In this document: piece after piece, positions 1-64,000 of the stretch | Position numbering within the stretch: the first letter of the stretch is position 1 | Layout: the number at the start of each line of letters is the position of its first letter | Assembly: GCA_030646695.1 (NCBI GenBank) | Contig: JAUSLF010000078.1 | Span: 1 to 64,000 of the forward strand | Source: Nitrosomonadaceae bacterium | Lineage (GTDB): Bacteria > Pseudomonadota > Gammaproteobacteria > Burkholderiales > Nitrosomonadaceae | DNA length: 64,000 nucleotides | Direction of reading: 5' to 3' | The notes under the pieces: generated by a model | What the model saw: the letters and a program-made list of their open reading frames with translations, nothing else | Database searches by the model: none | Told to the model about the DNA's origin: nothing | Program-made: the position numbers and the translations under genes

Positions 1-27
1 CCTGCGAATTTCGTAAATAATGTCCAT
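1..27 (-). CDS. start of an unidentified gene running off the left edge
   Basis: An ATG at 27-25 on the minus strand opens nine codons (MDIIYEIRR) before the window ends. A GGAG lies about ten bases upstream of this ATG, so it could be a real start. Nine residues are too few to name a family. They faintly recall the N-termini of IS21-type transposases, but that is a guess. It would be transcribed in the same direction as the lipoprotein gene upstream of it. Confidence 0.25.
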
Positions 28-67
28 GTAAAACACTCCAGATACCCCCGGCTAAAACGCCGGATGA

Positions 68-820
68 TTACATACTGGGGTGGAAACTATTGGACGCTGT
101 TTCCACCCCTAATCTGGAAAGTTTTGCACGCTGTTTGACAGCCTGATAAGCTAGATCTGGAATAGCCAGTACCAATCTTCTGGCAAGATCGTGGATTACC
201 CGGACCCCTTGCTCACCCATAAGGTTTAATCCCGCAAAAACCACATTCATAGCAAGACTCACCATGCCAAACGGCACTCCTCCGCCCCTGAGCACTGCGG
301 TGTGGCTGCCCTGCCAGAGCACGGCTCCGGTGGAAGCCTTGATGATCCGCACATTGGCTCCGGCACGAACTTCAGAGTACACCCCATAGAACCTTACCGC
401 TCCGTCAGTCACTTCACCTTGCATGATGGTGTCACAGCCAATTGATCTGGCCACCGTAGCGGTTGAATCTTCCCCCGACCCATCGGTCGCCTTGATTGCC
501 GCATCGATTTGTTGCAGCGCCACCAGACGAATACCGGTTGGCGCCAGATGTGCGTGCAGCGCAGATCGAATGGATTCCGCGCTCCTAAGATCCTCCTTCC
601 TGGCCGTGAGCGGAAAGACCGCAAGGCAGGACAAGTGCGTGGACTTTAATTCTGGAGAAGACTCGAAGACGACGACATCATTGACGGCCTCCATGATGGT
701 ATCCGTTGTTTTGACCGATTCTGGATTACGTTTAGCATAATCAGCACTACGCTCAACATAACGAGTCGCACACCCCGTAATGCCGAATATGCAGATGATC
801 AAGAGTAGGGGCAATCTCAT
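68..820 (-). CDS. putative GNA1162/DUF799-like lipoprotein
   Basis: A 250-residue exported protein. The N-terminus has a hydrophobic segment ending in a lipobox (FGITGC, Cys17), so it should be lipidated and held at a membrane. The body reads like the DUF799/GNA1162 and CsgG-like fold: a conserved VFP strand near residue 68, a GCD-TIMQGEV segment around 130, and a VLWQGSH segment near 170. Its ATG overlaps the stop of the DUF4384-type gene upstream by four bases, so the two are probably co-translated. The last dozen codons run through an 11-bp inverted repeat (77-109), so the natural C-terminus may have been altered. Export is well supported; the family call is from remembered motifs only. 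Confidence 0.65.
   Translation of the reverse strand: MRLPLLLIICIFGITGCATRYVERSADYAKRNPESVKTTDTIMEAVNDVVVFESSPELKSTHLSCLAVFPLTARKEDLRSAESIRSALHAHLAPTGIRLVALQQIDAAIKATDGSGEDSTATVARSIGCDTIMQGEVTDGAVRFYGVYSEVRAGANVRIIKASTGAVLWQGSHTAVLRGGGVPFGMVSLAMNVVFAGLNLMGEQGVRVIHDLARRLVLAIPDLAYQAVKQRAKLSRLGVETASNSFHPSM
77..109. repeat. 11-bp perfect inverted repeat
   Basis: GGGGTGGAAAC at 77-87 is repeated in inverse orientation at 99-109, with an 11-base loop. It lies inside the last codons of the lipoprotein gene. On the minus strand it is not followed by a run of T, so it is not a classical intrinsic terminator. Confidence 0.6.
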
Positions 821-1692
821 TGAACTGATGTCCCTCGATCCATTTTGCGAATAAGCTGGTAACCGCGCTTGACGACCCGCCTTTCATCCAGAGGAATCTC
901 GCGCAGCCTGGATTTAAAGTCTGCAAAATCGTAGCTCGACAGCCATTTGATGGGGTTCTTTGTTCCGATCACGATCAGGTATTCATCCACAAAACTCTTG
1001 CTCTTGGGCAGCGATTCCGGCCAAATCATTGTGAAATTATAGGCCGCCCGTTTATGCTCAGTGGGTATGCTGGTTTTTTTAGCGATATGATTCTGGGGAT
1101 CCATTTCATTTGGAAACATCTGTGTCACGGCATTGCTACTCTGGTACGGTACCCAATTAAAAATGGCGACATGCATGGGGACCGTAGGCTCAAGCTCGAG
1201 GGTCAGCGCTTCACCTGCGCGAAACATCTTCCCGTTGACGTTTACTTTGACATCAAAATTTGAGTCTGGCTTGCGGCCGGGTATAACGATATCGGCGGTA
1301 AGCATTACGATGCAGGCCTTTGCACCCATTCTCGATTCGATCACCTTCTGATTCGCAGTCACCGCCCGGATGTCCCCCTCGATTAAAGACCAGGACACAC
1401 GATTCAGCTCGCAACCGTAGTCGGACTTGCTGCCGCTGGTCTCCCGGCAGGACATCTGTTCTTCCATGGAAATACTTTCACCGAACACTCTGCTCAGAGC
1501 GGTTGCTTTAGCCCGCTCCTCCGCAAGTCTGCAGGCATCTGCCTCTGAAGTCTCCGGGCCATAGAGATACTCTCCCCTGGCACTCACCACCTCAGCATGG
1601 AGCGGACTCATGGGCGCCAGGAAAAAGGCGGCAAGAATCAGCAGGTAGGCGTTATCTGGCAGATTTTTCATTTCTCGTAACCATCGCAACAT
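817..1692 (-). CDS. exported DUF4384-type protein
   Basis: A 291-residue protein with a secretion signal (hydrophobic stretch about residues 16-33, probable cleavage after LHA). A start at the eighth codon (position 1671) would give a more typical signal peptide than the upstream ATG. The first half resembles a LPP20/DUF-type domain with repeated Cys. The second half (about 150-265) has the pattern seen in DUF4384 proteins: FRAGEALTLELEP, then VAIFNWVPYQ and LIVIGTKNPI. Such domains often accompany lipoproteins or surface-assembly systems; the function is unknown. The stop overlaps the start of the downstream lipoprotein gene by four bases, marking a two-gene operon. Confidence 0.65.
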   Translation of the reverse strand: MLRWLREMKNLPDNAYLLILAAFFLAPMSPLHAEVVSARGEYLYGPETSEADACRLAEERAKATALSRVFGESISMEEQMSCRETSGSKSDYGCELNRVSWSLIEGDIRAVTANQKVIESRMGAKACIVMLTADIVIPGRKPDSNFDVKVNVNGKMFRAGEALTLELEPTVPMHVAIFNWVPYQSSNAVTQMFPNEMDPQNHIAKKTSIPTEHKRAAYNFTMIWPESLPKSKSFVDEYLIVIGTKNPIKWLSSYDFADFKSRLREIPLDERRVVKRGYQLIRKMDRGTSVQ

Positions 1693-1741
1693 GCCCAGTA
1701 TGACACAAGGATTAAGCTAATAGCTGACCAATACTCTTGCA

Positions 1742-1923
1742 CTATCCCCGATCAATTGCGGGTCCTGCTGGCGGTTGCGCCTCTGAGCGATTGGGTATGT
1801 AACGTCCTGAAGCATCCCAGCCATTAAACCTGCTTACCGCAAATAGCCTGGCCTGACGCGCTGCGACTCCAGCACGACCTGATAACGGGCCGGAGCTTCC
1901 CGCACTGCCAGCGGCTCATTCAT
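1742..1923 (-). pseudogene. decayed coding fragment, frameshifted
   Basis: On the minus strand an ATG at 1923 opens MNEPLAVREAPARYQVVLE and runs to a TAA at 1834-1836. A second coherent frame (LFAVSRFNGWDASGRYIP) continues from about 1853 to a TAG at 1742-1744. Joined by a one-base shift near 1850, they read as one protein tail of about 60 residues. I do not recognise the family. It lies where hsdS or hsdR of the neighbouring type I system might be expected, but nothing in the sequence ties it to either. Confidence 0.3.
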
Positions 1924-1945
1924 GCTTGCCGCCCTCGGCAGCGGT

Positions 1946-2101
1946 CATGCATAGAAAACCGCCATTTCGTATGCATGTGCAGTCGGGCGTGTATAGAAAA
2001 CCACCGTTTCGGGTACACGTTCCGCCCGTCATAGGTAAATAATTCGTTTTTTTACCCACGTAGTTCGTGTCATGGGTAAGGAACAGGTGTTTTTTACTCA
2101 T
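1946..2101. repeat. array of four 29-32 base hairpin modules
   Basis: Two modules of exactly 32 bases (1946-1977 and 1988-2019) share a loop core close to AGAAAACCRCCRTTTCG. Their stems differ: CATGCATA/TATGCATG in one, CGTGTA/TACACG in the other. Both arms change together, so the hairpin is kept while the sequence is not. Two further modules (about 2031-2059 and 2072-2101) have GGTAAA/TTTACC and ATGGGTAA/TTACTCAT stems. A 61-codon frame on the minus strand (1916-2101) reads through them, giving two RNGGFL peptides; I regard it as non-coding. The array abuts the stop codon of fic. Confidence 0.65.
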
Positions 2102-3189
2102 ATCAGCGCTTCGGGTTTGGCGCTCACATTTTGCAGGAGCACATACAGTGTGTCGTTGAGGTAGTAGTTGTCTTTGCCCAGTTTGTGCTTGGAGAGCAAG
2201 CCGATGCGCACCGCTTCGTCGAGATATTTGGCTGCTGTTTTGCGGGTGACTTGCAATTCGTCCATCACAAATTCGATCTTGGTGTACGGATGACGGAACA
2301 GGTTGTTGATTAAATCCTGGCTATAGACTTTAGGCAGTTCGGTGCGCAGCTTTTCCTTGTGCTGCTGCATCAGTGCCACGATGGCGGTAATCAGCGCGGT
2401 GGTTTGGCGCGAGGTTTGTTCTACTCCGTCGAGCATATACAGCAGCCAGCTTTCCCAGTTGCCCGTGTCGCGGGTGGCTTGCAGCAGACGGTAGTAGTCG
2501 GCTTTGTTCTGGTTGATATAGCGGCTCAGGTACAGCACAGGGCTGCCCAGCAAGCCGTGTTGCACCAAATACAAAATATTGATGATGCGGCCTGTTCTGC
2601 CGTTGCCGTCGTAGAAGGGATGGATGCTTTCAAACTGGTGATGGATGATCGCCATTTTGGTGAGCGGGTCCCAGTCACACAACTCGTCTTCATTGATGAA
2701 GCGTTCCAGGTTGGTCATCAAGGCGATGATTTCATCGGGGTGTTGCGGCGGGGTATAAACGGTTGCGCCGGTGAGGCCATTCTTCAGCGCGGTGCCGGGC
2801 AGTTTACGAAAGCCTGCGCGGCTCTCTTCGATGCCGGCTTGTATTTCCAGTATATCGTTATTGGTGAGCAGCCCGGTGCGCTTGACCTGCTCGAAGCCGT
2901 TGCGCAAGGCGGTGGCGTAGTTGTGTACCTCTTTCGCCGCAACAGAGACAAACTGCCGCGCGGTGCTGTCGCTGCGGTACAGGTCGTCATGGGTGGTGAT
3001 GATGTTTTCAATTGCGGAGCTGTCTTTGGCTTCCTGTAGTGACAGTGTGCTGATGAGGATGCTTTGATTGGGTATGCTGGCAACCACACCTTTCAACTCG
3101 GCCAGCGCCTGATGTGCCTTGGCGAGTTTTTTCAACACCGTTATGGATTCGATGTCTTGCTCAAACGGCAATGGTTTGATTGTGCTCAT
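2098..3189 (-). CDS. fic: Fic-family protein, class II self-inhibited
   Basis: A 363-residue Fic protein, expected to transfer AMP from ATP onto hydroxyl side chains of a target. Residues 57-62 (SSAIEN) fit the inhibitory helix motif (S/T)xxxE(G/N) placed before the Fic core, which marks class II enzymes that block their own ATP site. The catalytic loop HPFYDGNGRTGR lies at 190-201 with all key residues (His190, Asp/Asn, Arg) present. The C-terminal third looks like a winged-helix domain (about 290-350), as is common in this class. Its ATG overlaps the stop of hsdM by four bases (3186-3189), so the two are translated together. Fic genes of this type are frequent passengers inside type I restriction operons; the target here is unknown. 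Confidence 0.9.
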   Translation of the reverse strand: MSTIKPLPFEQDIESITVLKKLAKAHQALAELKGVVASIPNQSILISTLSLQEAKDSSAIENIITTHDDLYRSDSTARQFVSVAAKEVHNYATALRNGFEQVKRTGLLTNNDILEIQAGIEESRAGFRKLPGTALKNGLTGATVYTPPQHPDEIIALMTNLERFINEDELCDWDPLTKMAIIHHQFESIHPFYDGNGRTGRIINILYLVQHGLLGSPVLYLSRYINQNKADYYRLLQATRDTGNWESWLLYMLDGVEQTSRQTTALITAIVALMQQHKEKLRTELPKVYSQDLINNLFRHPYTKIEFVMDELQVTRKTAAKYLDEAVRIGLLSKHKLGKDNYYLNDTLYVLLQNVSAKPEALI

Positions 3190-5615
3190 GGTTGGAATCC
3201 CATTTTTCGCAGGTGTGCTTCCACCTTTGCACTCAAGTTTGCCACGTTATCAGCCAGCACAGGCAGCGGGGTTTCGTAGCGTTCTGCCAGTTCTTTCACG
3301 CGCTGGGTAAGGGCTTGGCTGATGCGATCCATCTCGCCGTGGATGTCTTTGTCCAGAGCGGCCAGCCATTTGTCGTCCACCACCAGCGTTTTGATTTCGG
3401 CTTCGCTGAGCTTGGGATATTTCGCATAGGCCAACAGGTCAAGTTCGGCCTCGGCATCCTTGAGGGATTTTTTGAGGTCGGCTTCCTGCGTGCTGAGTTG
3501 CAGCCACGCATCGAGCGCGGCGATTTCTTCTTTGGCGGTTTTGTCGCCTTTGATTTCTTTCAGGCGCGCGCTGACGTTGGCTTTGTTCACTTTGTCGAGT
3601 TCGGCATAGGCACCGTCTTCGCCGCCATGTTCTTCTTCCAGTTCGGTCATTTGGGCGGTGACGCTTTCCAGCGTTGCTTCCAGTTCGCGGATGGCTTGCT
3701 GCTGTGCGGCGAAGTAACGATCCACGATGAGTTGCTTGGGCACGAGGTCGCACGCCCAGCCTTTGTCCACTTCCTTGATCGTTTTACCTTCCTTGTTTTT
3801 CTTGACCTCAATGATGCGATAGGTCGTTGCCTTCCAGCCATCGGCGGTGATGAGGTAGCAGTCGTCCTGCATAGTCGCTGCCCAGTAGTCCATCAGGTGT
3901 TGATAGACGTCGTATTTATCGATGAGCGGTTTGCCGGTATAAAAGGCGAGCAGGCTTTCGGACATCTGGCTGATGAGGTCTTTCGGATGGAAGCCTGCTT
4001 CCAGTGTCTTGAGCGCTATAGCACTCTGCCCGCGCCATGACGCAAAGAGTGTGTTCATGCTTTCGATGAAGGTGACGAACTCGGGATGCCCGTAGATGGT
4101 GGGTTTGATGGCTTGCTTGGGAACGGCCAGATCAAGGTAGCCAGTGCGGCGGGTTTGGGAAATGCGTTTGAACAAGGTCTGCCGCAGTTGCGGGCACACG
4201 TCCCAATACGCATGCAAGGCATCGACGTTGGCGCTGGGAATGCCGCCCTTCAGATGACCTGCGATGTCCTGGATATCTTCGGCTTGTTGGCTGTCGATGT
4301 AGCGCGGGATGTTGAGGTTGAATTCGTTCTTCTCGATTTCTTCGACGCTGACCATGCGCGAGTATTTAGGAATCTCCAGCCGCTTGTTGAAAACATCGAC
4401 GATTTGGTGGATGTCGCAATCGCGCAAGCGGTTTTTGTTACCGTCCTTGAGATAGCCGCTGCTGGCGTCGATCATAAAGATGCCTTTGCGGGTGTGGGCG
4501 TTTTCCTTGTCGATGACAACGATGCAGGCGGGAATACCGGTGCCGTAGAACAGATTGGCGGGCAGGCCGATGATGCCTTTGATGTAGCCTTTGCGGATGA
4601 GGTTCTTGCGAATATCGGCTTCGGCATTGCCGCGAAACAATACACCGTGCGGCAGAATACATGCGCCCTTCCCTGTACTCTTGAGCGAACGGATGATGTG
4701 CAGCAGGTAGGCATAGTCGCCCTGCTTGGCGGGCGGTGTGCCGTAATGTTGAAAGCGTTCGTGCGGGTCGTTGAGCGGGTCGATGCCGGTGCTCCAGCGT
4801 TTGTCGCTGAAAGGCGGATTGGCAACCACGTAGTCAAAGGTTTTGAGCTTGCCGTCTTCGCCGGTGTAGAGCGGGTTCGCCAAGGTGCTGTGTCCGCCTT
4901 TGATGAGTGCCGTGGGTTTGTTGTGCAGGATCATGTTCATCCGCGCCAAACCGGAAGTAGCGGTGTCTTTTTCCTGGCCGTAAAGCGTGACTTCCGCTTT
5001 GGCTTCATCGCCCACTTTCAACAGCAGCGAGCCCGAGCCGCAGGTTGGGTCATACACAGTGGTGGTGTTTGTGGTGTGCGCATCGCGGATGCCAATGATC
5101 TGCGCCATGACTCGGCTGACTTCGGCAGGTGTATAGAACTGGCCTTTGCTCTTGCCGCTCTCGGTGGCGAAGTGGCGCATCAGGTATTCGTAGGCATCAC
5201 CGAGGATGTCGTCGCCCTCTGCACGGTTTTTGCTGAAATCGAGCGCCTTGTTTTCGAAGATGCCGATGAGGTTGGTGAGGCGCTCGACAATTTCCTGACC
5301 ACTACCCAGTTTGCTGGGGTCATTGAAGTCCGGCATGTCGGATAGCTTGTTGGCGTTGGCCAACGGCCCGATGATCTTCTTGTTGATCTGGTCGCCGATG
5401 TCAGGCCTGCCCTTGAGAGCAACCATGTCCTTGAAGCTGGCACCTTCGGGGATGGTGATCGGCGCAAAAGGCACGTCAGCGTATTTATCGCTGACGTATT
5501 TGATGAACAGCATCATCAGCACGTAGTCCTTGTACTGGCTAGCATCCATGCCGCCGCGCAGTTCGTCACAACTGGACCAGAGAGAGGAATAGAGTTCGGA
5601 TTTTTTCAGGGCCAT
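3186..5615 (-). CDS. hsdM: type I restriction-modification N6-adenine methyltransferase, M subunit
   Basis: An 809-residue HsdM. The N-terminal helical domain starts with the typical HsdM pattern (LWSSCDELRGGMD). The SAM-binding motif DPTCGSG is at 189-195 and the catalytic NPPF motif at 266-269, both intact. The C-terminal 320 residues include long charged coiled-coil stretches (about 600-720), typical of the long HsdM subfamily. HsdM normally works with a specificity subunit HsdS, and with HsdR for cleavage. Neither is present downstream, where only fic, a hairpin-repeat array and unrelated secreted-protein genes follow. The protein may therefore be idle unless an HsdS is supplied elsewhere. 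Confidence 0.93.
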   Translation of the reverse strand: MALKKSELYSSLWSSCDELRGGMDASQYKDYVLMMLFIKYVSDKYADVPFAPITIPEGASFKDMVALKGRPDIGDQINKKIIGPLANANKLSDMPDFNDPSKLGSGQEIVERLTNLIGIFENKALDFSKNRAEGDDILGDAYEYLMRHFATESGKSKGQFYTPAEVSRVMAQIIGIRDAHTTNTTTVYDPTCGSGSLLLKVGDEAKAEVTLYGQEKDTATSGLARMNMILHNKPTALIKGGHSTLANPLYTGEDGKLKTFDYVVANPPFSDKRWSTGIDPLNDPHERFQHYGTPPAKQGDYAYLLHIIRSLKSTGKGACILPHGVLFRGNAEADIRKNLIRKGYIKGIIGLPANLFYGTGIPACIVVIDKENAHTRKGIFMIDASSGYLKDGNKNRLRDCDIHQIVDVFNKRLEIPKYSRMVSVEEIEKNEFNLNIPRYIDSQQAEDIQDIAGHLKGGIPSANVDALHAYWDVCPQLRQTLFKRISQTRRTGYLDLAVPKQAIKPTIYGHPEFVTFIESMNTLFASWRGQSAIALKTLEAGFHPKDLISQMSESLLAFYTGKPLIDKYDVYQHLMDYWAATMQDDCYLITADGWKATTYRIIEVKKNKEGKTIKEVDKGWACDLVPKQLIVDRYFAAQQQAIRELEATLESVTAQMTELEEEHGGEDGAYAELDKVNKANVSARLKEIKGDKTAKEEIAALDAWLQLSTQEADLKKSLKDAEAELDLLAYAKYPKLSEAEIKTLVVDDKWLAALDKDIHGEMDRISQALTQRVKELAERYETPLPVLADNVANLSAKVEAHLRKMGFQP

Positions 5616-6089
5616 AGTGTTTAAACTCTTTTTCTGCTGAGGCGGGACACCATTGCAGTGATTAAAGCGGGGCTGACTTGGTTATGGTAAAGCACGCATT
5701 CATCCAGCACTGAATTTCCTAAAATAGCAGCACGCTGAATTCTGGCTTATATCTAGCACTTTGTCATCTTGAATGACTAATTGGTGACCGTCTCTTATCG
5801 GTACATTTGGGGGCTGCGGGGAGTGCATTTGATACGACCTGGCCGGAACGCCATTTGTCAGATTATGTTTGAGCCACTACACCTGGACAGCTACCAGTGC
5901 GGACGTCTGCACTGGCAGCTCAGCAGCGAGAGTCGCTCACATTGGAGTAGTGGAAGATCGCACGACGTGCGTTCTATCTGAAAGTCATCACCTTCGTGCG
6001 GCCTGGATCAGTGACATCTCTACAGCTTTCCTCTCCAGCAGAACCTGCGCTTGCTTCACTTCAAAGCAAATGAACTTCCGCAAGGACGT
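5616..6089. other. intergenic region without a supported gene
   Basis: This 474-base stretch separates hsdM from the next minus-strand gene and should hold the hsdM promoter near its left end. Short open frames on the plus strand lack a ribosome binding site and any family resemblance. The only clear structure is the palindrome at 5889-5920. Confidence 0.5.
5889..5920. repeat. 32-base near-perfect palindrome
   Basis: The arms AGCTaCCAGTGCgGAC and GTCtGCACTGGcAGCT pair at all but two positions and are centred on GACGTC, with no loop. It lies alone in a gene-free stretch, about 170 bases beyond the 3' end of the minus-strand gene at 6090-6557 and about 270 bases upstream of the hsdM start. It could be a protein-binding site, a relic of a mobile-element end or a terminator-like hairpin. 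Confidence 0.6.
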
Positions 6090-6557
6090 TTACGGGACGT
6101 AACGTAACAGATTGGAGACGAGGGTGTGGAAGGTTTTCTTGGGATCCTGCTCTTTGCCGGAGACCAGTTCTGCTGCCGGGCTTTTCTCGTCGGACGCCAC
6201 CGTGTAAAAGAACCGGCAGTAGTTTTCCCAATCCTTGTTGTAGTCCCGCAGCTGCTCTTGCGGGACATGACGCCGGAAGTTTTCGAAAGCCTCCCTCATT
6301 GCAGGCAAGCGGGCGTAAAGGCGCGCCTCGATGTCCTGAGGCCAGTTGACGGGCTCAGGGTACAGGCCGGAGAGCGCCGTGAGGATGGTAGAACGAAAAT
6401 CCTCGGCAGCTCTGGCTTGGCGTCTGCGGTCGACCACTTCATAAATTCCAATAACAATGACGATCAGGGCAAGCAAAGCCAACGGCCACATGGGCATGTG
6501 ACTGAAATAGGCAGATATCTGGTCGTAGGCAGATACCTGGTCAGTAGGTTCGTTCAT
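6090..6557 (-). CDS. single-pass membrane protein of unknown function
   Basis: A 155-residue protein with one membrane segment near residues 23-41 (WPLALLALIVIVIGIYEVV), followed by a positively charged RRRQAR stop-transfer stretch. This predicts a short periplasmic N-terminus and a cytoplasmic C-terminal domain of about 110 residues rich in aromatic residues and charges. The N-terminus repeats QVSAYDQISAYF. I do not recognise a family. It lies about 110 bases beyond the 3' end of rlpA, in the same orientation as the cell-elongation operon. The length, the clean membrane topology and the absence of a better overlapping frame support it as a gene. Confidence 0.6.
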   Translation of the reverse strand: MNEPTDQVSAYDQISAYFSHMPMWPLALLALIVIVIGIYEVVDRRRQARAAEDFRSTILTALSGLYPEPVNWPQDIEARLYARLPAMREAFENFRRHVPQEQLRDYNKDWENYCRFFYTVASDEKSPAAELVSGKEQDPKKTFHTLVSNLLRYVP

Positions 6558-6666
6558 ATTCTTCCTGGTCTTCGGATGGTTCCACCGGATGCCGAGTGGG
6601 AACGGTGGAGATTATAGGCTCTGGCGAGGCGCGGTCAACCTTGACTGTACCACTATTCGCACCGGT

Positions 6667-7611
6667 TCAGCGTACCAACAACACCGGTTTGATGGCCAGG
6701 CTCTGGGCAATCTTGTCGGCAGCCTGTTGCGCCAATGTCTGATCGGCATAAGGGCCGGCATGCACTCTGAACAAGCCATCTTTTGCGCTGATGCCAAGAG
6801 TATCCGCCACTGAGGAAAGTTCGGCGCGCATGCGCGTAAGGAAATTATCTGCGTTGTCGTAGACGCTGAAAGCACCCAACTGTAGATAGATTCCGCTCTC
6901 ATTGTCAGCGACGGCGGTAGCGGCGGCAGGTGCGCTCACCGTTGCAGCGGCGGGCGGCGCGGCTGCAATCTGCGTGGCGGGTTCTCTGCCCGGAAGAATG
7001 CTTTCCACTTCCACCCCAGCGCTGCCACCGCCCAGCACACCGAGCTTGTGAGCGGCAGTATAGGAAAGATCGATCAGGCGGTCGGAATGAAACGGGCCGC
7101 GGTCGTTGACGCGCACCACTACGGACTTGCCGTTCTTGATGTTGGTGACGCGGACGTAGCTGGGCAGCGGCAGAATGGGGTGAGCGGCGGTCATGGCATA
7201 CATGTCGTAGGTTTCGCCGGATGCGGTTTTCTGCCCATGGTAGCGGCGTCCGTACCACGAGGCGATGCCTCGTTCCTTGTATGGTTCCAGCGCAGTCATC
7301 GGCGTGTACGATTTACCCAGCGCGACATAAGGCCGCATGTTGGCTTTGCGCAAGGGTTCATGCCGAGGGGTGGCGTCAGGCAAAGCAGCGAGATTGGATG
7401 GTGGATTATCGCCAGGGCCGTCATCCAGATAATATCCACCGCCCCTTTTGGTCACGGAGCCGGATGCGGCAGAAGACGCCTGTTCCGAGGTGTCGCGTTT
7501 CGGGACACTACTGCAGCCGGCAAGAACCAGGAGAGCGGCCAGCGCGATAATTTGCGCAGCTGCTATGGGGTGATACGACACGCTTTTGCATCCTGTATCG
7601 TTGTTCATCAC
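6667..7611 (-). CDS. rlpA: RlpA, septal ring lytic transglycosylase lipoprotein
   Basis: A 314-residue lipoprotein: a hydrophobic signal ending in LAGC (about residue 33), then the double-psi beta-barrel RlpA domain (about 115-205) with the hallmark GIASWYG, then a C-terminal SPOR domain (about 240-314) that binds denuded glycan at division sites. RlpA cleaves glycan strands lacking stem peptides in Pseudomonas; other homologues may be inactive. A low-complexity Ala/Pro linker (about 215-238) joins the two domains. The ATG overlaps the rodA stop by four bases, and the gene closes the mreBCD-mrdA-rodA operon, a common arrangement in proteobacteria. Confidence 0.95.
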   Translation of the reverse strand: MMNNDTGCKSVSYHPIAAAQIIALAALLVLAGCSSVPKRDTSEQASSAASGSVTKRGGGYYLDDGPGDNPPSNLAALPDATPRHEPLRKANMRPYVALGKSYTPMTALEPYKERGIASWYGRRYHGQKTASGETYDMYAMTAAHPILPLPSYVRVTNIKNGKSVVVRVNDRGPFHSDRLIDLSYTAAHKLGVLGGGSAGVEVESILPGREPATQIAAAPPAAATVSAPAAATAVADNESGIYLQLGAFSVYDNADNFLTRMRAELSSVADTLGISAKDGLFRVHAGPYADQTLAQQAADKIAQSLAIKPVLLVR

Positions 7612-8708
7612 GTCTTCACCAGTTTTGGATGCGTCTGTATGCTCATTAAAATACCAAAACCCAGCAGCATTGTCACCATCGACGTACCGCCATAGCTGAT
7701 CAGCGGCAACGGCACCCCCACTACCGGCAGAATGCCGGCGACCATGCCGATGTTAACAAAAATATAGGTGAAAAAGGTCAATGTGATCGAGCCTGCGATA
7801 AGACGGGTGAACTGGGTCGAAGCATTGGCGGTGATCACCATGCCGCGGCCTATTACCACCAGATACAGCAGCAACAGCAATATATTACCCATCAACCCGA
7901 ATTCCTCGGAGAACACTGCAAAGATGAAATCGGTACTTTTCTCAGGAAGAAAATCGAGATGGGTCTGGGTGCCAGACTGCCAGCCTTTACCGATGACGCC
8001 GCCGGAACCGATGGCAATGGTGGACTGGATGGTGTGATAGCCCGCTCCCAGTGGATCCTGGGTGGGATCAAACAGCGTCATGACACGGCGACGCTGGTAG
8101 TCGTGCAGCATCGACCACAGCACCGGCAGGCTGCCTAACGCGGCAAGTAACAATCCGGCTATGATGCGCCACGATAGCCCGGCGAGAAACAGCACGTAGA
8201 AACCGCTGGAGGCAATCAGCAGCGTGGTACCCAAATCCGGCTGTCGCAGAATCAGCAACAGCGGCAGCAGCAGCAGCAACGTTGCTACCGCGTAATCGCG
8301 CAACCGCAGGGTGGTCTCGTGCTTGTCGAAATACCACGCCATCATCAGCGGCACGGCAAGTTTCATCAGCTCGGAAGGCTGGATGCGGGTCACGCCGATG
8401 TTCAGCCAACGCCGTGCACCATTGTGAATCTCGCCGAACAGCGCCACCCCGATCAGCAGCATGAGGCCAATCATATAGAGCGGCACCGCCAGGCGCATGA
8501 TGTGCTGCAACGGGATGTTGGCAACCAGCCACATGACAGTAAGCGCTACCAGCATGTTGATCGCCTGGTTGCTGACGCGGCTGAGGTTCGCATCGGTGGC
8601 GCTGTACAGCACCAGCAGACCGATCAGCATCAGCAACAATACTCCACCCAACAGAAAATTATCCACATAGCGCGTGAGGTAGTGCCACAGGCGTACAGAG
8701 CTAGTCAT
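7608..8708 (-). CDS. rodA: RodA, SEDS peptidoglycan glycosyltransferase
   Basis: A polytopic inner-membrane protein of about 366 residues with some ten hydrophobic segments. It polymerises lipid II into glycan strands together with PBP2 during cell elongation. SEDS-family signatures are visible: RWLNIG in the first half, QPDLGTTLL near residue 165, the large extracellular loop with FLPEKSTDFIFAV, and the C-terminal PLISYGGTSM. I chose the internal ATG at 8708; an in-frame ATG at 8726 would lengthen the overlap with mrdA from 8 to 26 bases. Transcription runs from mrdA into rodA and on to rlpA. Confidence 0.95.
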   Translation of the reverse strand: MTSSVRLWHYLTRYVDNFLLGGVLLLMLIGLLVLYSATDANLSRVSNQAINMLVALTVMWLVANIPLQHIMRLAVPLYMIGLMLLIGVALFGEIHNGARRWLNIGVTRIQPSELMKLAVPLMMAWYFDKHETTLRLRDYAVATLLLLLPLLLILRQPDLGTTLLIASSGFYVLFLAGLSWRIIAGLLLAALGSLPVLWSMLHDYQRRRVMTLFDPTQDPLGAGYHTIQSTIAIGSGGVIGKGWQSGTQTHLDFLPEKSTDFIFAVFSEEFGLMGNILLLLLYLVVIGRGMVITANASTQFTRLIAGSITLTFFTYIFVNIGMVAGILPVVGVPLPLISYGGTSMVTMLLGFGILMSIQTHPKLVKT

Positions 8709-10605
8709 GCGCGCCCTCTTCGTCATCAGCCGTCTCTACCGCTGCACCAGCGGGCAACTTGCCAAGCAGGAAGTAGTCAATCACCAGTCGCGCAATCGGC
8801 GCAGCGGTAGAGCCGCCATGCCCGCCGTTCTCCACCAGTACCGCCAGTGCGATTTTCGGCTTGTCAGCCGGCGCATAAGCAATGAATAGTGCGTGATCGC
8901 GATGGCGCTCCTGAATCTTGCTTTCCACATATTTCTCCCCCTGCTTCATGCCGATCACCTGCGAGGTGCCGGTCTTACCGGCAAAAGTATACGCAGCACC
9001 CGCACCGGCACGCGCTGCGGTACCGCCGGGGCGGGTCACATCCACCAGCGCATTATGCACTCGCGTCAGATTTTCTGGATTGAGATCGAGTGTGTAGAGC
9101 GGCTGCGTGACAATGTCACGCAATGCACCCGTCTTGCTGTTCTGAACCTGTTTTACCAGATGCGGGCGGAAGGCAGTGCCGTTGCCGGCAAGTATTGCCG
9201 TAGCAAAAGCCAGCTGCAGCGGGGTGGCCAGATTGTAGCCTTGGCCGATACCAACGGAAATCGTATCGCCAGCATACCATTTCTGCTTATGCCGCCTCAT
9301 TTTCCATTCCTGCGAGGGCAACAGACCGGGGACTTCGCCTTCGATGTCAATCCCGGTTAGTTTGCCCAATCCGAACTGACTGATGAAACTGAAAATTTTA
9401 GCTATGCCGAGGTCATTGGCAAGCCCGTAGTAGTATGTATCGCAGGAAATGACCAGGGATTTGTGCAGGTCCACACTGCCATGACCACCCACTTTCCAGT
9501 CGCGGTAGCGATGGCTGCTACCGGGCAGGCTGAAGTAGCCAGCGTCACTGATGGTGTACTGGGGGGTACGTTTTTTCAGCTCCAGGCCAGCCAGCGCCAT
9601 GAACGGCTTGAATGTGGAACCCGGCGGATAAAGGCCGCGCAGTGCACGATTATTCAGTGGCCTGTCGATGGAATTGTTGAGCAGGTCCCAGTTCTCTGAG
9701 TCGATACCATCGACAAAAAGATTGGGGTCGAAGCCTGGCTTGCTGACAAATGCAAGCACGTCGCCGCTAGTCGGATCGATTGCCACCAACGCGCCACGCC
9801 GGTCACCGAATGCCTGTTCTGCAACCTCCTGTAATTTAGCGTCGAGCGACAGCTTTAGATTGTTGCCAGAGATCGGCGGAGTGCGCGACAGTACCCGTAC
9901 CGCCCGGCCGGATGCGTCAGTTTCCACTTCCTCAAAACCAGTGATGCCATGCAGTTCTTTTTCATAACTCTGTTCGATACCGATTTTGCCAATATAATTG
10001 GAGCCGCGGTAATTGGTGGAGTCCCCGCTGGCTTCCAGTTGCTTCAGATCTTGATGATTGATGCGGCTGATATAACCCACCACGTGCGATGTGCCCTCCC
10101 CTTTCGGATATTGACGGAACAAACGCGCCTTGATTTCCACCTCGGGGAAGCGATAGCGGTTGGCGGCAAAGCGCGCTACTTCGACGTCCGATAAACGGGT
10201 GCGTATGGGCAGGCTTTCATATCGCTTGCTTTCCCCCACCAGTTTCTTGAAGCGCTTGCGGTCTCTCGCCGCTATCTCGACCACGCTGGCCAGTTCGTTG
10301 ATAGTGGCCTCAAGGTTGGCGTTCCTGCCCGGTATAATTTCCAGCGTGTACGCTGAATAATTGTGTGCCAATACCTCGCCATTGCGATCAAGAATCAGGC
10401 CGCGGTCGGGTGCAAGGGGTGAAATGGATATGCGGTTGGCTTCCGCCAGAGTGTGATAATGCTCGCGCTGCGATACCTGTAAATAAAAAAAACGGGCAAA
10501 GAGCAAACCGAACAGTAACAGGACAAAGCCGGCACTGATGGCAAGCCGCAACTGGAAATAGCGCAGTTCACGTCCGTGATTGCGAAGCTCGACTGTACCG
10601 CTCAT
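8701..10605 (-). CDS. mrdA: penicillin-binding protein 2 (PBP2), elongation transpeptidase
   Basis: A 634-residue class B PBP that cross-links peptidoglycan along the side wall as RodA's partner. It has one N-terminal membrane anchor (about 20-42), a dimerisation/pedestal region (about 60-230) and a transpeptidase domain. The active-site motifs are present: STFK in YPPGSTFKPFMAL, the SxN-type motif SCDTYYYG, and KTGT in FAGKTGTSQV. The length matches the family. The start codon overlaps the mreD stop by four bases, keeping translation of mreD, mrdA and rodA linked. Confidence 0.96.
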   Translation of the reverse strand: MSGTVELRNHGRELRYFQLRLAISAGFVLLLFGLLFARFFYLQVSQREHYHTLAEANRISISPLAPDRGLILDRNGEVLAHNYSAYTLEIIPGRNANLEATINELASVVEIAARDRKRFKKLVGESKRYESLPIRTRLSDVEVARFAANRYRFPEVEIKARLFRQYPKGEGTSHVVGYISRINHQDLKQLEASGDSTNYRGSNYIGKIGIEQSYEKELHGITGFEEVETDASGRAVRVLSRTPPISGNNLKLSLDAKLQEVAEQAFGDRRGALVAIDPTSGDVLAFVSKPGFDPNLFVDGIDSENWDLLNNSIDRPLNNRALRGLYPPGSTFKPFMALAGLELKKRTPQYTISDAGYFSLPGSSHRYRDWKVGGHGSVDLHKSLVISCDTYYYGLANDLGIAKIFSFISQFGLGKLTGIDIEGEVPGLLPSQEWKMRRHKQKWYAGDTISVGIGQGYNLATPLQLAFATAILAGNGTAFRPHLVKQVQNSKTGALRDIVTQPLYTLDLNPENLTRVHNALVDVTRPGGTAARAGAGAAYTFAGKTGTSQVIGMKQGEKYVESKIQERHRDHALFIAYAPADKPKIALAVLVENGGHGGSTAAPIARLVIDYFLLGKLPAGAAVETADDEEGAHD

Positions 10606-11123
10606 AGCGCATCGGGATCAGGTTTTCGCCTCTGGGGCATTTTCACTAAAGCGGGAAGCAACGGCCACAGCAGCATACCGCTAGCACTGGCAAGAAAAAA
10701 ATCCCAGCCAGGCAGATTGGCACCGGCCAGCAGCCCGGTCAGCAGTATGATGAGTTGCGCCGAGAGCAGCAGCAGCCCGACCTGCGGCGCCTGCTTGTAC
10801 AGACTGAAGATGCGTAGGCGCCTGTGCAGCAGCAGCGCAATGAAAGCCATCACACTGTATGCCAAGGCATGCTGCCCGAATATGCTGGCATCGCCGACAT
10901 CCATCAGCAGGCCCATGGTAAAAGCCACGCTCATGCCGACCCGTTGCGGCTGGTTGATACTCCAGTAAAGCACCACTAGAGCGACGAAATCCGGGCGCAG
11001 CAGCAGGGCAAGGCCTTGCAGTGGTAACAGATTCAACAGCAGTGCTGCCGTCAGACTGAGAACGATGAACCGGCTCCTGACATGCGATAGGACTTCTTGC
11101 TGGGAAGAATTAACGAATGCCAA
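10602..11123 (-). CDS. mreD: MreD, rod-shape determining membrane protein
   Basis: A 173-residue inner-membrane protein with about five hydrophobic helices and little soluble sequence, as expected for MreD of the elongasome. The region FTMGLLMDVGDASIFGQHA is the usual conserved stretch. Its start overlaps the mreC stop by 14 bases and its stop overlaps mrdA by four. Identity rests on topology and on its position between mreC and mrdA, which is near-invariant in betaproteobacteria. Confidence 0.93.
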   Translation of the reverse strand: MAFVNSSQQEVLSHVRSRFIVLSLTAALLLNLLPLQGLALLLRPDFVALVVLYWSINQPQRVGMSVAFTMGLLMDVGDASIFGQHALAYSVMAFIALLLHRRLRIFSLYKQAPQVGLLLLSAQLIILLTGLLAGANLPGWDFFLASASGMLLWPLLPALVKMPQRRKPDPDAL

Positions 11124-12012
11124 TTTTTCCTCGTTTTTTATCTTCGGGTTTGGTTTCCACGGACTCCACCGGTCTTTCCGGAATAGGCGGCAGTGGCGAC
11201 AGGATTAATACCTGCCGGTTGCGATTTACTCCGGCAGCAGGCGTGCAGGTAATGCGGGCAAAAGCATAAGCGGCATTGCTTTCTATTTTCGATACCAGCG
11301 CTACCGGCAGGCCGGGCGGGTAAATGCCATCTATTCCGGAAGTAACCAGTAAATCACCATGCTGAATGTCAGCGTTGGCTGCCAGATAGCGCAATTCCAG
11401 TGTTCCGTCCTCGCCTGTGCCCGACACCATCGAACGCAGGCCGCTGCGTACCAGCTGCACCGGTACCGAATGATCTTTATCCGTGATCAGCGTCACCTCG
11501 GACAGCCATGGATAGACGCGTGTGATTTGTCCTACCACACCTGCACCATCCACCACTACCTGGCCGGGCTGGATGCCATTCTGACTTCCCTTGTCGAGTA
11601 TGACTTTGCGGCTGAAGGGATCGTGCGGAATATACAGAATCTCTGCCAGGGTGGTTTTGCTTTCAGCTCGCTGCCCCGCTTCCAGCAAGTTGCGCAACTG
11701 CGCATTTTCAGCCTCCAGTGCCAGCAGCCGCTGCAGCTGCCCCTGATCGGCAAGGTGCTGTTGCCGCAGATGGGCGATCTCGTCGATTGGGTTCCGGTTG
11801 ACGAAAAGTCCGCTCACCTGATCATAGATCGCTGCCGGAACATGGGCCAGTCTCTGTAACGGATAGATCGCCACGGCGATAGTCTGGCGAATTTCAGGGA
11901 GGTATTTGAACCGGGTATCGATCACCATCAGCAACAGTGACAACAGTGCAAAAAACACCAGACGCGCCAGCAGACCGGGGCCGTGTCTGAAAAACTGCGG
12001 GGCTGTTTCCAT
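11110..12012 (-). CDS. mreC: MreC, rod-shape determining protein
   Basis: About 300 residues. It has a short cytoplasmic N-terminus, one membrane helix (LVFFALLSLLLMVID), a periplasmic coiled coil (about 60-110, LRQQHLADQGQLQRLLALEA) and the paired beta-barrel domains of MreC. It links MreB in the cytoplasm with PBP2 in the periplasm. The frame stays open to 12072, but the ATG at 12012 gives the family's usual N-terminus (METAPQFFRHGPG), so I use it. A Pro- and Lys-rich tail follows the barrel. It is preceded by mreB with a 68-base gap. Confidence 0.95.
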   Translation of the reverse strand: METAPQFFRHGPGLLARLVFFALLSLLLMVIDTRFKYLPEIRQTIAVAIYPLQRLAHVPAAIYDQVSGLFVNRNPIDEIAHLRQQHLADQGQLQRLLALEAENAQLRNLLEAGQRAESKTTLAEILYIPHDPFSRKVILDKGSQNGIQPGQVVVDGAGVVGQITRVYPWLSEVTLITDKDHSVPVQLVRSGLRSMVSGTGEDGTLELRYLAANADIQHGDLLVTSGIDGIYPPGLPVALVSKIESNAAYAFARITCTPAAGVNRNRQVLILSPLPPIPERPVESVETKPEDKKRGKIGIR

Positions 12013-12080
12013 CACATTCCGTGTTTCAGGTCTCGGGGCGCACCCAACCCGGGTACCCTGATCCCAATACACAAAACCGT

Positions 12081-13280
<1,200 letters not shown>

Positions 13281-13568
13281 ATGTCACTGTCTCTGGACGA
13301 TATAAAACGCGTTGCAAACCTTGCTTGCATTGAAGTCAGTGAAACTGAGGCAGCCACTGCGCTGACCCAGCTATCCGGTATTTTCGGCCTGATCGAGCAA
13401 ATGCAGGCGGTGGACACGTCTGCCATCGAGCCTATGTCCCACGCTCAGGATGTGGTGCAGCGGTTGCGCGATGATACGGTAACCGAGTCCGATCAGCGCG
13501 AATTATTTCAGTCGATAGCCCCCAAGACCGAAGCAGGGCTTTATCTGGTGCCGAAAGTCATTGAGTGA
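13281..13568 (+). CDS. gatC: aspartyl/glutamyl-tRNA amidotransferase subunit C
   Basis: A 95-residue GatC. It stabilises the GatCAB complex, which amidates Glu-tRNA(Gln) and Asp-tRNA(Asn) to the Gln and Asn forms. The N-terminal pattern [18 protein letters not shown] and the later EPMSHA segment are typical, and the length is normal. The stop sits in the stretch that precedes gatA, and the three gat genes follow each other as one operon in the order C-A-B. Confidence 0.95.
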
Positions 13569-13633
13569 TGCGTCCGCATGACTTTGGAATCCACCCCCCA
13601 CTTTTCTACGATCTATCCCGCCTTGCAAATACC

Positions 13634-15094
13634 ATGTTGAATTCCAGTCTCAAGCAGCTCTCTGCTCTGCTCGCCGCCAAAAAAATCTCCAGCGTCGAAC
13701 TGACCGGCGAATTCCTCAAGCGCGTAAAGGCATTGAACCCGGATTACAATGCTTTCATCACGGTCGACGAAAAAATGAGCCTCGCTCAGGCACAGGCCGC
13801 CGATGCGATGATTGCATCCGGGCAGGCGCGCCCGCTGACCGGCATTCCCATTGCCCAGAAAGACATTTTCTGTACCAAGGGATGGTTGACCACCTGCGGG
13901 TCGAAAATGCTGTCCAATTTCGTTTCGCCCTACGATGCCGGTGTAATCGAGCGTTTCAATGCCGTCGGCGCGGTAAATATCGGCAAAACCAACATGGATG
14001 AATTTGCCATGGGGTCGAGCAACGAGACCTCATTCTACGGTCCGGTAAAAAACCCCTGGGATATCACGGCAGTGCCGGGCGGCAGCTCCGGCGGTTCGGC
14101 TTGTGCTGTGGCTGCACGCATGGCGCCCGCCGCCACCGGCACTGACACTGGCGGCTCCATCCGCCAGCCGGCGGCTTTATGCGGCATTTCCGGCATCAAA
14201 CCGACTTACGGGCTGGTGTCACGCTACGGCATGATCGCGTTTGCTTCGAGTCTTGACCAAGGTGGGCCGATGGCGAAATCGGCGGAAGATCTGGCCTTGA
14301 TGTTGAACGTCATGGCGGGATTCGATACGCGCGACTCGACCAGTCTGCAGCGTGCGTCCGAGGACTACGCGCGCGATCTGGCAAAGCCGCTGCAAGGTCT
14401 GCGTATCGGCTTGCCAAAAGAATATTTCGTCGAGGGGATGAGCGCCGATGTGGCGCGTGCAGTGGAGGCAGCCATCGGGGAATATCGCAAGCTCGGCGCA
14501 GAAACGGTGGAAGTGTCGCTGCCCAATACCAAACTCTCGATACCCGTTTACTATGTGCTGGCCCCGGCGGAGGCGTCAAGCAATCTATCCCGTTTTGATG
14601 GTGTGCGCTACGGCCATCGCGCTCCAGAATATATCGATCTCAATGACATGTACCAGAAAAGCCGGGCGCAGGGTTTTGGCGCAGAAGTGAAACGCCGCAT
14701 TCTGATCGGCACCTACGTGCTGTCGCACGGTTATTACGACGCTTACTACATTCAGGCGCAGAAACTGCGCCGCCTGATTGCGCAGGATTTTGCCGCAGCC
14801 TTCGCGCAGTGCGACATCATCATGGGGCCGACCACGCCCACAACCGCATTTGCCCTGGGAGAAAAAAGCGGCAATCCGGTGCAGATGTATCTGTCCGATA
14901 CCTACACTATCGCCACCAATCTGGCCGGACTGCCTGGCATGTCCATTCCTGCGGGCTTTGGCGATAATAACCGGCCGGTGGGTTTGCATATCATCGGCAA
15001 TTATTTTGCCGAAGCACAAATGCTGAATGTGGCCCACCAGTACCAGCAAGTAACTGATTGGCATATGCGGATGCCCGACAAACTGACTGCCTGA
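13634..15094 (+). CDS. gatA: aspartyl/glutamyl-tRNA amidotransferase subunit A
   Basis: A 486-residue amidase that releases ammonia from glutamine for GatB. The amidase signature is intact: the catalytic Lys in PIAQKD, then [13 protein letters not shown] with the cis-Ser and nucleophile Ser of the Ser-Ser-Lys triad, then [12 protein letters not shown]. The frame is open from 13565, but the ATG at 13634 gives the standard N-terminus ([14 protein letters not shown]); the upstream part looks like read-through leader. It sits between gatC and gatB. Confidence 0.96.
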
Positions 15095-15113
15095 ACTGTA
15101 GAGATACGAAAAA

Positions 15114-16691
15114 ATGCAATGGGAAATCGTAATTGGTCTTGAGGTGCATACGCAACTCTCGACCAGATCAAAAATATTCTCCGGCGCACCGACTGCGTTT
15201 GGCGCGGCGCCTAACAGCCAGGCCTGCGCGGTGGATATCGCGCTGCCGGGCGTGTTGCCGGTATTGAATCGCGGCGCAGTGGAACGGGCGATTAAATTTG
15301 GTTTGGCGGTGGGTGCAAAAATTAATTCGCCTTCAATCTTTGCGCGCAAGAATTATTTTTATCCCGACCTGCCCAAAGGTTATCAGATCAGCCAATACGA
15401 GCTGCCGGTGGTTGCAGGCGGCAGTGTAAAAATTCAGATTGGCGGCGATGGCAACGAGTGCGAGAAAACCATCCGTCTTACCCGGGCGCACCTGGAGGAA
15501 GATGCGGGCAAGTCGCTGCATGAGGATTTTCAAGGCATGACCGGCATTGATTTGAATCGTGCCGGCACGCCGCTGCTGGAAATCGTTTCCGAGCCGGATA
15601 TGCGCAGCAGCGCAGAAGCGGTGGCTTTTGCCAAAACCCTGCACTCGCTGGTGCGCTGGATCGACATCTGCGACGGCAACATGCAGGAAGGTTCGTTCCG
15701 CTGCGACGCCAATGTATCGGTAAGGCCCCTCGGCTCGGACAAGCTCGGCACCCGCTGCGAAATCAAAAACCTCAACTCATTCCGCTTTCTCGAAAAGGCG
15801 ATTGACTACGAGGCCAAGCGGCAGATAGAGATTCTGGAGGATGGCGGAACCATACGCCAGGAAACCCGGCTCTACGACTCGGACAAGGATGAAACCCGCA
15901 CCATGCGCAGCAAGGAAGACGCGCAGGATTACCGCTATTTCCCCGATCCGGATTTGCTGCCGCTCGAAATCTCTGCGGATTGGATCGAGGAAATCCGAGC
16001 TTCCACACCAGAACTCCCAATGTCGAGGCGTTATCGTTTTATGGCACGTGACGCAGCCAGCTACGTAGCTATGCTCCAAGAGCATTTGGACATAGATTTT
16101 GAAGCTGATCTGCATGATTGGGTCCAGCAAACCCACCGTGAAATTATTGCTCCAGATACTCAGAAAACTTATGCGCTTTCTGCATATGATGCAGCAATGC
16201 TAACGGCTGATAAAAACACGGCAGATTACTTTGAGAAAGTAATCAATGATGTTGGAAGTGCAAATACAAAACTATGTGCAAATTGGATGACGGGCGAAGT
16301 GAGTGGACGCTTGCACAAAGAAGCGCTGGATATCGCGCAATGCCCTGTCAGCCCGGCACAATTGGCAGGACTGCTGTTATGCATCAGCGACGGAACCGTT
16401 TCGGGGAAAACCGCCAAGGACGTGTTCGACGCCATGTGGCGCGGCGAATGTGATGGCAATGCCGACATCATTATCGAGACCAAGGGTCTGAAACAGATCT
16501 CGGATGCGGGCGAGATCGAGCAACTCATAGATGGCATTCTTGCCGCCAACCCGCAGCAGGTAGCCGATTATCGCAATGGCAAAGAAAAAGCTTTCAATTC
16601 CCTTGTTGGCCAGGCGATGAAGGCCACCAAGGGTAAGGCCAACCCTGCACAGGTAAACGAGTTGTTGAAGAAGAAACTAGGAAATCTCTAA
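15114..16691 (+). CDS. gatB: aspartyl/glutamyl-tRNA amidotransferase subunit B with an extra segment
   Basis: A 525-residue GatB, the kinase-amidotransferase core that binds the mischarged tRNA. The opening [13 protein letters not shown], the [15 protein letters not shown] region and [12 protein letters not shown] are family hallmarks. GatB is usually near 480 residues; the surplus is an insert of about 40 residues, roughly 311-352, between the cradle domain (ending near MSRRYRFM) and the helical domain (starting [12 protein letters not shown]). The DNA from about 16040 to 16300 is visibly more AT-rich, and uses different codons, than the flanking gatB sequence. The C-terminal YqeY-like tail is intact, so the frame is functional. 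Confidence 0.95.
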
Positions 16692-16803
16692 ACCAGATTC
16701 ACGTTCCAATCTCACCCCAAGTGATGTGCGATACTTTGCCAAACCCCACGAAGCATGGCAGAATCCCGCCCCTGCCATCTGCTGAACCCCCATTTCCACA
16801 CCC

Positions 16804-18729
16804 ATGCCTCTCATTACTCTCGAAAAAGTCTGTCTTGCCTTTGGTCACCATGCGCTGCTTGATCATGTGGATTTACAGCTTGATCCGGGCGAACGCATCG
16901 GCCTGATTGGCCGGAACGGCGGCGGCAAGTCCAGTTTGTTGCGCGTTTTGGCCGGTGAAATCAAACTGGATGATGGCAAGGTATGGCGCGCGCCCGCATT
17001 GAAGCTGGCCTATGTGCCGCAGGAACCGGAACTGGATGCAGCTAGTACGGTGTTCCAGGAGGTGTCCAACGGCTTGGGTGCCGTCAGTCAAGTGCTGCTC
17101 GATTACCACGAGGTGTCTCATGCTTTGAGTGACGGTGCAGGAGATACCGAAGCACTGCTTGATCGCTTGCAGGATTTGCAGGGCAAACTGGAAGCCCAGG
17201 ATGGTTGGCGCATCCAGGGCAAGGTGGAGACCGTCATCCACCAGCTTAACCTTCCCGAAGATACTTTGATCGGACACCTTTCCGGCGGACTGAAAAAGCG
17301 GGTCGCGCTGGCGCGCGCACTGGTAGTGTCGCCCGACGTGCTGCTGCTGGATGAGCCAACCAATCACCTGGATTTCTCCTCCATTGAATGGCTGGAAGGA
17401 TTGCTCAAGGATTTTGCCGGCAGTGTGCTGTTCGTCACCCATGACCGGCGTTTTCTGGATAATGTGGCAACACGCATTATCGAGCTTGATCGCGGTAAGT
17501 TAGCGACTTTTCCATGCAAGTTCGCAGAATATCAACACAAAAAGGAGGAGATGCTGGAAGTTGAGGCCACCCACAACCAGAAATTTGACAAGGTATTGGC
17601 GCAAGAAGAAGTCTGGATACGTAAAGGCATACAGGCACGCCGTACGCGCAATGAAGGCAGAGTACGGCAACTGGAGGCGCTACGGCTGGAGCGGGCGGCG
17701 CGGCGCAACCGGGTGGGGACGGTCAATCTCAGCGTGGATGAAGGCGCACGATCCGGACGCGTGGTGGCTGAATTGGAGCACGTCAGCAAAAGTTATGGCG
17801 ACAAAATCGTCATCAAGGATTTTTCCTGCCGCATCATGCGTGGCGACCGGGTGGGGCTGCTGGGACCCAATGGCGCCGGAAAGTCCACCCTGCTGAAGCT
17901 GATACTGGGTGAATTGCAGCCCGATAACGGCATAGTGCGGCAGGGAACTAAACTTGCCGTGGCTTATTTCGACCAGATGCGCGAGCAACTGAACGAGGAA
18001 GCGACGCTGATAGACACCATCAGCCAAGGCTCGGATTTCATCGAAATCGGCGGGGCGAAGAAACACGTCATCAGCTATCTGGAGGATTTCCTGTTTGCGC
18101 CGGAGCGAGCGCGCTCACCCGTAAAATCGCTCTCCGGCGGCGAGCGCAATCGGCTGTTGCTGGCACGCTTATTCACCCGTCCCAGCAACGTGCTGGTGCT
18201 CGATGAACCCACCAACGATCTGGACATCGAAACCCTGGAGTTGCTGGAAGTGTTGCTGCAAGAGTATTCCGGCACCCTGTTTCTGGTCAGCCACGATCGC
18301 GCATTTCTCGACAACGTCGTGACTCAGGTGATCGCATTTGAGGGCGATGGCATACTGCGGGAATATGTTGGCGGCTACGACGACTGGGTGCGGGCGAAGA
18401 ACTTTGTGAAAACGGCGGCAAAACAGGAAGCGGTTCAACTGCAGCCCCTGGCCTCATCGGTAAAAGTGTCCAAACCGACCTTCCGCGCCAAATTGAGCTC
18501 CAATGAAATGCGCGAACTGGAGGCACTGCCAGCGAAGATCGAAATCCTGGAACGGGAACAGGCTGACATTACCCACCGGCTGGGCACCCCGGCTATTTAC
18601 CGCGATAACCCGGAGGAAGCGAGAGCACTGCAAGCACGCTTTGCCGCCGTCGAGGAAAAACTCATAAACTGTCTTGCTCGATGGGATGAACTGGAAGCAA
18701 AACACATAACGGCTGGCGGAAAGAAATAG
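16804..18729 (+). CDS. uup: Uup-type ABC-F ATPase
   Basis: A 641-residue soluble ABC-F protein with two ATP-binding cassettes in one chain. Walker A motifs are GRNGGGKSS (about 36) and GPNGAGKST (about 358); signature motifs are LSGGLKKRV and LSGGERNRL; Walker B strands end in LLLDEPTNHLD and LVLDEPTNDLD. The C-terminal region (about 560-635) forms the coiled-coil tail that defines Uup, a branched-DNA and ribosome-associated factor in E. coli. There is no membrane segment, so this is not a transporter. It follows gatB with a gap of 112 bases and no obvious terminator between. Confidence 0.92.
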   Translation: MPLITLEKVCLAFGHHALLDHVDLQLDPGERIGLIGRNGGGKSSLLRVLAGEIKLDDGKVWRAPALKLAYVPQEPELDAASTVFQEVSNGLGAVSQVLLDYHEVSHALSDGAGDTEALLDRLQDLQGKLEAQDGWRIQGKVETVIHQLNLPEDTLIGHLSGGLKKRVALARALVVSPDVLLLDEPTNHLDFSSIEWLEGLLKDFAGSVLFVTHDRRFLDNVATRIIELDRGKLATFPCKFAEYQHKKEEMLEVEATHNQKFDKVLAQEEVWIRKGIQARRTRNEGRVRQLEALRLERAARRNRVGTVNLSVDEGARSGRVVAELEHVSKSYGDKIVIKDFSCRIMRGDRVGLLGPNGAGKSTLLKLILGELQPDNGIVRQGTKLAVAYFDQMREQLNEEATLIDTISQGSDFIEIGGAKKHVISYLEDFLFAPERARSPVKSLSGGERNRLLLARLFTRPSNVLVLDEPTNDLDIETLELLEVLLQEYSGTLFLVSHDRAFLDNVVTQVIAFEGDGILREYVGGYDDWVRAKNFVKTAAKQEAVQLQPLASSVKVSKPTFRAKLSSNEMRELEALPAKIEILEREQADITHRLGTPAIYRDNPEEARALQARFAAVEEKLINCLARWDELEAKHITAGGKK

Positions 18730-18821
18730 TGACGGATTCCAGTGTTTCTTACCACTTTATTCATTGACCGAAAATGATACATCGTTTAGAGTTACTCTTT
18801 TTGAAGAGGGGGGTGCCCACA

Positions 18822-19157
18822 ATGAAACAATCAGCAATGGTAAAACTACTTGCCGGAAGCCTGCTCCTGGCAATTTCCAGTGTAGCTCAGGCTCAAGCTG
18901 TCGGCGACGCCGCAGCGGGCAAGAAAAAAGCTTCCATGTGCGCCGGCTGCCATGACATAGAGGGCTATCGTACCGCCTTCCCCAAGGTCTACCATGTGCC
19001 CAGGCTCAGAGGGCAGCATGGCGCTTACATGATCAAGGCGCTGGAAGGCTACAAGTCTGGTAACCGTAGCCATCCCAGTATGGATGCCATCGCGGCCACC
19101 CTTTCCGCGCAGGATATGCAGGATGTAGTCGCCTATTACACCAGCGGTGGAAGATAA
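18822..19157 (+). CDS. small periplasmic c-type cytochrome
   Basis: A protein of about 111 residues with a cleavable signal (ending AQA) and one CAGCH heme-binding motif; the axial Met is probably the one in HPSMDAIAATLS. It resembles class I cytochromes c of the c4/c553 kind. The frame is open from 18774, but the ATG at 18822, preceded by a GAGGGGGG stretch, gives a normal signal peptide and is preferred. The next gene, 27 bases on, encodes a close relative, so the pair probably arose by duplication and is co-expressed. Likely role: electron carrier in respiration. Confidence 0.88.
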   Translation: MKQSAMVKLLAGSLLLAISSVAQAQAVGDAAAGKKKASMCAGCHDIEGYRTAFPKVYHVPRLRGQHGAYMIKALEGYKSGNRSHPSMDAIAATLSAQDMQDVVAYYTSGGR

Positions 19158-19184
19158 TTTCATCATTCACGTAAGGAAATCATT

Positions 19185-19508
19185 ATGAAAAAAATCGTCA
19201 TTGCCGCAATGAGCGGCGCATTGCTGTTGATTTCTGGACAGGGAATAGCAGCCGATATCGAGGCTGGCAAGAAAAAAGCGGGGGAAACCTGTGCCGCATG
19301 TCATGGGGCCGATGGCAATAGCCCTGCCCCGAATTTTCCCAAGCTCGGCGGCCAGCATGCGGATTATCTGGCAAAAGCCCTGAACGACTATAAGTCTGGC
19401 GCGCGCAAAGACCCCATTATGGCCGGCATGGCCGCAGCCTTGAGCAAAGAAGACGTTGAAAATCTGGCGGCCTATTATGCTACTCAGTCCGGTCTGAGAA
19501 CCAGGTAG
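19185..19508 (+). CDS. small periplasmic c-type cytochrome (second of a pair)
   Basis: A 107-residue exported protein with a signal peptide (ending GIAAD) and one CAACH heme motif. The axial Met is probably in KDPIMAGMAAALS. It shares the LGGQHADYLAKALNDYKSG pattern with the upstream cytochrome, typical of the cytochrome c553/c4 half-domain family. A ribosome binding site (AAGGAA) precedes the ATG. A strong intrinsic terminator follows at once, so the two cytochromes close a transcription unit. Confidence 0.9.
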   Translation: MKKIVIAAMSGALLLISGQGIAADIEAGKKKAGETCAACHGADGNSPAPNFPKLGGQHADYLAKALNDYKSGARKDPIMAGMAAALSKEDVENLAAYYATQSGLRTR

Positions 19509-19526
19509 CATAGCCAGAACCGTGCA

Positions 19527-19561
19527 TAAAAAAACAGGACGCGTTTGCGTCCTGTTTTTTT
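19527..19561. terminator. bidirectional intrinsic terminator
   Basis: A nine-pair stem ACAGGACGC/GCGTCCTGT with a four-base loop (19534-19555) is flanked by a run of seven A on the left and six T on the right. It can end transcription from the cytochrome pair on the plus strand and from the DUF1841 gene on the minus strand. Confidence 0.92.
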
Positions 19562-19573
19562 ATTAGCCACAGA

Positions 19574-20002
19574 TCAATTCCCCTGCTTGTCCAGGCAATC
19601 AAAATAGATCGTGGCATCCGGTGCCGACTGGCTACGTTGTGCTTGCCAGATCATTTCCGCAAGACATTCCATGATTTGATGCATGGCTTCGTGCTCGCTG
19701 CCGGTTTTTTTCAGCAGACGCTCAAAACGTTCGCGTATTCCCACCGGTTGATCTATGGAAAGCTGCTCCTTGATGGCGACATGCATGCTCATATGCAAAA
19801 AAGGATTGGTGTCTCCCATTTCAGGTAGGTAATCCTTGTCTCGATAGCGGTCTTCGTCAGCCAGTACAGCCTGGTATTCCGAGTGTAGCAGGATGACCTC
19901 CAGCGCCATGTCTTCCATGCCGGAAAGAATTTCCCGCTGGCGATACTTGCGCCAAGTGTCGAAGAAGAGCTGTCGTGCCCGGTCTCTGGAAGGGTTAAAC
20001 AT
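19574..20002 (-). CDS. DUF1841 family protein
   Basis: A 142-residue cytosolic protein with the DUF1841 pattern: an opening MFNPSRDRARQLFFD, then EHPEY-like LLHSEYQAVL, and NPFLHMSMHVAIKEQL in the middle. The family is common in beta- and gammaproteobacteria and has no assigned function. It lies 15 bases downstream of nth in the same direction, ends at the shared terminator, and forms an operon with nth and probably rsxB. Confidence 0.9.
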   Translation of the reverse strand: MFNPSRDRARQLFFDTWRKYRQREILSGMEDMALEVILLHSEYQAVLADEDRYRDKDYLPEMGDTNPFLHMSMHVAIKEQLSIDQPVGIRERFERLLKKTGSEHEAMHQIMECLAEMIWQAQRSQSAPDATIYFDCLDKQGN

Positions 20003-20017
20003 TCAATATGCCGGTAT

Positions 20018-20665
20018 TTAAATGGAATTATTCTTCAAGGTTTTCTGCTTGAACTCACACAAGTCGTTAATGCTGCACACAGTGCATTCCGGCTTGCGCG
20101 CCTTGCACACATAGCGTCCGTGCAGGATCAGCCAGTGGTGGGCGTCATGGCGAAATTCCTGCGGGATGAACTTCAGCAGTTTCAGCTCCACTTCCAGTAC
20201 ATTCTTCCCAGGGGCGATGCCAGTGCGGTTGGCAACCCGGAAAATATGCGTATCCACCGCGATGGTGGGCTCGCCAAACGCGGTATTCAGAATTACGTTG
20301 GCGGTCTTGCGTCCCACGCCAGGAAGCTTCTCCAACTGATCACGAGTCTGTGGCACCTGGCTACCATGATGCTGAATCAGCAGCTTGCAAGTGGCCAGGA
20401 TATTCTTCGCCTTGGTTTTAAATAGTCCAATGCTCTTGATGGCGTCGCGCAATCCGGCCTCCCCCAGAACGAGAATTTTTTCCGGTGTATTGGCTTGGGG
20501 AAACAATTTCCTGGTTGCCAGATTCACGCTCTTGTCGGTGGCCTGGGCAGAAAGCACCACTGCCACCAGCAACTCGAATGGTGTGCTGTATTCCAGCTCG
20601 GTCGTGGGATGAGGATTAGCCGCCCTGAAGCGGGTGAAAATTTCGCGACGTTTGGTTGGATTCAT
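20018..20665 (-). CDS. nth: endonuclease III
   Basis: A 215-residue base-excision repair glycosylase/AP lyase for oxidised pyrimidines. The helix-hairpin-helix LPGVGRKTANVILN carries the catalytic Lys, and VDTHIFRVANR carries the catalytic Asp. The C-terminal four-Cys cluster loop (C-x6-C-x2-C-x5-C, starting CKARKPEC) binds a 4Fe-4S cluster. Length and motifs are standard. It is preceded by rsxB with a 49-base gap, an arrangement that recurs in proteobacteria. Confidence 0.97.
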   Translation of the reverse strand: MNPTKRREIFTRFRAANPHPTTELEYSTPFELLVAVVLSAQATDKSVNLATRKLFPQANTPEKILVLGEAGLRDAIKSIGLFKTKAKNILATCKLLIQHHGSQVPQTRDQLEKLPGVGRKTANVILNTAFGEPTIAVDTHIFRVANRTGIAPGKNVLEVELKLLKFIPQEFRHDAHHWLILHGRYVCKARKPECTVCSINDLCEFKQKTLKNNSI

Positions 20666-20714
20666 GGATTGGATAGAAAAATATTCAGCTACGGATTAAC
20701 CTGGTCATTTTTCT

Positions 20715-21380
20715 TCAGTTATCTGAGCGAGCCGCCATGGCGAGTTTCAGTGCTGCCAGAACTGCAGCTTTCCTGGGATCGCTGGCTGCTGTTCCAGTTT
20801 TTTGCGCAAGCTTCTCTGCCTGCTCCTGTTTTTCACGCTCAAGTCTTTGCAGCCTGAATTGGTGGCGCGCGCGCGCACGATCAGCCGCTTTCTTTTTCAT
20901 CTCATTCTCGCGCAGCAACCAGTCATCGCTGGCAATGCAAGGTTCGCATGCTGCAGCGCTGATTTGTTTCACAACCGGGATCATGCTGATGCAATCCACG
21001 GGGCAGGGCGCAAGGCAGAGTTCACAGCCGGTGCATTCAGCAGCGATCACAGTGTGCATCTGCCTGGCGGCGCCGACAATCGCATCTACCGGGCAAGCCT
21101 CGATGCAAAGCGTACAACCAATACAAATCTGCTCGTCTATCAGCGCCGCCGCTCTGGGTTTGGGCACACCATGCGCGTTATTCAGCGGTATCGGCCTTAC
21201 CCCCAGCAAATCAGCTAGCTTCTGGATACCTGTTTCATCACCTGGCGGGCACTGATTGATATTCGCATTACCTTCCGCAATCGCTGCCGCATAAGGCCCG
21301 CAACCAGAAAAGCCACACTGGCGGCACTGGGTTTGCGGCAGGATGGCATCTATTTTCTCTATCAGCAGATTCTTTCTCAT
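20715..21380 (-). CDS. rsxB: RnfB/RsxB-type ferredoxin protein
   Basis: A 221-residue iron-sulfur protein. The N-terminal four-Cys motif (CRQCGFSGC then CPPG, about 19-45) is the RnfB-type cluster site. Two CxxCxxCxxxC ferredoxin motifs follow at about 100-150 ([14 protein letters not shown] and [14 protein letters not shown]). The usual N-terminal membrane helix of RnfB is missing, and no other rnf/rsx genes are nearby. This soluble stand-alone version is common beside nth in betaproteobacteria and probably passes electrons to redox partners. The C-terminus is a long Lys/Glu/Arg-rich helix, then Ala-rich. Confidence 0.88.
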
Positions 21381-21506
21381 CCAGAGCCTGAGTACGGATA
21401 ATCCAGCACTGCACCGGGGATAATGGCAAGGTCAGAAAGCACAGATTATCGCCGTTTCAGCCCGCAGCATCAACGGCAACACGGCTTTATCCGGCTACCG
21501 CAGGAT

Positions 21507-22520
21507 TCATGGTGCACACACTGCCCGTACCGCCTCGCGCACCAGATCGGGACCACGATAAATCAGGCCGGTGTAGATTTGCACCAGGCTTGCGCCCGCG
21601 TCCATTTTTTCCTTTGCGTCTGCCGCACACATGATGCCGCCCACACCGATAATAGGCAGCGTCCCTTGCAGCGCGGCATGCAATTGGTGGATAACTGCAG
21701 TGGCACGCTGTGTCAGCGGCGCACCGCTCAATCCACCGGCTTCGCGTGCATGCGGCAATGCTTCCACACCAACCCGTGAAAGAGTGGTGTTGGTAGCAAT
21801 GACGCCGTCAATCCGGTGCCGCATCAGCAGTGCGGCGATGGCTTCGATTTGCGGCGATTCCAGATCAGGAGCAATCTTCACCGCCAGCGGCGTGTATCTG
21901 CCATGTTTATCAGCGAGTTTTTCTTGTTCAACTTTCAACGCATCCAGCAGGTGATCAAGCTCTGTGGCATTTTGTAATTGCCGCAGATTGGGCGTATTGG
22001 GCGAGGAAATATTGACCACTACATAACTGGCATGAGCGTAAACTTCGCGCAGGCAGGCCAGGTAGTCATCAGCGGCTCTATCCACCGGAGTATCAAAATT
22101 CTTGCCAATGTTGATGCCCAGGATGCCCCGGTAATTTGAGCGTTTGACGTTCACTACCAGTTTATCCACACCGTGATTATTGAAACCCAGACGATTGATG
22201 ATGGCGTTGGCCTGCGGGAGGCGAAACAGACGCGGCTGCGGATTCCCGGGCTGGAGACGGGGTGTAACCGTGCCTATCTCGATGAAACCAAAACCGAGCG
22301 CGGCAAGCGCATCGATATGATCACCGTCCTTGTCCAGACCGGCGGCCAGACCGACCGGGTTGGGGAAATCAAGACCCATGACATTGCGCGGCTGGCAGGC
22401 AAACGGCTGACCTGGAAGCAGCCCGAGCTGGTGGGCTTTCTCGATTGCATTGAATGTGAGGCAGTGTGCAGTTTCGGGGTCGAGACTGAACAGCAACGGG
22501 CGGAACAGAGAATAGAGCAT
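21507..22520 (-). CDS. pyrD: dihydroorotate dehydrogenase, quinone-dependent (class 2)
   Basis: A 337-residue membrane-associated flavoenzyme that oxidises dihydroorotate to orotate and passes electrons to quinone. The N-terminal helices ([17 protein letters not shown]) are the class 2 membrane-binding part. FMN-site motifs are [21 protein letters not shown] with the catalytic Ser, and the C-terminal IGVGGI. It is transcribed toward nth. In many betaproteobacteria pyrD follows aat and bpt directly; here a TPR gene on the other strand lies between. Confidence 0.96.
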
Positions 22521-22683
22521 GGGCTGATTTTAACCCGGAAAAGACCATAGATGCGTGGAGGATGCAGAGTTAGTTGAGCACATCACTCATCCAGGAAATA
22601 GTGTTTGTCCCTTTGCGCATACTCCATGGTAAATTGAACGGATGTAGTTCTAAGGCTTGACAGTTCTCTACCCGGATCAACCA

Positions 22684-22722
22684 TGTGGATAATCACAGTG
22701 GATTGGGTGGCTGTTTTCCACA
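22684..22722. promoter_or_regulatory. two inverted DnaA-box-like sites upstream of the TPR gene
   Basis: TGTGGATAA at 22684-22692 is an exact match, on the minus strand, to the strong E. coli DnaA box. TTTTCCACA at 22714-22722 fits the relaxed consensus TTWTNCACA in the opposite orientation. Both fall in the 223-base gap between pyrD and the TPR gene. A TTGACA at about 22658 could be a -35 element. Confidence 0.35.
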
Positions 22723-22743
22723 TCAATCACAATCAGCAGATCT

Positions 22744-23568
22744 ATGAAAATAGCCATCTTCTCTCTTGCCTTGGCCCTCCTCACGCTTGGTCTGACAACA
22801 AGCGGGTATAGCCATGCCGCCGCACCTGGATGGAACGCGCTCAGCCGGCAGGCCGATTTGCTGTATCGACAAGGACAATATACGCGCGCGACGGAAGTGG
22901 CGAAACAAGCCCTGCAGGTAGCCGAACAATCTCTTGGCCCGGATCACCCTGATGTGGCCACCAGTCTGAATAGTCTGGCATTGCTGTACAGCGCCCAAGG
23001 GCAGTATGCACAGGCTGAGCCGTTGTACCAACGGGCGTTGGCGATTGATGAAAAGGTCCAGGGTCCGGATCATCCCGATGTCGCCGCGAGTCTGAATAAC
23101 CTGGCGCAACTGTATCATGCTCAGGAACAGTATGCGCTGGCCGAGCCGCTGCACAAACGGGCGTTGGCGATTCTGGAAAAAGTCTTCGGCCCGGATCATC
23201 CCAATGTGGCCATAAGTCTGAATAATCTGGCGCTGCTGTACCACGCGCAGAAACAGTATGCGCAGGCTGAACTGCTGTATAAACGCGTCCTGGCGATTTC
23301 ACAGAAAGCGCTTGGTCCGGAGCATCCGAATGTGGCGCTCGGTCTGAATAATCTGGCAGGATTGTACAGAGATCAGGGGAAATACCCCAATGCCGAACCG
23401 CTGTTCAGACGTGCACTGGCGATTTCAGAAAAGGCATTCGGTCCGGATCATCCCAATGTAGCTACCGGCCTTGAAAATCTGGCGCAACTGTATCGAGACA
23501 TTGGTTATGCCAGCAAAGCAGTGCCGCTGGAGAAGCGCGCAGCAGAGATACGAGCACTGCGGCGATAA
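22744..23568 (+). CDS. exported tetratricopeptide-repeat protein
   Basis: A 274-residue protein with a signal peptide (cleavage near SHA) followed by kinesin-light-chain-type TPR units of 42 residues. The unit marker GP(D/E)HP(D/N)VA occurs five times, from about residue 61 onward. Repeats are nearly identical at the DNA level over about 126 bases, so unit number may vary between strains through recombination. Such TPR proteins bind partner proteins; no partner is evident nearby. It is a lone plus-strand gene wedged between the minus-strand genes bpt and pyrD. Confidence 0.88.
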   Translation: MKIAIFSLALALLTLGLTTSGYSHAAAPGWNALSRQADLLYRQGQYTRATEVAKQALQVAEQSLGPDHPDVATSLNSLALLYSAQGQYAQAEPLYQRALAIDEKVQGPDHPDVAASLNNLAQLYHAQEQYALAEPLHKRALAILEKVFGPDHPNVAISLNNLALLYHAQKQYAQAELLYKRVLAISQKALGPEHPNVALGLNNLAGLYRDQGKYPNAEPLFRRALAISEKAFGPDHPNVATGLENLAQLYRDIGYASKAVPLEKRAAEIRALRR

Positions 23569-23598
23569 ACTCTGGTGCCAAGTGTCATGGCCAGATGA

Positions 23599-24342
23599 CT
23601 AGCCACAATCTGTCTCGTTGCCATCAAGCAGCCGCCATTGGCCGTCGATCAAGCCTTGCAGTGGTTTGAAATTAGCCTTGTAACTCATTTTCCGGTTCTG
23701 CCTGATCCAGTAACCAAGATAAAGATAAGGCAAGCCGAGTGCACGGCATTGCTGTACTTGCCACAGGATATTGTGGGTACCGAAGCTTACACCCGGGACA
23801 TCCGGATCGAAGAAAGTATAGACCGAGGAGATGCCATCGGCCAGTTCATCAATAATGCTGATCATGCGTAGCTGATCGTCCTCATGGAACTCAATCAGCC
23901 TGGAATTGACATTGCTCTGCAGCAGGAAATGGCGGTACTGCTCGCGACTGTCGCGATCCATGCCGCCACCGCAATGGCGTTGCGCCTGGTAGCGCAGATA
24001 GAGCGCATAGTGATGCGGGTGGTAATACAGCTCATGCCAGGTCGCAACCAGATGCTGGTGCCATTTCCAGGCTCGGCGCTGGGCGCGGCTGGGAGTAAAT
24101 TCGTCAACGATAATTCGCACCGGCACACAGGCGCGGCAGTGATCGCAATAGGGACGATAGGTGAAGGTGCCGCTGCGGCGAAAACCAGCCTGCACCAGTT
24201 CACCATAGACACTCGTATCGATCAGATGGCTGGGTGTTGCTACCTGGGAGCGCGCCAGTTTCTCCGGCAGATAACTGCACGGATAAGATGCGGTGGTGTA
24301 GAACTGCAACGCCGATGCAGGAAGGTCATTCAGCCGGCTCAT
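23599..24342 (-). CDS. bpt: aspartate/glutamate leucyltransferase (Bpt)
   Basis: About 247 residues. Bpt, a relative of eukaryotic ATE1, moves Leu from Leu-tRNA to N-terminal Asp or Glu, marking proteins for ClpAP. The N-terminal Cys-containing part ([18 protein letters not shown]) and [13 protein letters not shown] near residue 60 are typical, as is the central GTH-type region ([13 protein letters not shown]). I chose the ATG at 24342 ([12 protein letters not shown]) over one at 24363. It overlaps the end of aat by 17 bases; the two N-degron transferases share an operon. Confidence 0.93.
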
Positions 24343-25024
24343 GATCAAAACGCCATTTCTCAAATCGTTCAGGGTAGTTTATCAATTCTCTTAGCCTTTG
24401 ACTAAATTCTGTGCGGGGAATTTCACGCGCGCCAAAGGATGCGAGATGAGCAGTTTTCATCTGGCAATCGATCATACCGAAATCCCAGCGCTGCAACTGT
24501 CTCACCAGATGCACGAATGCGATTTTGGAAGCATCGGGAATATGGGAAAACATGGATTCACCAAAAAACATTTTTCCCTGGCTGACGCCGTATAGCCCCC
24601 CCATCAGCTCACCGTCCACCCAGGTTTCGACTGAGTGGGCCAGCCCGATTTCATGCAGCACTGCATAGGCTGAAATCATCTCAGGGTGTATCCAGGTACC
24701 GGATTGCCCCTTGCGCGGCGCGGCGCAAGCCTGCATGACCTGGCTGAAGGCGCTATCAACACGGATTTCGTAATTACCCCTGTTGAGAACTTTATTCAGC
24801 GAGCGAGAAATTCTAAGCTCACCGGGTAACAGCACCATGCGCGGATCAGGACTCCACCAAAGAATAGGCTCCCCGGCGTTGAACCAGGGGAAAATTCCAC
24901 AGCGATAAGCCTCAATCAGACGTTGCGGCGTAAGATCGCCACCGGCGGCAAGCAGGCCGTTGGGTTTGGCAAGTGCAGCTTCCAGTGGCGGAAAAGGCGT
25001 GTGCAGAGTTAGCCATGAAATCAT
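24326..25024 (-). CDS. aat: leucyl/phenylalanyl-tRNA-protein transferase
   Basis: About 232 residues. Aat adds Leu or Phe to proteins with N-terminal Arg or Lys for N-degron degradation by ClpAPS. Signatures are [19 protein letters not shown] with GIFPWF, then WWSPDPRM, the HSVETW motif and LVGGLYG-like [19 protein letters not shown]. The ATG at 25024 ([18 protein letters not shown]) fits the family better than the one at 25042. Paired with bpt, it gives both branches of the bacterial leucine N-degron pathway. Confidence 0.95.
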
Positions 25025-25318
25025 CGGACAAGAATCGAGCAATAGTTGATTAAATGCCAGTCACGCTTGAGGTGACCGGAGGGGAAAGAACAATCCCATT
25101 ATTTACAATTTTACAATATATACATTTGATATTAAGATAAACACATCCTTTGTAGCTCGGCAGTGTCGTTTCCCGGCAGGTGATTGAAGGCTCACAAAAA
25201 ATTGTTCTTCTGCAACCATGACGCAATATTTGGGTAAAAATTATTAATTTGCCGCGATGAGTCCAGCCATATCTTCCCTGATTCGAATTATAAGCAAACA
25301 CAAAAATAGAGAAACCCG
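25025..25318. other. AT-rich intergenic region between aat and the Rrf2 gene
   Basis: A gene-free gap that must hold the divergent promoters of the aat-bpt operon and the Rrf2 regulator. The part at 25095-25145 is very AT-rich, with overlapping TATATA and TTACAA stretches. I found no reading frame with a credible start and no clear operator. Confidence 0.4.
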
Positions 25319-25789
25319 ATGATTCTGTCCCGCACCACCCAGTACGCCATTCAAGCGCTCATTTACATGGGCACGCAGCCTCGCGGCGTGCCGGTGTTGA
25401 ATCGTACCATTGCCGAGAATTTGGGGGCGCCGCCCACCTATCTCGCCAAGGTGCTACAGAACCTGTGCAGGGGCAACCTGCTTTACTCTTACCGCGGCAA
25501 GCAAGGCGGCTTCTGCCTGCGGGAAGAAGGCGGAAAAATTACCCTGATGCAGATCGTCCTCATTACCGAAGGCCCTGGATTTACTGAGGATTGTGTACTG
25601 GGACTCAAGATTTGCAGTGACAAAGTACCCTGCCCGATGCATGTAAACTGGTCTCCAATCAAGCAGGAAATCGTGAGGCTGCTAAAAGATCAGACCCTGG
25701 ATATTCTCGCTGCCGCAGTCATGAGCGGCAAATATCAGCTGACCGACTTACCCGCAGCCGCCTTTAGCGAGCTGAAGCTGCGCACATAA
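25319..25789 (+). CDS. Rrf2-family transcription regulator
   Basis: A 156-residue winged-helix regulator of the Rrf2 family, which includes IscR and NsrR. The DNA-binding part opens with MILSRTTQYAIQALIYM and the recognition region PPTYLAKVLQNLCRG. Three cysteines at about 101-115 (C-x6-C-x5-C, within DCVLGLKICSDKVPCPMH) could hold an Fe-S cluster, with spacing near that of IscR/NsrR, so it may sense iron-sulfur status, NO or redox state. The gene is alone, upstream of an outer-membrane protein gene that it might control. Confidence 0.88.
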   Translation: MILSRTTQYAIQALIYMGTQPRGVPVLNRTIAENLGAPPTYLAKVLQNLCRGNLLYSYRGKQGGFCLREEGGKITLMQIVLITEGPGFTEDCVLGLKICSDKVPCPMHVNWSPIKQEIVRLLKDQTLDILAAAVMSGKYQLTDLPAAAFSELKLRT

Positions 25790-25939
25790 TCCCGGCTTTA
25801 TCCCGCAGGTGAATCGGGTAGCGCACCAAACCGTCCGGCTTTTCCCCATGGTTTTTCTCCTTCCCAGGGATAGTCCCCTAGTTCCATCCCTGTCTGCCAA
25901 CCGGCAGGATAGCTCCGTGCCAACTCCTCCAAAAAATTG

Positions 25940-25969
25940 TTGACATTTATTTCTCGCCACGCGTAACAT
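25940..25969 (+). promoter_or_regulatory. candidate sigma-70 promoter upstream of the outer-membrane protein gene
   Basis: A perfect -35 TTGACA (25940-25945) is followed after 18 bases by TAACAT (25964-25969). It lies about 65 bases upstream of the broken micro-ORF and 180 bases upstream of the outer-membrane protein start. Confidence 0.5.
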
Positions 25970-26034
25970 CGGCTATATTGAGATACGGATGTCTTGTTAT
26001 CTCTTTTGGTAGCCCATCGAGAGACGGGTACATC

Positions 26035-26148
26035 ATGAAAAAACTGCAATTCGCTGTCTTGTTTTGAGTTTCCCTGTTTGTTTCAACCGATGCCATGGCT
26101 GAAACAGCGCCCGATAAAACAAAGTTTGATAGTAAGGAGGAAAGCTAA
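26035..26148 (+). pseudogene. small secreted peptide gene broken by an in-frame TGA
   Basis: An ATG at 26035 begins MKKLQFAVLF, meets TGA at codon 11, and the same frame continues VSLFVSTDAMAETAPDKTKF to a TAA at 26146-26148. Read through, it is a classic signal peptide with cleavage after AMA and a charged mature part of about 15 residues. A Shine-Dalgarno GGAGGAAAG at the 3' end serves the next gene, whose ATG abuts this TAA. Without the TGA it would be the first gene of a two-gene operon; the stop inside the hydrophobic core should abolish it. Confidence 0.55.
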
Positions 26149-27027
26149 ATGAAACATTTTCTTGATAAAACACGGTTGGCCGTCCGCATCGCTGCCAGCT
26201 CACTTGCCATTGTCATAGCGACGATTGCGCCGCATGCCTCGGCCCAGGACGCAAGAACCCAGGCTTTGGAACGGTCACTCAGACAATTGGAAGCTAGTCT
26301 GCAAGCCCTCCGGAGCGAACTGAACCAGGTAAAATCCGAATCTGCCCGGGAAGCGCAGAGAATTATAAAAATTGAAGAAATGGCGACTTCGGTGGAAAAA
26401 CGCCAAACCCAGGAAGCGCAGAAGGTTACGAATGTTGCGGAAAAGACGGATTTGTTGGAAGCGCGTTCAAATCATAAGCATAATATGCTGTTCTTCCGCG
26501 GTGGTTTTGCGCACGCCGATCATGTCCGTAACGGCGTATCCACAAATAGTTCGGCATATCCTGGCGGGCTGCCAGGTCAAAGTGCGTGGTATATTGGCGC
26601 AGGCTTTGACTGGAACCTGACCAGAGATGCCTGGGGCTTGGCGCCGAGGACCAGTGTCGCGTCTGAATTGATGTTTGAGTACAAGGAATTCGGCCAGAAT
26701 GTAACAGGCAACGGCCTTAATGCTCATCCTGGTGTAAATGTCAGCCAGCTTACTTTGACCGCAGCGCCGAAAATCAGATTTTTGGAGGGCAGCAAAATCA
26801 GACCCTGGATTATCCCTGCCGGTCTCGGCATCCATGTGATCAGCCCGCCGTCTGAGTCCATTACGGTATTGCTTCCGGGGGTCATGTTTGGTACCGGTGT
26901 TGATTACAATATCTGGAAAAACTTCTTTGTCGGCCTTGATGCGCGTTATCACCTGACCAGTGGCAGAAACGATGGCATCAAAATCGACGGCGTGACTGCT
27001 GGGGGTTACCTCGGAATCGGTTTCTAA
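26149..27027 (+). CDS. outer-membrane beta-barrel protein with N-terminal coiled coil
   Basis: A 292-residue exported protein. The signal peptide ends at ASA (about 33). Residues 34-108 form a heptad-rich coiled coil (LERSLRQLEASLQALRSEL and onward). From about 112 alternating hydrophobic strands with Gly and aromatic residues suggest an eight-strand barrel of the OmpA/OmpW size. The C-terminus ends in GYLGIGF, with the terminal Phe recognised by the BAM machinery. The coiled coil would sit in the periplasm, perhaps reaching toward peptidoglycan. Its ATG directly abuts the stop of the broken micro-ORF, with GGAGGAAAG as ribosome binding site. No closer family is recognised. Confidence 0.8.
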   Translation: MKHFLDKTRLAVRIAASSLAIVIATIAPHASAQDARTQALERSLRQLEASLQALRSELNQVKSESAREAQRIIKIEEMATSVEKRQTQEAQKVTNVAEKTDLLEARSNHKHNMLFFRGGFAHADHVRNGVSTNSSAYPGGLPGQSAWYIGAGFDWNLTRDAWGLAPRTSVASELMFEYKEFGQNVTGNGLNAHPGVNVSQLTLTAAPKIRFLEGSKIRPWIIPAGLGIHVISPPSESITVLLPGVMFGTGVDYNIWKNFFVGLDARYHLTSGRNDGIKIDGVTAGGYLGIGF

Positions 27028-27175
27028 GGAACCGTCGAACAAATCCCCCGTGGAGCGCGTTGCAGGCAAAAACGGGGGGGGTCTGGCAGTCTGGCTTATT
27101 TCTATAGACTTAAAGCGAAGAGGGGATTATGTGTTATTGTGACGCCAGCTGTTTACTTAACCCAACGGAGAAACC

Positions 27176-27481
27176 ATGAAAAATTTATTCATAATCATTG
27201 CCACACTGTTCGCATTTACCAGCAGCGCTTACGCATATGTCAACATCAACACCGCTACTCAGGCCGAGCTTGAAACCCTGAAAAATTCAGGTATCACCTC
27301 CACCAAAGCCAAAGCAATCATTGACTATCGCACCAAGGCTGGCGCGTTCAAGACGGTCGACGACATAGAGAAGGTCGATGGCGTCAACAACCAGACCGTG
27401 AACATGGAACAACTCCGCAGGGATGTCACGGTTACCGGCCCCACCGTACTGAAGACGGTAACCCCACCCGCCGCCAAGTAA
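27176..27481 (+). CDS. ComEA-like helix-hairpin-helix protein
   Basis: A 101-residue protein with a signal peptide (ending AYA) and one HhH domain of the ComEA type: VNINTATQAELETLKNSGIT, then KAKAIIDYRTKAGAF and DIEKVDGVNNQTV. Such small periplasmic proteins bind DNA in natural transformation in some bacteria; others have no proven role. The C-terminus adds a short VTVTGPTVLK tail. A Shine-Dalgarno GGAG lies ahead of the ATG, and a strong terminator follows, so it is a single-gene unit. Confidence 0.88.
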   Translation: MKNLFIIIATLFAFTSSAYAYVNINTATQAELETLKNSGITSTKAKAIIDYRTKAGAFKTVDDIEKVDGVNNQTVNMEQLRRDVTVTGPTVLKTVTPPAAK

Positions 27482-27508
27482 GAAAAGATAAAGGAAGATA
27501 TCGTCCAA

Positions 27509-27538
27509 CGAACCCCCGGCGCAACCCGGGGGTTTTTG
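27509..27538 (+). terminator. intrinsic terminator after the ComEA-like gene
   Basis: Stem ACCCCCGG/CCGGGGGT with a six-base loop, followed by TTTTTGTTT. Very GC-rich and directly downstream of the stop codon. Confidence 0.88.
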
Positions 27539-27594
27539 TTTGTGCCGGATTCAGCAGCATCTCAATTGACGAAACTGCAGCCAGCATCAATTAG

Positions 27595-27741
27595 CAGATC
27601 CAGCAGTCGCGCACCGTTTACAACCTCATAGCCGCACAATTTGCTCAGCTCTCAAAGAGAGTAGCCGACGCCGTCCTGGATTACATGCAACAGACTTACC
27701 TCAAGGAGATCGTTCAGGCAGCGCGGCGTGACGCCTCATGA
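27595..27741 (+). pseudogene. coding relic without a start
   Basis: Following a TAG at 27592-27594, 48 codons stay open to a TGA at 27739-27741 and read YNLIAAQFAQLSKRVADA then VLDYMQQTYLKEIVQ, a coherent amphipathic helix pattern. The same frame is also open upstream of the TAG (FSSISIDETAASIN). There is no ATG with a ribosome binding site at a sensible place. I read it as a fragment of a lost gene; no family is recognised. Confidence 0.3.
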
Positions 27742-27805
27742 TTCATGGTTTGCCAACCGTTCCTCGTACGGCTATCCATGGTATGGTTATCCTTAGTCTG
27801 CTTAT

Positions 27806-27821
27806 CCTGATAATTATCAGG
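27806..27821. promoter_or_regulatory. 16-bp perfect palindrome upstream of yqgE
   Basis: CCTGATAATTATCAGG is a perfect palindrome 90 bases upstream of the chosen yqgE start. Its size and place suit an operator for the yqgE-ruvX-pyr operon, but no regulator is known from the sequence. Confidence 0.4.
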
Positions 27822-27912
27822 TATTGATGAGATCCCGGCGAACATGCCATTCCTGAAAATTGTGGAGGAACGGCAACCGGTTTACAATGGCAAACATGCA
27901 GTTAACTCATCC

Positions 27913-28473
27913 ATGCAAAGCGTCAATCTAACCCACCATTTTCTGATCGCCATGCCGGCCATGGCAGACCCTTCATTTTCCAAGACTCTCACTTATATCT
28001 GTGAACACAACGAGCAGGGTGCGCTGGGACTGGTAGTCAACCGGCCCACCGAGCTGACGCTGGAGGATATGTTTGATCAGCTTGGCATTTCCATTACCAA
28101 CCCGTCTCTTAAAGGATTGCCGGTATTGTTTGGCGGGCCGGTGCAACTGGATCGCGGCTTCGTGCTGCATCAACCAGCAGATGGCTGGCAATCCACCATG
28201 ACGGTAAATCAGGAAGTGGGACTCACTACCTCACTCGATATCCTGCAGGCGATTGCGTGCGGAAAAGGCCCCAGACAGGCGCTGGTAACGTTGGGCTACT
28301 CGGGGTGGGCGCCCGGTCAGATTGAGCATGAACTGGCCCAGAATGCCTGGCTCACTGTGCCTGCATCGCCCAGCATCATGTTCGAACTGCCGTCCGAACA
28401 ACGACTGGCTGCGGCGATACAATTGCTGGGAATTGACTTCTCCAGCCTGTCAGATGAGGTAGGGCATTCTTGA
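27913..28473 (+). CDS. yqgE: YqgE/AlgH family protein
   Basis: A 186-residue protein of the YqgE/AlgH (DUF179) family, of unknown biochemical role. The opening [19 protein letters not shown] and the motifs [30 protein letters not shown] and [15 protein letters not shown] are all typical. The frame is open from 27844, but the ATG at 27913 gives the family's normal N-terminus. It heads the conserved set yqgE-ruvX-pyrR-pyrB-pyrC'. Confidence 0.94.
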
Positions 28474-28507
28474 GAACAGTGTTGAACATTAATCGACTAT
28501 TCCATTC

Positions 28508-28981
28508 ATGCAAAATCAGGTAAATCAACACCTGACGCTTAAGACCCATCACACTCCCATGGGGACAGTGATGGCTTTCGATTTCGGCGAAAAACACATC
28601 GGTGTGGCGGTAGGTGATCTGCAGTTGGGTTTGGCGCATCCTCTTGCCACAGTGAGCGATGTGCTTACCGAGCGGCGTTTTGACAGCATCGCCAAACTGA
28701 TCGAAGAATGGCAACCGGTGCTACTGGTAGTGGGGTTACCCACGCATGCTGATGGCACCGAGCACGAACTGACCCGGCTGAGCCGGCGTTTTGCACGCCG
28801 CCTGGAAGGTCGCTTCAACATCAAGACTGCGCTGGTGGATGAGCGTTATACTTCCATCACTGCCAGCACAGCGCTGCGGGAAGCGGGCGTCAAAGGGAAG
28901 AAACAGAAACCGCTGCTGGATCAGGTGGCGGCACAGCAGATCTTGCAATCTTATTTCGATAGACATTATGCACTTGCCTGA
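28508..28981 (+). CDS. ruvX: RuvX/YqgF, RNase H-fold resolvase-like nuclease
   Basis: A 157-residue YqgF protein, linked to 16S rRNA 5' maturation and to Holliday-junction resolution. AFDFGEKHIGVAVGD holds the first catalytic Asp; LVVGLPTHADGTEHEL and the VDERYTSITA segment carry the other acidic residues. The start may be 28508 or the ATG at 28559 (MGTVMAFDFGE); neither has a clear ribosome binding site. Its 3' end overlaps the pyrR start by 14 bases. Confidence 0.93.
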   Translation: MQNQVNQHLTLKTHHTPMGTVMAFDFGEKHIGVAVGDLQLGLAHPLATVSDVLTERRFDSIAKLIEEWQPVLLVVGLPTHADGTEHELTRLSRRFARRLEGRFNIKTALVDERYTSITASTALREAGVKGKKQKPLLDQVAAQQILQSYFDRHYALA

Positions 28982-29477
28982 TGCAGAACAACTGCTTGCC
29001 GACCTGACCGGGAAAATGCGGCCTGAGGTTTCCGGCAACACTGCCTTGGTGGGCATTTATACCGGCGGCGTATGGCTGGCAGAGCGACTGCACCGGGATC
29101 TGGGGCTTACGCTCCCGTTGGGTACTCTGGATGTTTCATTCTATCGCGACGATTTTGGTCAAATCGGTCTGCACCCCCAGGTCAAGCCTTCGGATATCCC
29201 GTTCGAGGTGGAAGGCAGCCACATCATCCTGGTGGACGACGTACTCTACACTGGGCGCACCATCCGCGCCGCCATCAATGAGCTGTTCGATTACGGTCGC
29301 CCGGCCAGCATCCGTCTTGCCGCATTGATAGACCGGGGCGGCAGAGAGATGCCTATCGCCGCCCAGTATGTTGGTGGGATGCTTGCCCTGCCGAAGCATA
29401 AAATGCTGGCGCTGGAACGGAGCAATGATGGAAAATTGAGCCTGAGCCTATATGACAAAAGCCCTCCGGGACAATGA
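28968..29477 (+). CDS. pyrR: PyrR, uracil phosphoribosyltransferase-fold regulator
   Basis: A 169-residue protein of the PyrR family. The PRPP-binding loop [12 protein letters not shown] is intact, so it should at least bind PRPP and may have uracil phosphoribosyltransferase activity. In Gram-positives PyrR attenuates pyr mRNA; in Pseudomonas it is tied to pyrimidine control of the same operon. The open frame extends upstream, but the ATG at 28968 gives the full-length family member. Its stop overlaps the pyrB start by four bases. Confidence 0.93.
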
Positions 29478-30430
29478 ATAATAATCCGCAGCTAAATAAA
29501 CACGGCGAACTGCAACACCTTCTCACTACCGAGGGGCTACCTGCTTCCATTTTACTTAACATACTCGACACTGCCAAATCCTTTGTCGGCGTCACCGAGC
29601 GTGACATCAAGAAAGTCCCGCTGCTGCGCGGCAAGTCCATATTCAACCTGTTCTTTGAACCCAGCACCCGTACCCGCACCACCTTCGAAATTGCCGCCAA
29701 ACGCCTGTCAGCGGATGTGGTCAATCTCAACATCGCAGTTTCCTCCCAATCCAAAGGGGAAACACTGCTGGACACGGTGGACAATCTCTCGGCCATGCAT
29801 GCCGACATGTTTATCGTACGGCATTCGCAAAGTGGCGCAGCGCATTTGATCGCACGGCATGTACGGCCCGAGATTCATGTTATCAACGCCGGCGACGGAC
29901 GTCACGCGCATCCCACCCAGGCGTTGCTCGATATGTTCACCATCCGCCACTACAAACGCGATTTTCATAATCTGCGCGTGGCCATCGTCGGCGATATCCT
30001 GCACTCACGGGTGGCGCGCTCGCAGATACACGCGCTGACCACATTGGGTGTGCCGGAGGTACGGGTCATCGCACCTAAAACCCTGCTGCCTACCAAAGTT
30101 GAGCGCCTGGGTGTGCATATCTACCATGACATGGCACAGGGATTGAAAGACGTCGATGTACTGCTGATGCTGCGTTTGCAGAATGAGCGCATGCTGGGTG
30201 CAAGCCTCCCCAGCGCCGAGGAATATTTCAAGTATTACGGACTGACGCAGGAAAAACTGGCGCTTGCCAAACACGACGCCATTGTGCTGCACCCCGGCCC
30301 GATGAATCGCGGCATTGAAATTGATTCCGCCGTGGCCGATGGCAAACAGTCAGTGATACTACCGCAAGTGACATTTGGCATCGCGGTACGGATGGCGGTG
30401 ATGAGCATGTTGATGGAGGGGAAGAAATGA
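29474..30430 (+). CDS. pyrB: aspartate carbamoyltransferase catalytic subunit
   Basis: A 318-residue transcarbamoylase making carbamoyl-aspartate, the first committed step to UMP. The carbamoyl-phosphate loop [12 protein letters not shown], the SSQSKGET loop contributed by a neighbouring chain, [16 protein letters not shown] and HPGPMNRG are all present. No pyrI regulatory gene follows. Instead the usual partner is a catalytically dead dihydroorotase (pyrC'), which here has been moved 1.57 kb downstream by an inserted restriction-modification pair. The stop overlaps the methyltransferase ATG by four bases. Confidence 0.97.
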
Positions 30431-31392
30431 AGATACAACCTCATACGACAGGCAGAAAAGTTTTCGCCCACTACTGTGACGAAGCTGAAGCGGTAGTGTT
30501 CCCAGGGGGTTGTCTTGATTTGCTGAGACAGATTCCAGATAAGTCTGCGCAGCTTGTCGTGACATCGCCCCCTTATAACATCGGTAAGGCGTATGAACGC
30601 AAGTTGGATATGGGTACATACATCCGCCAGCAAGCTGAGGTAATCACTGAATGTGTTCGCACATTGACCAACAGCGGCAGCATTTGTTGGCAAGTGGGTA
30701 ATTACGTCAACAACGGCGCAATCATTCCGCTTGATACATTGCTGTACCCTATATTCCACAATCTTGGTTTGGTAATGCGTAATAGGATCATATGGCACTT
30801 TGAGCATGGGTTGCATTGCTCCCGGCGTTATTCCGGTCGTTATGAAACGATAATGTGGTTTACTCGTGATACTAAAGACTTTGTTTTTAACCTTGATCCT
30901 GTGAGGGTTCCGCAAAAGTATCCTGGCAAAAAACATTTTAAGGGACCTAAGGCAGGCCAGTATTCGTGCAATCCGTTGGGCAAGAATCCAGGAGATGTGT
31001 GGGATATTCCAAACGTTAAGAGTAACCACGTAGAGAAAACAGAGCATCCATGTCAGTTTCCAGTTGAATTGGTCGAGAGGCTTGTGCTTTCAATGACCCA
31101 TGAGAAAGATTTGGTTGTGGATCCTTTCCTTGGCGTTGGTTCATCCATCGCTGCTGCCGTGCGACATGGGCGACGTGGGGCTGGAGCGGAAATTGTTTCA
31201 AGTTATGCAGGTATTGCACGCAAACGTATAGAGGCCGCCATGTCGGATAGCCTACCAGTGCGTCCAATGGGTAAGCCTAAATATGATCCTCTAATCGCAG
31301 GCAACAAGCTGACAGTCGCACCATGGATCATCGCACCGCAGAATGACGCTCAGTTAAAGCTGCTTCAAAAAATGGCAGATTACAAAGCATGA
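30427..31392 (+). CDS. type II DNA methyltransferase, BstYI-type partner
   Basis: A 321-residue SAM-dependent DNA methyltransferase with beta-type motif order: catalytic TSPPYN at 46-51 near the N-terminus and the SAM motif DPFLGVGSS at 232-240 near the C-terminus. SPPY rather than DPPY is typical of N4-cytosine enzymes, so N4-methylcytosine is likely but not certain. It should protect the site cut by the following gene (predicted RGATCY). The DNA is more AT-rich than pyrB before and pyrC' after, which points to recent acquisition. Its start overlaps pyrB, and its stop overlaps the endonuclease start, each by ATGA. I see no controller protein or separate promoter, so expression probably depends on the pyr operon. 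Confidence 0.92.
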
Positions 31393-32000
31393 AAATTGTC
31401 GAAACATACTCCCACCTTAACGGGCTTGAATATTTGCTCGTGCATAAACCAAAGCTTTGGCGCGATCTGCAAGGTGTCATCAAGGCGGTTAATGCAGGTG
31501 CGTGTAAAACAAAAGTATCAAAAGAGAAAACAATGCCAGGGCGAATGTTGTTCAGCCCAGTTGCCATGAATCAATCATTCAAGGATTTGCTGAGTGAGCG
31601 TGGCTGGGGGGAAAGCCGCGTAAGCTATTGGGTGACCAAGGATGCTCGCCTGATACGAAAAACTTTGACCATGCCTCCCGCAGAGCAAAAGCAGGAAATT
31701 GAGGCTGCGGGTGAGTCCGCTATTTTCAGCTACAACCAAACCGACTTTGTTAAGGATCGGGTAGCAATAGAAATACAGTTCGGCAAATATGCCTTCGTGG
31801 CATATGACCTATTCGTAAAACACTTGGCGTTCTATGTGGGCGACAAAATGGATGTTGGTATCGAAATACTGCCGATGAAATCATTGCAATCACAAATGAG
31901 TTCGGGCGTTGGATATTACGAAGGGGAGCTTTATAACGTAGTGCGTCAAGGCCGTGGAGTCCCCGCTGTACCTTTGATTTTGGTCGGAGTGGACGCATGA
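31389..32000 (+). CDS. BstYI-like type II restriction endonuclease (predicted RGATCY)
   Basis: A 203-residue endonuclease that I recognise as a close relative of BstYI, the BglII-fold enzyme cutting R^GATCY. The opening ETYSHLNGLEYL, the block NQTDFVKDRVAIE and the C-terminal YYEGELYNVVRQGRGVPA match BstYI as I remember it, in register. Asp119, Glu128 and Gln130 fall at the BstYI active-site numbers (the PD-ExK variant of the BglII group). Length is the same. Specificity for RGATCY is inferred from this similarity. The DNA is AT-rich like its methyltransferase. The stop shares ATGA with pyrC'. RGATCY sites occur in the window (for example GGATCC near 6144, 8052 and 35682), so protection is needed. 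Confidence 0.9.
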   Translation: MKIVETYSHLNGLEYLLVHKPKLWRDLQGVIKAVNAGACKTKVSKEKTMPGRMLFSPVAMNQSFKDLLSERGWGESRVSYWVTKDARLIRKTLTMPPAEQKQEIEAAGESAIFSYNQTDFVKDRVAIEIQFGKYAFVAYDLFVKHLAFYVGDKMDVGIEILPMKSLQSQMSSGVGYYEGELYNVVRQGRGVPAVPLILVGVDA

Positions 32001-33271
32001 GAGTTCAGATTAAAAACGGGCGCCTGATTGATCCAAGAAACGGGATTGATGCCGTCATGGACGTGTTCATCGCTGCCGGGAAAATCGTTGCGACCGGCGC
32101 CGTACCGAACGGCTTCCAGACCAATCGCGTGATAGACGCGAAAGGGCTGGTGGTATGTCCCGGTCTGGTGGATCTGTCGGCGCGACTGCGTGAACCGGGT
32201 TTTGAATACAAGGCCACGCTCGAATCGGAAATGGATGCGGCGGTGGCGGGTGGCGTCACTAGCCTGGCATGCCCGCCTGATACCGACCCGCCGCTGGACG
32301 AACCGGGATTGGTGGAAATGCTCAAGCACCGCGCCCGGAGCCTCAACCAGGCCCGCGTCTATCCCATCGGCGCACTTACTCAAGGCCTGAAGGGTGAGCG
32401 CTTGACCGAAATGGCCGAATTGCGCGATGCAGGCTGCGTTGCTTTCGGTCAATCCGATGCACCCCTCACTGACACGCTGGTAATGATGCAGGCGATGCAG
32501 TATGCCGCCACCTTCGGCTTTGGCGTGTGGCTGCGCCCTCAGGATGCGAGTCTCGCCAATAACGGTGTGGCTCATGATGGTGAAGTGGCGACCCGATTGG
32601 GTCTACCGGCAATTCCCGTATGCGCGGAAACTATCGCTTTGTCGAATATCGTTTTGCTGGCAAGAGAAACCGGCGCCAGAATACATTTGTGCCGGCTGTC
32701 CAGCGCGGAAGGCGTCGCCATGGTACGCGCGGCCAAGCAGCAAGGTCTGTCCATCACTTGCGATGTGGCGATCAATCACCTGCATCTCTCCGAGATGGAC
32801 ATTGGCTTCTTCGATTCCAATTGTCATCTTGTGCCGCCGCTGCGCGGATTGAGTGACCGTGATGCGCTACGTGCCGGTCTGATGGACGGCACCATAGATG
32901 CGGTCTGTTCCGACCATGCACCGGTGGACGAAGATGCCAAGCTGTTGCCTTTCGGTGAAGCTGAGGTCGGCGCCACTGGTCTGGAATTGCTGCTGCCGCT
33001 TACTTTAAAATGGGCGCTGGAAATGAAAATACCCTTGTCTGTAGCGCTAGCCAAAATTACCGTGGAGTCCGCCAGAATACTTGGCGTGGATGCCGGTCAT
33101 CTATCCGCCGGTACCGCTGCCGACCTGTGCATTTTCGATCCCGATCAATATTGGAAAGTGGAGGCAGCTGCGCTTAAAAGCCAGGGAAAAAACACACCGT
33201 TCCTGGGCATGGAATTGCAGGGCAGGGTAAAATATACCTTGGTCGACGGCAGCATCGTGTACGAAAATTAG
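31997..33271 (+). CDS. pyrC': non-catalytic dihydroorotase homologue (PyrC'/PyrX)
   Basis: A 424-residue amidohydrolase-fold protein of the dihydroorotase family. In active enzymes the strand-1 motif is DxHxHxR; here it is D59-L-S-A-R-L-R65, so both metal-binding His are replaced (Ser61, Arg63). SDHAPVDED is kept but cannot restore the site. This is the state of PyrC' of Pseudomonas, a structural partner that PyrB needs to form its active dodecamer, so a separate active dihydroorotase gene should exist elsewhere in the genome. Its ATG overlaps the stop of the inserted endonuclease gene; originally it would have followed pyrB directly. Confidence 0.93.
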   Translation: MRVQIKNGRLIDPRNGIDAVMDVFIAAGKIVATGAVPNGFQTNRVIDAKGLVVCPGLVDLSARLREPGFEYKATLESEMDAAVAGGVTSLACPPDTDPPLDEPGLVEMLKHRARSLNQARVYPIGALTQGLKGERLTEMAELRDAGCVAFGQSDAPLTDTLVMMQAMQYAATFGFGVWLRPQDASLANNGVAHDGEVATRLGLPAIPVCAETIALSNIVLLARETGARIHLCRLSSAEGVAMVRAAKQQGLSITCDVAINHLHLSEMDIGFFDSNCHLVPPLRGLSDRDALRAGLMDGTIDAVCSDHAPVDEDAKLLPFGEAEVGATGLELLLPLTLKWALEMKIPLSVALAKITVESARILGVDAGHLSAGTAADLCIFDPDQYWKVEAAALKSQGKNTPFLGMELQGRVKYTLVDGSIVYEN

Positions 33272-33338
33272 CCCCTCGTCGTGGCACCCATCTGTTTCTC
33301 CCAACTAACATAGTTGAAATTATCCTCCATAGGGCAGC

Positions 33339-35492
33339 ATGATCAACCCCCTGCTTGATTTTTCCGGACTACCGCGCTTTGCGGATATCCGTACCGAACA
33401 TATCACCCCGGCGATAGCACAACTGCTGGCCGCTGGCCGTGCGGCTGTCGGCCAGGCACGCAGCGATGATACCGCCCCAACCTGGCGGAATTTCGTGCAG
33501 CCGATGGAGGATGCCAACGAGCGCCTGTCGCGCGCCTGGGGACAGGTGTCGCACCTGAACGCCGTGATGAACAGCCCGGAATTGCGCGAGGTGTACAACG
33601 CCAATCTGCCGCTGGTCACCCAGTATTTCGCCGAACTGGCGCAAGACCAGGTGTTGTTCGAGAAATTCAAACAACTGCGTAATGATCCGGAATTTGACAA
33701 CCTGAACCGTGCCCGCAAAAAGATAATCGAAAACGAGCTGCGCGATTTTCGCCTGGGCGGGGCGGAATTGCCGCCCGAAAAGAAAGAACGTTTTCTCCGT
33801 ATTCAGGAAGAGTTGTCTGCGCTCTGTGCCAGATTCAGCGACAACCTGCTGGATGCAACCAATAGTTTTGCGCTGATTATCGACAACGCCGATGAAGTAG
33901 CCGGCATTCCGGATGATGTGCTGCAAACAGCCAGGGAGGCTGCTGAAAAAGATGACGTCGCCACCGCGAATGGCCCCTCTGCGGTAACGAGTCATGGCGC
34001 CCGCTGGAAATTCACGCTGCACGCACCGTCCTACCAGCCGGTCATGCAGTACGCCGACTCCCGCGCGCTGCGCGAGAAAATGTATCGCGCCTATTCCACC
34101 CGTGCCAGCGAGATCGGCACACCTGCCCCACCCTCCGGCAACGTGACGGACTGGAACAATACCCCGCTTATCGGCAAGATCCTGGCATTGCGCAAAGAGG
34201 AAGCACAACTGCTTGGATTCGAGTGCTACGCCGAAGTGTCACTGGCAACGAAAATGGCTGCCACGCCCAAACAGGTGCTGGACTTTCTTGGCGAGCTTGC
34301 CACCAAAGCCAGGCCTTACGCCGAGTGCGATCTGCAAGAGTTGCGCCAGTTTGCCACGGATAAACTGGGACTGGAGAATCTGGAATCATGGGACTTGGCC
34401 TATGCCAGCGAAAAGCTGCGCCTTGAGCGCTACGCATTCTCCGACCAGGAAGTGAAGCAGTATTTCCCTGAAACCAAGGTGCTGCCGGGCATGTTCAAAC
34501 TGGTGGAACATCTTTACGGCATCACCATTGTGCCGGCAGAGGAATCAGCCGGTATTCAACTGTGGCATCCTGATGTGAAATTTTTCCATATCAGTGACGC
34601 CAAAGGAAAGTTGATCGGACAATTCTACATTGATCTCTATGCGCGCCCCAGCAAGCGTGGCGGTGCGTGGATGGACGATGCCATTTCCCGCCGCCGCATC
34701 GGAGTTGAAGGAAGCGGCGAGCAGCGCGTGCAGATACCGGTGGCCCACCTCACCTGCAATTTCGCTGCACCCGTCAATCTCAATGGACAGATACGTCCCG
34801 CTCTGTTCACCCATGATGAAGTCATCACCTTATTCCACGAGTTTGGCCATGGCTTGCACCACCTGCTCACTCAGGTAGAAGACCTGGGCGTGTCGGGCAT
34901 CAATGGGGTGGAATGGGATGCAGTGGAACTGCCCAGTCAATTTATGGAAAACTTCTGCTGGGAATGGAATGTGCTGACTGACATGACACAGCACGTGGAC
35001 AGCGGCGTGCCGCTGCCACGGGAGTTGTTCGACAAGATGCTGGCAGCGAAGAATTTTCAGAGCGGTCTCCAGACTCTGCGGCAGATAGAATTTTCTCTGT
35101 TCGACATGCATCTGCATTCTGCCTTTGATCCTGACGGTGAGAAAACGGTGCTGCAATTGCTGGATGAAATCCGTAAGCAGGTTGCGGTCATTTTTCCACC
35201 AGAATTCAATCGTTTTCCCAACAGTTTTTCACATGTCTTCGCGGGCGGCTATGCAGCGGGTTATTACAGCTACAAGTGGGCGGAGGTGTTGTCTGCAGAC
35301 GCTTACAGTCTGTTTGAAGAAAGCAGCGCGTGTGGGGTGGTCAACACTGAAACCGGTGCGCGCTTTCGCGATGAAATTCTTGCGGTAGGCGGGAGCCGTC
35401 CAGCGCTGGAGTCGTTTATCGCATTCCGCGGACGCGAACCAAAGATTGATGCGCTGCTGCGACACAACGGCATGGCGGGCGCGGAGACCTGA
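33339..35492 (+). CDS. prlC: oligopeptidase A (M3 metallopeptidase)
   Basis: A 717-residue cytosolic zinc peptidase that degrades short peptides, including released signal peptides. The zinc motif LFHEFGHGLHH is at about 504, with the third ligand Glu in the helix that follows (GVEWDAVELPSQFMENF). The C-terminal YSYKWAEVLSADAYSLFEE is typical. It is slightly longer than the 680 residues of E. coli PrlC. It follows pyrC' with a 67-base gap and no terminator that I can see. Confidence 0.95.
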   Translation: MINPLLDFSGLPRFADIRTEHITPAIAQLLAAGRAAVGQARSDDTAPTWRNFVQPMEDANERLSRAWGQVSHLNAVMNSPELREVYNANLPLVTQYFAELAQDQVLFEKFKQLRNDPEFDNLNRARKKIIENELRDFRLGGAELPPEKKERFLRIQEELSALCARFSDNLLDATNSFALIIDNADEVAGIPDDVLQTAREAAEKDDVATANGPSAVTSHGARWKFTLHAPSYQPVMQYADSRALREKMYRAYSTRASEIGTPAPPSGNVTDWNNTPLIGKILALRKEEAQLLGFECYAEVSLATKMAATPKQVLDFLGELATKARPYAECDLQELRQFATDKLGLENLESWDLAYASEKLRLERYAFSDQEVKQYFPETKVLPGMFKLVEHLYGITIVPAEESAGIQLWHPDVKFFHISDAKGKLIGQFYIDLYARPSKRGGAWMDDAISRRRIGVEGSGEQRVQIPVAHLTCNFAAPVNLNGQIRPALFTHDEVITLFHEFGHGLHHLLTQVEDLGVSGINGVEWDAVELPSQFMENFCWEWNVLTDMTQHVDSGVPLPRELFDKMLAAKNFQSGLQTLRQIEFSLFDMHLHSAFDPDGEKTVLQLLDEIRKQVAVIFPPEFNRFPNSFSHVFAGGYAAGYYSYKWAEVLSADAYSLFEESSACGVVNTETGARFRDEILAVGGSRPALESFIAFRGREPKIDALLRHNGMAGAET

Positions 35493-35688
35493 CTGGAGTT
35501 CTTAAATCAGCTGCCAGTAATGTAATGCTTCCCTTCCACACATTTTTTCGATAGTATGCAGAATATCCAGCTTTTATTGCTCTTCTGCAACAGATCTATT
35601 CTGACCCATCCTGATATACCATTATCGATATACCCCAGTTTTACTGTATCTCACCAGTCAACTACTATAACGTTTGCATGAGGATCCT
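35493..35688. other. trxA upstream region
   Basis: A 196-base AT-rich gap. It presumably carries the promoter of the trxA-rho-rpmE group; the part at 35560-35670 has several TATA-like stretches but no clear -35/-10 pair. No gene seen. Confidence 0.4.
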
Positions 35689-36015
35689 ATGAGCGAGCAT
35701 ATCCATTACGTCTCCGACGGAACATTTGAAGCCGAAGTATTACAATCAGCCGTACCCGTGCTGGTAGACTACTGGGCAGAATGGTGTGGGCCGTGCAAAA
35801 TGATCGCACCCATCCTGGATGAAATAGCCAAGGAATACGCCGGGCGCCTCAAAGTAGCCAAGCTCAACATTGACGAGAATCAGTCAACGCCGCCTAAATA
35901 TGGTATCCGTGGCATTCCTACATTGATGCTGTTCAAGAACGGCAACATTGAAGCGACCAAAGTTGGTGCTTTGTCCAAATCACAGTTGACAGCATTTATT
36001 GACAGCCATATCTAA
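35689..36015 (+). CDS. trxA: thioredoxin 1
   Basis: A 108-residue thioredoxin with the WCGPCK redox motif, the buried Asp ([11 protein letters not shown] region) and the cis-Pro in [11 protein letters not shown]. It reduces protein disulfides in the cytoplasm, and here would also be the likely reductant for Msr enzymes. The start is the ATG at 35689, preceded by GAGGAT. Upstream of rho and rpmE, the order trxA-rho-rpmE is conserved in betaproteobacteria. Confidence 0.97.
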
Positions 36016-36163
36016 ACCCACTAATCTTATAACCAAGTGTTCCCTTGAAGCGAAATACCATTAGACTCACCGCTTCTGGTTCCTGTTCTGTCCCATCAGC
36101 ATCTCCCTCCAACGTTCTCTGACGCTTTACACCCTACGTTTTTTCACCTGCGAGTTCCTGCCC

Positions 36164-37423
36164 ATGCATCTATCCGACCTTAAGAACCTCCATGTCACCG
36201 AACTGGTAGATATGGCTATTACCAATGAAATCGACGGCGCCAACCGGCTACGAAAACAGGATCTGATTTTTGCCTTGCTGAAAAATCAGGCGCGCAAGGG
36301 AGAAAGTATTTTTGGCGAAGGTACGCTGGAAGTGTTGCAGGATGGTTTCGGTTTCCTCAGATCACCGGATACCTCATATCTGGCTGGACCCGATGACATC
36401 TACGTTTCGCCCAGTCAGATCAGGCGTTTTAATTTGCATACCGGAGATTCGATAGATGGCGAAATCCGTACCCCCAAGGACGGTGAACGCTACTTCGCGC
36501 TGGTGAAAGTGGACAAGGTCAACAACGAGCCGCCGGAAAACTCCAAACACAAAATCCTGTTTGAAAACCTCACCCCGCTGTTTCCCACCCAACGATTGCA
36601 GCTTGAACGCGACATCAAATCCGAGGAAAACATCACCGGCCGCATCATTGATCTCATTGCTCCCATCGGCAAGGGACAGCGCGGCTTGCTGGTAGCCAGC
36701 CCCAAATCCGGCAAAACCGTGATGCTGCAACATATCGCGCACGCCATCGCGGCCAATCATCCCGAAGTCATCCTGATGGTGTTGCTGATAGATGAACGCC
36801 CGGAAGAGGTAACCGAGATGATCCGCTCGGTCAGGGGCGAGGTGATCTCTTCCACCTTCGACGAACCCGCAGTGCGTCATGTGCAAGTGGCAGACATGGT
36901 GATCGAGAAGGCCAAGCGTCTGGTAGAGCACAAGAAAGATGTGGTGATACTGCTGGATTCAATCACGCGTCTGGCACGCGCATACAACACCGTGGTGCCT
37001 GCCTCCGGCAAGGTGCTGACCGGCGGCGTCGATGCCAATGCGCTGCAGCGCCCCAAACGTTTCTTTGGTGCTGCCCGCAACATTGAAGAAGGCGGCTCTC
37101 TCACCATCATCGCCACTGCACTGGTCGATACCGGCTCGCGCATGGATGATGTGATCTATGAGGAGTTCAAAGGCACCGGCAACATGGAAATCCATCTCGA
37201 CCGGCGTATGGCGGAAAAACGCACCTACCCCGCAATCAACGTCAACCGCTCCGGTACGCGCAAGGAAGAGCTGTTGATCAAGGCGGACGATCTACAAAAA
37301 ATCTGGGTGTTGCGCAAACTGCTCTACCCCATGGACGACATGGATGCAATGGAATTCCTGCTCGATAAAATCAAGGTCACCAAGAACAATGCCGACTTCT
37401 TCGATTCGATGCGGCGCGTATAG
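36164..37423 (+). CDS. rho: transcription termination factor Rho
   Basis: A 419-residue hexameric RNA helicase. It has the N-terminal helix bundle ([18 protein letters not shown]), the cold-shock-like RNA-binding domain ([25 protein letters not shown]), Walker [13 protein letters not shown], Walker [11 protein letters not shown], the Q-loop and R-loop. Length and motifs match E. coli Rho closely. The 148-base leader could support autogenous control, as known for rho in enterobacteria, but no specific structure is obvious. Confidence 0.97.
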
Positions 37424-37507
37424 TTGCAACCCCCACCGGATTAAAGGATAATGTGCGCCTTTCCGCTCCGCAGTTCGCTGGGTGGGAACAGATCAAGGAT
37501 ACAAACC

Positions 37508-37732
37508 ATGAAAGCAGAAATTCACCCGAGTTATCAGGAAATCGCCGTGACGTGCAGTTGCGGCAACACTTTCCAGACCCGTTCCACCATGAGCAAGCCC
37601 TTGCACGTTGAAGTGTGCTCGAACTGTCACCCGTTCTATACCGGCAAACAGAAAATCGTGGATACTGCCGGGCGGGTCGAGAAATTCCGCCAGAAATACG
37701 GCAAAAAATCGGAAGGCCAGACAGCAGCCTGA
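37508..37732 (+). CDS. rpmE: 50S ribosomal protein L31, zinc-binding type
   Basis: A 74-residue L31 of the C+ type. Four zinc-ligand positions are visible: CSCG near residue 16 and [10 protein letters not shown] near residue 37. The ATG at 37508 is preceded by GATCAAGGA. The upstream extension of the frame to 37451 is read-through. The protein sits between the ribosomal subunits. A terminator follows. Confidence 0.95.
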
Positions 37733-37754
37733 AGCACCGGTTTGCGCGCTCATG

Positions 37755-37782
37755 AAAAGGCAGCTTGAAGCTGCCTTTTTTA
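37755..37782 (+). terminator. intrinsic terminator after rpmE
   Basis: AAGGCAGCTT/AAGCTGCCTT stem with a two-base loop, then TTTT. It ends the trxA-rho-rpmE group ahead of the M48 gene. Confidence 0.88.
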
Positions 37783-37807
37783 TTTTCGGCGCGGGTAAAA
37801 TAACACC

Positions 37808-39277
37808 ATGAAAGTTCCAGCCGCACTCCGACTCGCCGCCCTGCTCGCCAGCCTGTTTCTGTTTGCGGGTTGCGCGGTGAATCCGGTTACCGGCAGGCAG
37901 AATTTCACTCTCATGTCGGAAGCCGAGGAAATGCGTACCGGACGGCAGGCCGATGTCGATATACGCAAGGAGTACGGTGTCTACGACTCACCAACTCTGC
38001 AGAGTTATGTCAACGAAATCGGACAGAAACTCGCAAAGAAAAGCCATCGCCCGCAGCTCAACTATCACTTTACCGTGGTCGACAGCCCGCAGATAAATGC
38101 TTTTGCGCTGCCTGGCGGTTATGTCTACATCACCCGCGGCATCATTGCTTATCTCAATTCAGAAGCAGAACTCGCCGCCGTGCTGGGACATGAAATCGGC
38201 CACGTTACAGCACGTCATGGGGTGCAGCAATATACCGCCGCTACTGCCGCCAATGTCGGCACGGCGATTCTGGGTGTGCTGCTGTCGCAATACATCGGAC
38301 CAGCCGGGCAACAACTCGGACAAAGTGCTTTGGGCATAATGGGTAATGTGCTTCTTTCGGGCTACGGCCGTGAACATGAATTGGAAGCCGACCGCCTCGG
38401 CGCTGAATACCTGGCACGCAGCGGCTACGACCCGCAGGCAATGATCAAAGTCATCGGCGTACTTAAGAATCAGGAATTATTCGATATTGCAGTTGCCGCG
38501 CAGGAAGGACGCGAACCGCGCCGTTATCATGGGGTTTTTGCCAGCCACCCGGACAACGACACGCGCTTGCACGAAGTCGTTGACGAGGCCAAGCAATTCG
38601 CCGTAGCAAATGCGAACGATCACCGGACAGAATTCCTGCGCCAAACCGAAGGCATGATCTTTGGCGACAGCTCCGCTCACGGCATCATCCGCGGAAACAT
38701 ATTTCAGCATGGTGAACTGGGGTTCAATGTAACATTCCCGCCCGACTGGCGCATCCGCAACCAGCCGGACAAGGTGCAGGCGATCAGCCCGCAAGGCGAT
38801 GCGCTGATGGAATTGAGTCTGATCGAAAATCCACGCGGTTCGCCGGCTGATTTTGCCCGCCAGCGCTTTCACCTAGGGGCCGCCAACGAAGTTTCAACCA
38901 CCACCATCAACGGCCTGCCAGCCGCGCTGGTCACTGCTAGCACGCGCGACGGCAGACCTCTCACTGCAGGGGTGATTTACCACAATGAGCAGGCATTTGT
39001 GCTGGCGGGAGTTGGTGCTTCCCTCACCGCGTTCGACCAGCACCATGATGAGATCAGCAATGCGATCGACAGCTTCCGGGCGCTTACCGCAGCAGAGCGT
39101 AAATCCATCAAACCGCTCGCGATCAGAACCATCACCGCCGGGAAAGGCTTGAGCTATGCCGAACTGGCCAGCCAGTCCCCGTTGGGCAAAAATGCGGAAG
39201 ATTACCTGCGTCTGCTCAACGGCCAGTATCCCGACGGTGAGCCGGTGCCCAGCCAGATTATCAAAATCGTCAAGTAG
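37808..39277 (+). CDS. M48-family zinc metalloprotease lipoprotein (BepA/LoiP-like)
   Basis: A 489-residue lipoprotein (lipobox LFAGC, Cys22) with an M48 protease domain. The zinc helix LGHEIGHVTARHG is at 127-139 and the third ligand is in REHELEADRLGAEYL. This fold is shared by BepA/YfgC and LoiP/YggG, periplasmic proteases that watch over outer-membrane protein assembly. Beyond residue 290 comes a second domain of about 200 residues without BepA's TPR motif; it resembles the extra domain of longer betaproteobacterial M48 proteins. No operon partner: a terminator lies upstream and a MITE-like element downstream. Confidence 0.9.
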   Translation: MKVPAALRLAALLASLFLFAGCAVNPVTGRQNFTLMSEAEEMRTGRQADVDIRKEYGVYDSPTLQSYVNEIGQKLAKKSHRPQLNYHFTVVDSPQINAFALPGGYVYITRGIIAYLNSEAELAAVLGHEIGHVTARHGVQQYTAATAANVGTAILGVLLSQYIGPAGQQLGQSALGIMGNVLLSGYGREHELEADRLGAEYLARSGYDPQAMIKVIGVLKNQELFDIAVAAQEGREPRRYHGVFASHPDNDTRLHEVVDEAKQFAVANANDHRTEFLRQTEGMIFGDSSAHGIIRGNIFQHGELGFNVTFPPDWRIRNQPDKVQAISPQGDALMELSLIENPRGSPADFARQRFHLGAANEVSTTTINGLPAALVTASTRDGRPLTAGVIYHNEQAFVLAGVGASLTAFDQHHDEISNAIDSFRALTAAERKSIKPLAIRTITAGKGLSYAELASQSPLGKNAEDYLRLLNGQYPDGEPVPSQIIKIVK

Positions 39278-39283
39278 GGAATC

Positions 39284-39412
39284 TTATTCCAATTCTAGTT
39301 CGAAAGTGAAACGAGGCGATGACGAACGAACGCCGCAGACAGTACGATTAGTACGGCAAGGCGAGAGTGAGGATATCAACAAAGTGTCACTGATGAAATG
39401 GAATTGGAATCA
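39284..39412. mobile_element. MITE-like element, 129 bp
   Basis: The left end (39284-39309) and the inverted right end (39387-39412) match at 20 of 26 positions, with TTCCAATTC identical in both. No transposase is encoded. The core has several small hairpins (such as GTAC-ATTA-GTAC). The right end supplies the TGA stop codon of fbaB (39412-39410). It has the size and form of a miniature inverted-repeat element moved by a transposase encoded elsewhere. Confidence 0.6.
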
Positions 39413-40459
39413 GGCGACCGTCACGTCTTGTGACAGATACACGTCCTGAATCGCATTCAGCAGCTTCACCCCTTCAGCAAACGGCTTCTGGAAAGCCTTG
39501 CGTCCGGAAATCAAACCCATGCCGCCGGCGCGCTTGTTGATCACGGCGGTGCGCACTGCCTGGCGCAAATCATCCTTGCCCGATTCGCCGCCGGAATTGA
39601 TCATGCCGACCCGCCCCATATAGCAGTTCGCCACCTGATAACGCACCAAGTCGATCGGATGGTCGGTGGTGAGCTCGCTGTACACCTTGGCGCTGGTCTT
39701 GCCGAACTTGAGCGCATTGTAGCCGCCGTTGTTCTCGGCCATTTTCTGCTTGACGATGTCGGCTTCGATCGTCACTGCGAGGTGGTTGGCCTGACCGGTC
39801 AGATCGGCGCTGACATGGTAGTCCTTGTCCGCAGTCTTGAACGCCGCATTACGCGTGTAGGCCCACAGGATCGTCACCATGCCAAGTTCATGCGCGTGCG
39901 CAAATGCCTCGGAAACCTCCTGGATCTGCCGGCGCGATTCCTCGGAACCGAAAAACACCGTCGCCCCGACCGCGCAGGCGCCCATGTCGAATGCCTGATC
40001 CACGCTGGCGAACAGGGTCTGATCGTATTTGCTGGGATAAGTCAGCAACTCGTTATGGTTGATTTTAAGAACGAATGGAATTTTGTGAGCATAGCGCCGC
40101 GCTACCATCCCCAGCACCCCGAGAGTGGAGGCCACGCCGTTGCAGCCGCCTTCGATCGCCAACCGGGCAATGTTTTCAGGATCGAAAAACATCGGATTGG
40201 GTGCAAACGAGGCGCCGCCGGAATGCTCCACGCCCTGATCCACCGGCAACAACGACAAATAGCCGCTGCCCGCCAGACGGCCGTGGTTGTACAGCGCCTG
40301 CAGATTACGCAACACCCCTGGTTTGCGATCGCTCGCGACCATCACCCGATCGATGAAATCCGGCCCCGGCACATGCAGGCCACCCTTCGGTATTCCCTTG
40401 CACACATGATTGAGAAGCCGGTCGGCTTCATCTCCCAGCATTGCGGTAATGTCGGTCAT
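39410..40459 (-). CDS. fbaB: class I fructose-bisphosphate aldolase (FbaB/DhnA type)
   Basis: A 349-residue Schiff-base aldolase of the DhnA family. It cleaves or forms fructose-1,6-bisphosphate. [26 protein letters not shown] and the Lys-containing [11 protein letters not shown] segment match E. coli FbaB, as does the length. The stop codon lies in the terminal repeat of a MITE-like element, so the last residue or residues may have changed on insertion. A GGAGGAAAAG ribosome binding site precedes the ATG. It is upstream of no other gene on its strand; the arsenic cluster on the same strand ends 150 bases before it. Confidence 0.95.
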
Positions 40460-40608
40460 CTTTTCCTCCTGTGCGGTTGTGAAACTTACTTTTCATAATA
40501 GCTGAGGAACAAGATTCAGGTAAAGTTTTTAGCATGTCAGTAAGCAAGTTGGCTCTGTGCCTGAATTTTAGGGTAACTTTCCCATTGCCATGATTCCAGA
40601 GCGCAATT

Positions 40609-41181
40609 CTATTTCTTGTGGTTAATACCGGGGGCGGAAGAGGCATGGCAGAACCCTTGCGCCGCGACGTCCAGTGCAGCGTTGAACTTGCTGGAGAGGT
40701 TTTGAAAAGCAATCAGCGCAGTCAGTTCGATGATGGCATCATCATCGAACTGACTTTTAAGGCGCGCCATCAGCTCTGTATCCACCTGGCGATCGGTGTA
40801 AGTAACAGCTTCGGCATAGGCCAACGCTGCTTTGACGCGGGCATCGAACAGTGGGGAATTTTCAAACTCCGGCAAGGCGGCCAAGTGTGCTTCAGTGAGA
40901 CCACGCTTGAGGCCAGTGGCAGAATTGATGTCAACACAGAAAGCGCACCAGTTGATCTGTGACACACGCACTGTGATCAGCGTGCGCAAGGCCGGCTCGA
41001 TTGGTGAAGATTTGCGGTCCAGCGCACCGTAGAGCAGCGATAGCCCGACGAATACTTTGGGCGAACGCGCCCACAACCGGGCCGGTTCCAGCTCGCGTCC
41101 ATAGCGCCGCCGTTGATTGGCAAGAAACAGCCGGACATACCACGGGAAACGGTGCTTAGATGGAGTTTCGATATAACTCAT
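40609..41181 (-). CDS. AhpD-like carboxymuconolactone decarboxylase family protein (arsenosugar cluster)
   Basis: A 190-residue protein of the CMD/AhpD fold with the redox motif CAFC in NWCAFCVDINSATG near residue 77. Families of this kind are repeatedly found with the radical SAM enzyme ArsS and are called peroxidase-like arsenosugar-associated proteins. Its start overlaps the stop of the glycosyltransferase gene by four bases, so it is the last gene of the arsenosugar operon. It may protect reactive organoarsenic intermediates or use a dithiol pair; this is inference. Confidence 0.88.
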   Translation of the reverse strand: MSYIETPSKHRFPWYVRLFLANQRRRYGRELEPARLWARSPKVFVGLSLLYGALDRKSSPIEPALRTLITVRVSQINWCAFCVDINSATGLKRGLTEAHLAALPEFENSPLFDARVKAALAYAEAVTYTDRQVDTELMARLKSQFDDDAIIELTALIAFQNLSSKFNAALDVAAQGFCHASSAPGINHKK

Positions 41182-41834
41182 AAGGCAACCTCCAGGTTGA
41201 TGATCCCTTGCAACAGGTCGGGATGGGTGTGTTGCAACCGCTGCAGGTCTTGCGGAATGTCAATATCAGCCTGTACCGCCAGCTCCTGCCAGAGGATGTC
41301 TTGCGCCGACAGACTCAGTCTGGTCTGCGCCATCACCGTTTCACTGTCCCAGGCAATGCCGTCGAAAATTGCCGGCACTATATCGCGCATGCCTACCAGC
41401 GCATAGCCACCGTCTTCCGCTGGCACAAATACCACAGCGCATTCTTCTTGCAGCCGGCGCGCCGCCTCGCGCAAAGTATCTGGAGTGAGCGTTGGGCAAT
41501 CGGTGCCGATCAGCAGAACATGGCGGGCGGAGTGCAATCCACAAGCCAGCGCATGCGTCATGCGCCGCCCCAGATCTGCGCCTTGTTGCACCCGTAGCTG
41601 AACGCCAAATTCACGCGCACATTCGGCAAAGAAAGGATGTGCGGCATCCGGTGCGCACCACAGCGTCACTGCGCCGATATTCGCTGCTACTGCGCTTTTC
41701 AACGTATGCCGTGCCAGACGCGCATGCAGCTCGGCAGCACCGGCACCGCCCAATGCCGGAATCAGGCGCGTTTTAGCCTGCCCCGGGATCGGTGCCTTGG
41801 CGAATACCAGCAAGGCGGTATCATGCTTCGGCAT
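41178..41834 (-). CDS. TIGR04282-type glycosyltransferase (arsenosugar cluster)
   Basis: About 218 residues, family A nucleotide-diphospho-sugar transferase fold. VFAKAPIPGQAKTRLIP at the start is the hallmark of this family, related to CofC/MobA-like proteins. LLIGTDCPTLTPDTL carries the DxD-like metal site. I use the ATG at 41834; the frame is open further up, but that part overlaps the upstream glycosyltransferase. The two share ATGA at 41831-41834 region and are translated together. Such pairs recur with ArsM and ArsS; sugar donor unknown. Confidence 0.88.
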   Translation of the reverse strand: MPKHDTALLVFAKAPIPGQAKTRLIPALGGAGAAELHARLARHTLKSAVAANIGAVTLWCAPDAAHPFFAECAREFGVQLRVQQGADLGRRMTHALACGLHSARHVLLIGTDCPTLTPDTLREAARRLQEECAVVFVPAEDGGYALVGMRDIVPAIFDGIAWDSETVMAQTRLSLSAQDILWQELAVQADIDIPQDLQRLQHTHPDLLQGIINLEVAL

Positions 41835-42556
41835 CAAGCCTCCCGCCGGGTGTAATGTTGGGTCAGACGCTCTGGCGCAACGCCGAAGAAATAGGCCAGG
41901 CGCAGCCACCACATCAGCAAGATGGTGCGCAGAATGCCGCTTTCTTCCCAGCGCCGGCTGGAGGTAGTGACTGGCGTGGACAAGCATAGAGGTCTGCCGA
42001 AAGTGCGCTTCAAAGAACGACTGAGGGCAATGTCTTCCATTAACGGGATGTCGGGAAAGCTGCCTGCAGCAAGAAACGCCTCGCGGCGGACAAAAATGGC
42101 TTGATCACCAGTAGCGATACCGGTGAGGTACGAGCGCAGATTCATCATGCGTTCGACGATGCGCAACAATGGCTGGCGACCGGATAGCCGCACATTGAAA
42201 CGGCCCCAGGATTTACCGCTGTGCGCCAGACCGCTGCTGACAAGATGCGCAGCGGCATCAGGCAAACGGGTATCCGCATGCAGAAACAGCAGAATATCCC
42301 CGCTTGCCTGCAAGGCTCCGGCGTTCATCTGCCGGCTGCGCCCACGTTCGCAGAGAATGATACGGTCGACCAGCGGCGCGGCCAGGCTGACAGTCTCATC
42401 GTGACTGCCGCCATCCACCACAATGACCTCGTGCCCAGCAGCGCGCAGTGGTTGTATTGCCGCAAGAATGGCTGCAATTTCCCCAGCTTCATTCAGTGCC
42501 GGAATGATCACTGAAAGCCGATTGGAGCAATTTTTTTCATGACCAGCGAGACACAT
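41834..42556 (-). CDS. TIGR04283-type glycosyltransferase (arsenosugar cluster)
   Basis: A 240-residue family 2 glycosyltransferase. LSVIIPALNEAGEIA opens the GT-A fold; VVDGGSHDET and FLHADTRLPD (the DxD region) follow. The C-terminal part has a hydrophobic, basic segment that may touch the membrane. TIGR04283 and TIGR04282 enzymes come as neighbours in arsenosugar and arsenolipid loci. It lies 54 bases downstream of arsM on the same strand. Confidence 0.88.
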   Translation of the reverse strand: MCLAGHEKNCSNRLSVIIPALNEAGEIAAILAAIQPLRAAGHEVIVVDGGSHDETVSLAAPLVDRIILCERGRSRQMNAGALQASGDILLFLHADTRLPDAAAHLVSSGLAHSGKSWGRFNVRLSGRQPLLRIVERMMNLRSYLTGIATGDQAIFVRREAFLAAGSFPDIPLMEDIALSRSLKRTFGRPLCLSTPVTTSSRRWEESGILRTILLMWWLRLAYFFGVAPERLTQHYTRREA

Positions 42557-42610
42557 GGCGGCGCCATATCAGCCAGTGCGTCGGCAAGCCTGCGAGTTTT
42601 TTCATGATCG

Positions 42611-43732
42611 TCAGCAGCAATCTAAATCAGTGTTGCCGGTGGCATGAAACGTACCACCTTTGGTGACGGCTGCCGGCCGGCGCGTGCCATGCGGTGCACA
42701 CCAGGTTTTCGGCTCATCGAGTGTGGCCGGGGTAATGCCGAGGAAATTATCCTGGTGCAACCCTTGAGTGAGCGCCTTATAGGTACGGGCACATACCGCG
42801 ATACGCTCTCCGCGCGGGAAGATGTGGCCTTCTTCATCACGTACCTCAGCAAAGGGGCCGCGGTAAATGACGGCATGGCCGTAGTCCAGACATTCGCCGC
42901 CTTCGGGTTTGACGGCGGTTACCGTCACGGAGCGGAATTCGATCCCTTCGACAATCTGCCAGGCTTCAGCACCCCATTTATCAATACGCACGGCCTGGAA
43001 ACCGGCATTGACAAATGCCTGCACAAACTCATGTTCACCAAAGGCGCCGGAGATGCAGCCACTCCACAGTTCGGCATCAGTCTTCAGGTGGTGCGGCACA
43101 TCTTCATCGGCGACGATATCGGAAATGGCGACGCGGCCCCCCGGCCTGAGCACGCGAAAGATCTCCTGCATCATCTGCGGCTTGGCGGCATCGTCCACCA
43201 GATTGAGCACACAATTGGAAATGACTAAGTCAACCGAGGCATCGGCGATCAACGGCTGGCTGGCGCGCTGCCGCGCCTGCCACATCTTCAGCTTGGCCAG
43301 GCCCATGGCAGAAGTAACCGGCTGCGCCGCCAGATGTTGATCCATTGCCGCGAGATCCAGCGCGAGGTCATGAATGTAGCCTTTGACAAAGCACACACGG
43401 TCGCTGCCGAACTTCCGCGCCATTTCTGGCTGATACTTACGCGCCAGCGCCAGCATGTCATCATTCATATCGAGACCGATTACCTGTCCGGCTGCACCCA
43501 CCAGATGCGCCGCCATGTAACAGATTTTTCCAGAACCGGCGCCAAGGTCAAGAACGGTATCGCCCGGCTGCACGTAACGCGACGGGTCGCCGCAACCATA
43601 GTCTTTTTCGATAATCTCCTGCGGCAGCATCGCCAGCAAGCTCTTGTCATAATCTACCGGGCAGCACAAGGCTTCTTCACGCGCTCTGGCAGCATCGGAA
43701 TATCGGTCCAGTACACTTTCATGGGTATTCAT
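42611..43732 (-). CDS. arsM: ArsM, arsenite S-adenosylmethionine methyltransferase
   Basis: A 373-residue methyltransferase that methylates arsenite. The SAM motif VLDLGAGSGKICYMAA is near residue 60. As(III)-binding thiols are plausibly among Cys23-Cys24 (EALCCPVDYD), the GCISGAFG cysteine at about 225, and the C-terminal Cys pair. The form is the longer ArsM of arsenosugar clusters, where dimethylarsenite is the product handed on. It precedes two glycosyltransferases and follows arsS in the same direction. Confidence 0.92.
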   Translation of the reverse strand: MNTHESVLDRYSDAARAREEALCCPVDYDKSLLAMLPQEIIEKDYGCGDPSRYVQPGDTVLDLGAGSGKICYMAAHLVGAAGQVIGLDMNDDMLALARKYQPEMARKFGSDRVCFVKGYIHDLALDLAAMDQHLAAQPVTSAMGLAKLKMWQARQRASQPLIADASVDLVISNCVLNLVDDAAKPQMMQEIFRVLRPGGRVAISDIVADEDVPHHLKTDAELWSGCISGAFGEHEFVQAFVNAGFQAVRIDKWGAEAWQIVEGIEFRSVTVTAVKPEGGECLDYGHAVIYRGPFAEVRDEEGHIFPRGERIAVCARTYKALTQGLHQDNFLGITPATLDEPKTWCAPHGTRRPAAVTKGGTFHATGNTDLDCC

Positions 43733-43792
43733 TTAATTTCTCCTTGTCATGGGATGATGTGTCGCGCAGATGTTTGCACCCGTTCTATCAGG

Positions 43793-44755
43793 CTAAATCA
43801 GCGCACCGCCACAACTACTGCCTTGTCCTGCAGTACAGCCGTAGCAATGGTCGGCAACAGTGATCGGTTTGTCGCACAGGTCCTGGATCAGCAGGTCGGT
43901 AAGATGCGTACGCGTCTTGCTCCCGCCACCTAGCGGCAGACCCAGCATCTGGTTGAAGTCGCAGTCGTAGACATAGCCCTGCCAATCCACACTAAGCAGG
44001 CTGCGGCACATCACCGTGTCGAGATTCTCTTCACGGTGGGCATCCCGCAACAGGCGCATATAGGGCGCGAACTGACCTTTGCTCACCAGCATACTGCCGA
44101 AGCGGGCGATGGGCATATTGACCAGCGTAAACAGATGATTGAAGGCAATGCCGACATTGCCCAGGTGTTCGCGGTAGGCCGCTTCCAAACATGGCTGGGG
44201 TGGCGGCAATGCCGGTCCTTGCGGATTAAAGACCAGGCTGAGACTGAGATTGCTGCCGGGCAAGCCATAGCCCAGCGTGTTAAGCCGGTGCAATCCGCGG
44301 ATACTGGCATCAAACACGCCGTTGCCGCGCTGGCGATCGACGTTATCTTCCAGATAACACGGCAGCGAAGCGACAACTTCGACCTGCTGAGCTGCGAGAA
44401 ACTCTGCAAGATATTCGTAACCAGACTGCTCCAGAATGGTGAGGTTGCAGCGGTCGATGATGCGCACATCCAAAGTCCGCGCTTGTTCCACTAGATAACG
44501 GAAATGCGGGTTCATTTCGGGTGCACCGCCAGTCAGGTCGAGCGTACTTACTTGCGGCTGCGCACGCAGAAATACGAGTACCTGATCCACGGTTGCAAGC
44601 GTCATCACCTCGGTACGCTTGGGACCTGCATCCACATGGCAATGCACACAGGTTTGATTGCACAGGTAACCGAGATTAACCTGTAATGTCTCAAGCTGCG
44701 CGCGGCGAATAGGCGGAAAATCACTCACTTGCAGTAAAGGCAGGGTAGCGTGCAT
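43793..44755 (-). CDS. arsS: ArsS, radical SAM arsenosugar synthase
   Basis: A 320-residue radical SAM protein. The CxxxCxxC cluster motif is C32-NQT-C36-VH-C39, preceded by LQVNLGYL. The C-terminal CYGCTAGQGSSCGGAL is the Cys-rich tail characteristic of ArsS (formerly rSAM_SeCys). ArsS transfers the 5'-deoxyadenosyl group of SAM to dimethylarsenic, giving dimethylarsinoyl-5'-deoxyadenosine, the precursor of arsenosugars and arsenolipids. It sits 60 bases upstream of arsM. Together they make the defining pair of the pathway. Confidence 0.93.
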   Translation of the reverse strand: MHATLPLLQVSDFPPIRRAQLETLQVNLGYLCNQTCVHCHVDAGPKRTEVMTLATVDQVLVFLRAQPQVSTLDLTGGAPEMNPHFRYLVEQARTLDVRIIDRCNLTILEQSGYEYLAEFLAAQQVEVVASLPCYLEDNVDRQRGNGVFDASIRGLHRLNTLGYGLPGSNLSLSLVFNPQGPALPPPQPCLEAAYREHLGNVGIAFNHLFTLVNMPIARFGSMLVSKGQFAPYMRLLRDAHREENLDTVMCRSLLSVDWQGYVYDCDFNQMLGLPLGGGSKTRTHLTDLLIQDLCDKPITVADHCYGCTAGQGSSCGGALI

Positions 44756-44775
44756 GTCTTATCCTTCAAAGTTTT

Positions 44776-45576
44776 TCATAGAGGTTGCTTGTGCTGGTGG
44801 CGATCATTCTGGTCACCGGCAAGGGGGACAGCATCGGATTCGCAGCCGTCGTTATTTATAGACCGATCCTTCCTGTGCCTCAGTTTTTTTACCAGTACCG
44901 GCACCAGCGCCAGCATGCCGAGCAGCGCCAGCGCACCCAGCGTCTCTGGCGAAACCAGTTGCGCCATGGATTGAATGTGTCCCAGCGACTGCCCGAGATT
45001 GGCGAATACAAATGCGCCAGGAATGATGCCGATGGCAGTTGCCGCGATGTAGGTGGACAGACGAATACCAGTAAAAGCCGATGCCAGGTTCACCAGCCAG
45101 AACGGGAACAGCGGTACCAGCCGCAGGAACAGCAGATAGTTGAAAGCGTCATGCGTGAAGCCATCGCTTAGTTCGCGCAATCTGCTGCCCAGCCGCTGGC
45201 GTGCGGCATTGGCAAACAAATAACGCGCGGCAAGAAACACCATCGTGGCGCCGATCGTGGCGCCGACAAGAATCAATCCCGTGCCTACCCAGCGCCCGAA
45301 CAGGAAACCCATGGCAAGCGATAACAGCACGCCACCAGGCACGCTGAGTGCAATCGCGGTAACGTACACTGCCACCGCGATCACCAGCATTGTCCAGTAA
45401 TTCGCCTGGGTATATGCCAGCAGCGCGTCACGGTTCTGTTGCAGCGTTTCAAGATTAAGGTAGTGCTGACCATCCAAGGCAAAAAAAGCCACCAGCCCGC
45501 CGCCGAATAGCAGCGCGATCAGCACCTTGAGCCAGCGATTGTCGCTGGGAGCCTTATTTGTCGTTGACGGTTTCAT
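44776..45576 (-). CDS. TVP38/TMEM64-family (DedA-like) membrane protein
   Basis: A 266-residue polytopic membrane protein of the VTT/DedA superfamily with about five to six hydrophobic helices. The re-entrant motif GGVLLSLAMGFLFG and F-LRLVPLFPFWLVN are family marks. It precedes arsS closely (20 bases) and may move or scramble a lipid or export the arsenolipid product; this is inference. Its start codon lies inside a relic of a DUF3179 gene and is out of frame with it, so the extreme N-terminus (MKPSTTNK) derives from old coding sequence. Confidence 0.88.
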   Translation of the reverse strand: MKPSTTNKAPSDNRWLKVLIALLFGGGLVAFFALDGQHYLNLETLQQNRDALLAYTQANYWTMLVIAVAVYVTAIALSVPGGVLLSLAMGFLFGRWVGTGLILVGATIGATMVFLAARYLFANAARQRLGSRLRELSDGFTHDAFNYLLFLRLVPLFPFWLVNLASAFTGIRLSTYIAATAIGIIPGAFVFANLGQSLGHIQSMAQLVSPETLGALALLGMLALVPVLVKKLRHRKDRSINNDGCESDAVPLAGDQNDRHQHKQPL

Positions 45577-45661
45577 GCCAGTTCAGAATAGTAAATTGGG
45601 TAAGCCTTCGCCACCGCGTGGCGAACCAAGCCTTGTGCGCTAATTGCTTGTGGCAGCTTCA
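45554..45661 (-). pseudogene. relic of a DUF3179 gene, internally deleted
   Basis: This strip aligns base by base with two parts of the intact DUF3179 gene. Its left half, around 45558-45637, matches 53884-53965 (the codons for AILNWHEIVNDN, read here as WHETVNDK then TAA). Its right half, from about 45640, matches 54157-54177, the start of the gene. Some 190 bases in between are lost. It separates the oxidoreductase gene from the TVP38 gene and overlaps the latter's first codons. Confidence 0.75.
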
Positions 45662-47092
45662 TCAGCCACCTCTTAATTTAAATAAAAATTTGATCCAGCG
45701 TCGGACCGTTGGCGTCAGCCTGGACTTGAATTGCTGATTGGCGACCCGGCGATTGATTTGCGCTAATGTCGGATAGATATGAATCATATTGGCAAGATCA
45801 CTCACTTTCATGTTCTTTGCCAGTGCCAGGACATACTCATGGATCAGCTCGCCCGCATTCGGCCCGACAATGGTCGCACCCAACAATTTGCCATTGGGTG
45901 CAACGAGTATCTTGGCTAATCCCGCAGTCTCGCCGTCAGTAATAGCGCGATCAATTTCCTTGAACGGGAAAGTATAAGCCTGATAGCTGATGCCTCGTGC
46001 TTTAGCTTCTGTTTCGGACAAACCAACACGTGCCAGCTCCGGGTCAGTAAAGGTGCACCAGGGGATGACGCGCTCCTCGATTCCGGCGGGCAGGTGGAAT
46101 AACGCGCCGCGCAATGCAATGCCGGCATGATGCTCTGCCATATGGGTGAACTGATAGGGCCCCACCACGTCACCGCATGCGTAAATATCGCTGTTGGCAG
46201 TGCGCAGGCGCTTATCGGTGACGATGCGTCCGTTGTTCACCTGCACCCCGGCTGCCGCCAGCCCCAGATCTTCAATGTTGGCACGACGGCCGGCAGCCAC
46301 CAGCAGATGACTGCTTTCCAGCCATTGTTCCACACCGTCTGTTGTTTTGATCAACAACCGGATACGCCCGGCCTCGCCCTCGAAGCGGAGCGGGGTGGCA
46401 CCCAGATGCAGGGTCGCCCCTTCATGGCGCAGCCGTGCCTCGACCACCTCCGCCAATTCCTGATCCTCATTCTTGAGGATACGCTGCTGATAATCGACCA
46501 GAAGCACCTGGCTACCAAGACGAGTAAATGCCTGTGCAAGCTCCACTCCTATCGGCCCGCCCCCCAGCACAATTAGACGCGGCATTGATTCAGCCAGATC
46601 AAATACAGTTTCATTGGTGAGATAAGGCACGCTGTTGAGGCCAGAAATATCGGGGACAGAGGGGCGTGAACCGGTAGCAATAATGTATTTTCGCGCAGAA
46701 AATGTCCGCCCGTTAACTTCAAACCCTTGCGGGCCGGTGAACTTGCCAGCACCGAAAATCACTTCTACACCCAGGCTGCGAAAGCGTTCCGGGCTGTCAT
46801 GCGGCTCTATGGTTTGAATTACCGAACGCACCCGCTGCATGACGTGTGCCAGGTCGATCTCAGGCAGATGTGCATCAATGCCGGCTGCGGCGGCTGAGCG
46901 CAGGGTCTGCGCCACCTTGGCGCTGTGCAGCAAGGCCTTGCTCGGCACGCAACCGTAGTTGAGACAGTCGCCGCCCATCTTGCGCTTTTCCACTAGCACT
47001 ACTTTCGCTCCGATCGCGGCTGCGCCGGCAGCCGCCACCAGGCCAGCGGAGCCAGCACCGATCACGCATAAATCATATTCAGGTTTACTCAT
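45662..47092 (-). CDS. FAD pyridine-nucleotide-disulfide oxidoreductase (mercuric-reductase-like)
   Basis: A 476-residue flavoprotein of the lipoamide dehydrogenase/MerA superfamily. The FAD motif GAGSAG is at 12-17, the redox pair C43/C48 in GGDCLNYGCVPSK, the NAD site in LGGGPIGVELAQ, and the second FAD motif in YACGDVVG. The N-terminal HMA domain and C-terminal Cys pair of MerA are absent, so mercury reduction is not expected. Genes of this kind travel with TVP38 and DUF3179 genes. Here it heads the arsenosugar set. A decayed second copy is at 54195-54340. Confidence 0.9.
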   Translation of the reverse strand: MSKPEYDLCVIGAGSAGLVAAAGAAAIGAKVVLVEKRKMGGDCLNYGCVPSKALLHSAKVAQTLRSAAAAGIDAHLPEIDLAHVMQRVRSVIQTIEPHDSPERFRSLGVEVIFGAGKFTGPQGFEVNGRTFSARKYIIATGSRPSVPDISGLNSVPYLTNETVFDLAESMPRLIVLGGGPIGVELAQAFTRLGSQVLLVDYQQRILKNEDQELAEVVEARLRHEGATLHLGATPLRFEGEAGRIRLLIKTTDGVEQWLESSHLLVAAGRRANIEDLGLAAAGVQVNNGRIVTDKRLRTANSDIYACGDVVGPYQFTHMAEHHAGIALRGALFHLPAGIEERVIPWCTFTDPELARVGLSETEAKARGISYQAYTFPFKEIDRAITDGETAGLAKILVAPNGKLLGATIVGPNAGELIHEYVLALAKNMKVSDLANMIHIYPTLAQINRRVANQQFKSRLTPTVRRWIKFLFKLRGG

Positions 47093-47441
47093 GAAGAATC
47101 CGTTCGCAGACCACGTTTCAATGGCATTTCAAGTTTAGTCGCGCACCGCAGCAATTCCTTACAATGAGATGACGGTTTTATAAACTAGAATCAGGCAAGG
47201 GGAAATGGCGTCGTCTGCTCCTGCAAAGAGATTACACGACAGGTATCTCAATCCTTGAAACGAAAATCGCGACTGGTTGATTGAAGGGTGCCGGTTGGCT
47301 GGACTTCTGGCAGACGCGGTATGGCAGTTGGGGATCAACTATTGATCCACCTAGTCTCTCAGATTTAATGCGGCTGTGGCACCAATTTCACTTCGGGCGC
47401 CTTTGCCGCAGCGAGCGACACTGGCTGTAGTGAGAAAATCC
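47093..47441. other. intergenic region upstream of the oxidoreductase gene
   Basis: A 349-base gap with no gene. Its left part (47093-47200) carries the upstream sequence of the oxidoreductase operon and is mirrored at 54341-54414. A hairpin GGATCAA/TTGATCC lies near 47334-47350, beyond the msrA stop. I saw no strong promoter match. Confidence 0.45.
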
Positions 47442-48143
47442 TCAGTTCTTTTTACCCCACACCTCTTCCAAGCGCGCATCGCGACCGCAACTGCCACGGT
47501 AATACGCATAACGGACCGGATTCTTGAGGTAATAATCCTGGTGGTATTCCTCCGCTGGATAAAACTCCGTGGCAGGCAGCAACTCGGTCACGATCGGCTG
47601 GGTGAAACGGCCTGAGGCTGCCAGCGCTGCCATGGATGCTTCGGCCTGCTGCCGTTGATCGGCATCGTGATAGAAGATCGCGCTACGGTATTGCGGGCCG
47701 CCATCGCAGAATTGGCGGTTGGGTGTGAGCGGATCAATCGTCGGCCAGAATGCGGCCAACAGCTTGGCGTAACTGGTCTTGGCAGGGTCAAAGCGCACCT
47801 GCACCGCTTCGATATGGCCAGTCTTGCCGCCGGACACCTGTTTGTAGGTTGGATTGGCCACCGTGCCGCCGATATAACCAGATGTGGTGGATACCACGCC
47901 CGGCACCTTGTCAAAATCCGCCTCAGTGCACCAGAAGCAACCACCAGCAAAGGTGGCAATGCCCATAGATGCTGCTCGCGCTGAATGAGCTAGCTGGCTG
48001 GCGGCTGCGGATACATTTTGCGCATCTGATTGCTGGCATGCGGCAAGCATGGCCAGCAACAACACTGCAGCGTTGAGTGCAGCACGGTGAGCCGCTTGGT
48101 GGAATATCGACGGGCTGTAGGTCATCATCATCGACTCCTTCAA
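47442..48143 (-). CDS. msrA: peptide methionine-S-sulfoxide reductase A, exported lipoprotein form
   Basis: A 233-residue MsrA. The catalytic motif GGCFWCTEADFD is near residue 67, after a signal with lipobox LAAC (Cys35) that would attach it to a membrane outside the cytoplasm. GGTVANPTYKQVSGGKTGHIEAV, YHQDYYLKNP and the resolving region near the C-terminus are typical. It repairs the S form of oxidised Met. The start is one of several Met codons; the first is given. It follows msrB with a four-base overlap. Confidence 0.93.
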   Translation of the reverse strand: MKESMMMTYSPSIFHQAAHRAALNAAVLLLAMLAACQQSDAQNVSAAASQLAHSARAASMGIATFAGGCFWCTEADFDKVPGVVSTTSGYIGGTVANPTYKQVSGGKTGHIEAVQVRFDPAKTSYAKLLAAFWPTIDPLTPNRQFCDGGPQYRSAIFYHDADQRQQAEASMAALAASGRFTQPIVTELLPATEFYPAEEYHQDYYLKNPVRYAYYRGSCGRDARLEEVWGKKN

Positions 48144-48673
48144 CTCCTGAGTGCCGGCATCTGTTCATCTTGCGGTACGAATCGCAGCGCCAAGCCGTTG
48201 TTGCACCAGCGTTCTCCGCGCGGCGCTGGTCCGTCGCTAAACACATGACCTTGGTGGCCGCCACAGCGCACGCAGTGGTACTCGGTGCGCGGCAGGATCA
48301 TCTTGAAGTCGCGCTTGGTCCCCATGTGCCCTGCAATGGGCTGGGTAAAACTGGGCCAGCCCGTGCTGCTTTCATACTTATACGCGCTCTCAAACAACGG
48401 CAGATAGCATGCAGCGCAAATGAAAGTGCCATCGCGATCCTCGTAATTCAGCACGCTGCTCCACGGGCGCTCAGTATCCTCTTCGAACAGCACCCGGTAG
48501 GCCTCGACCGATACCAACTTGCGCCATGCCTCATGTGGCTTGTTCAGGGGCGTAACCGTAATCGCACCGGGGGTACCGGGAATATTTGCAATTTCCTTGG
48601 CGCGCGAGCACATTGAGATCATCGGTAGTACAGCCAACGCGACAAGACTTTGCAATAAGGTGCGTCGCTTCAT
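48140..48673 (-). CDS. msrB: peptide methionine-R-sulfoxide reductase B, exported
   Basis: A 177-residue MsrB for the R form of oxidised Met. The zinc Cys pairs are CAACYLPLF and CVRCGGHQGHVF; the catalytic Cys is in RWCNNGLALRFVP. The N-terminus has KRRTLLQSL, a twin-arginine-like start, then a hydrophobic core, so it should be exported. With msrA next to it, this forms a periplasmic methionine-rescue pair. The reductant outside the cytoplasm is not encoded nearby. Confidence 0.93.
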   Translation of the reverse strand: MKRRTLLQSLVALAVLPMISMCSRAKEIANIPGTPGAITVTPLNKPHEAWRKLVSVEAYRVLFEEDTERPWSSVLNYEDRDGTFICAACYLPLFESAYKYESSTGWPSFTQPIAGHMGTKRDFKMILPRTEYHCVRCGGHQGHVFSDGPAPRGERWCNNGLALRFVPQDEQMPALRS

Positions 48674-48953
48674 GGCAATTCTCTTCTTTCTGGGTGCTGA
48701 AAATTTTGACTATGAACACGTGTTATCGTTCACCACAACATGGGAGTACCAGAATATGATACCGGTCCCGTATGCCCACCTGCCTGACTGTCCAACGAAT
48801 AAAATCGGCACCATAGCTGCATTATTTTTTCTCACAATTTGACTGTGTCCGGTGCTTGGCACAGTTGGTTACTATTACAGCGATACCTCGTTACCAAACC
48901 TTCGCTGCCAGACAGCCTTGGAAAGGAATCAGAAAGGCTAGAATGAAAAAGGG

Positions 48954-49820
48954 TCACCCTCTGGCTCCACTCACATATGCCGCAGTAAGATCATGTGCTG
49001 GTTCCTCAAAAATCTGCTGACAGCGGCCAAATTCAATCAGTGTTCCGGCGCGTTCCCGCACCCAGAAGAATCCTGCGTAATTAGCAATACGCCGGGCTTG
49101 AGCCAGGTTGTGGGTAACAATGACCACAGTGTAACGCCCGCGTAAACGCTGGATCAGATCTTCTACCACGGCGGAGGAAAGCGGATCGAGCGCGCTACAC
49201 GGTTCATCCATGAGCAGCACCGAAGGTTCCAGTGCCAGGGCGCGGGCAAGGCACAAGCGCTGCTGCTGTCCGCCGGACAGCGCCAATGCCGGGGTGTCGA
49301 GGCGGTCTTTTACCTCATCCCATAAGCCTACATCGGTCAGTGTCCGCTCCAGCCGGTCACACAGCTCGCTGCGATTTCTGACACCATGTTCCCTGAGCGG
49401 CATTTCGAGGTTGCGGCGAATTGAAAGCGGAAATGGGTTGGGCTTCTGGAAAATCATGCCGACCTGTCGGCGTAGCGTCTGCACGTCCAGGTCAGGTGCG
49501 CGTGCATCTTGCCTATTGATCAGGATTCTGCCTTCGACTTCGCAGCCTGGAATTAGGTCAGTGAGCCGGTTGAGGCTGGAGAGAAAGCTGGTTTTGCCGC
49601 AGCCGGAAGGTCCAATCAGCGCGGTGATGCAGCCGCGGTAGATATCCAGAGTTACTCCTGCCAGCGCTGGTTTGTTGTCATAGCTTAAAGACAGATTTTC
49701 CACCCGGATTAGTGGTTCCGGGTCACAGCAGGACGGGCCAGACTGCAGCGGACCGAGAGTGTAGGCATCGGCGGGCGTCCCCGTGGCTGGACGGCAGTGC
49801 ATATCGATAGTTGAAGTCAT
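48954..49820 (-). CDS. pstB: phosphate ABC transporter ATP-binding protein
   Basis: About 288 residues. Walker A GPSGCGKTS, the Q-loop, signature LSGGQQQRLCLARAL, Walker B SVLLMDEPCSALDP and the switch His are all present. The N-terminus has about 40 residues before the ABC domain, longer than usual. The ATG at 49820 overlaps the pstA stop by four bases. No phoU follows, so the transporter lacks its usual regulatory partner here. It powers high-affinity phosphate uptake and, given the similarity of the ions, possibly arsenate entry. Confidence 0.93.
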   Translation of the reverse strand: MTSTIDMHCRPATGTPADAYTLGPLQSGPSCCDPEPLIRVENLSLSYDNKPALAGVTLDIYRGCITALIGPSGCGKTSFLSSLNRLTDLIPGCEVEGRILINRQDARAPDLDVQTLRRQVGMIFQKPNPFPLSIRRNLEMPLREHGVRNRSELCDRLERTLTDVGLWDEVKDRLDTPALALSGGQQQRLCLARALALEPSVLLMDEPCSALDPLSSAVVEDLIQRLRGRYTVVIVTHNLAQARRIANYAGFFWVRERAGTLIEFGRCQQIFEEPAHDLTAAYVSGARG

Positions 49821-50689
49821 GCGGTGACGATCCTCCGTTGTAACAGGTTTTCCGCCAGCCACAGAGCGGTGCTGTTGATGATAATCAGGAGCGTGATCAG
49901 CACCAGCGCTGAAGCGTAGGCATTGGGGTCGCCGCCAGCGACGTTCATGGATAAGTCGTAGATGTGCACCGCCAGTGCCCGCCCGGAATCAGATAGCGAG
50001 GATGGCATGCGATCTACGTAGCCGCTGGTATAGATTAGCGCTGCCGTTTCTGCCATGGCACGACCGATACCCAGCATCAGTGCAGCGGCCAATGCAGGTG
50101 CGGCTGCCGGCAGCAGGATATGGATTAGCGCCGCGCCGCGCGATAATCCCAGAGCGGCGGCACCATTCCGCCAATCGGCTGGCACTGCGCGTAGCCCCGC
50201 TTCAGCGGTACGGATGAAGATAGGTAGCACCATGCAAGCCAGTGTCAATCCGCCCGCAAGGATAGAGAATCCCAGCCCCAGGTACACGCAGAAAAAAGCG
50301 TTACCAAACAACCCGAGAACGATGGAAGGCACCCCTGCTAGCACATCCAGACTCAGACCAACCAGACGGCCGAAACTGCTGCCGGGGCGAATAAATTCAG
50401 TAAGCCATACCGCAGTCGCCAGTCCCAGCGGCACGGCGGCAGCGACCGCTACCGCTAGAATCATCAGAGTGGAAACCAGAATGGGGCCGATGCCGCCGCT
50501 TCGCCCGGCGTTCTCCGGAGCCTCGGTAAGAAATGACCAGGACAGGTGTGCCGCACCATGCCATAACACATCGCCCAACAGCCATAGGAACGCTGCCGCT
50601 ACCAGTAGCGCAGCACTCCATATGGCCAGAGTCATGAAACGATCGAGATTCGATGTGATTGTCATACTGAACAGACCATATTTAGCCAT
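49817..50689 (-). CDS. pstA: phosphate ABC transporter permease PstA
   Basis: A 290-residue inner-membrane permease with six hydrophobic segments. The EAA-type loop ALGLSRGAALIHILLPAAAPA lies near residue 175. GGIGPILVSTLMILAVAVAAAVPLG is a typical PstA helix entry. Its start overlaps the pstC end by eight bases. Works with PstC as the transmembrane pair. Confidence 0.93.
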   Translation of the reverse strand: MAKYGLFSMTITSNLDRFMTLAIWSAALLVAAAFLWLLGDVLWHGAAHLSWSFLTEAPENAGRSGGIGPILVSTLMILAVAVAAAVPLGLATAVWLTEFIRPGSSFGRLVGLSLDVLAGVPSIVLGLFGNAFFCVYLGLGFSILAGGLTLACMVLPIFIRTAEAGLRAVPADWRNGAAALGLSRGAALIHILLPAAAPALAAALMLGIGRAMAETAALIYTSGYVDRMPSSLSDSGRALAVHIYDLSMNVAGGDPNAYASALVLITLLIIINSTALWLAENLLQRRIVTA

Positions 50690-51560
50690 GGAGGCGCCCT
50701 CCGCTCAAGCGCCAGGCAGCCGCTGCCAGAATTATTACCAATCCCATCAACATTAGTCCCGATACGAATAGCGCCGCACGGTGGTCGCCGCTCGCATAGG
50801 CCATTTCCAGAGCGATATTGGCGGTCAGCGTGCGTACCGGATCGAACAGACTGGTTGGCGTTTGCACCACGTTACCGGCAACCATCAGCACGGCCATGGT
50901 TTCGCCCAGCGCGCGCGCTGTCGCCAGTAGGACACCACTTATGATGCCCCCACGTGCCGCTGGCAGCACCACACCGGCGATAGTTGCTCCGCGCGACAGT
51001 CCCAGAGCCGCTGCGCCACGTAAATATGCATCGGGTACGGCCGCCAGGGCAGCGTCAGCGGTCAGCGCCACGGTAGGCAGAATCATCAGGGCCAGGATCA
51101 GGATGCCCGTCAGCAAGCTTGCGCCAGGCGGCTGGAATTGTGCGAGCAGCGGCACTAGCACGGTCAAGCCCCAGAAACCGAACACGACGGAAGGAATGCC
51201 CGCCAATAAAGTCACCATCCGCCGGTACAGCCGCGCTACGCTAAACGGAGCATAGTGCCGGCAGAACAGTGCCGAGGCCACACCCAGCGGTCCGGCCAGC
51301 AGCACCGCACCGAAACTGGCCGCCAGCGTTGCCCACAGCATGGGCGCCAGTCCGTACATCTCCTCGGCGGGATACCAGCCCTGGTCAGCAAAGAATCGTA
51401 CTCCGCCCACCCGCTGCAATACCGGCCAGGATTCTCGCAGCAGAAGTAGCACAATCAGCAGCAGAATGGCAGCAGCCAGCCCTGCGGCAGCGGCCAGCCC
51501 CCAGCCCAGCCGTGCGTCAGCGTACGAAGGGGACAAAATACTGGGCTTGAACCAGATCAT
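50682..51560 (-). CDS. pstC: phosphate ABC transporter permease PstC
   Basis: A 292-residue permease, six membrane segments, with the EAA loop ALGLSRGATIAGVVLPAARGG and the GETMAVLMVAGN segment typical of PstC. The listed start at 51560 overlaps the pstS stop by 44 bases, an unusually long overlap; the first 20 residues before the first helix could be shorter in reality. Operon order is pstS-C-A-B. Confidence 0.92.
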   Translation of the reverse strand: MIWFKPSILSPSYADARLGWGLAAAAGLAAAILLLIVLLLLRESWPVLQRVGGVRFFADQGWYPAEEMYGLAPMLWATLAASFGAVLLAGPLGVASALFCRHYAPFSVARLYRRMVTLLAGIPSVVFGFWGLTVLVPLLAQFQPPGASLLTGILILALMILPTVALTADAALAAVPDAYLRGAAALGLSRGATIAGVVLPAARGGIISGVLLATARALGETMAVLMVAGNVVQTPTSLFDPVRTLTANIALEMAYASGDHRAALFVSGLMLMGLVIILAAAAWRLSGGRLHG

Positions 51561-52344
51561 TCACTTCTTTTGAACGGGAAAATTCGATGAACTTCTTGGC
51601 GAGACCAACGGGCTCTGTTTTAGTGATCAGATTAAGCGGGCGCGCCAAGGGGAAACTGCCATTACGCACACTCTCCACCGAAGCGGCGACACCCGCCATC
51701 GACAGCAACCGGATTGGCGTGCCGTTCCCGGCCTCGAATTCGGCGGCGCCGATGGAAACATAGCCAACAGCACCGGGGTTGCCGGCCACCATCTTGATAC
51801 CCTGCTGGTTATCGCCAATCACAACATGCGCCTTGATCTCGCTATCTTTCAGCTTGAAATAGTGTAAAAACAGTTCCAGGGTGGAGCGTCCCCCGGCCTT
51901 ATTAACTACAGTGATGCGGCCATCTTTGCCACCCACTTCGCGCCAATTACTAATCTTGCCAGTATAGATGTCAATGATCTGCTGGTCAGTAAGTGTCTTC
52001 ACCGGATTGCCGCTATGCAGAATGATACCTACACCATCCAGCGCGATGGTAAAGCTTTTCAAGTCTTTTTCATCGTCTTTGAGTGCGCGCGATACCATGC
52101 CGATGTCTGCCAATCCGCTACGCACATCATTGACACCACGCGATGAGCCGCCGGATTGCACGTCTACCCGCACACCGGGATTCAGTTTCTCGAAGCGCTT
52201 ACCAAGCTCCACAGCCAGTGGTGCAATGGTGCTGGAACCGGTAAGCACCAATTTCTGGTCGGAGGCTTGGGATAGGGGCGTTACCGTCAACATCAAGGCG
52301 GCGGCAGAAATGCGCAGAAGGTGATGCACGATATGTTTCTTCAT
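51517..52344 (-). CDS. pstS: phosphate-binding periplasmic protein PstS
   Basis: A 275-residue binding protein with a signal peptide (ending QAS). TGSSTIAPLA and SGGSSRGVNDVRSG carry the phosphate-contacting residues, and NKAGGRSTLELFL belongs to the second lobe. No Shine-Dalgarno is visible upstream of the ATG; the leader reads CTCCTC there instead. A stretch CTGTAAGAAATTCTGG in the leader weakly recalls a Pho box but is too imperfect to call. Confidence 0.92.
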   Translation of the reverse strand: MKKHIVHHLLRISAAALMLTVTPLSQASDQKLVLTGSSTIAPLAVELGKRFEKLNPGVRVDVQSGGSSRGVNDVRSGLADIGMVSRALKDDEKDLKSFTIALDGVGIILHSGNPVKTLTDQQIIDIYTGKISNWREVGGKDGRITVVNKAGGRSTLELFLHYFKLKDSEIKAHVVIGDNQQGIKMVAGNPGAVGYVSIGAAEFEAGNGTPIRLLSMAGVAASVESVRNGSFPLARPLNLITKTEPVGLAKKFIEFSRSKEVNDLVQAQYFVPFVR

Positions 52345-52451
52345 AAGAGGAGATTTTGTTGATTAGGTCAATAACCATTAGTCAGGGTAGACCAGAATTT
52401 CTTACAGATGAGCGCTATGGTCCACTTAATCGGCAGGTGAAGCGAGCGCCA

Positions 52452-53108
52452 TCATTTCGCGCTGAACCAGATGTCACCGTACCATGCCGTGGCCGATGCA
52501 CCGGTGTTGTCGGTGTCGGTCATAATCGCCACGGCATCAACGTTGCGGGGCTCTTCGCCGAAAAAGTGCCGGTAGTCGGCGCGCACGTCGCGCCGCACGC
52601 TGACCCATTGACCAGCCCGGCTGTTGCCGGACTCCACCGCAACCATGCGCGCGTTGCCAGTGAAAGCATTTGGCCAATTGCTGCCCACAGACTGCTTGTT
52701 CGACCACACGTAGTTGATGGCGCGAGTGCGCCAGAACATTAGCCCGCCGGAAAAGACCACGTAGACGCGCGCGGAGTAATCGTCGCCTACGCGGGTGCGC
52801 TCATCGGCGCCCGCCAGGACGCTGTCGATTTTCCAGGTCCAGTTAAGGATAGGCGTCTTGCCGAGTTCAACACTTATCTCGTGAAAAAGTCCTGAAGCAG
52901 CAGCGTTGCTGTCAGCATGCAGGGCAAGCCGACCGTCAGAGTTCTTCAGTAAATAACGAGTCTCGCCGGAAAACACCTTTGGCTGCCAGCCGCTCAGGTC
53001 GCCTCGTGAAAAACGTGCGATGTCGACGCGCCCACTGGCCGCCCATGACAATTGTGGTACGTACAATAGAGGTAAGCAGACTGTGGCCCAACACAGCAAC
53101 TTCTTCAT
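52452..53108 (-). CDS. exported DUF3047 protein
   Basis: A 218-residue protein with a signal peptide (ending SWA). The pattern FSRGDLSGWQPKVFSGETRY near the start and WTWKIDSVL-, DDYSARVYVVF and VDAVAIMTDTDNTG further on is the DUF3047 family, of unknown function and probably a sugar-binding-like beta sandwich. Its ATG overlaps the stop of a 36-residue frame upstream. It is transcribed with the DUF3179 gene. Confidence 0.85.
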   Translation of the reverse strand: MKKLLCWATVCLPLLYVPQLSWAASGRVDIARFSRGDLSGWQPKVFSGETRYLLKNSDGRLALHADSNAAASGLFHEISVELGKTPILNWTWKIDSVLAGADERTRVGDDYSARVYVVFSGGLMFWRTRAINYVWSNKQSVGSNWPNAFTGNARMVAVESGNSRAGQWVSVRRDVRADYRHFFGEEPRNVDAVAIMTDTDNTGASATAWYGDIWFSAK

Positions 53109-53215
53109 GGCAACTCAATGAGAAAAACTTTGCTGAAGTGGCGGCGTACAGCGAAAGCGGTGATGTGCGGGCTGATCATCACCAGCACGGACGGCCATCC
53201 TGTGAATTTTTTCAT
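53105..53215 (-). CDS. 36-residue small protein ahead of the DUF3047 gene
   Basis: Begins MKKFTGWPSVLVMISPHI and ends FSKVFLIELP. A strong ribosome binding site ACAGGAG sits eight bases before the ATG, and the TGA overlaps the ATG of the DUF3047 gene by four bases. Its middle is hydrophobic with Arg-Arg-His beyond. It may be a real peptide or a device that couples translation to DUF3047. No family is recognised. Confidence 0.5.
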   Translation of the reverse strand: MKKFTGWPSVLVMISPHITAFAVRRHFSKVFLIELP

Positions 53216-53247
53216 GATAGTCTCCTGTAGAATAGCGTGTTCACGGA

Positions 53248-54177
53248 TCACTTTCCGTGGAAAATTTCGGTGTCGGGATGAAAGCCGTACCAGGCGAACC
53301 AGAATGCAATGACCGATGGCAATGCATTGCCCGCAGTATCATGTATGGTGCCACTACGATGCTCGACGTTGAAACGTACAATGATGTGTTTGTCGGCGAA
53401 ATTATCCAAAATCTCACCACTGGTTTTCGCCAGTTCAGCAAAAGGATATGCCTTAAACTGCCCGCTAATCTCTACCCCGATCACTTCTTCTTTGGGATGG
53501 AATCCCTGTGCCCGGAATTTCATCGGAAACATGACCTGCTCACTGGTTATGTAAGTCGAATAAGGGCTGCTCCGGTAATCACGCGGAAATCCGGTATCCT
53601 GCGACAACACCAGCGTTCCTGGATAACGTTGTTTCCAATCCGCCCAGCTAGTGTTTTCCAGCGGCAGATCCGTGAGCCTCTGGCCTTTCCACGGGCCGCT
53701 GATCGCCGTGCGCATGATCTGCGACCACAATGACTGGGTCTGCCGGTCGTAAAGCAACACGTCGCTGTTATACAGCAGACCGGAGACACCGAAATTCAGC
53801 GTCTTACCATTTATACCCGCGAGAAACGCCATACCCGTGCCGCATAATGGACAGAAAGTAACCGCCACCGGCTCCCCATCAAAATTGTCATTGACAATCT
53901 CATGCCAGTTTAGAATAGCAATGGGGTAAGCCTTTACCACGCCGTTGCGAACGACACCCAGTACACGGTCGCCAGGTTTGAGGAAACTGGCTTTTACCGC
54001 AGTGACGAATTTTGGATGGTCGATCGCAGGAATACCATCGCGCGGCGGACCGCCGGAAATCATTTCATTGACCGGCACTAAGCTGCCTGCAAGATCAAAG
54101 CCATTTTTCATTGGCGCTGCAATAGCTAACCCTGGCAGCAACAACGTCAGCACGATAATTGTTTGTAGCGATTTCAT
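53248..54177 (-). CDS. exported DUF3179 protein
   Basis: A 309-residue protein with a signal peptide (ending AIA). The core signature is AVTFCPLCGTGMAF at about 105, with AYPIAILNWHEIVND before it and a C-terminal AFWFAWYGFHPDTEIF. DUF3179 proteins occur in bacteria and archaea, function unknown; the conserved Cys pair and His suggest a metal or redox site. A decayed second copy is at 45554-45661. Confidence 0.88.
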   Translation of the reverse strand: MKSLQTIIVLTLLLPGLAIAAPMKNGFDLAGSLVPVNEMISGGPPRDGIPAIDHPKFVTAVKASFLKPGDRVLGVVRNGVVKAYPIAILNWHEIVNDNFDGEPVAVTFCPLCGTGMAFLAGINGKTLNFGVSGLLYNSDVLLYDRQTQSLWSQIMRTAISGPWKGQRLTDLPLENTSWADWKQRYPGTLVLSQDTGFPRDYRSSPYSTYITSEQVMFPMKFRAQGFHPKEEVIGVEISGQFKAYPFAELAKTSGEILDNFADKHIIVRFNVEHRSGTIHDTAGNALPSVIAFWFAWYGFHPDTEIFHGK

Positions 54178-54194
54178 CAGGCGCCTCTTAACTT

Positions 54195-54340
54195 AAACAA
54201 GAATCATGTGGGCAAGATCGCTTGCTTTCATGTTCTCTGTCTATCCGGGACATACTCACGGAACAGTTCGCCCTCACAACGGAACCAGCGCCTATCACGC
54301 ATGAATCGTATGCAGATTTGCATCCGTTCGTAGGTTCATA
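54195..54340 (-). pseudogene. scar of a second oxidoreductase gene
   Basis: The two ends of the oxidoreductase gene are fused here with about 1.2 kb missing. 54201-54275 matches 45781-45855 (the C-terminal coding part), and 54281-54345 matches 47048-47110 (the start, still reading YDSCVIGAGS where the intact gene has YDLCVIGAGSAG). A further piece to the left, 54177-54200, matches 45661-45684. Confidence 0.8.
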
Positions 54341-54709
54341 GATTAGGCCTTTGTGTTTAGTCGCACTCCACATCGCTTCCTTACAATGCGACGATAATTT
54401 TTAAATCAGAATCAGGAATACTGTTGTATGTGGGATTTTGCTGACTGGAAGGATTGTTGGCTGGTTCTAACGCCCAGGCCGGGAATGTGGCTGGTCTGCC
54501 AACCAAGCACGCCGTAGCCTCGAGATTCCATTTCGACGTACTTCTGGCACGGCTGGTCGTGAGTTTTCAGGGCCTGCGTGGTCTGCTCAAGATGGATGGC
54601 TGTTACAGCACGATCATGATCGCTGCCGTCACCAGATTCAGGCCGCTGGCTGCGCGTCAACGGCCAGTTTGGAAACGGTGTAGGCGTTCACTGGACACCT
54701 CCTTCTCCC
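54341..54709. other. intergenic region between the scar and merA
   Basis: The left part (54341-54414) is a diverged copy of the sequence upstream of the oxidoreductase at 47111-47196, sharing GTTTAGTCGC and TTCCTTACAATG. From 54415 to 54709 no gene is supported and no terminator is evident after merA. Confidence 0.5.
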
Positions 54710-56618
<1,909 letters not shown>

Positions 56619-56622
<4 letters not shown>

Positions 56623-56897
56623 TGCTTGAGACTCGACGGATAGCCTGCGTTCTTCGTGGCTTCGATCAGTGCAGCGGCAGTGGTCTTAGTGTCATCAAAG
56701 GTGACGACGGCTTCTCTCTGCTTGAAGCTGACGTCGGTCTTGCTGACCCCTTCGACCTTGTTCAGTACTTTCTTGACAGTAATCGGGCAGGCTGCGCATG
56801 TCATGCCTGGCACCGACAGGGTGACGGTTTTCGTGGTAGCGAAGGCGGACGCGCTGAAGGCTGCGGCGAGGGTGACGATAAGGGCGAGTTTTTTCAT
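56619..56897 (-). CDS. merP: MerP, periplasmic mercury-binding protein
   Basis: A 92-residue HMA-domain protein. The signal peptide ends AFA; the mature part has GMTCAAC, the Hg-binding Cys pair, and the ferredoxin-like fold pattern VEGVSKTDVSFKQREAVVTF. The ATG at 56897, preceded by GGAGAATTCCC, is preferred over the upstream open frame. It hands Hg(II) to MerT or MerF. Confidence 0.95.
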
Positions 56898-56910
56898 GGG
56901 AATTCTCCAG

Positions 56911-57261
56911 TTAGTAGAACAGGGACACGATGTAAGGAAAGGCAAGTGCAACGATTACGAGTGACGCTACGACCCAAAAGATGATTTTATACGTCGTCTT
57001 GACCTGAGGTAACACGCAAATTTCACCCGGCTTGCATTTGGCATCTGACCGATAGATACGTTGCCAAGCGAAGAATAGTGCAACCAGCGCCGCGCCGATG
57101 AAGATCGGCCGATAGGGTTCCAGCACCGTCAGGTTGCCGATCCAGGCGCCGCTGAAACCAAGCGCGATCAGTATGAGCGGACCGAGGCAACAGGCCGAGG
57201 CCAGGATGGCTGCCACGCCGCCAGTGAAGAGCGCGCCGCGACCAGTTTTCGTTTCAGACAT
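56911..57261 (-). CDS. merT: MerT, mercuric ion transporter
   Basis: A 116-residue inner-membrane protein with three helices. Cys24-Cys25 (ASACCLGP) lies in helix 1 and a second Cys pair (CKPGEIC) in the cytoplasmic loop, the two known relay points for Hg(II). First gene of the operon, with GGAG 8 bases before the ATG, and driven by the mer promoter at 57297-57327. Confidence 0.96.
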   Translation of the reverse strand: MSETKTGRGALFTGGVAAILASACCLGPLILIALGFSGAWIGNLTVLEPYRPIFIGAALVALFFAWQRIYRSDAKCKPGEICVLPQVKTTYKIIFWVVASLVIVALAFPYIVSLFY

Positions 57262-57296
57262 GGGCTTCTCCTTTCAAGAATCCAGCCAATGGCGTA

Positions 57297-57327
57297 ACAT
57301 TACTTCCGTAGTCAAGTACGGAGTCAA
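57297..57327 (-). promoter_or_regulatory. merT promoter with MerR operator
   Basis: Read on the minus strand, a -35 TTGACT (57327-57322) and a -10 TAATGT (57302-57297) are 19 bases apart, the stretched spacing that MerR twists into an active form. The spacer holds the dyad CCGTAC-TTGAC-TACGG. This is a canonical mer operator-promoter. Confidence 0.93.
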
Positions 57328-57332
57328 GCGGT

Positions 57333-57740
57333 ATGGAAAAAAATCTAGAGAATTTGACGATTGGTACCTTTGCCAAGATGGCCGGAGTCAATGTCGAGAC
57401 TATCCGGTTCTATCAGCGCAAGGGCCTGTTGCCCGAACCGGATCGGCTTTATGGCAGCATCCGGCGCTACGGTAAGGCAGACGTCGCCCGCGTGAGATTT
57501 GTGAAGTCCGCGCAACGGATGGGATTGAGCCTGGACGAAGTGGGGCAGCTTCTGAAACTGGAAGACGGCACGAATTGCAATGAAGCAGCAGAAATTGCTG
57601 CGCGCCGGCTAGCCGATGTTCGTGCCCGTTTGGCTGATCTGCTGAGAGTCGAGGCGGCGTTATCGAAGCTGATTTGCCAGTGCCAGGCGCATCATGGCAA
57701 TGTTTCCTGTCCCCTGATTGCCGCATTGCAGAGCGGCTAA
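57333..57740 (+). CDS. merR: MerR, mercury-responsive regulator
   Basis: A 135-residue MerR. The winged-helix part has the typical [12 protein letters not shown] region. The three Hg-binding cysteines of Tn501 MerR (82, 117, 126) fall at exactly the same numbers here, in TNCNEA, CQCQAH and VSCPLI. It represses merTPFA in the absence of Hg and activates it when Hg is bound. Divergent from merT with the operator between. Confidence 0.96.
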
Positions 57741-57864
57741 ACTCGTTAGGCTCCACATTATCCTGGCCGCCCCTGAAATACCTTCACACTCTGCAATCAC
57801 TTCCCGGCAACCCCCACCACGGCCACCACTCAAGGCATTGCTGGAGCCGGTTCAGAAACTGACT

Positions 57865-58641
57865 TTAGACCCCCAGGAAATGGGTCAGCGGATAGTGGAA
57901 GGTGTCATCATGGCATTTGAGCGCACCCAGTATGGCCGTGCCGGAAAACACCCTGGCGTCGTATTGGCAGAGGCTGACGACTGGAAACCGGTGCCCCAAG
58001 CCATTATTGTAGCGGGTCTCAAAGTCATTCAACTCCTCAATCGACACGTTTTTATGCAGAATCCAAGCCATGTCGCCGAGCACCCGTAAGCCATGAATAC
58101 CATGCTTGCCGGCATCGAGAAAAGCTTTCTCAAAAAAGGCGTATATCTCCGCGCTGCTCGGCATTCCATCCATAACAATCAGGCGGCCTTCTTTCATATC
58201 CTCATCGATACCGGGCCTGACATCGCGTAACTCTCCCAGGATATGGGCCTGCACCTCGGTAGCCGCCACCATGAAGCAACGGTCGCCAACCTGTAAGCCG
58301 CTGAGCAAAAATGGTAACGCTAGCTTTAACCTGCCTTGGTCGGTTTCATAAAAAGCGCATAAGTGATTTCCGTAGTCGATCGAGATTCCCTCCAGCGTGA
58401 TATGAGAAACCTGGCCGGTCACATGCCCAGCTTTAACGCTGCTTCCCGGTGCTGGGCTCTGTTCCAGATAGGCAAATAAATCAGCAAGACGGAAGCGGCG
58501 TTCACGTCTGACACCAATGCGCAAGCAAGGTAGCTTGCCAGAATCGCTCCAGCGCCTTAGCGATATCTCGCTCGTATTCAGAATCTTGGCTGCCTGTTTA
58601 ATATTCAGGAGCTCTTCAGCAACGTGTGCGGCCGTGCTCAT
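57865..58641 (-). CDS. MEDS-domain regulator with MerR-type helix-turn-helix (DcmR-like)
   Basis: A 258-residue regulator. The N-terminal 60 residues form an excisionase/MerR-like helix-turn-helix (LNIKQAAKILNTSEISLRRW). Residues about 90-255 form a MEDS domain (GNHLCAFYET, then the DMKEGRLIVMDG region), the sensing module found in DcmR, the repressor of dichloromethane dehalogenase in methylotrophs. It lies opposite a haloalkane-dehalogenase-like gene, with 175 bases between the start codons, and probably controls it. A halogenated or one-carbon signal is a reasonable guess, not shown. Confidence 0.85.
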   Translation of the reverse strand: MSTAAHVAEELLNIKQAAKILNTSEISLRRWSDSGKLPCLRIGVRRERRFRLADLFAYLEQSPAPGSSVKAGHVTGQVSHITLEGISIDYGNHLCAFYETDQGRLKLALPFLLSGLQVGDRCFMVAATEVQAHILGELRDVRPGIDEDMKEGRLIVMDGMPSSAEIYAFFEKAFLDAGKHGIHGLRVLGDMAWILHKNVSIEELNDFETRYNNGLGHRFPVVSLCQYDARVFSGTAILGALKCHDDTFHYPLTHFLGV

Positions 58642-58730
58642 GTACTGTTCCTTGTCAACAATTACCCATTTGATACATCCGGGTGGTCCAGTACCTCTAA
58701 ATACATAATCAGATTACTTTCATAAATCTC

Positions 58731-58805
58731 TTGACATCAATTGTAGCATGGTATCAAATCATTCGTAATGATGAGTAATGATTATTAATGATTATTAATG
58801 AATAA
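58731..58805 (+). promoter_or_regulatory. dehalogenase promoter with four phased 10-bp repeats
   Basis: A TTGACA (58731-58736) and a weak TATCAA/TCAAAT -10 near 58752-58759 are followed by four head-to-tail 10-base units: TAATGATGAG (58766), TAATGATTAT (58776), TAATGATTAT (58786), TAATGAATAA (58796). One unit per helical turn places them on one DNA face, directly before the ribosome binding site AGAGGGA. Likely operator for the divergent MEDS regulator. Confidence 0.6.
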
Positions 58806-58816
58806 GAGGGATCAAG

Positions 58817-60091
58817 ATGAGTAAGGTATCAGGCATTTCAGACGTTTTGAGTGATTGCAGCTTTTATAGTGCTCTCAGCCATTCGCCCGTACGGGCTGCA
58901 GGGAATACACCCAACCTGTCGATTTATCGGCCGCGGGGTGAACACCTATACGGAAGCTTCCGTTACAAGGCGCCGACTGAAGGTCTGCTGCAGGTAGGTG
59001 GAGCGCATAGCACGGAAGCCGAATGGTCTGATGATTTCGAGATTGCCTGGACCAAGATGGGCAACAAGGGGCCGCTAGTGCTCTTTCTGCATGGCGTTCC
59101 GACCAATCGTTCGCAGTGGGAGGAAGTGCAAGGGCAGGTGTCACGTTTCTGTGAGACCATCTCTATCGATATGCTTGGTATGGGCGAGAGCTCCAAGCCG
59201 CGCCTTTATGGCCGCAGACAAAATTCTGCTCCCAATGACATGTGGCATTGGATCCACGATACGGATTACATCGAGAAACTGATGCAGCAGGAATACCCCG
59301 GCCGCAAATTCATTTTTATTGCCGACGACTGGGGAAGCGGTATCGCTTCGCAATATGCCGCCAAGTATAACGAGCGCTTAAATGCCTTTGTGCAGATGGA
59401 TCCGATTGCCTTCGATGGTTACCCCGTCAATGAGATACAGGCCATCGGCCGGGCAGCGGAGATACCGAATACGCCGGAAGGCGATGCCCAGTATGCGATG
59501 CTGTTTGCGGCCTTCGACCAGACGCTGGTGCAGATTCTGAAGACGATGGTGTACGACCCTTCCAAATACAATCAATACAATCTGCGTTATCTTACCTTTC
59601 CCTACGTCGACGTGGACTACGAGCGAAATGGCTGCGGCGACGGTATCACGGGCGTCGCCAAGTCAACAACCATGCGGTTGAAGCTACATAACATGCGTGT
59701 GCTGTCGGATCGGGCGGCAACTCTCAGTCCCGCCCTGCTGCTGCCTCATCACCCGCAACGTAATCCAAATGGCGTGCGCTACCAAGACATAACCGTCCCG
59801 ATGCTGATCATGTGGGGTGAGTACGACAACATGATGCCGGCAGCACAAACGCAACGGTTTGCCAACGTGTTGGGGACAGATGACGTCCAGATCACTTACA
59901 TTCCAAGGTCAGGGCATTTTCCGGCTACAGATAATCCGGATGGTGTGGCGGATACCATCATTAATTTCATCCGCCGCGTGATGGGGCGTAGTGCGCTTGC
60001 CGATATCTATGCCGGTAACCAGGGCATCTGGAAAGGTGATGAACAACAGATGGTGCAAGAGTTGCGAATCCTGCATCGAATTGCGGACTAA
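58817..60091 (+). CDS. haloalkane-dehalogenase-like alpha/beta hydrolase
   Basis: A 424-residue alpha/beta hydrolase. HGVP (92-95) forms the oxyanion region; the nucleophile is Asp171 in ADDWGS, followed by Trp172, the halide-binding position of haloalkane dehalogenases; the acid is probably Asp337 (GEYDNMMP) and the base His367 (RSGHFP). About 70 residues precede the core, so the chain is longer than the usual 300. The Asp-Trp pair supports a dehalogenase or an epoxide hydrolase rather than an esterase. No signal peptide. The promoter region has phased repeats opposite a DcmR-like gene. Confidence 0.82.
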   Translation: MSKVSGISDVLSDCSFYSALSHSPVRAAGNTPNLSIYRPRGEHLYGSFRYKAPTEGLLQVGGAHSTEAEWSDDFEIAWTKMGNKGPLVLFLHGVPTNRSQWEEVQGQVSRFCETISIDMLGMGESSKPRLYGRRQNSAPNDMWHWIHDTDYIEKLMQQEYPGRKFIFIADDWGSGIASQYAAKYNERLNAFVQMDPIAFDGYPVNEIQAIGRAAEIPNTPEGDAQYAMLFAAFDQTLVQILKTMVYDPSKYNQYNLRYLTFPYVDVDYERNGCGDGITGVAKSTTMRLKLHNMRVLSDRAATLSPALLLPHHPQRNPNGVRYQDITVPMLIMWGEYDNMMPAAQTQRFANVLGTDDVQITYIPRSGHFPATDNPDGVADTIINFIRRVMGRSALADIYAGNQGIWKGDEQQMVQELRILHRIAD

Positions 60092-60185
60092 ACGACGTAA
60101 AAAAACTTTCATTTCTGCAATGGCGAAGCGGTGGCTATAATCATTAGGTTGTTAATATTCATTTCTCCCTGACAGAATCTCTTCC

Positions 60186-60788
60186 ATGACGGTTAAGAAT
60201 AACGGCTCGCACTCACTAACCTGGCTGGAGGATCATGGCGACTATCTGTTTCGCTATGCCTTGCTGAAGGTGAAAGACACTCATCTGGCCGAGGATATGG
60301 TTCAGGAAACCCTGCTGGCTGCCATTGCCTCGTGGAGCAGCTTCACCAACCAGTCATCGGTCAGGACTTGGCTCACGGCCATACTCAAATACAAGTTGCT
60401 CGATCATTACCGGCGGCAAGGCCGTGAGGTGGCGATTAGCGATCTAGTTGATCAGGATGAAGATGAAAGTCTGGATAATTTTTTTGCGGCTAGTGGTCGT
60501 TGGATCGACAGGCCGGATGCTTTTCCCAGCCCGGAATCGGCATTCCAGCGGAAAGAATTCTGGAAAGTCTTTGAAGAATGTCTATCCAGACTGAAGCCGC
60601 GGCAGGCTGAGGTGTTTCTCGCCAAAGAGGTTTATGGCATGAGTAATGAGGAGATTTGTAAGGATTTTGCGTTGAGCCCGACCAACACATGGGTGCTGAT
60701 GCATCGCGCCCGGCTGTCTCTGTGTAAATGTCTGAAAATTCACTGGCCGGATTTGGACGGATTGATTGAGGAAACAGGTACATGTTGA
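60186..60788 (+). CDS. ECF-like sigma-70 family RNA polymerase sigma factor
   Basis: A 200-residue sigma factor with region 2 (LFRYALLKVKDTHLAEDMVQ, -10 recognition) and region 4 (LKPRQAEVFLAKEVYGMSNEEICKD, then a helix ending RARLSLCKCL for -35 binding). The linker of about 60 residues is longer than in most ECF factors, resembling the TIGR02943-type group. A TATAAT lies at 60136-60141 upstream. It overlaps its anti-sigma gene by seven bases. Confidence 0.9.
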   Translation: MTVKNNGSHSLTWLEDHGDYLFRYALLKVKDTHLAEDMVQETLLAAIASWSSFTNQSSVRTWLTAILKYKLLDHYRRQGREVAISDLVDQDEDESLDNFFAASGRWIDRPDAFPSPESAFQRKEFWKVFEECLSRLKPRQAEVFLAKEVYGMSNEEICKDFALSPTNTWVLMHRARLSLCKCLKIHWPDLDGLIEETGTC

Positions 60789-61027
60789 ATTGCAAACAAG
60801 CAAGTGAATTGGCTTCACAGGCAATGGATGAAAAGCTGCCATTCCGGGAAAGAATGGCGCTTAAATTGCACCTGCTCTTTTGCCGCAGCTGCGCTAATTT
60901 TACCCGGCAACTCGCTTTTTTACGTGAGGCCTCATACCGTTTTCGCACTCATCATGATCTCCATCTATCGGATGAAGCAAGGCAGCGAATCGTCAACACC
61001 CTGAAGGACAAACAAGATTGCGGCTGA
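60782..61027 (+). CDS. zinc-containing anti-sigma factor (ZAS/zf-HC2 type)
   Basis: An 81-residue protein with the zinc motif HLLFCRSC (H-x3-C-x2-C) at about 30-37 and a first Cys in LNCKQASE, the pattern of the zf-HC2 anti-sigma family. No membrane helix, so it is a soluble, probably redox-sensitive, inhibitor of the sigma factor just upstream. Translational overlap of seven bases supports equimolar production. Confidence 0.88.
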   Translation: MLNCKQASELASQAMDEKLPFRERMALKLHLLFCRSCANFTRQLAFLREASYRFRTHHDLHLSDEARQRIVNTLKDKQDCG

Positions 61028-61088
61028 CCCCGTTAACTACTTTATCAGTTTTACATCAACCTTCAACAGGAACAGAAAGGAAATCAAA

Positions 61089-61670
61089 ATGTCCGGATAC
61101 TCCACACTGAGCCTTCCCCAGCAACACGTCGAGAGCGGCTCACCCAAGGTCAAAGAGGTACTGGAAACAGCCCTGAAGCAGACGGGTTTCATCCCCAACA
61201 TGTACAGCTATATGGCCAACGCCCCGGGGCTGCTGAATACCTATCTCTTCGGCTATAACCAGTTTCGTAATGAAACTGGCTTCAGCCCAATTGAGCAGGA
61301 AGTTGTACTCTTGACCATCAGCCGCGAAAATGGCTGCCATTATTGCGTCGCCGCGCATAGCGTGGTTGCTGCTAAATTTTCCAAGGTACCGGAGGAAGTG
61401 ACCGGCGCCATCCGGAACAGTGCAGCAATTCCCGATGCCAAACTGAATGCGCTGAGCGAATTCACCAAGACTTTGTTGAATACGCGCGGCCACCCGGAAA
61501 AAAGCGATCTTGAGACCTTCCTTGCAGCAGGCTATGCAGAACAGAATGTGCTAGATATTCTGCTGGCAATCAGTGTCAAGATCATCAGCAATTATGCCAA
61601 CCACCTTTTCGATACGCCGCTTGATGACATGTTTAAATCGCGGGAATGGCATACCGGGCAAGTGTTGTAA
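61089..61670 (+). CDS. AhpD-like peroxidase-related protein
   Basis: A 193-residue protein of the CMD/AhpD fold with CHYCVAAHS, the redox CxxC plus His. Members often have hydroperoxide-reducing activity. It follows the sigma/anti-sigma pair by 61 bases with its own GGAA ribosome binding site. This order (sigma, ZAS, AhpD-like) suggests a peroxide-response unit in which the enzyme is a target of the sigma factor. Confidence 0.88.
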   Translation: MSGYSTLSLPQQHVESGSPKVKEVLETALKQTGFIPNMYSYMANAPGLLNTYLFGYNQFRNETGFSPIEQEVVLLTISRENGCHYCVAAHSVVAAKFSKVPEEVTGAIRNSAAIPDAKLNALSEFTKTLLNTRGHPEKSDLETFLAAGYAEQNVLDILLAISVKIISNYANHLFDTPLDDMFKSREWHTGQVL

Positions 61671-61737
61671 CAGAAAGTGGCGCTGAAGCCGAGACAGGAT
61701 CATCTCGTCAAGCTGTTTCTCATAGTTCATTGCGCAC

Positions 61738-62620
61738 ATGAACCACGTTGAAGATCTTTTAAAGAGTCTCTTTATCATGGCCTCGATGGTGGAAGCGCGC
61801 GACCCTTATACGGGAGGCCACCTGTGGCGCGTTTCTCAGTACAGCCGCATCCTGGCCGAAGACGGCGGCCTGCCTGCCAATACCGTTGCCCGTATCGCCT
61901 TGGGCGGCTTTCTGCACGATCTCGGCAAGATCAGCGTGCCGGATGCAATATTGAACAAAGCGGATAAACTTACACTCGAGGAATATACGGTGGTCAAGAC
62001 CCATCCGGAAGTAGGAAGCCGCCTATTGTCTGATCATCCGCTGGCGGATCTCGCCCGTTTCGCTGTGATTCAGCACCACGAAGCACCCGATGGGCTAGGA
62101 TACCCGGCACGGTCTTATTGGCGAACAGATCAGCCTGGACGGCAGCATCGTCGGCATCTGCGACGCCTTCGACGCAATGACCAGCACACGTCCTTACCGC
62201 AGAGCCATGCCCATCGAAAATGCATTAACTATCATTCAGGCCAATCTCGGCAAACAGTTCCATCTGGAATGGGGAGCGCGATTCATCAGACTGGGTGAAG
62301 AGGGATATCTCAATCGCATCGCCGGGCATAGTGAACCCGGCATTCCACTGCAGCAGTGCCCGATATGCGGCCCTACCATTGTTATCAGCAAACACCATCA
62401 GCATGGCGATCATGTTTATTGCCGTGCCTGCGGCGGTGAAGCGCTGGTCAAAAGAGAGGGATCACACCTGGCAATCGAAACAACGGGAAGGCACGGTACC
62501 GCCAGCGATCTCGAGCCGGAGGTCGACAACGATCTGCTCGATCATCTGGCACAGGAAGGCAGCAAACATATTTCCATCAGCGCTACCCGTTCCAAGCCGT
62601 TCTGGCACTGGCCATTCTGA
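61738..62620 (+). pseudogene. HD-GYP phosphodiesterase gene, frameshifted, with C-terminal zinc ribbon
   Basis: The first frame (61738 to about 62109) encodes an HD-GYP domain: DPYTGGHLWRVSQYSR, the HD pair in FLHDLGKISVPD, and HHEAPDGLGYP in place of HHExxDGxGYP. Just after GYP the frame breaks; the continuing frame reads GLIGEQISLDGSIVGICDAF, DAMTSTRPYRRAM and on to a stop at 62618-62620. One surplus base near 62104-62111 explains it. The tail adds a Cys-rich zinc ribbon (CPICGP to CRACGG). Unbroken, it would be about 293 residues with no sensory domain. A sequencing error cannot be ruled out. Confidence 0.8.
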
Positions 62621-62662
62621 GTTTCACCACAACCCCGGCTATCCCTACGATTACGCGAGTCT

Positions 62663-63415
62663 TCACGCTTTGCGGTGCCAGACTGTATCAGGGCAGGCTG
62701 TTTCGTAGCGGTTCTCGAGTGCCGCTACCACCTCCTTAATCTGTTGCTCGACATCGATGGACGTGTGCCCGGTAAGCTCCAGTTTCCGGTCCTCGAAGAC
62801 ATCAACACCGTGGTGCTTGCGTTCCCATTTGGCAATTACTTGGTCACGCTGACGTAACAACGCCTCTACCTGTGGCCGAAACAATACCAGCATGGCAGAA
62901 ATCCACAGGTTAACCGGCCACGACGGGAATGCATGGTCAATCTTAAAACGATCAAGCATGGCAATCACATCCTCGGCCTTGTACCACGCTTCGGCCGTGA
63001 CCCATCGATTGGTAGCGAATAACCCAATAGGGAAGCCGTAGGCATCCATTGAAATGCCGATAAGATGGGAGAGCGCATCTTTCCCCACTGGCCAAGGTTC
63101 TTCGCCATTGTAGGGGATGGGTAGTGTCGCAACTGGCATCCCCGGCTGACGCAGAAAAGTGTGAAAATGGCCGTTCTCTCCGGCATCGGTGCGGTGCGCA
63201 TGATAGTAATACTGGCTGTGCGTTTCCCCATCAAACACATCATCCTTCGGGTAGTGTTCGAGTTCGTAAAACATACCCTGCCCCTTCAGCACCTCGCCGA
63301 CGATATTAAGACCAGCTTTGTGCAACACTCGGTAGCATTCGACAATCTGTGCGCCGGCATCGGCCATGCGTGCGAGCTGCTCGCGGGGCAACGCGGTAAA
63401 ATCAGCGGATTCCAT
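62663..63415 (-). CDS. uncharacterised protein, possibly DUF6969 family
   Basis: A 250-residue cytosolic protein without signal or membrane segment. It is rich in aromatic residues and His, with GEVLKGQGMFYELEHYP, SQYYYHAHRTDAGENGHFHTF (several His that could bind metal) and HLIGISMDAYGFPIGLFATN. I associate the pattern with DUF6969, but with low certainty. It is transcribed toward the HD-GYP gene, with 42 bases between their ends. Confidence 0.6.
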   Translation of the reverse strand: MESADFTALPREQLARMADAGAQIVECYRVLHKAGLNIVGEVLKGQGMFYELEHYPKDDVFDGETHSQYYYHAHRTDAGENGHFHTFLRQPGMPVATLPIPYNGEEPWPVGKDALSHLIGISMDAYGFPIGLFATNRWVTAEAWYKAEDVIAMLDRFKIDHAFPSWPVNLWISAMLVLFRPQVEALLRQRDQVIAKWERKHHGVDVFEDRKLELTGHTSIDVEQQIKEVVAALENRYETACPDTVWHRKA

Positions 63416-63503
63416 TCTCTATCTTCAAAAATTGAAAAATGCGATGAAGTACACACACTGGCACCTCATCGCACGAAGCTAACCTGCAAGAGTTTCGCTA
63501 TTG

Positions 63504-64000
63504 TTAGTGCCGCTTTGCTGCGCAGGTCCCCCCAGCACTGCAAGGATTCCTGGCAGCACAAGGATTCTTAGCGGCACAGGGGTTATGTGCTCCAGCAACT
63601 GGCTTGAACGACTTCTGCAGTTTAGCCGTATAAGCCGTCAACGCAGCAAGTTGCCGTGAATCCCAAGCGAGCGGCGTGGCCTGCATCGGTTTGACCATGC
63701 AGAGCTGTACCATTTCCTCCAGCGTAATCGATTTCATACTGGCACTGTCCGCCGCCATTTGAACAAAGTGCGGATAAGGCTTGGCAAAGCTGGGTTGAAG
63801 CATGGCAGTGCCATCCTGATGGCATGTTGCACAGGAAAGGCTGCCGCCACTGCTCAGCTTTGGGTCGTTCCACAAGGCCCTGCCTTCATCCTGCAATGCC
63901 TGGTGATTTCCCTTATACGGTTTTGTTCCCTTGGGCCGGGTCACCTGCTTAGGATCAATCCGGCCACTGGCAGCGCAGGGATTCATGGCCGCACAAGGAT
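63504..64000 (-). CDS. cytochrome c with NPCAA repeats, running off the right edge
   Basis: The frame runs to the edge of the window on the minus strand. It opens with PCAAM-NPCAASGR, so the ATG at 63986 is internal and the true start lies beyond 64000. One heme site CATCH is in SLSCATCHQDGTAM; the axial Met is probably in ITLEEMVQLCMVKPM. The C-terminus has Cys-rich units NPCAAKNPCAARNPCSAGG with a final GTCAAKRH. These flanking NPCxA units on both sides of a cytochrome domain are unusual and may bind metal. Periplasmic by inference. Confidence 0.75.
   Translation of the reverse strand, partial: PCAAMNPCAASGRIDPKQVTRPKGTKPYKGNHQALQDEGRALWNDPKLSSGGSLSCATCHQDGTAMLQPSFAKPYPHFVQMAADSASMKSITLEEMVQLCMVKPMQATPLAWDSRQLAALTAYTAKLQKSFKPVAGAHNPCAAKNPCAARNPCSAGGTCAAKRH

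Follow-up and report, generated by a model that had tools for sequence, protein, structure and literature searches.

A conserved, helically phased 10-bp repeat array is a candidate operator of the divergent MEDS regulator at a Nitrosomonadaceae hydrolase promoter

Head-to-tail assembly on DNA has been described for BldC, which binds direct repeats and at smeA-ssfA occupies four sites with a spacing of one helical turn (PMC5859096), and for RdfS, which forms head-to-tail filaments (PMC11963761). CarH couples a MerR-like winged helix-turn-helix (wHTH) domain to a sensor and represses transcription from three or four tandem 11-bp repeats laid over promoter elements (PMC9304148). Among regulators with a MEDS domain, DcmR of Methylorubrum extorquens DM4 is encoded divergently from the dehalogenase gene under its control, according to La Roche and Leisinger (1991) as summarized in PMC9320726, and the dcmA and dcmR promoters share the motif GATC(C/G)ATAGCCT (PMC9320726). 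Our literature search found no paper describing tandem operators for MEDS proteins.

The window analyzed here comprises 64,000 nucleotides from a Nitrosomonadaceae bacterium (contig JAUSLF010000078.1), in which a MEDS regulator gene and a hydrolase gene diverge from an intergenic region of 175 bp. The features of the locus, in window coordinates, are as follows:

57865-58641, minus strand: MEDS regulator gene, 258 aa, with N-terminal HTH_17 and C-terminal MEDS domains (Pfam)
57910-58365, minus strand: MEDS sensor domain, residues 93-244, with a predicted KaiC/RecA-like fold
58459-58611, minus strand: wHTH domain, residues 11-61, whose nearest solved DNA-binding relatives are BldC and Xis
58731-58736, plus strand: -35 box TTGACA of the hydrolase promoter, kept in Nitrosomonas orthologues
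58741-58749, plus strand: core of the -35/-10 spacer, here TTGTAGCAT and in most orthologues TTATAGCAT, strongly conserved
58754-58759, plus strand: weak -10-like box TCAAAT, predicted from the sequence with its position compared with orthologues; 17-bp spacer
58766-58775, plus strand: array unit 1, TAATGATGAG
58776-58785, plus strand: array unit 2, TAATGATTAT
58786-58795, plus strand: array unit 3, TAATGATTAT
58796-58805, plus strand: array unit 4, TAATGAATAA, a partial match only
58805-58810, plus strand: ribosome binding site (RBS)-like AGAGGG, from the sequence, ahead of the hydrolase start ATG at 58817
58817-60091, plus strand: alpha/beta hydrolase, 424 aa, haloalkane-dehalogenase-related by domain and profile matches and by alignment
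60186-60788, plus strand: ECF sigma factor (TIGR02943), a conserved neighbour of the hydrolase
60782-61027, plus strand: zinc-finger anti-sigma factor, a conserved neighbour

The regulator shares its wHTH class with BldC, and the array, like BldC operators with their variable repeat number, consists of degenerate AT-rich direct repeats about one turn apart (PMC5859096). BldC, however, is a 68-residue wHTH protein without a sensor that acts pleiotropically in development, and its repeat, of the AATTNNNNC type, measures 9 bp, whereas the system described here has a fused MEDS domain, a 10-bp unit WTGATNATYW and a dedicated locus. Xis and RdfS have in common with it the HTH_17 domain and are known for head-to-tail filaments (PMC11963761), but they are recombination directionality factors that carry no sensor domain. 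CarH and CarA come close in being one-component proteins, with a wHTH and a sensor, that use tandem direct repeats one turn apart in a plastic operator design (PMC9304148); they differ in that CarH senses B12 and light via a cobalamin domain and reads repeats of the form nnnnTnnACAn, while in our case MEDS is the sensor, the repeat is another one and the -10 box precedes the array. DcmR is likewise a divergently encoded MEDS-type regulator, in its case beside a dehalogenase gene, but its published motif is non-tandem and forms no 10-bp array (PMC9320726). What is new here would be a CarH/BldC-like mode that differs from its models in sensor, repeat and array position.

The initial annotation had described four phased 10-bp repeats that follow the promoter and precede the RBS. 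This description is confirmed by the sequence (positions 58766-58805), by Tandem Repeats Finder (period 10, 4.5 copies, score 55) and by conservation in orthologues. Among 3000 dinucleotide shuffles of the intergenic region a single one attained the same score, and of 20 whole-window shuffles two contained one such array each. Taken in a single genome the array is thus unusual, not overwhelming; it is the conservation across orthologues that marks it as a non-chance feature. Within the window's genome assembly the array pattern occurs in one place only. A genome-wide scan with three mismatches allowed returned mostly noise and revealed no regulon.

About 15 Nitrosomonas genomes contain hydrolase orthologues with 79-85% identity, in nearly every case with a divergent MEDS gene, and this divergent arrangement is conserved across loci. 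We assessed 16 non-redundant orthologous leaders from Nitrosomonas, most of which display the promoter pattern TTGAC[AT] ... TATAGCAT ... TCANAT. Their autocorrelation at lag 10 is 0.475 as against 0.326+-0.016 in shuffles (z = 9.5), with further peaks at lag 20 (z = 6.4) and lag 30 (z = 3.3), and the exact 10-bp period is kept despite differing letters. A periodic position weight matrix (PWM) of four contiguous units scores 510 bits versus 107+-9 in shuffled sets and gives the unit consensus WTGATNATYW; in leave-one-out runs each of the 16 leaders exceeded 500 of 500 shuffles. Pairs of [TA]GA[TA] are spaced by 10 (35 times), 20 (26 times) or 30 (14 times) nucleotides, every other spacing occurring at most 11 times. 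In 14 of the 16 leaders the array has its first base 32-37 nt downstream of where the -35 box begins, close to the expected +1, and the distance from array to start codon varies widely among orthologues. The array holds a fixed position, corresponding to about +1 to +40 with the transcription start as predicted from the promoter alone. Free variation of the repeats among close strains, which the initial annotation had named as an outcome that would refute its reading, is not what we find: over 60 close ortholog pairs we counted 0, 9 and 19 changes at unit positions 3, 7 and 4, while positions 6 and 9 had 141 and 137, so that changes avoid positions 3, 4 and 7. A single G in each unit is conserved at 98% and is unchanged throughout the 60 pairs.

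The array also follows the MEDS gene. All loci in which MEDS lies beside an intact hydrolase promoter carry it, with four-unit scores of 21.7-40.5 bits. Of four hydrolase genes that lack MEDS, one is from Nitrosomonas (L036/G104) and three are from other groups (L048-L050), and none of them scores above 2.1 bits; L036 retains a marginal three-unit score (p 0.008), perhaps an array remnant. The exception is L034/G036, which has a good array, yet no MEDS gene was found in its 99%-complete genome; if the array is a MEDS operator, this case requires recent loss of MEDS or an assembly gap. In another Nitrosomonas locus (L068) a transposase-like insertion has replaced the hydrolase side, and the MEDS gene is kept while the array is absent. 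The array therefore belongs to the target promoter, and its reading as an element of the MEDS promoter was set aside. Weak arrays of 22-23 bits occur at L031 and in the N. marina pair L047/L076. These two sister loci have the lowest scores of all, and each has one broken partner: in L047 (2011-2782, N. marina Nm22) the MEDS gene is frameshifted and the hydrolase intact, and in L076 the hydrolase is truncated. As both belong to one lineage, the coincidence is only suggestive.

Three distant MEDS homologues from three other families (44-53% identity) likewise have phased units of the array motif upstream, each with a four-unit p of 0.0005 against shuffles, which is the floor of the test, under a PWM derived from Nitrosomonas. 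In one of them (L086) the MEDS gene is divergent from an operon encoding a FadL/TodX porin, a B12-binding/corrinoid protein, a URO-D methyltransferase, a DUF1638 protein and RACo, with no hydrolase; the first GATAAT unit follows about 35 nt after a TTGACA box, and the units form two pairs in mirror arrangement. The presence of these units without a hydrolase uncouples the motif from the hydrolase and ties it to MEDS. The other two (L091 and L093) have few phased units, the best on the opposite strand, and the array geometry outside Nitrosomonas, as read from these three loci, is evidently not fixed. The repeats that the initial annotation had suggested looking for ahead of MEDS-regulated genes elsewhere are thus present in three of three distant homologues, and the hydrolases without MEDS are negative. 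No further MEDS homologues were found among the relatives of G253, G755 and G630 within their own families or in a phylum-wide protein sample, and the locus of a more remote MEDS protein on the Xanthobacter Py2 plasmid (26.7% identity) has no array. A further view of the methyltransferase arrangement is given by L155 (4739-11830, G253), where a MEDS regulator with 50-51% identity to that of the window is divergent from a porin/corrinoid protein/URO-D methyltransferase/DUF1638/RACo operon, likely a C1/methyl-transfer pathway. At L091 (~2558-2719) and L093 (2416-2652) a small ORF, 51% similar between the loci, lies between MEDS and hydrolase; it has no Pfam match and looks like an NrtS-type membrane protein.

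The regulator itself combines two clearly recognizable domains, HTH_17 (1.2e-10, residues 11-61) and MEDS PF14417 (1.6e-29, 103 bits versus a cut-off of 29.8), and no other domain, including a cobalamin-binding one, was found in it. When the wHTH profile was run against solved structures with hmmsearch, BldC (6ama, 7.7e-6; 6amk, 1.1e-4) and Xis (4j2n, 1.3e-3) were matched, preceded by 8jbs, which is deposited as a putative cobalamin-binding protein. DNA-bound BldC complexes also rank first for the predicted wHTH fold, with Z about 8, a value that establishes the wHTH class but not the exact subfamily, the fold being common to MerR proteins. Among the MEDS proteins compared, the recognition-helix region SEISLRRWSDSG shows strong conservation. 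The model of the MEDS domain (pLDDT 75) has KaiC/RecA-like matches (Foldseek E about 1e-4, TM 0.4-0.5). Among the strongly scoring MEDS proteins inspected from a phylum-wide PF14417 sample, no N-terminal HTH_17 was seen; the array is thus documented for four lineages.

The hydrolase promoter is a consensus call read from conservation, with a good -35 box and a weak -10 box, and because of this weak -10 an automatic sigma-70 scan reported no site there. The conserved spacer core at 58741-58749 is a possible second regulatory site. MerR-type proteins often bind in the spacer between -35 and -10. In a non-systematic comparison the DcmR-associated motif was not seen as such, and only ATAGC/GTAGC is common to it and the TTATAGCAT spacer core. 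A perfect 9-nt inverted repeat, GTATCAAAT, lies near both divergent promoters (58668-58676/58751-58759); it was set aside as an operator because reading the orthologous intergenics did not reveal it there.

For the target gene, the initial annotation's term "dehalogenase-like" proved accurate as a statement of likeness, in that the hydrolase matches LinB-type enzymes (E 1.4e-13), its invariant ADDWGSG/ADDWG aligns with the DWGS motif, and a nucleophile Asp followed by Trp (DW) is present. LinB and DhlA have a halide-stabilising Asn or Glu after the HG motif. In all 11 of 11 hydrolase sequences this place is taken by Val (HGVP) instead of the HGN or HGE expected, and the best NCBIfam-type model, PRK03592, gives 73 bits against a cut-off of 241. 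Because the halide-stabilising residue is absent and the score lies far under the curated cut-off, we keep "dehalogenase" as a resemblance only, unproven as an activity. DcmA belongs to an enzyme family other than the alpha/beta hydrolase of the window. Genes for the ECF sigma factor, the zinc-finger anti-sigma factor and an AhpD-like protein come after the hydrolase (60186-61670), and the sigma/anti-sigma pair is found behind the hydrolase in nearly all Nitrosomonas loci.

The wider setting of the locus offers several observations of its own. Among nine genomes of its genus, only that of the window (G000, versus G001-G008) has the hydrolase and MEDS genes, while the hydrolase is present in about 15 genomes of the neighbouring genus, a distribution that may reflect transfer or a binning error. 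A contig labelled Cyclobacteriaceae (L040) carries the Nitrosomonas MEDS/hydrolase locus and is apparently misbinned. Adjoining the MEDS gene is an apparent mercury-resistance cluster (54710-57740), with MerR recognized by Pfam and MerT/MerP/MerA-like genes by sequence appearance only. Elsewhere in the window, a cytochrome-like gene (63504-63986) has a Cys-rich repeated tail (NPCAAK/NPCAAR/NPCSAG) and an 18-bp tandem DNA repeat (63541-63578), and tandem 126-bp (42-aa) repeats, probably tetratricopeptide-like, occupy 22932-23492.

Could the array be the operator of a different direct-repeat binder, an OmpR/PhoB-type response regulator or a Fur-like protein? Some response regulators do bind direct repeats (PMC5859096), and the AT-rich units superficially resemble GATAAT-type Fur sites. 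We nevertheless regard this as unlikely, since the array follows MEDS across families and targets, one of them without a hydrolase, and is missing in four of the five cases in which the locus has no MEDS gene. In G031, moreover, the genome-wide scan gave its sole matches with 0-1 mismatches at the MEDS/hydrolase locus, which argues for a dedicated local regulator. Fur-type sites in particular were rejected, as a 6-bp period is absent (z = 1.1 at lag 6 and -2.6 at lag 12) and no leader contains a good 7-1-7 Fur box, the best having 3-5 mismatches.

Lying between promoter and RBS, the units would be transcribed, a position that would also suit 5' leader repeats acting as RNA, either bound by an RNA-binding protein or tuning translation. 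One leader (L043) indeed folds better than its own shuffles, but over four leaders the folds are inconsistent (z -1.1, +1.1, -0.7, -3.7) and Rfam gave no match, on which grounds the RNA element was rejected; the exact 10.0-base period fits the DNA turn, and it is the distance to the -35 box that is constant and the distance to the start codon that is widely variable, all of which makes a role as RNA quite improbable. AT-rich sequence at the helical period just downstream of a promoter might also be intrinsically curved or easily melted DNA that aids the promoter with no dedicated protein. This we hold to be highly improbable, for the unit has no phased A-tracts, the conserved and unchanged G looks like base-specific recognition, and hydrolase promoters without MEDS mostly lack the array. 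Chance or slippage without function is scarcely credible: short tandem repeats do arise by slippage, and equal scores did turn up in the whole-window shuffles, but the explanation is largely refuted by conservation, as period, motif and position are kept in orthologous leaders of different sequence and the motif recurs in other families.

The existence and conservation of the array, the constancy of its position, the way it accompanies the MEDS gene and the class to which the DNA-binding domain belongs all point to an operator of the divergent MEDS regulator, which would bind it as about four BldC/Xis-like wHTH domains side by side, most likely in ligand-relieved repression; we consider this reading likely, and we infer from these observations the binding itself, the stoichiometry, the repression and the ligand. 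The initial annotation had suggested side-by-side binding, most simply by the divergent MEDS protein, and it gains support from the way the array tracks MEDS and from the BldC/Xis-class wHTH, which together make such binding probable. By analogy with BldC, RdfS and CarH, each 10-bp WTGATNATYW unit would be contacted by one winged helix, and about four subunits would line up head-to-tail on one face of the DNA from roughly +1 to +40. An assembly over this region would most simply block RNA polymerase, making repression of the hydrolase the most likely outcome, and repression may extend to the downstream ECF sigma and anti-sigma genes. The MEDS domain, with its predicted KaiC/RecA-like fold, would be the ligand switch: a small carbon compound bound there would weaken the assembly and relieve repression. 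A more general proposal, which we put forward as tentative and rather doubtful, is that HTH-MEDS proteins form a third architecture beside BldC and CarH, a ligand-gated head-to-tail assembly with wHTHs on 10-bp repeats and KaiC/RecA-like MEDS domains stacked alongside, in which the same WTGATNATYW code would serve unrelated targets, a hydrolase in nitrifiers and a corrinoid methyltransferase operon elsewhere.

If this more general proposal is true, the repeats would provide the first operator code for the MEDS sensor family. In the literature found, the published sites of MEDS regulators so far amount to one motif common to dcmA and dcmR; a conserved phased array with a clear consensus is a directly testable candidate operator. 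The array points to a CarH/BldC-like mode of action in a presumed sensor of simple hydrocarbon derivatives. Such an operator would be of use in working out which signal Nitrosomonas perceives at the hydrolase locus, and biosensors for small halogenated or C1 compounds could be developed from it.
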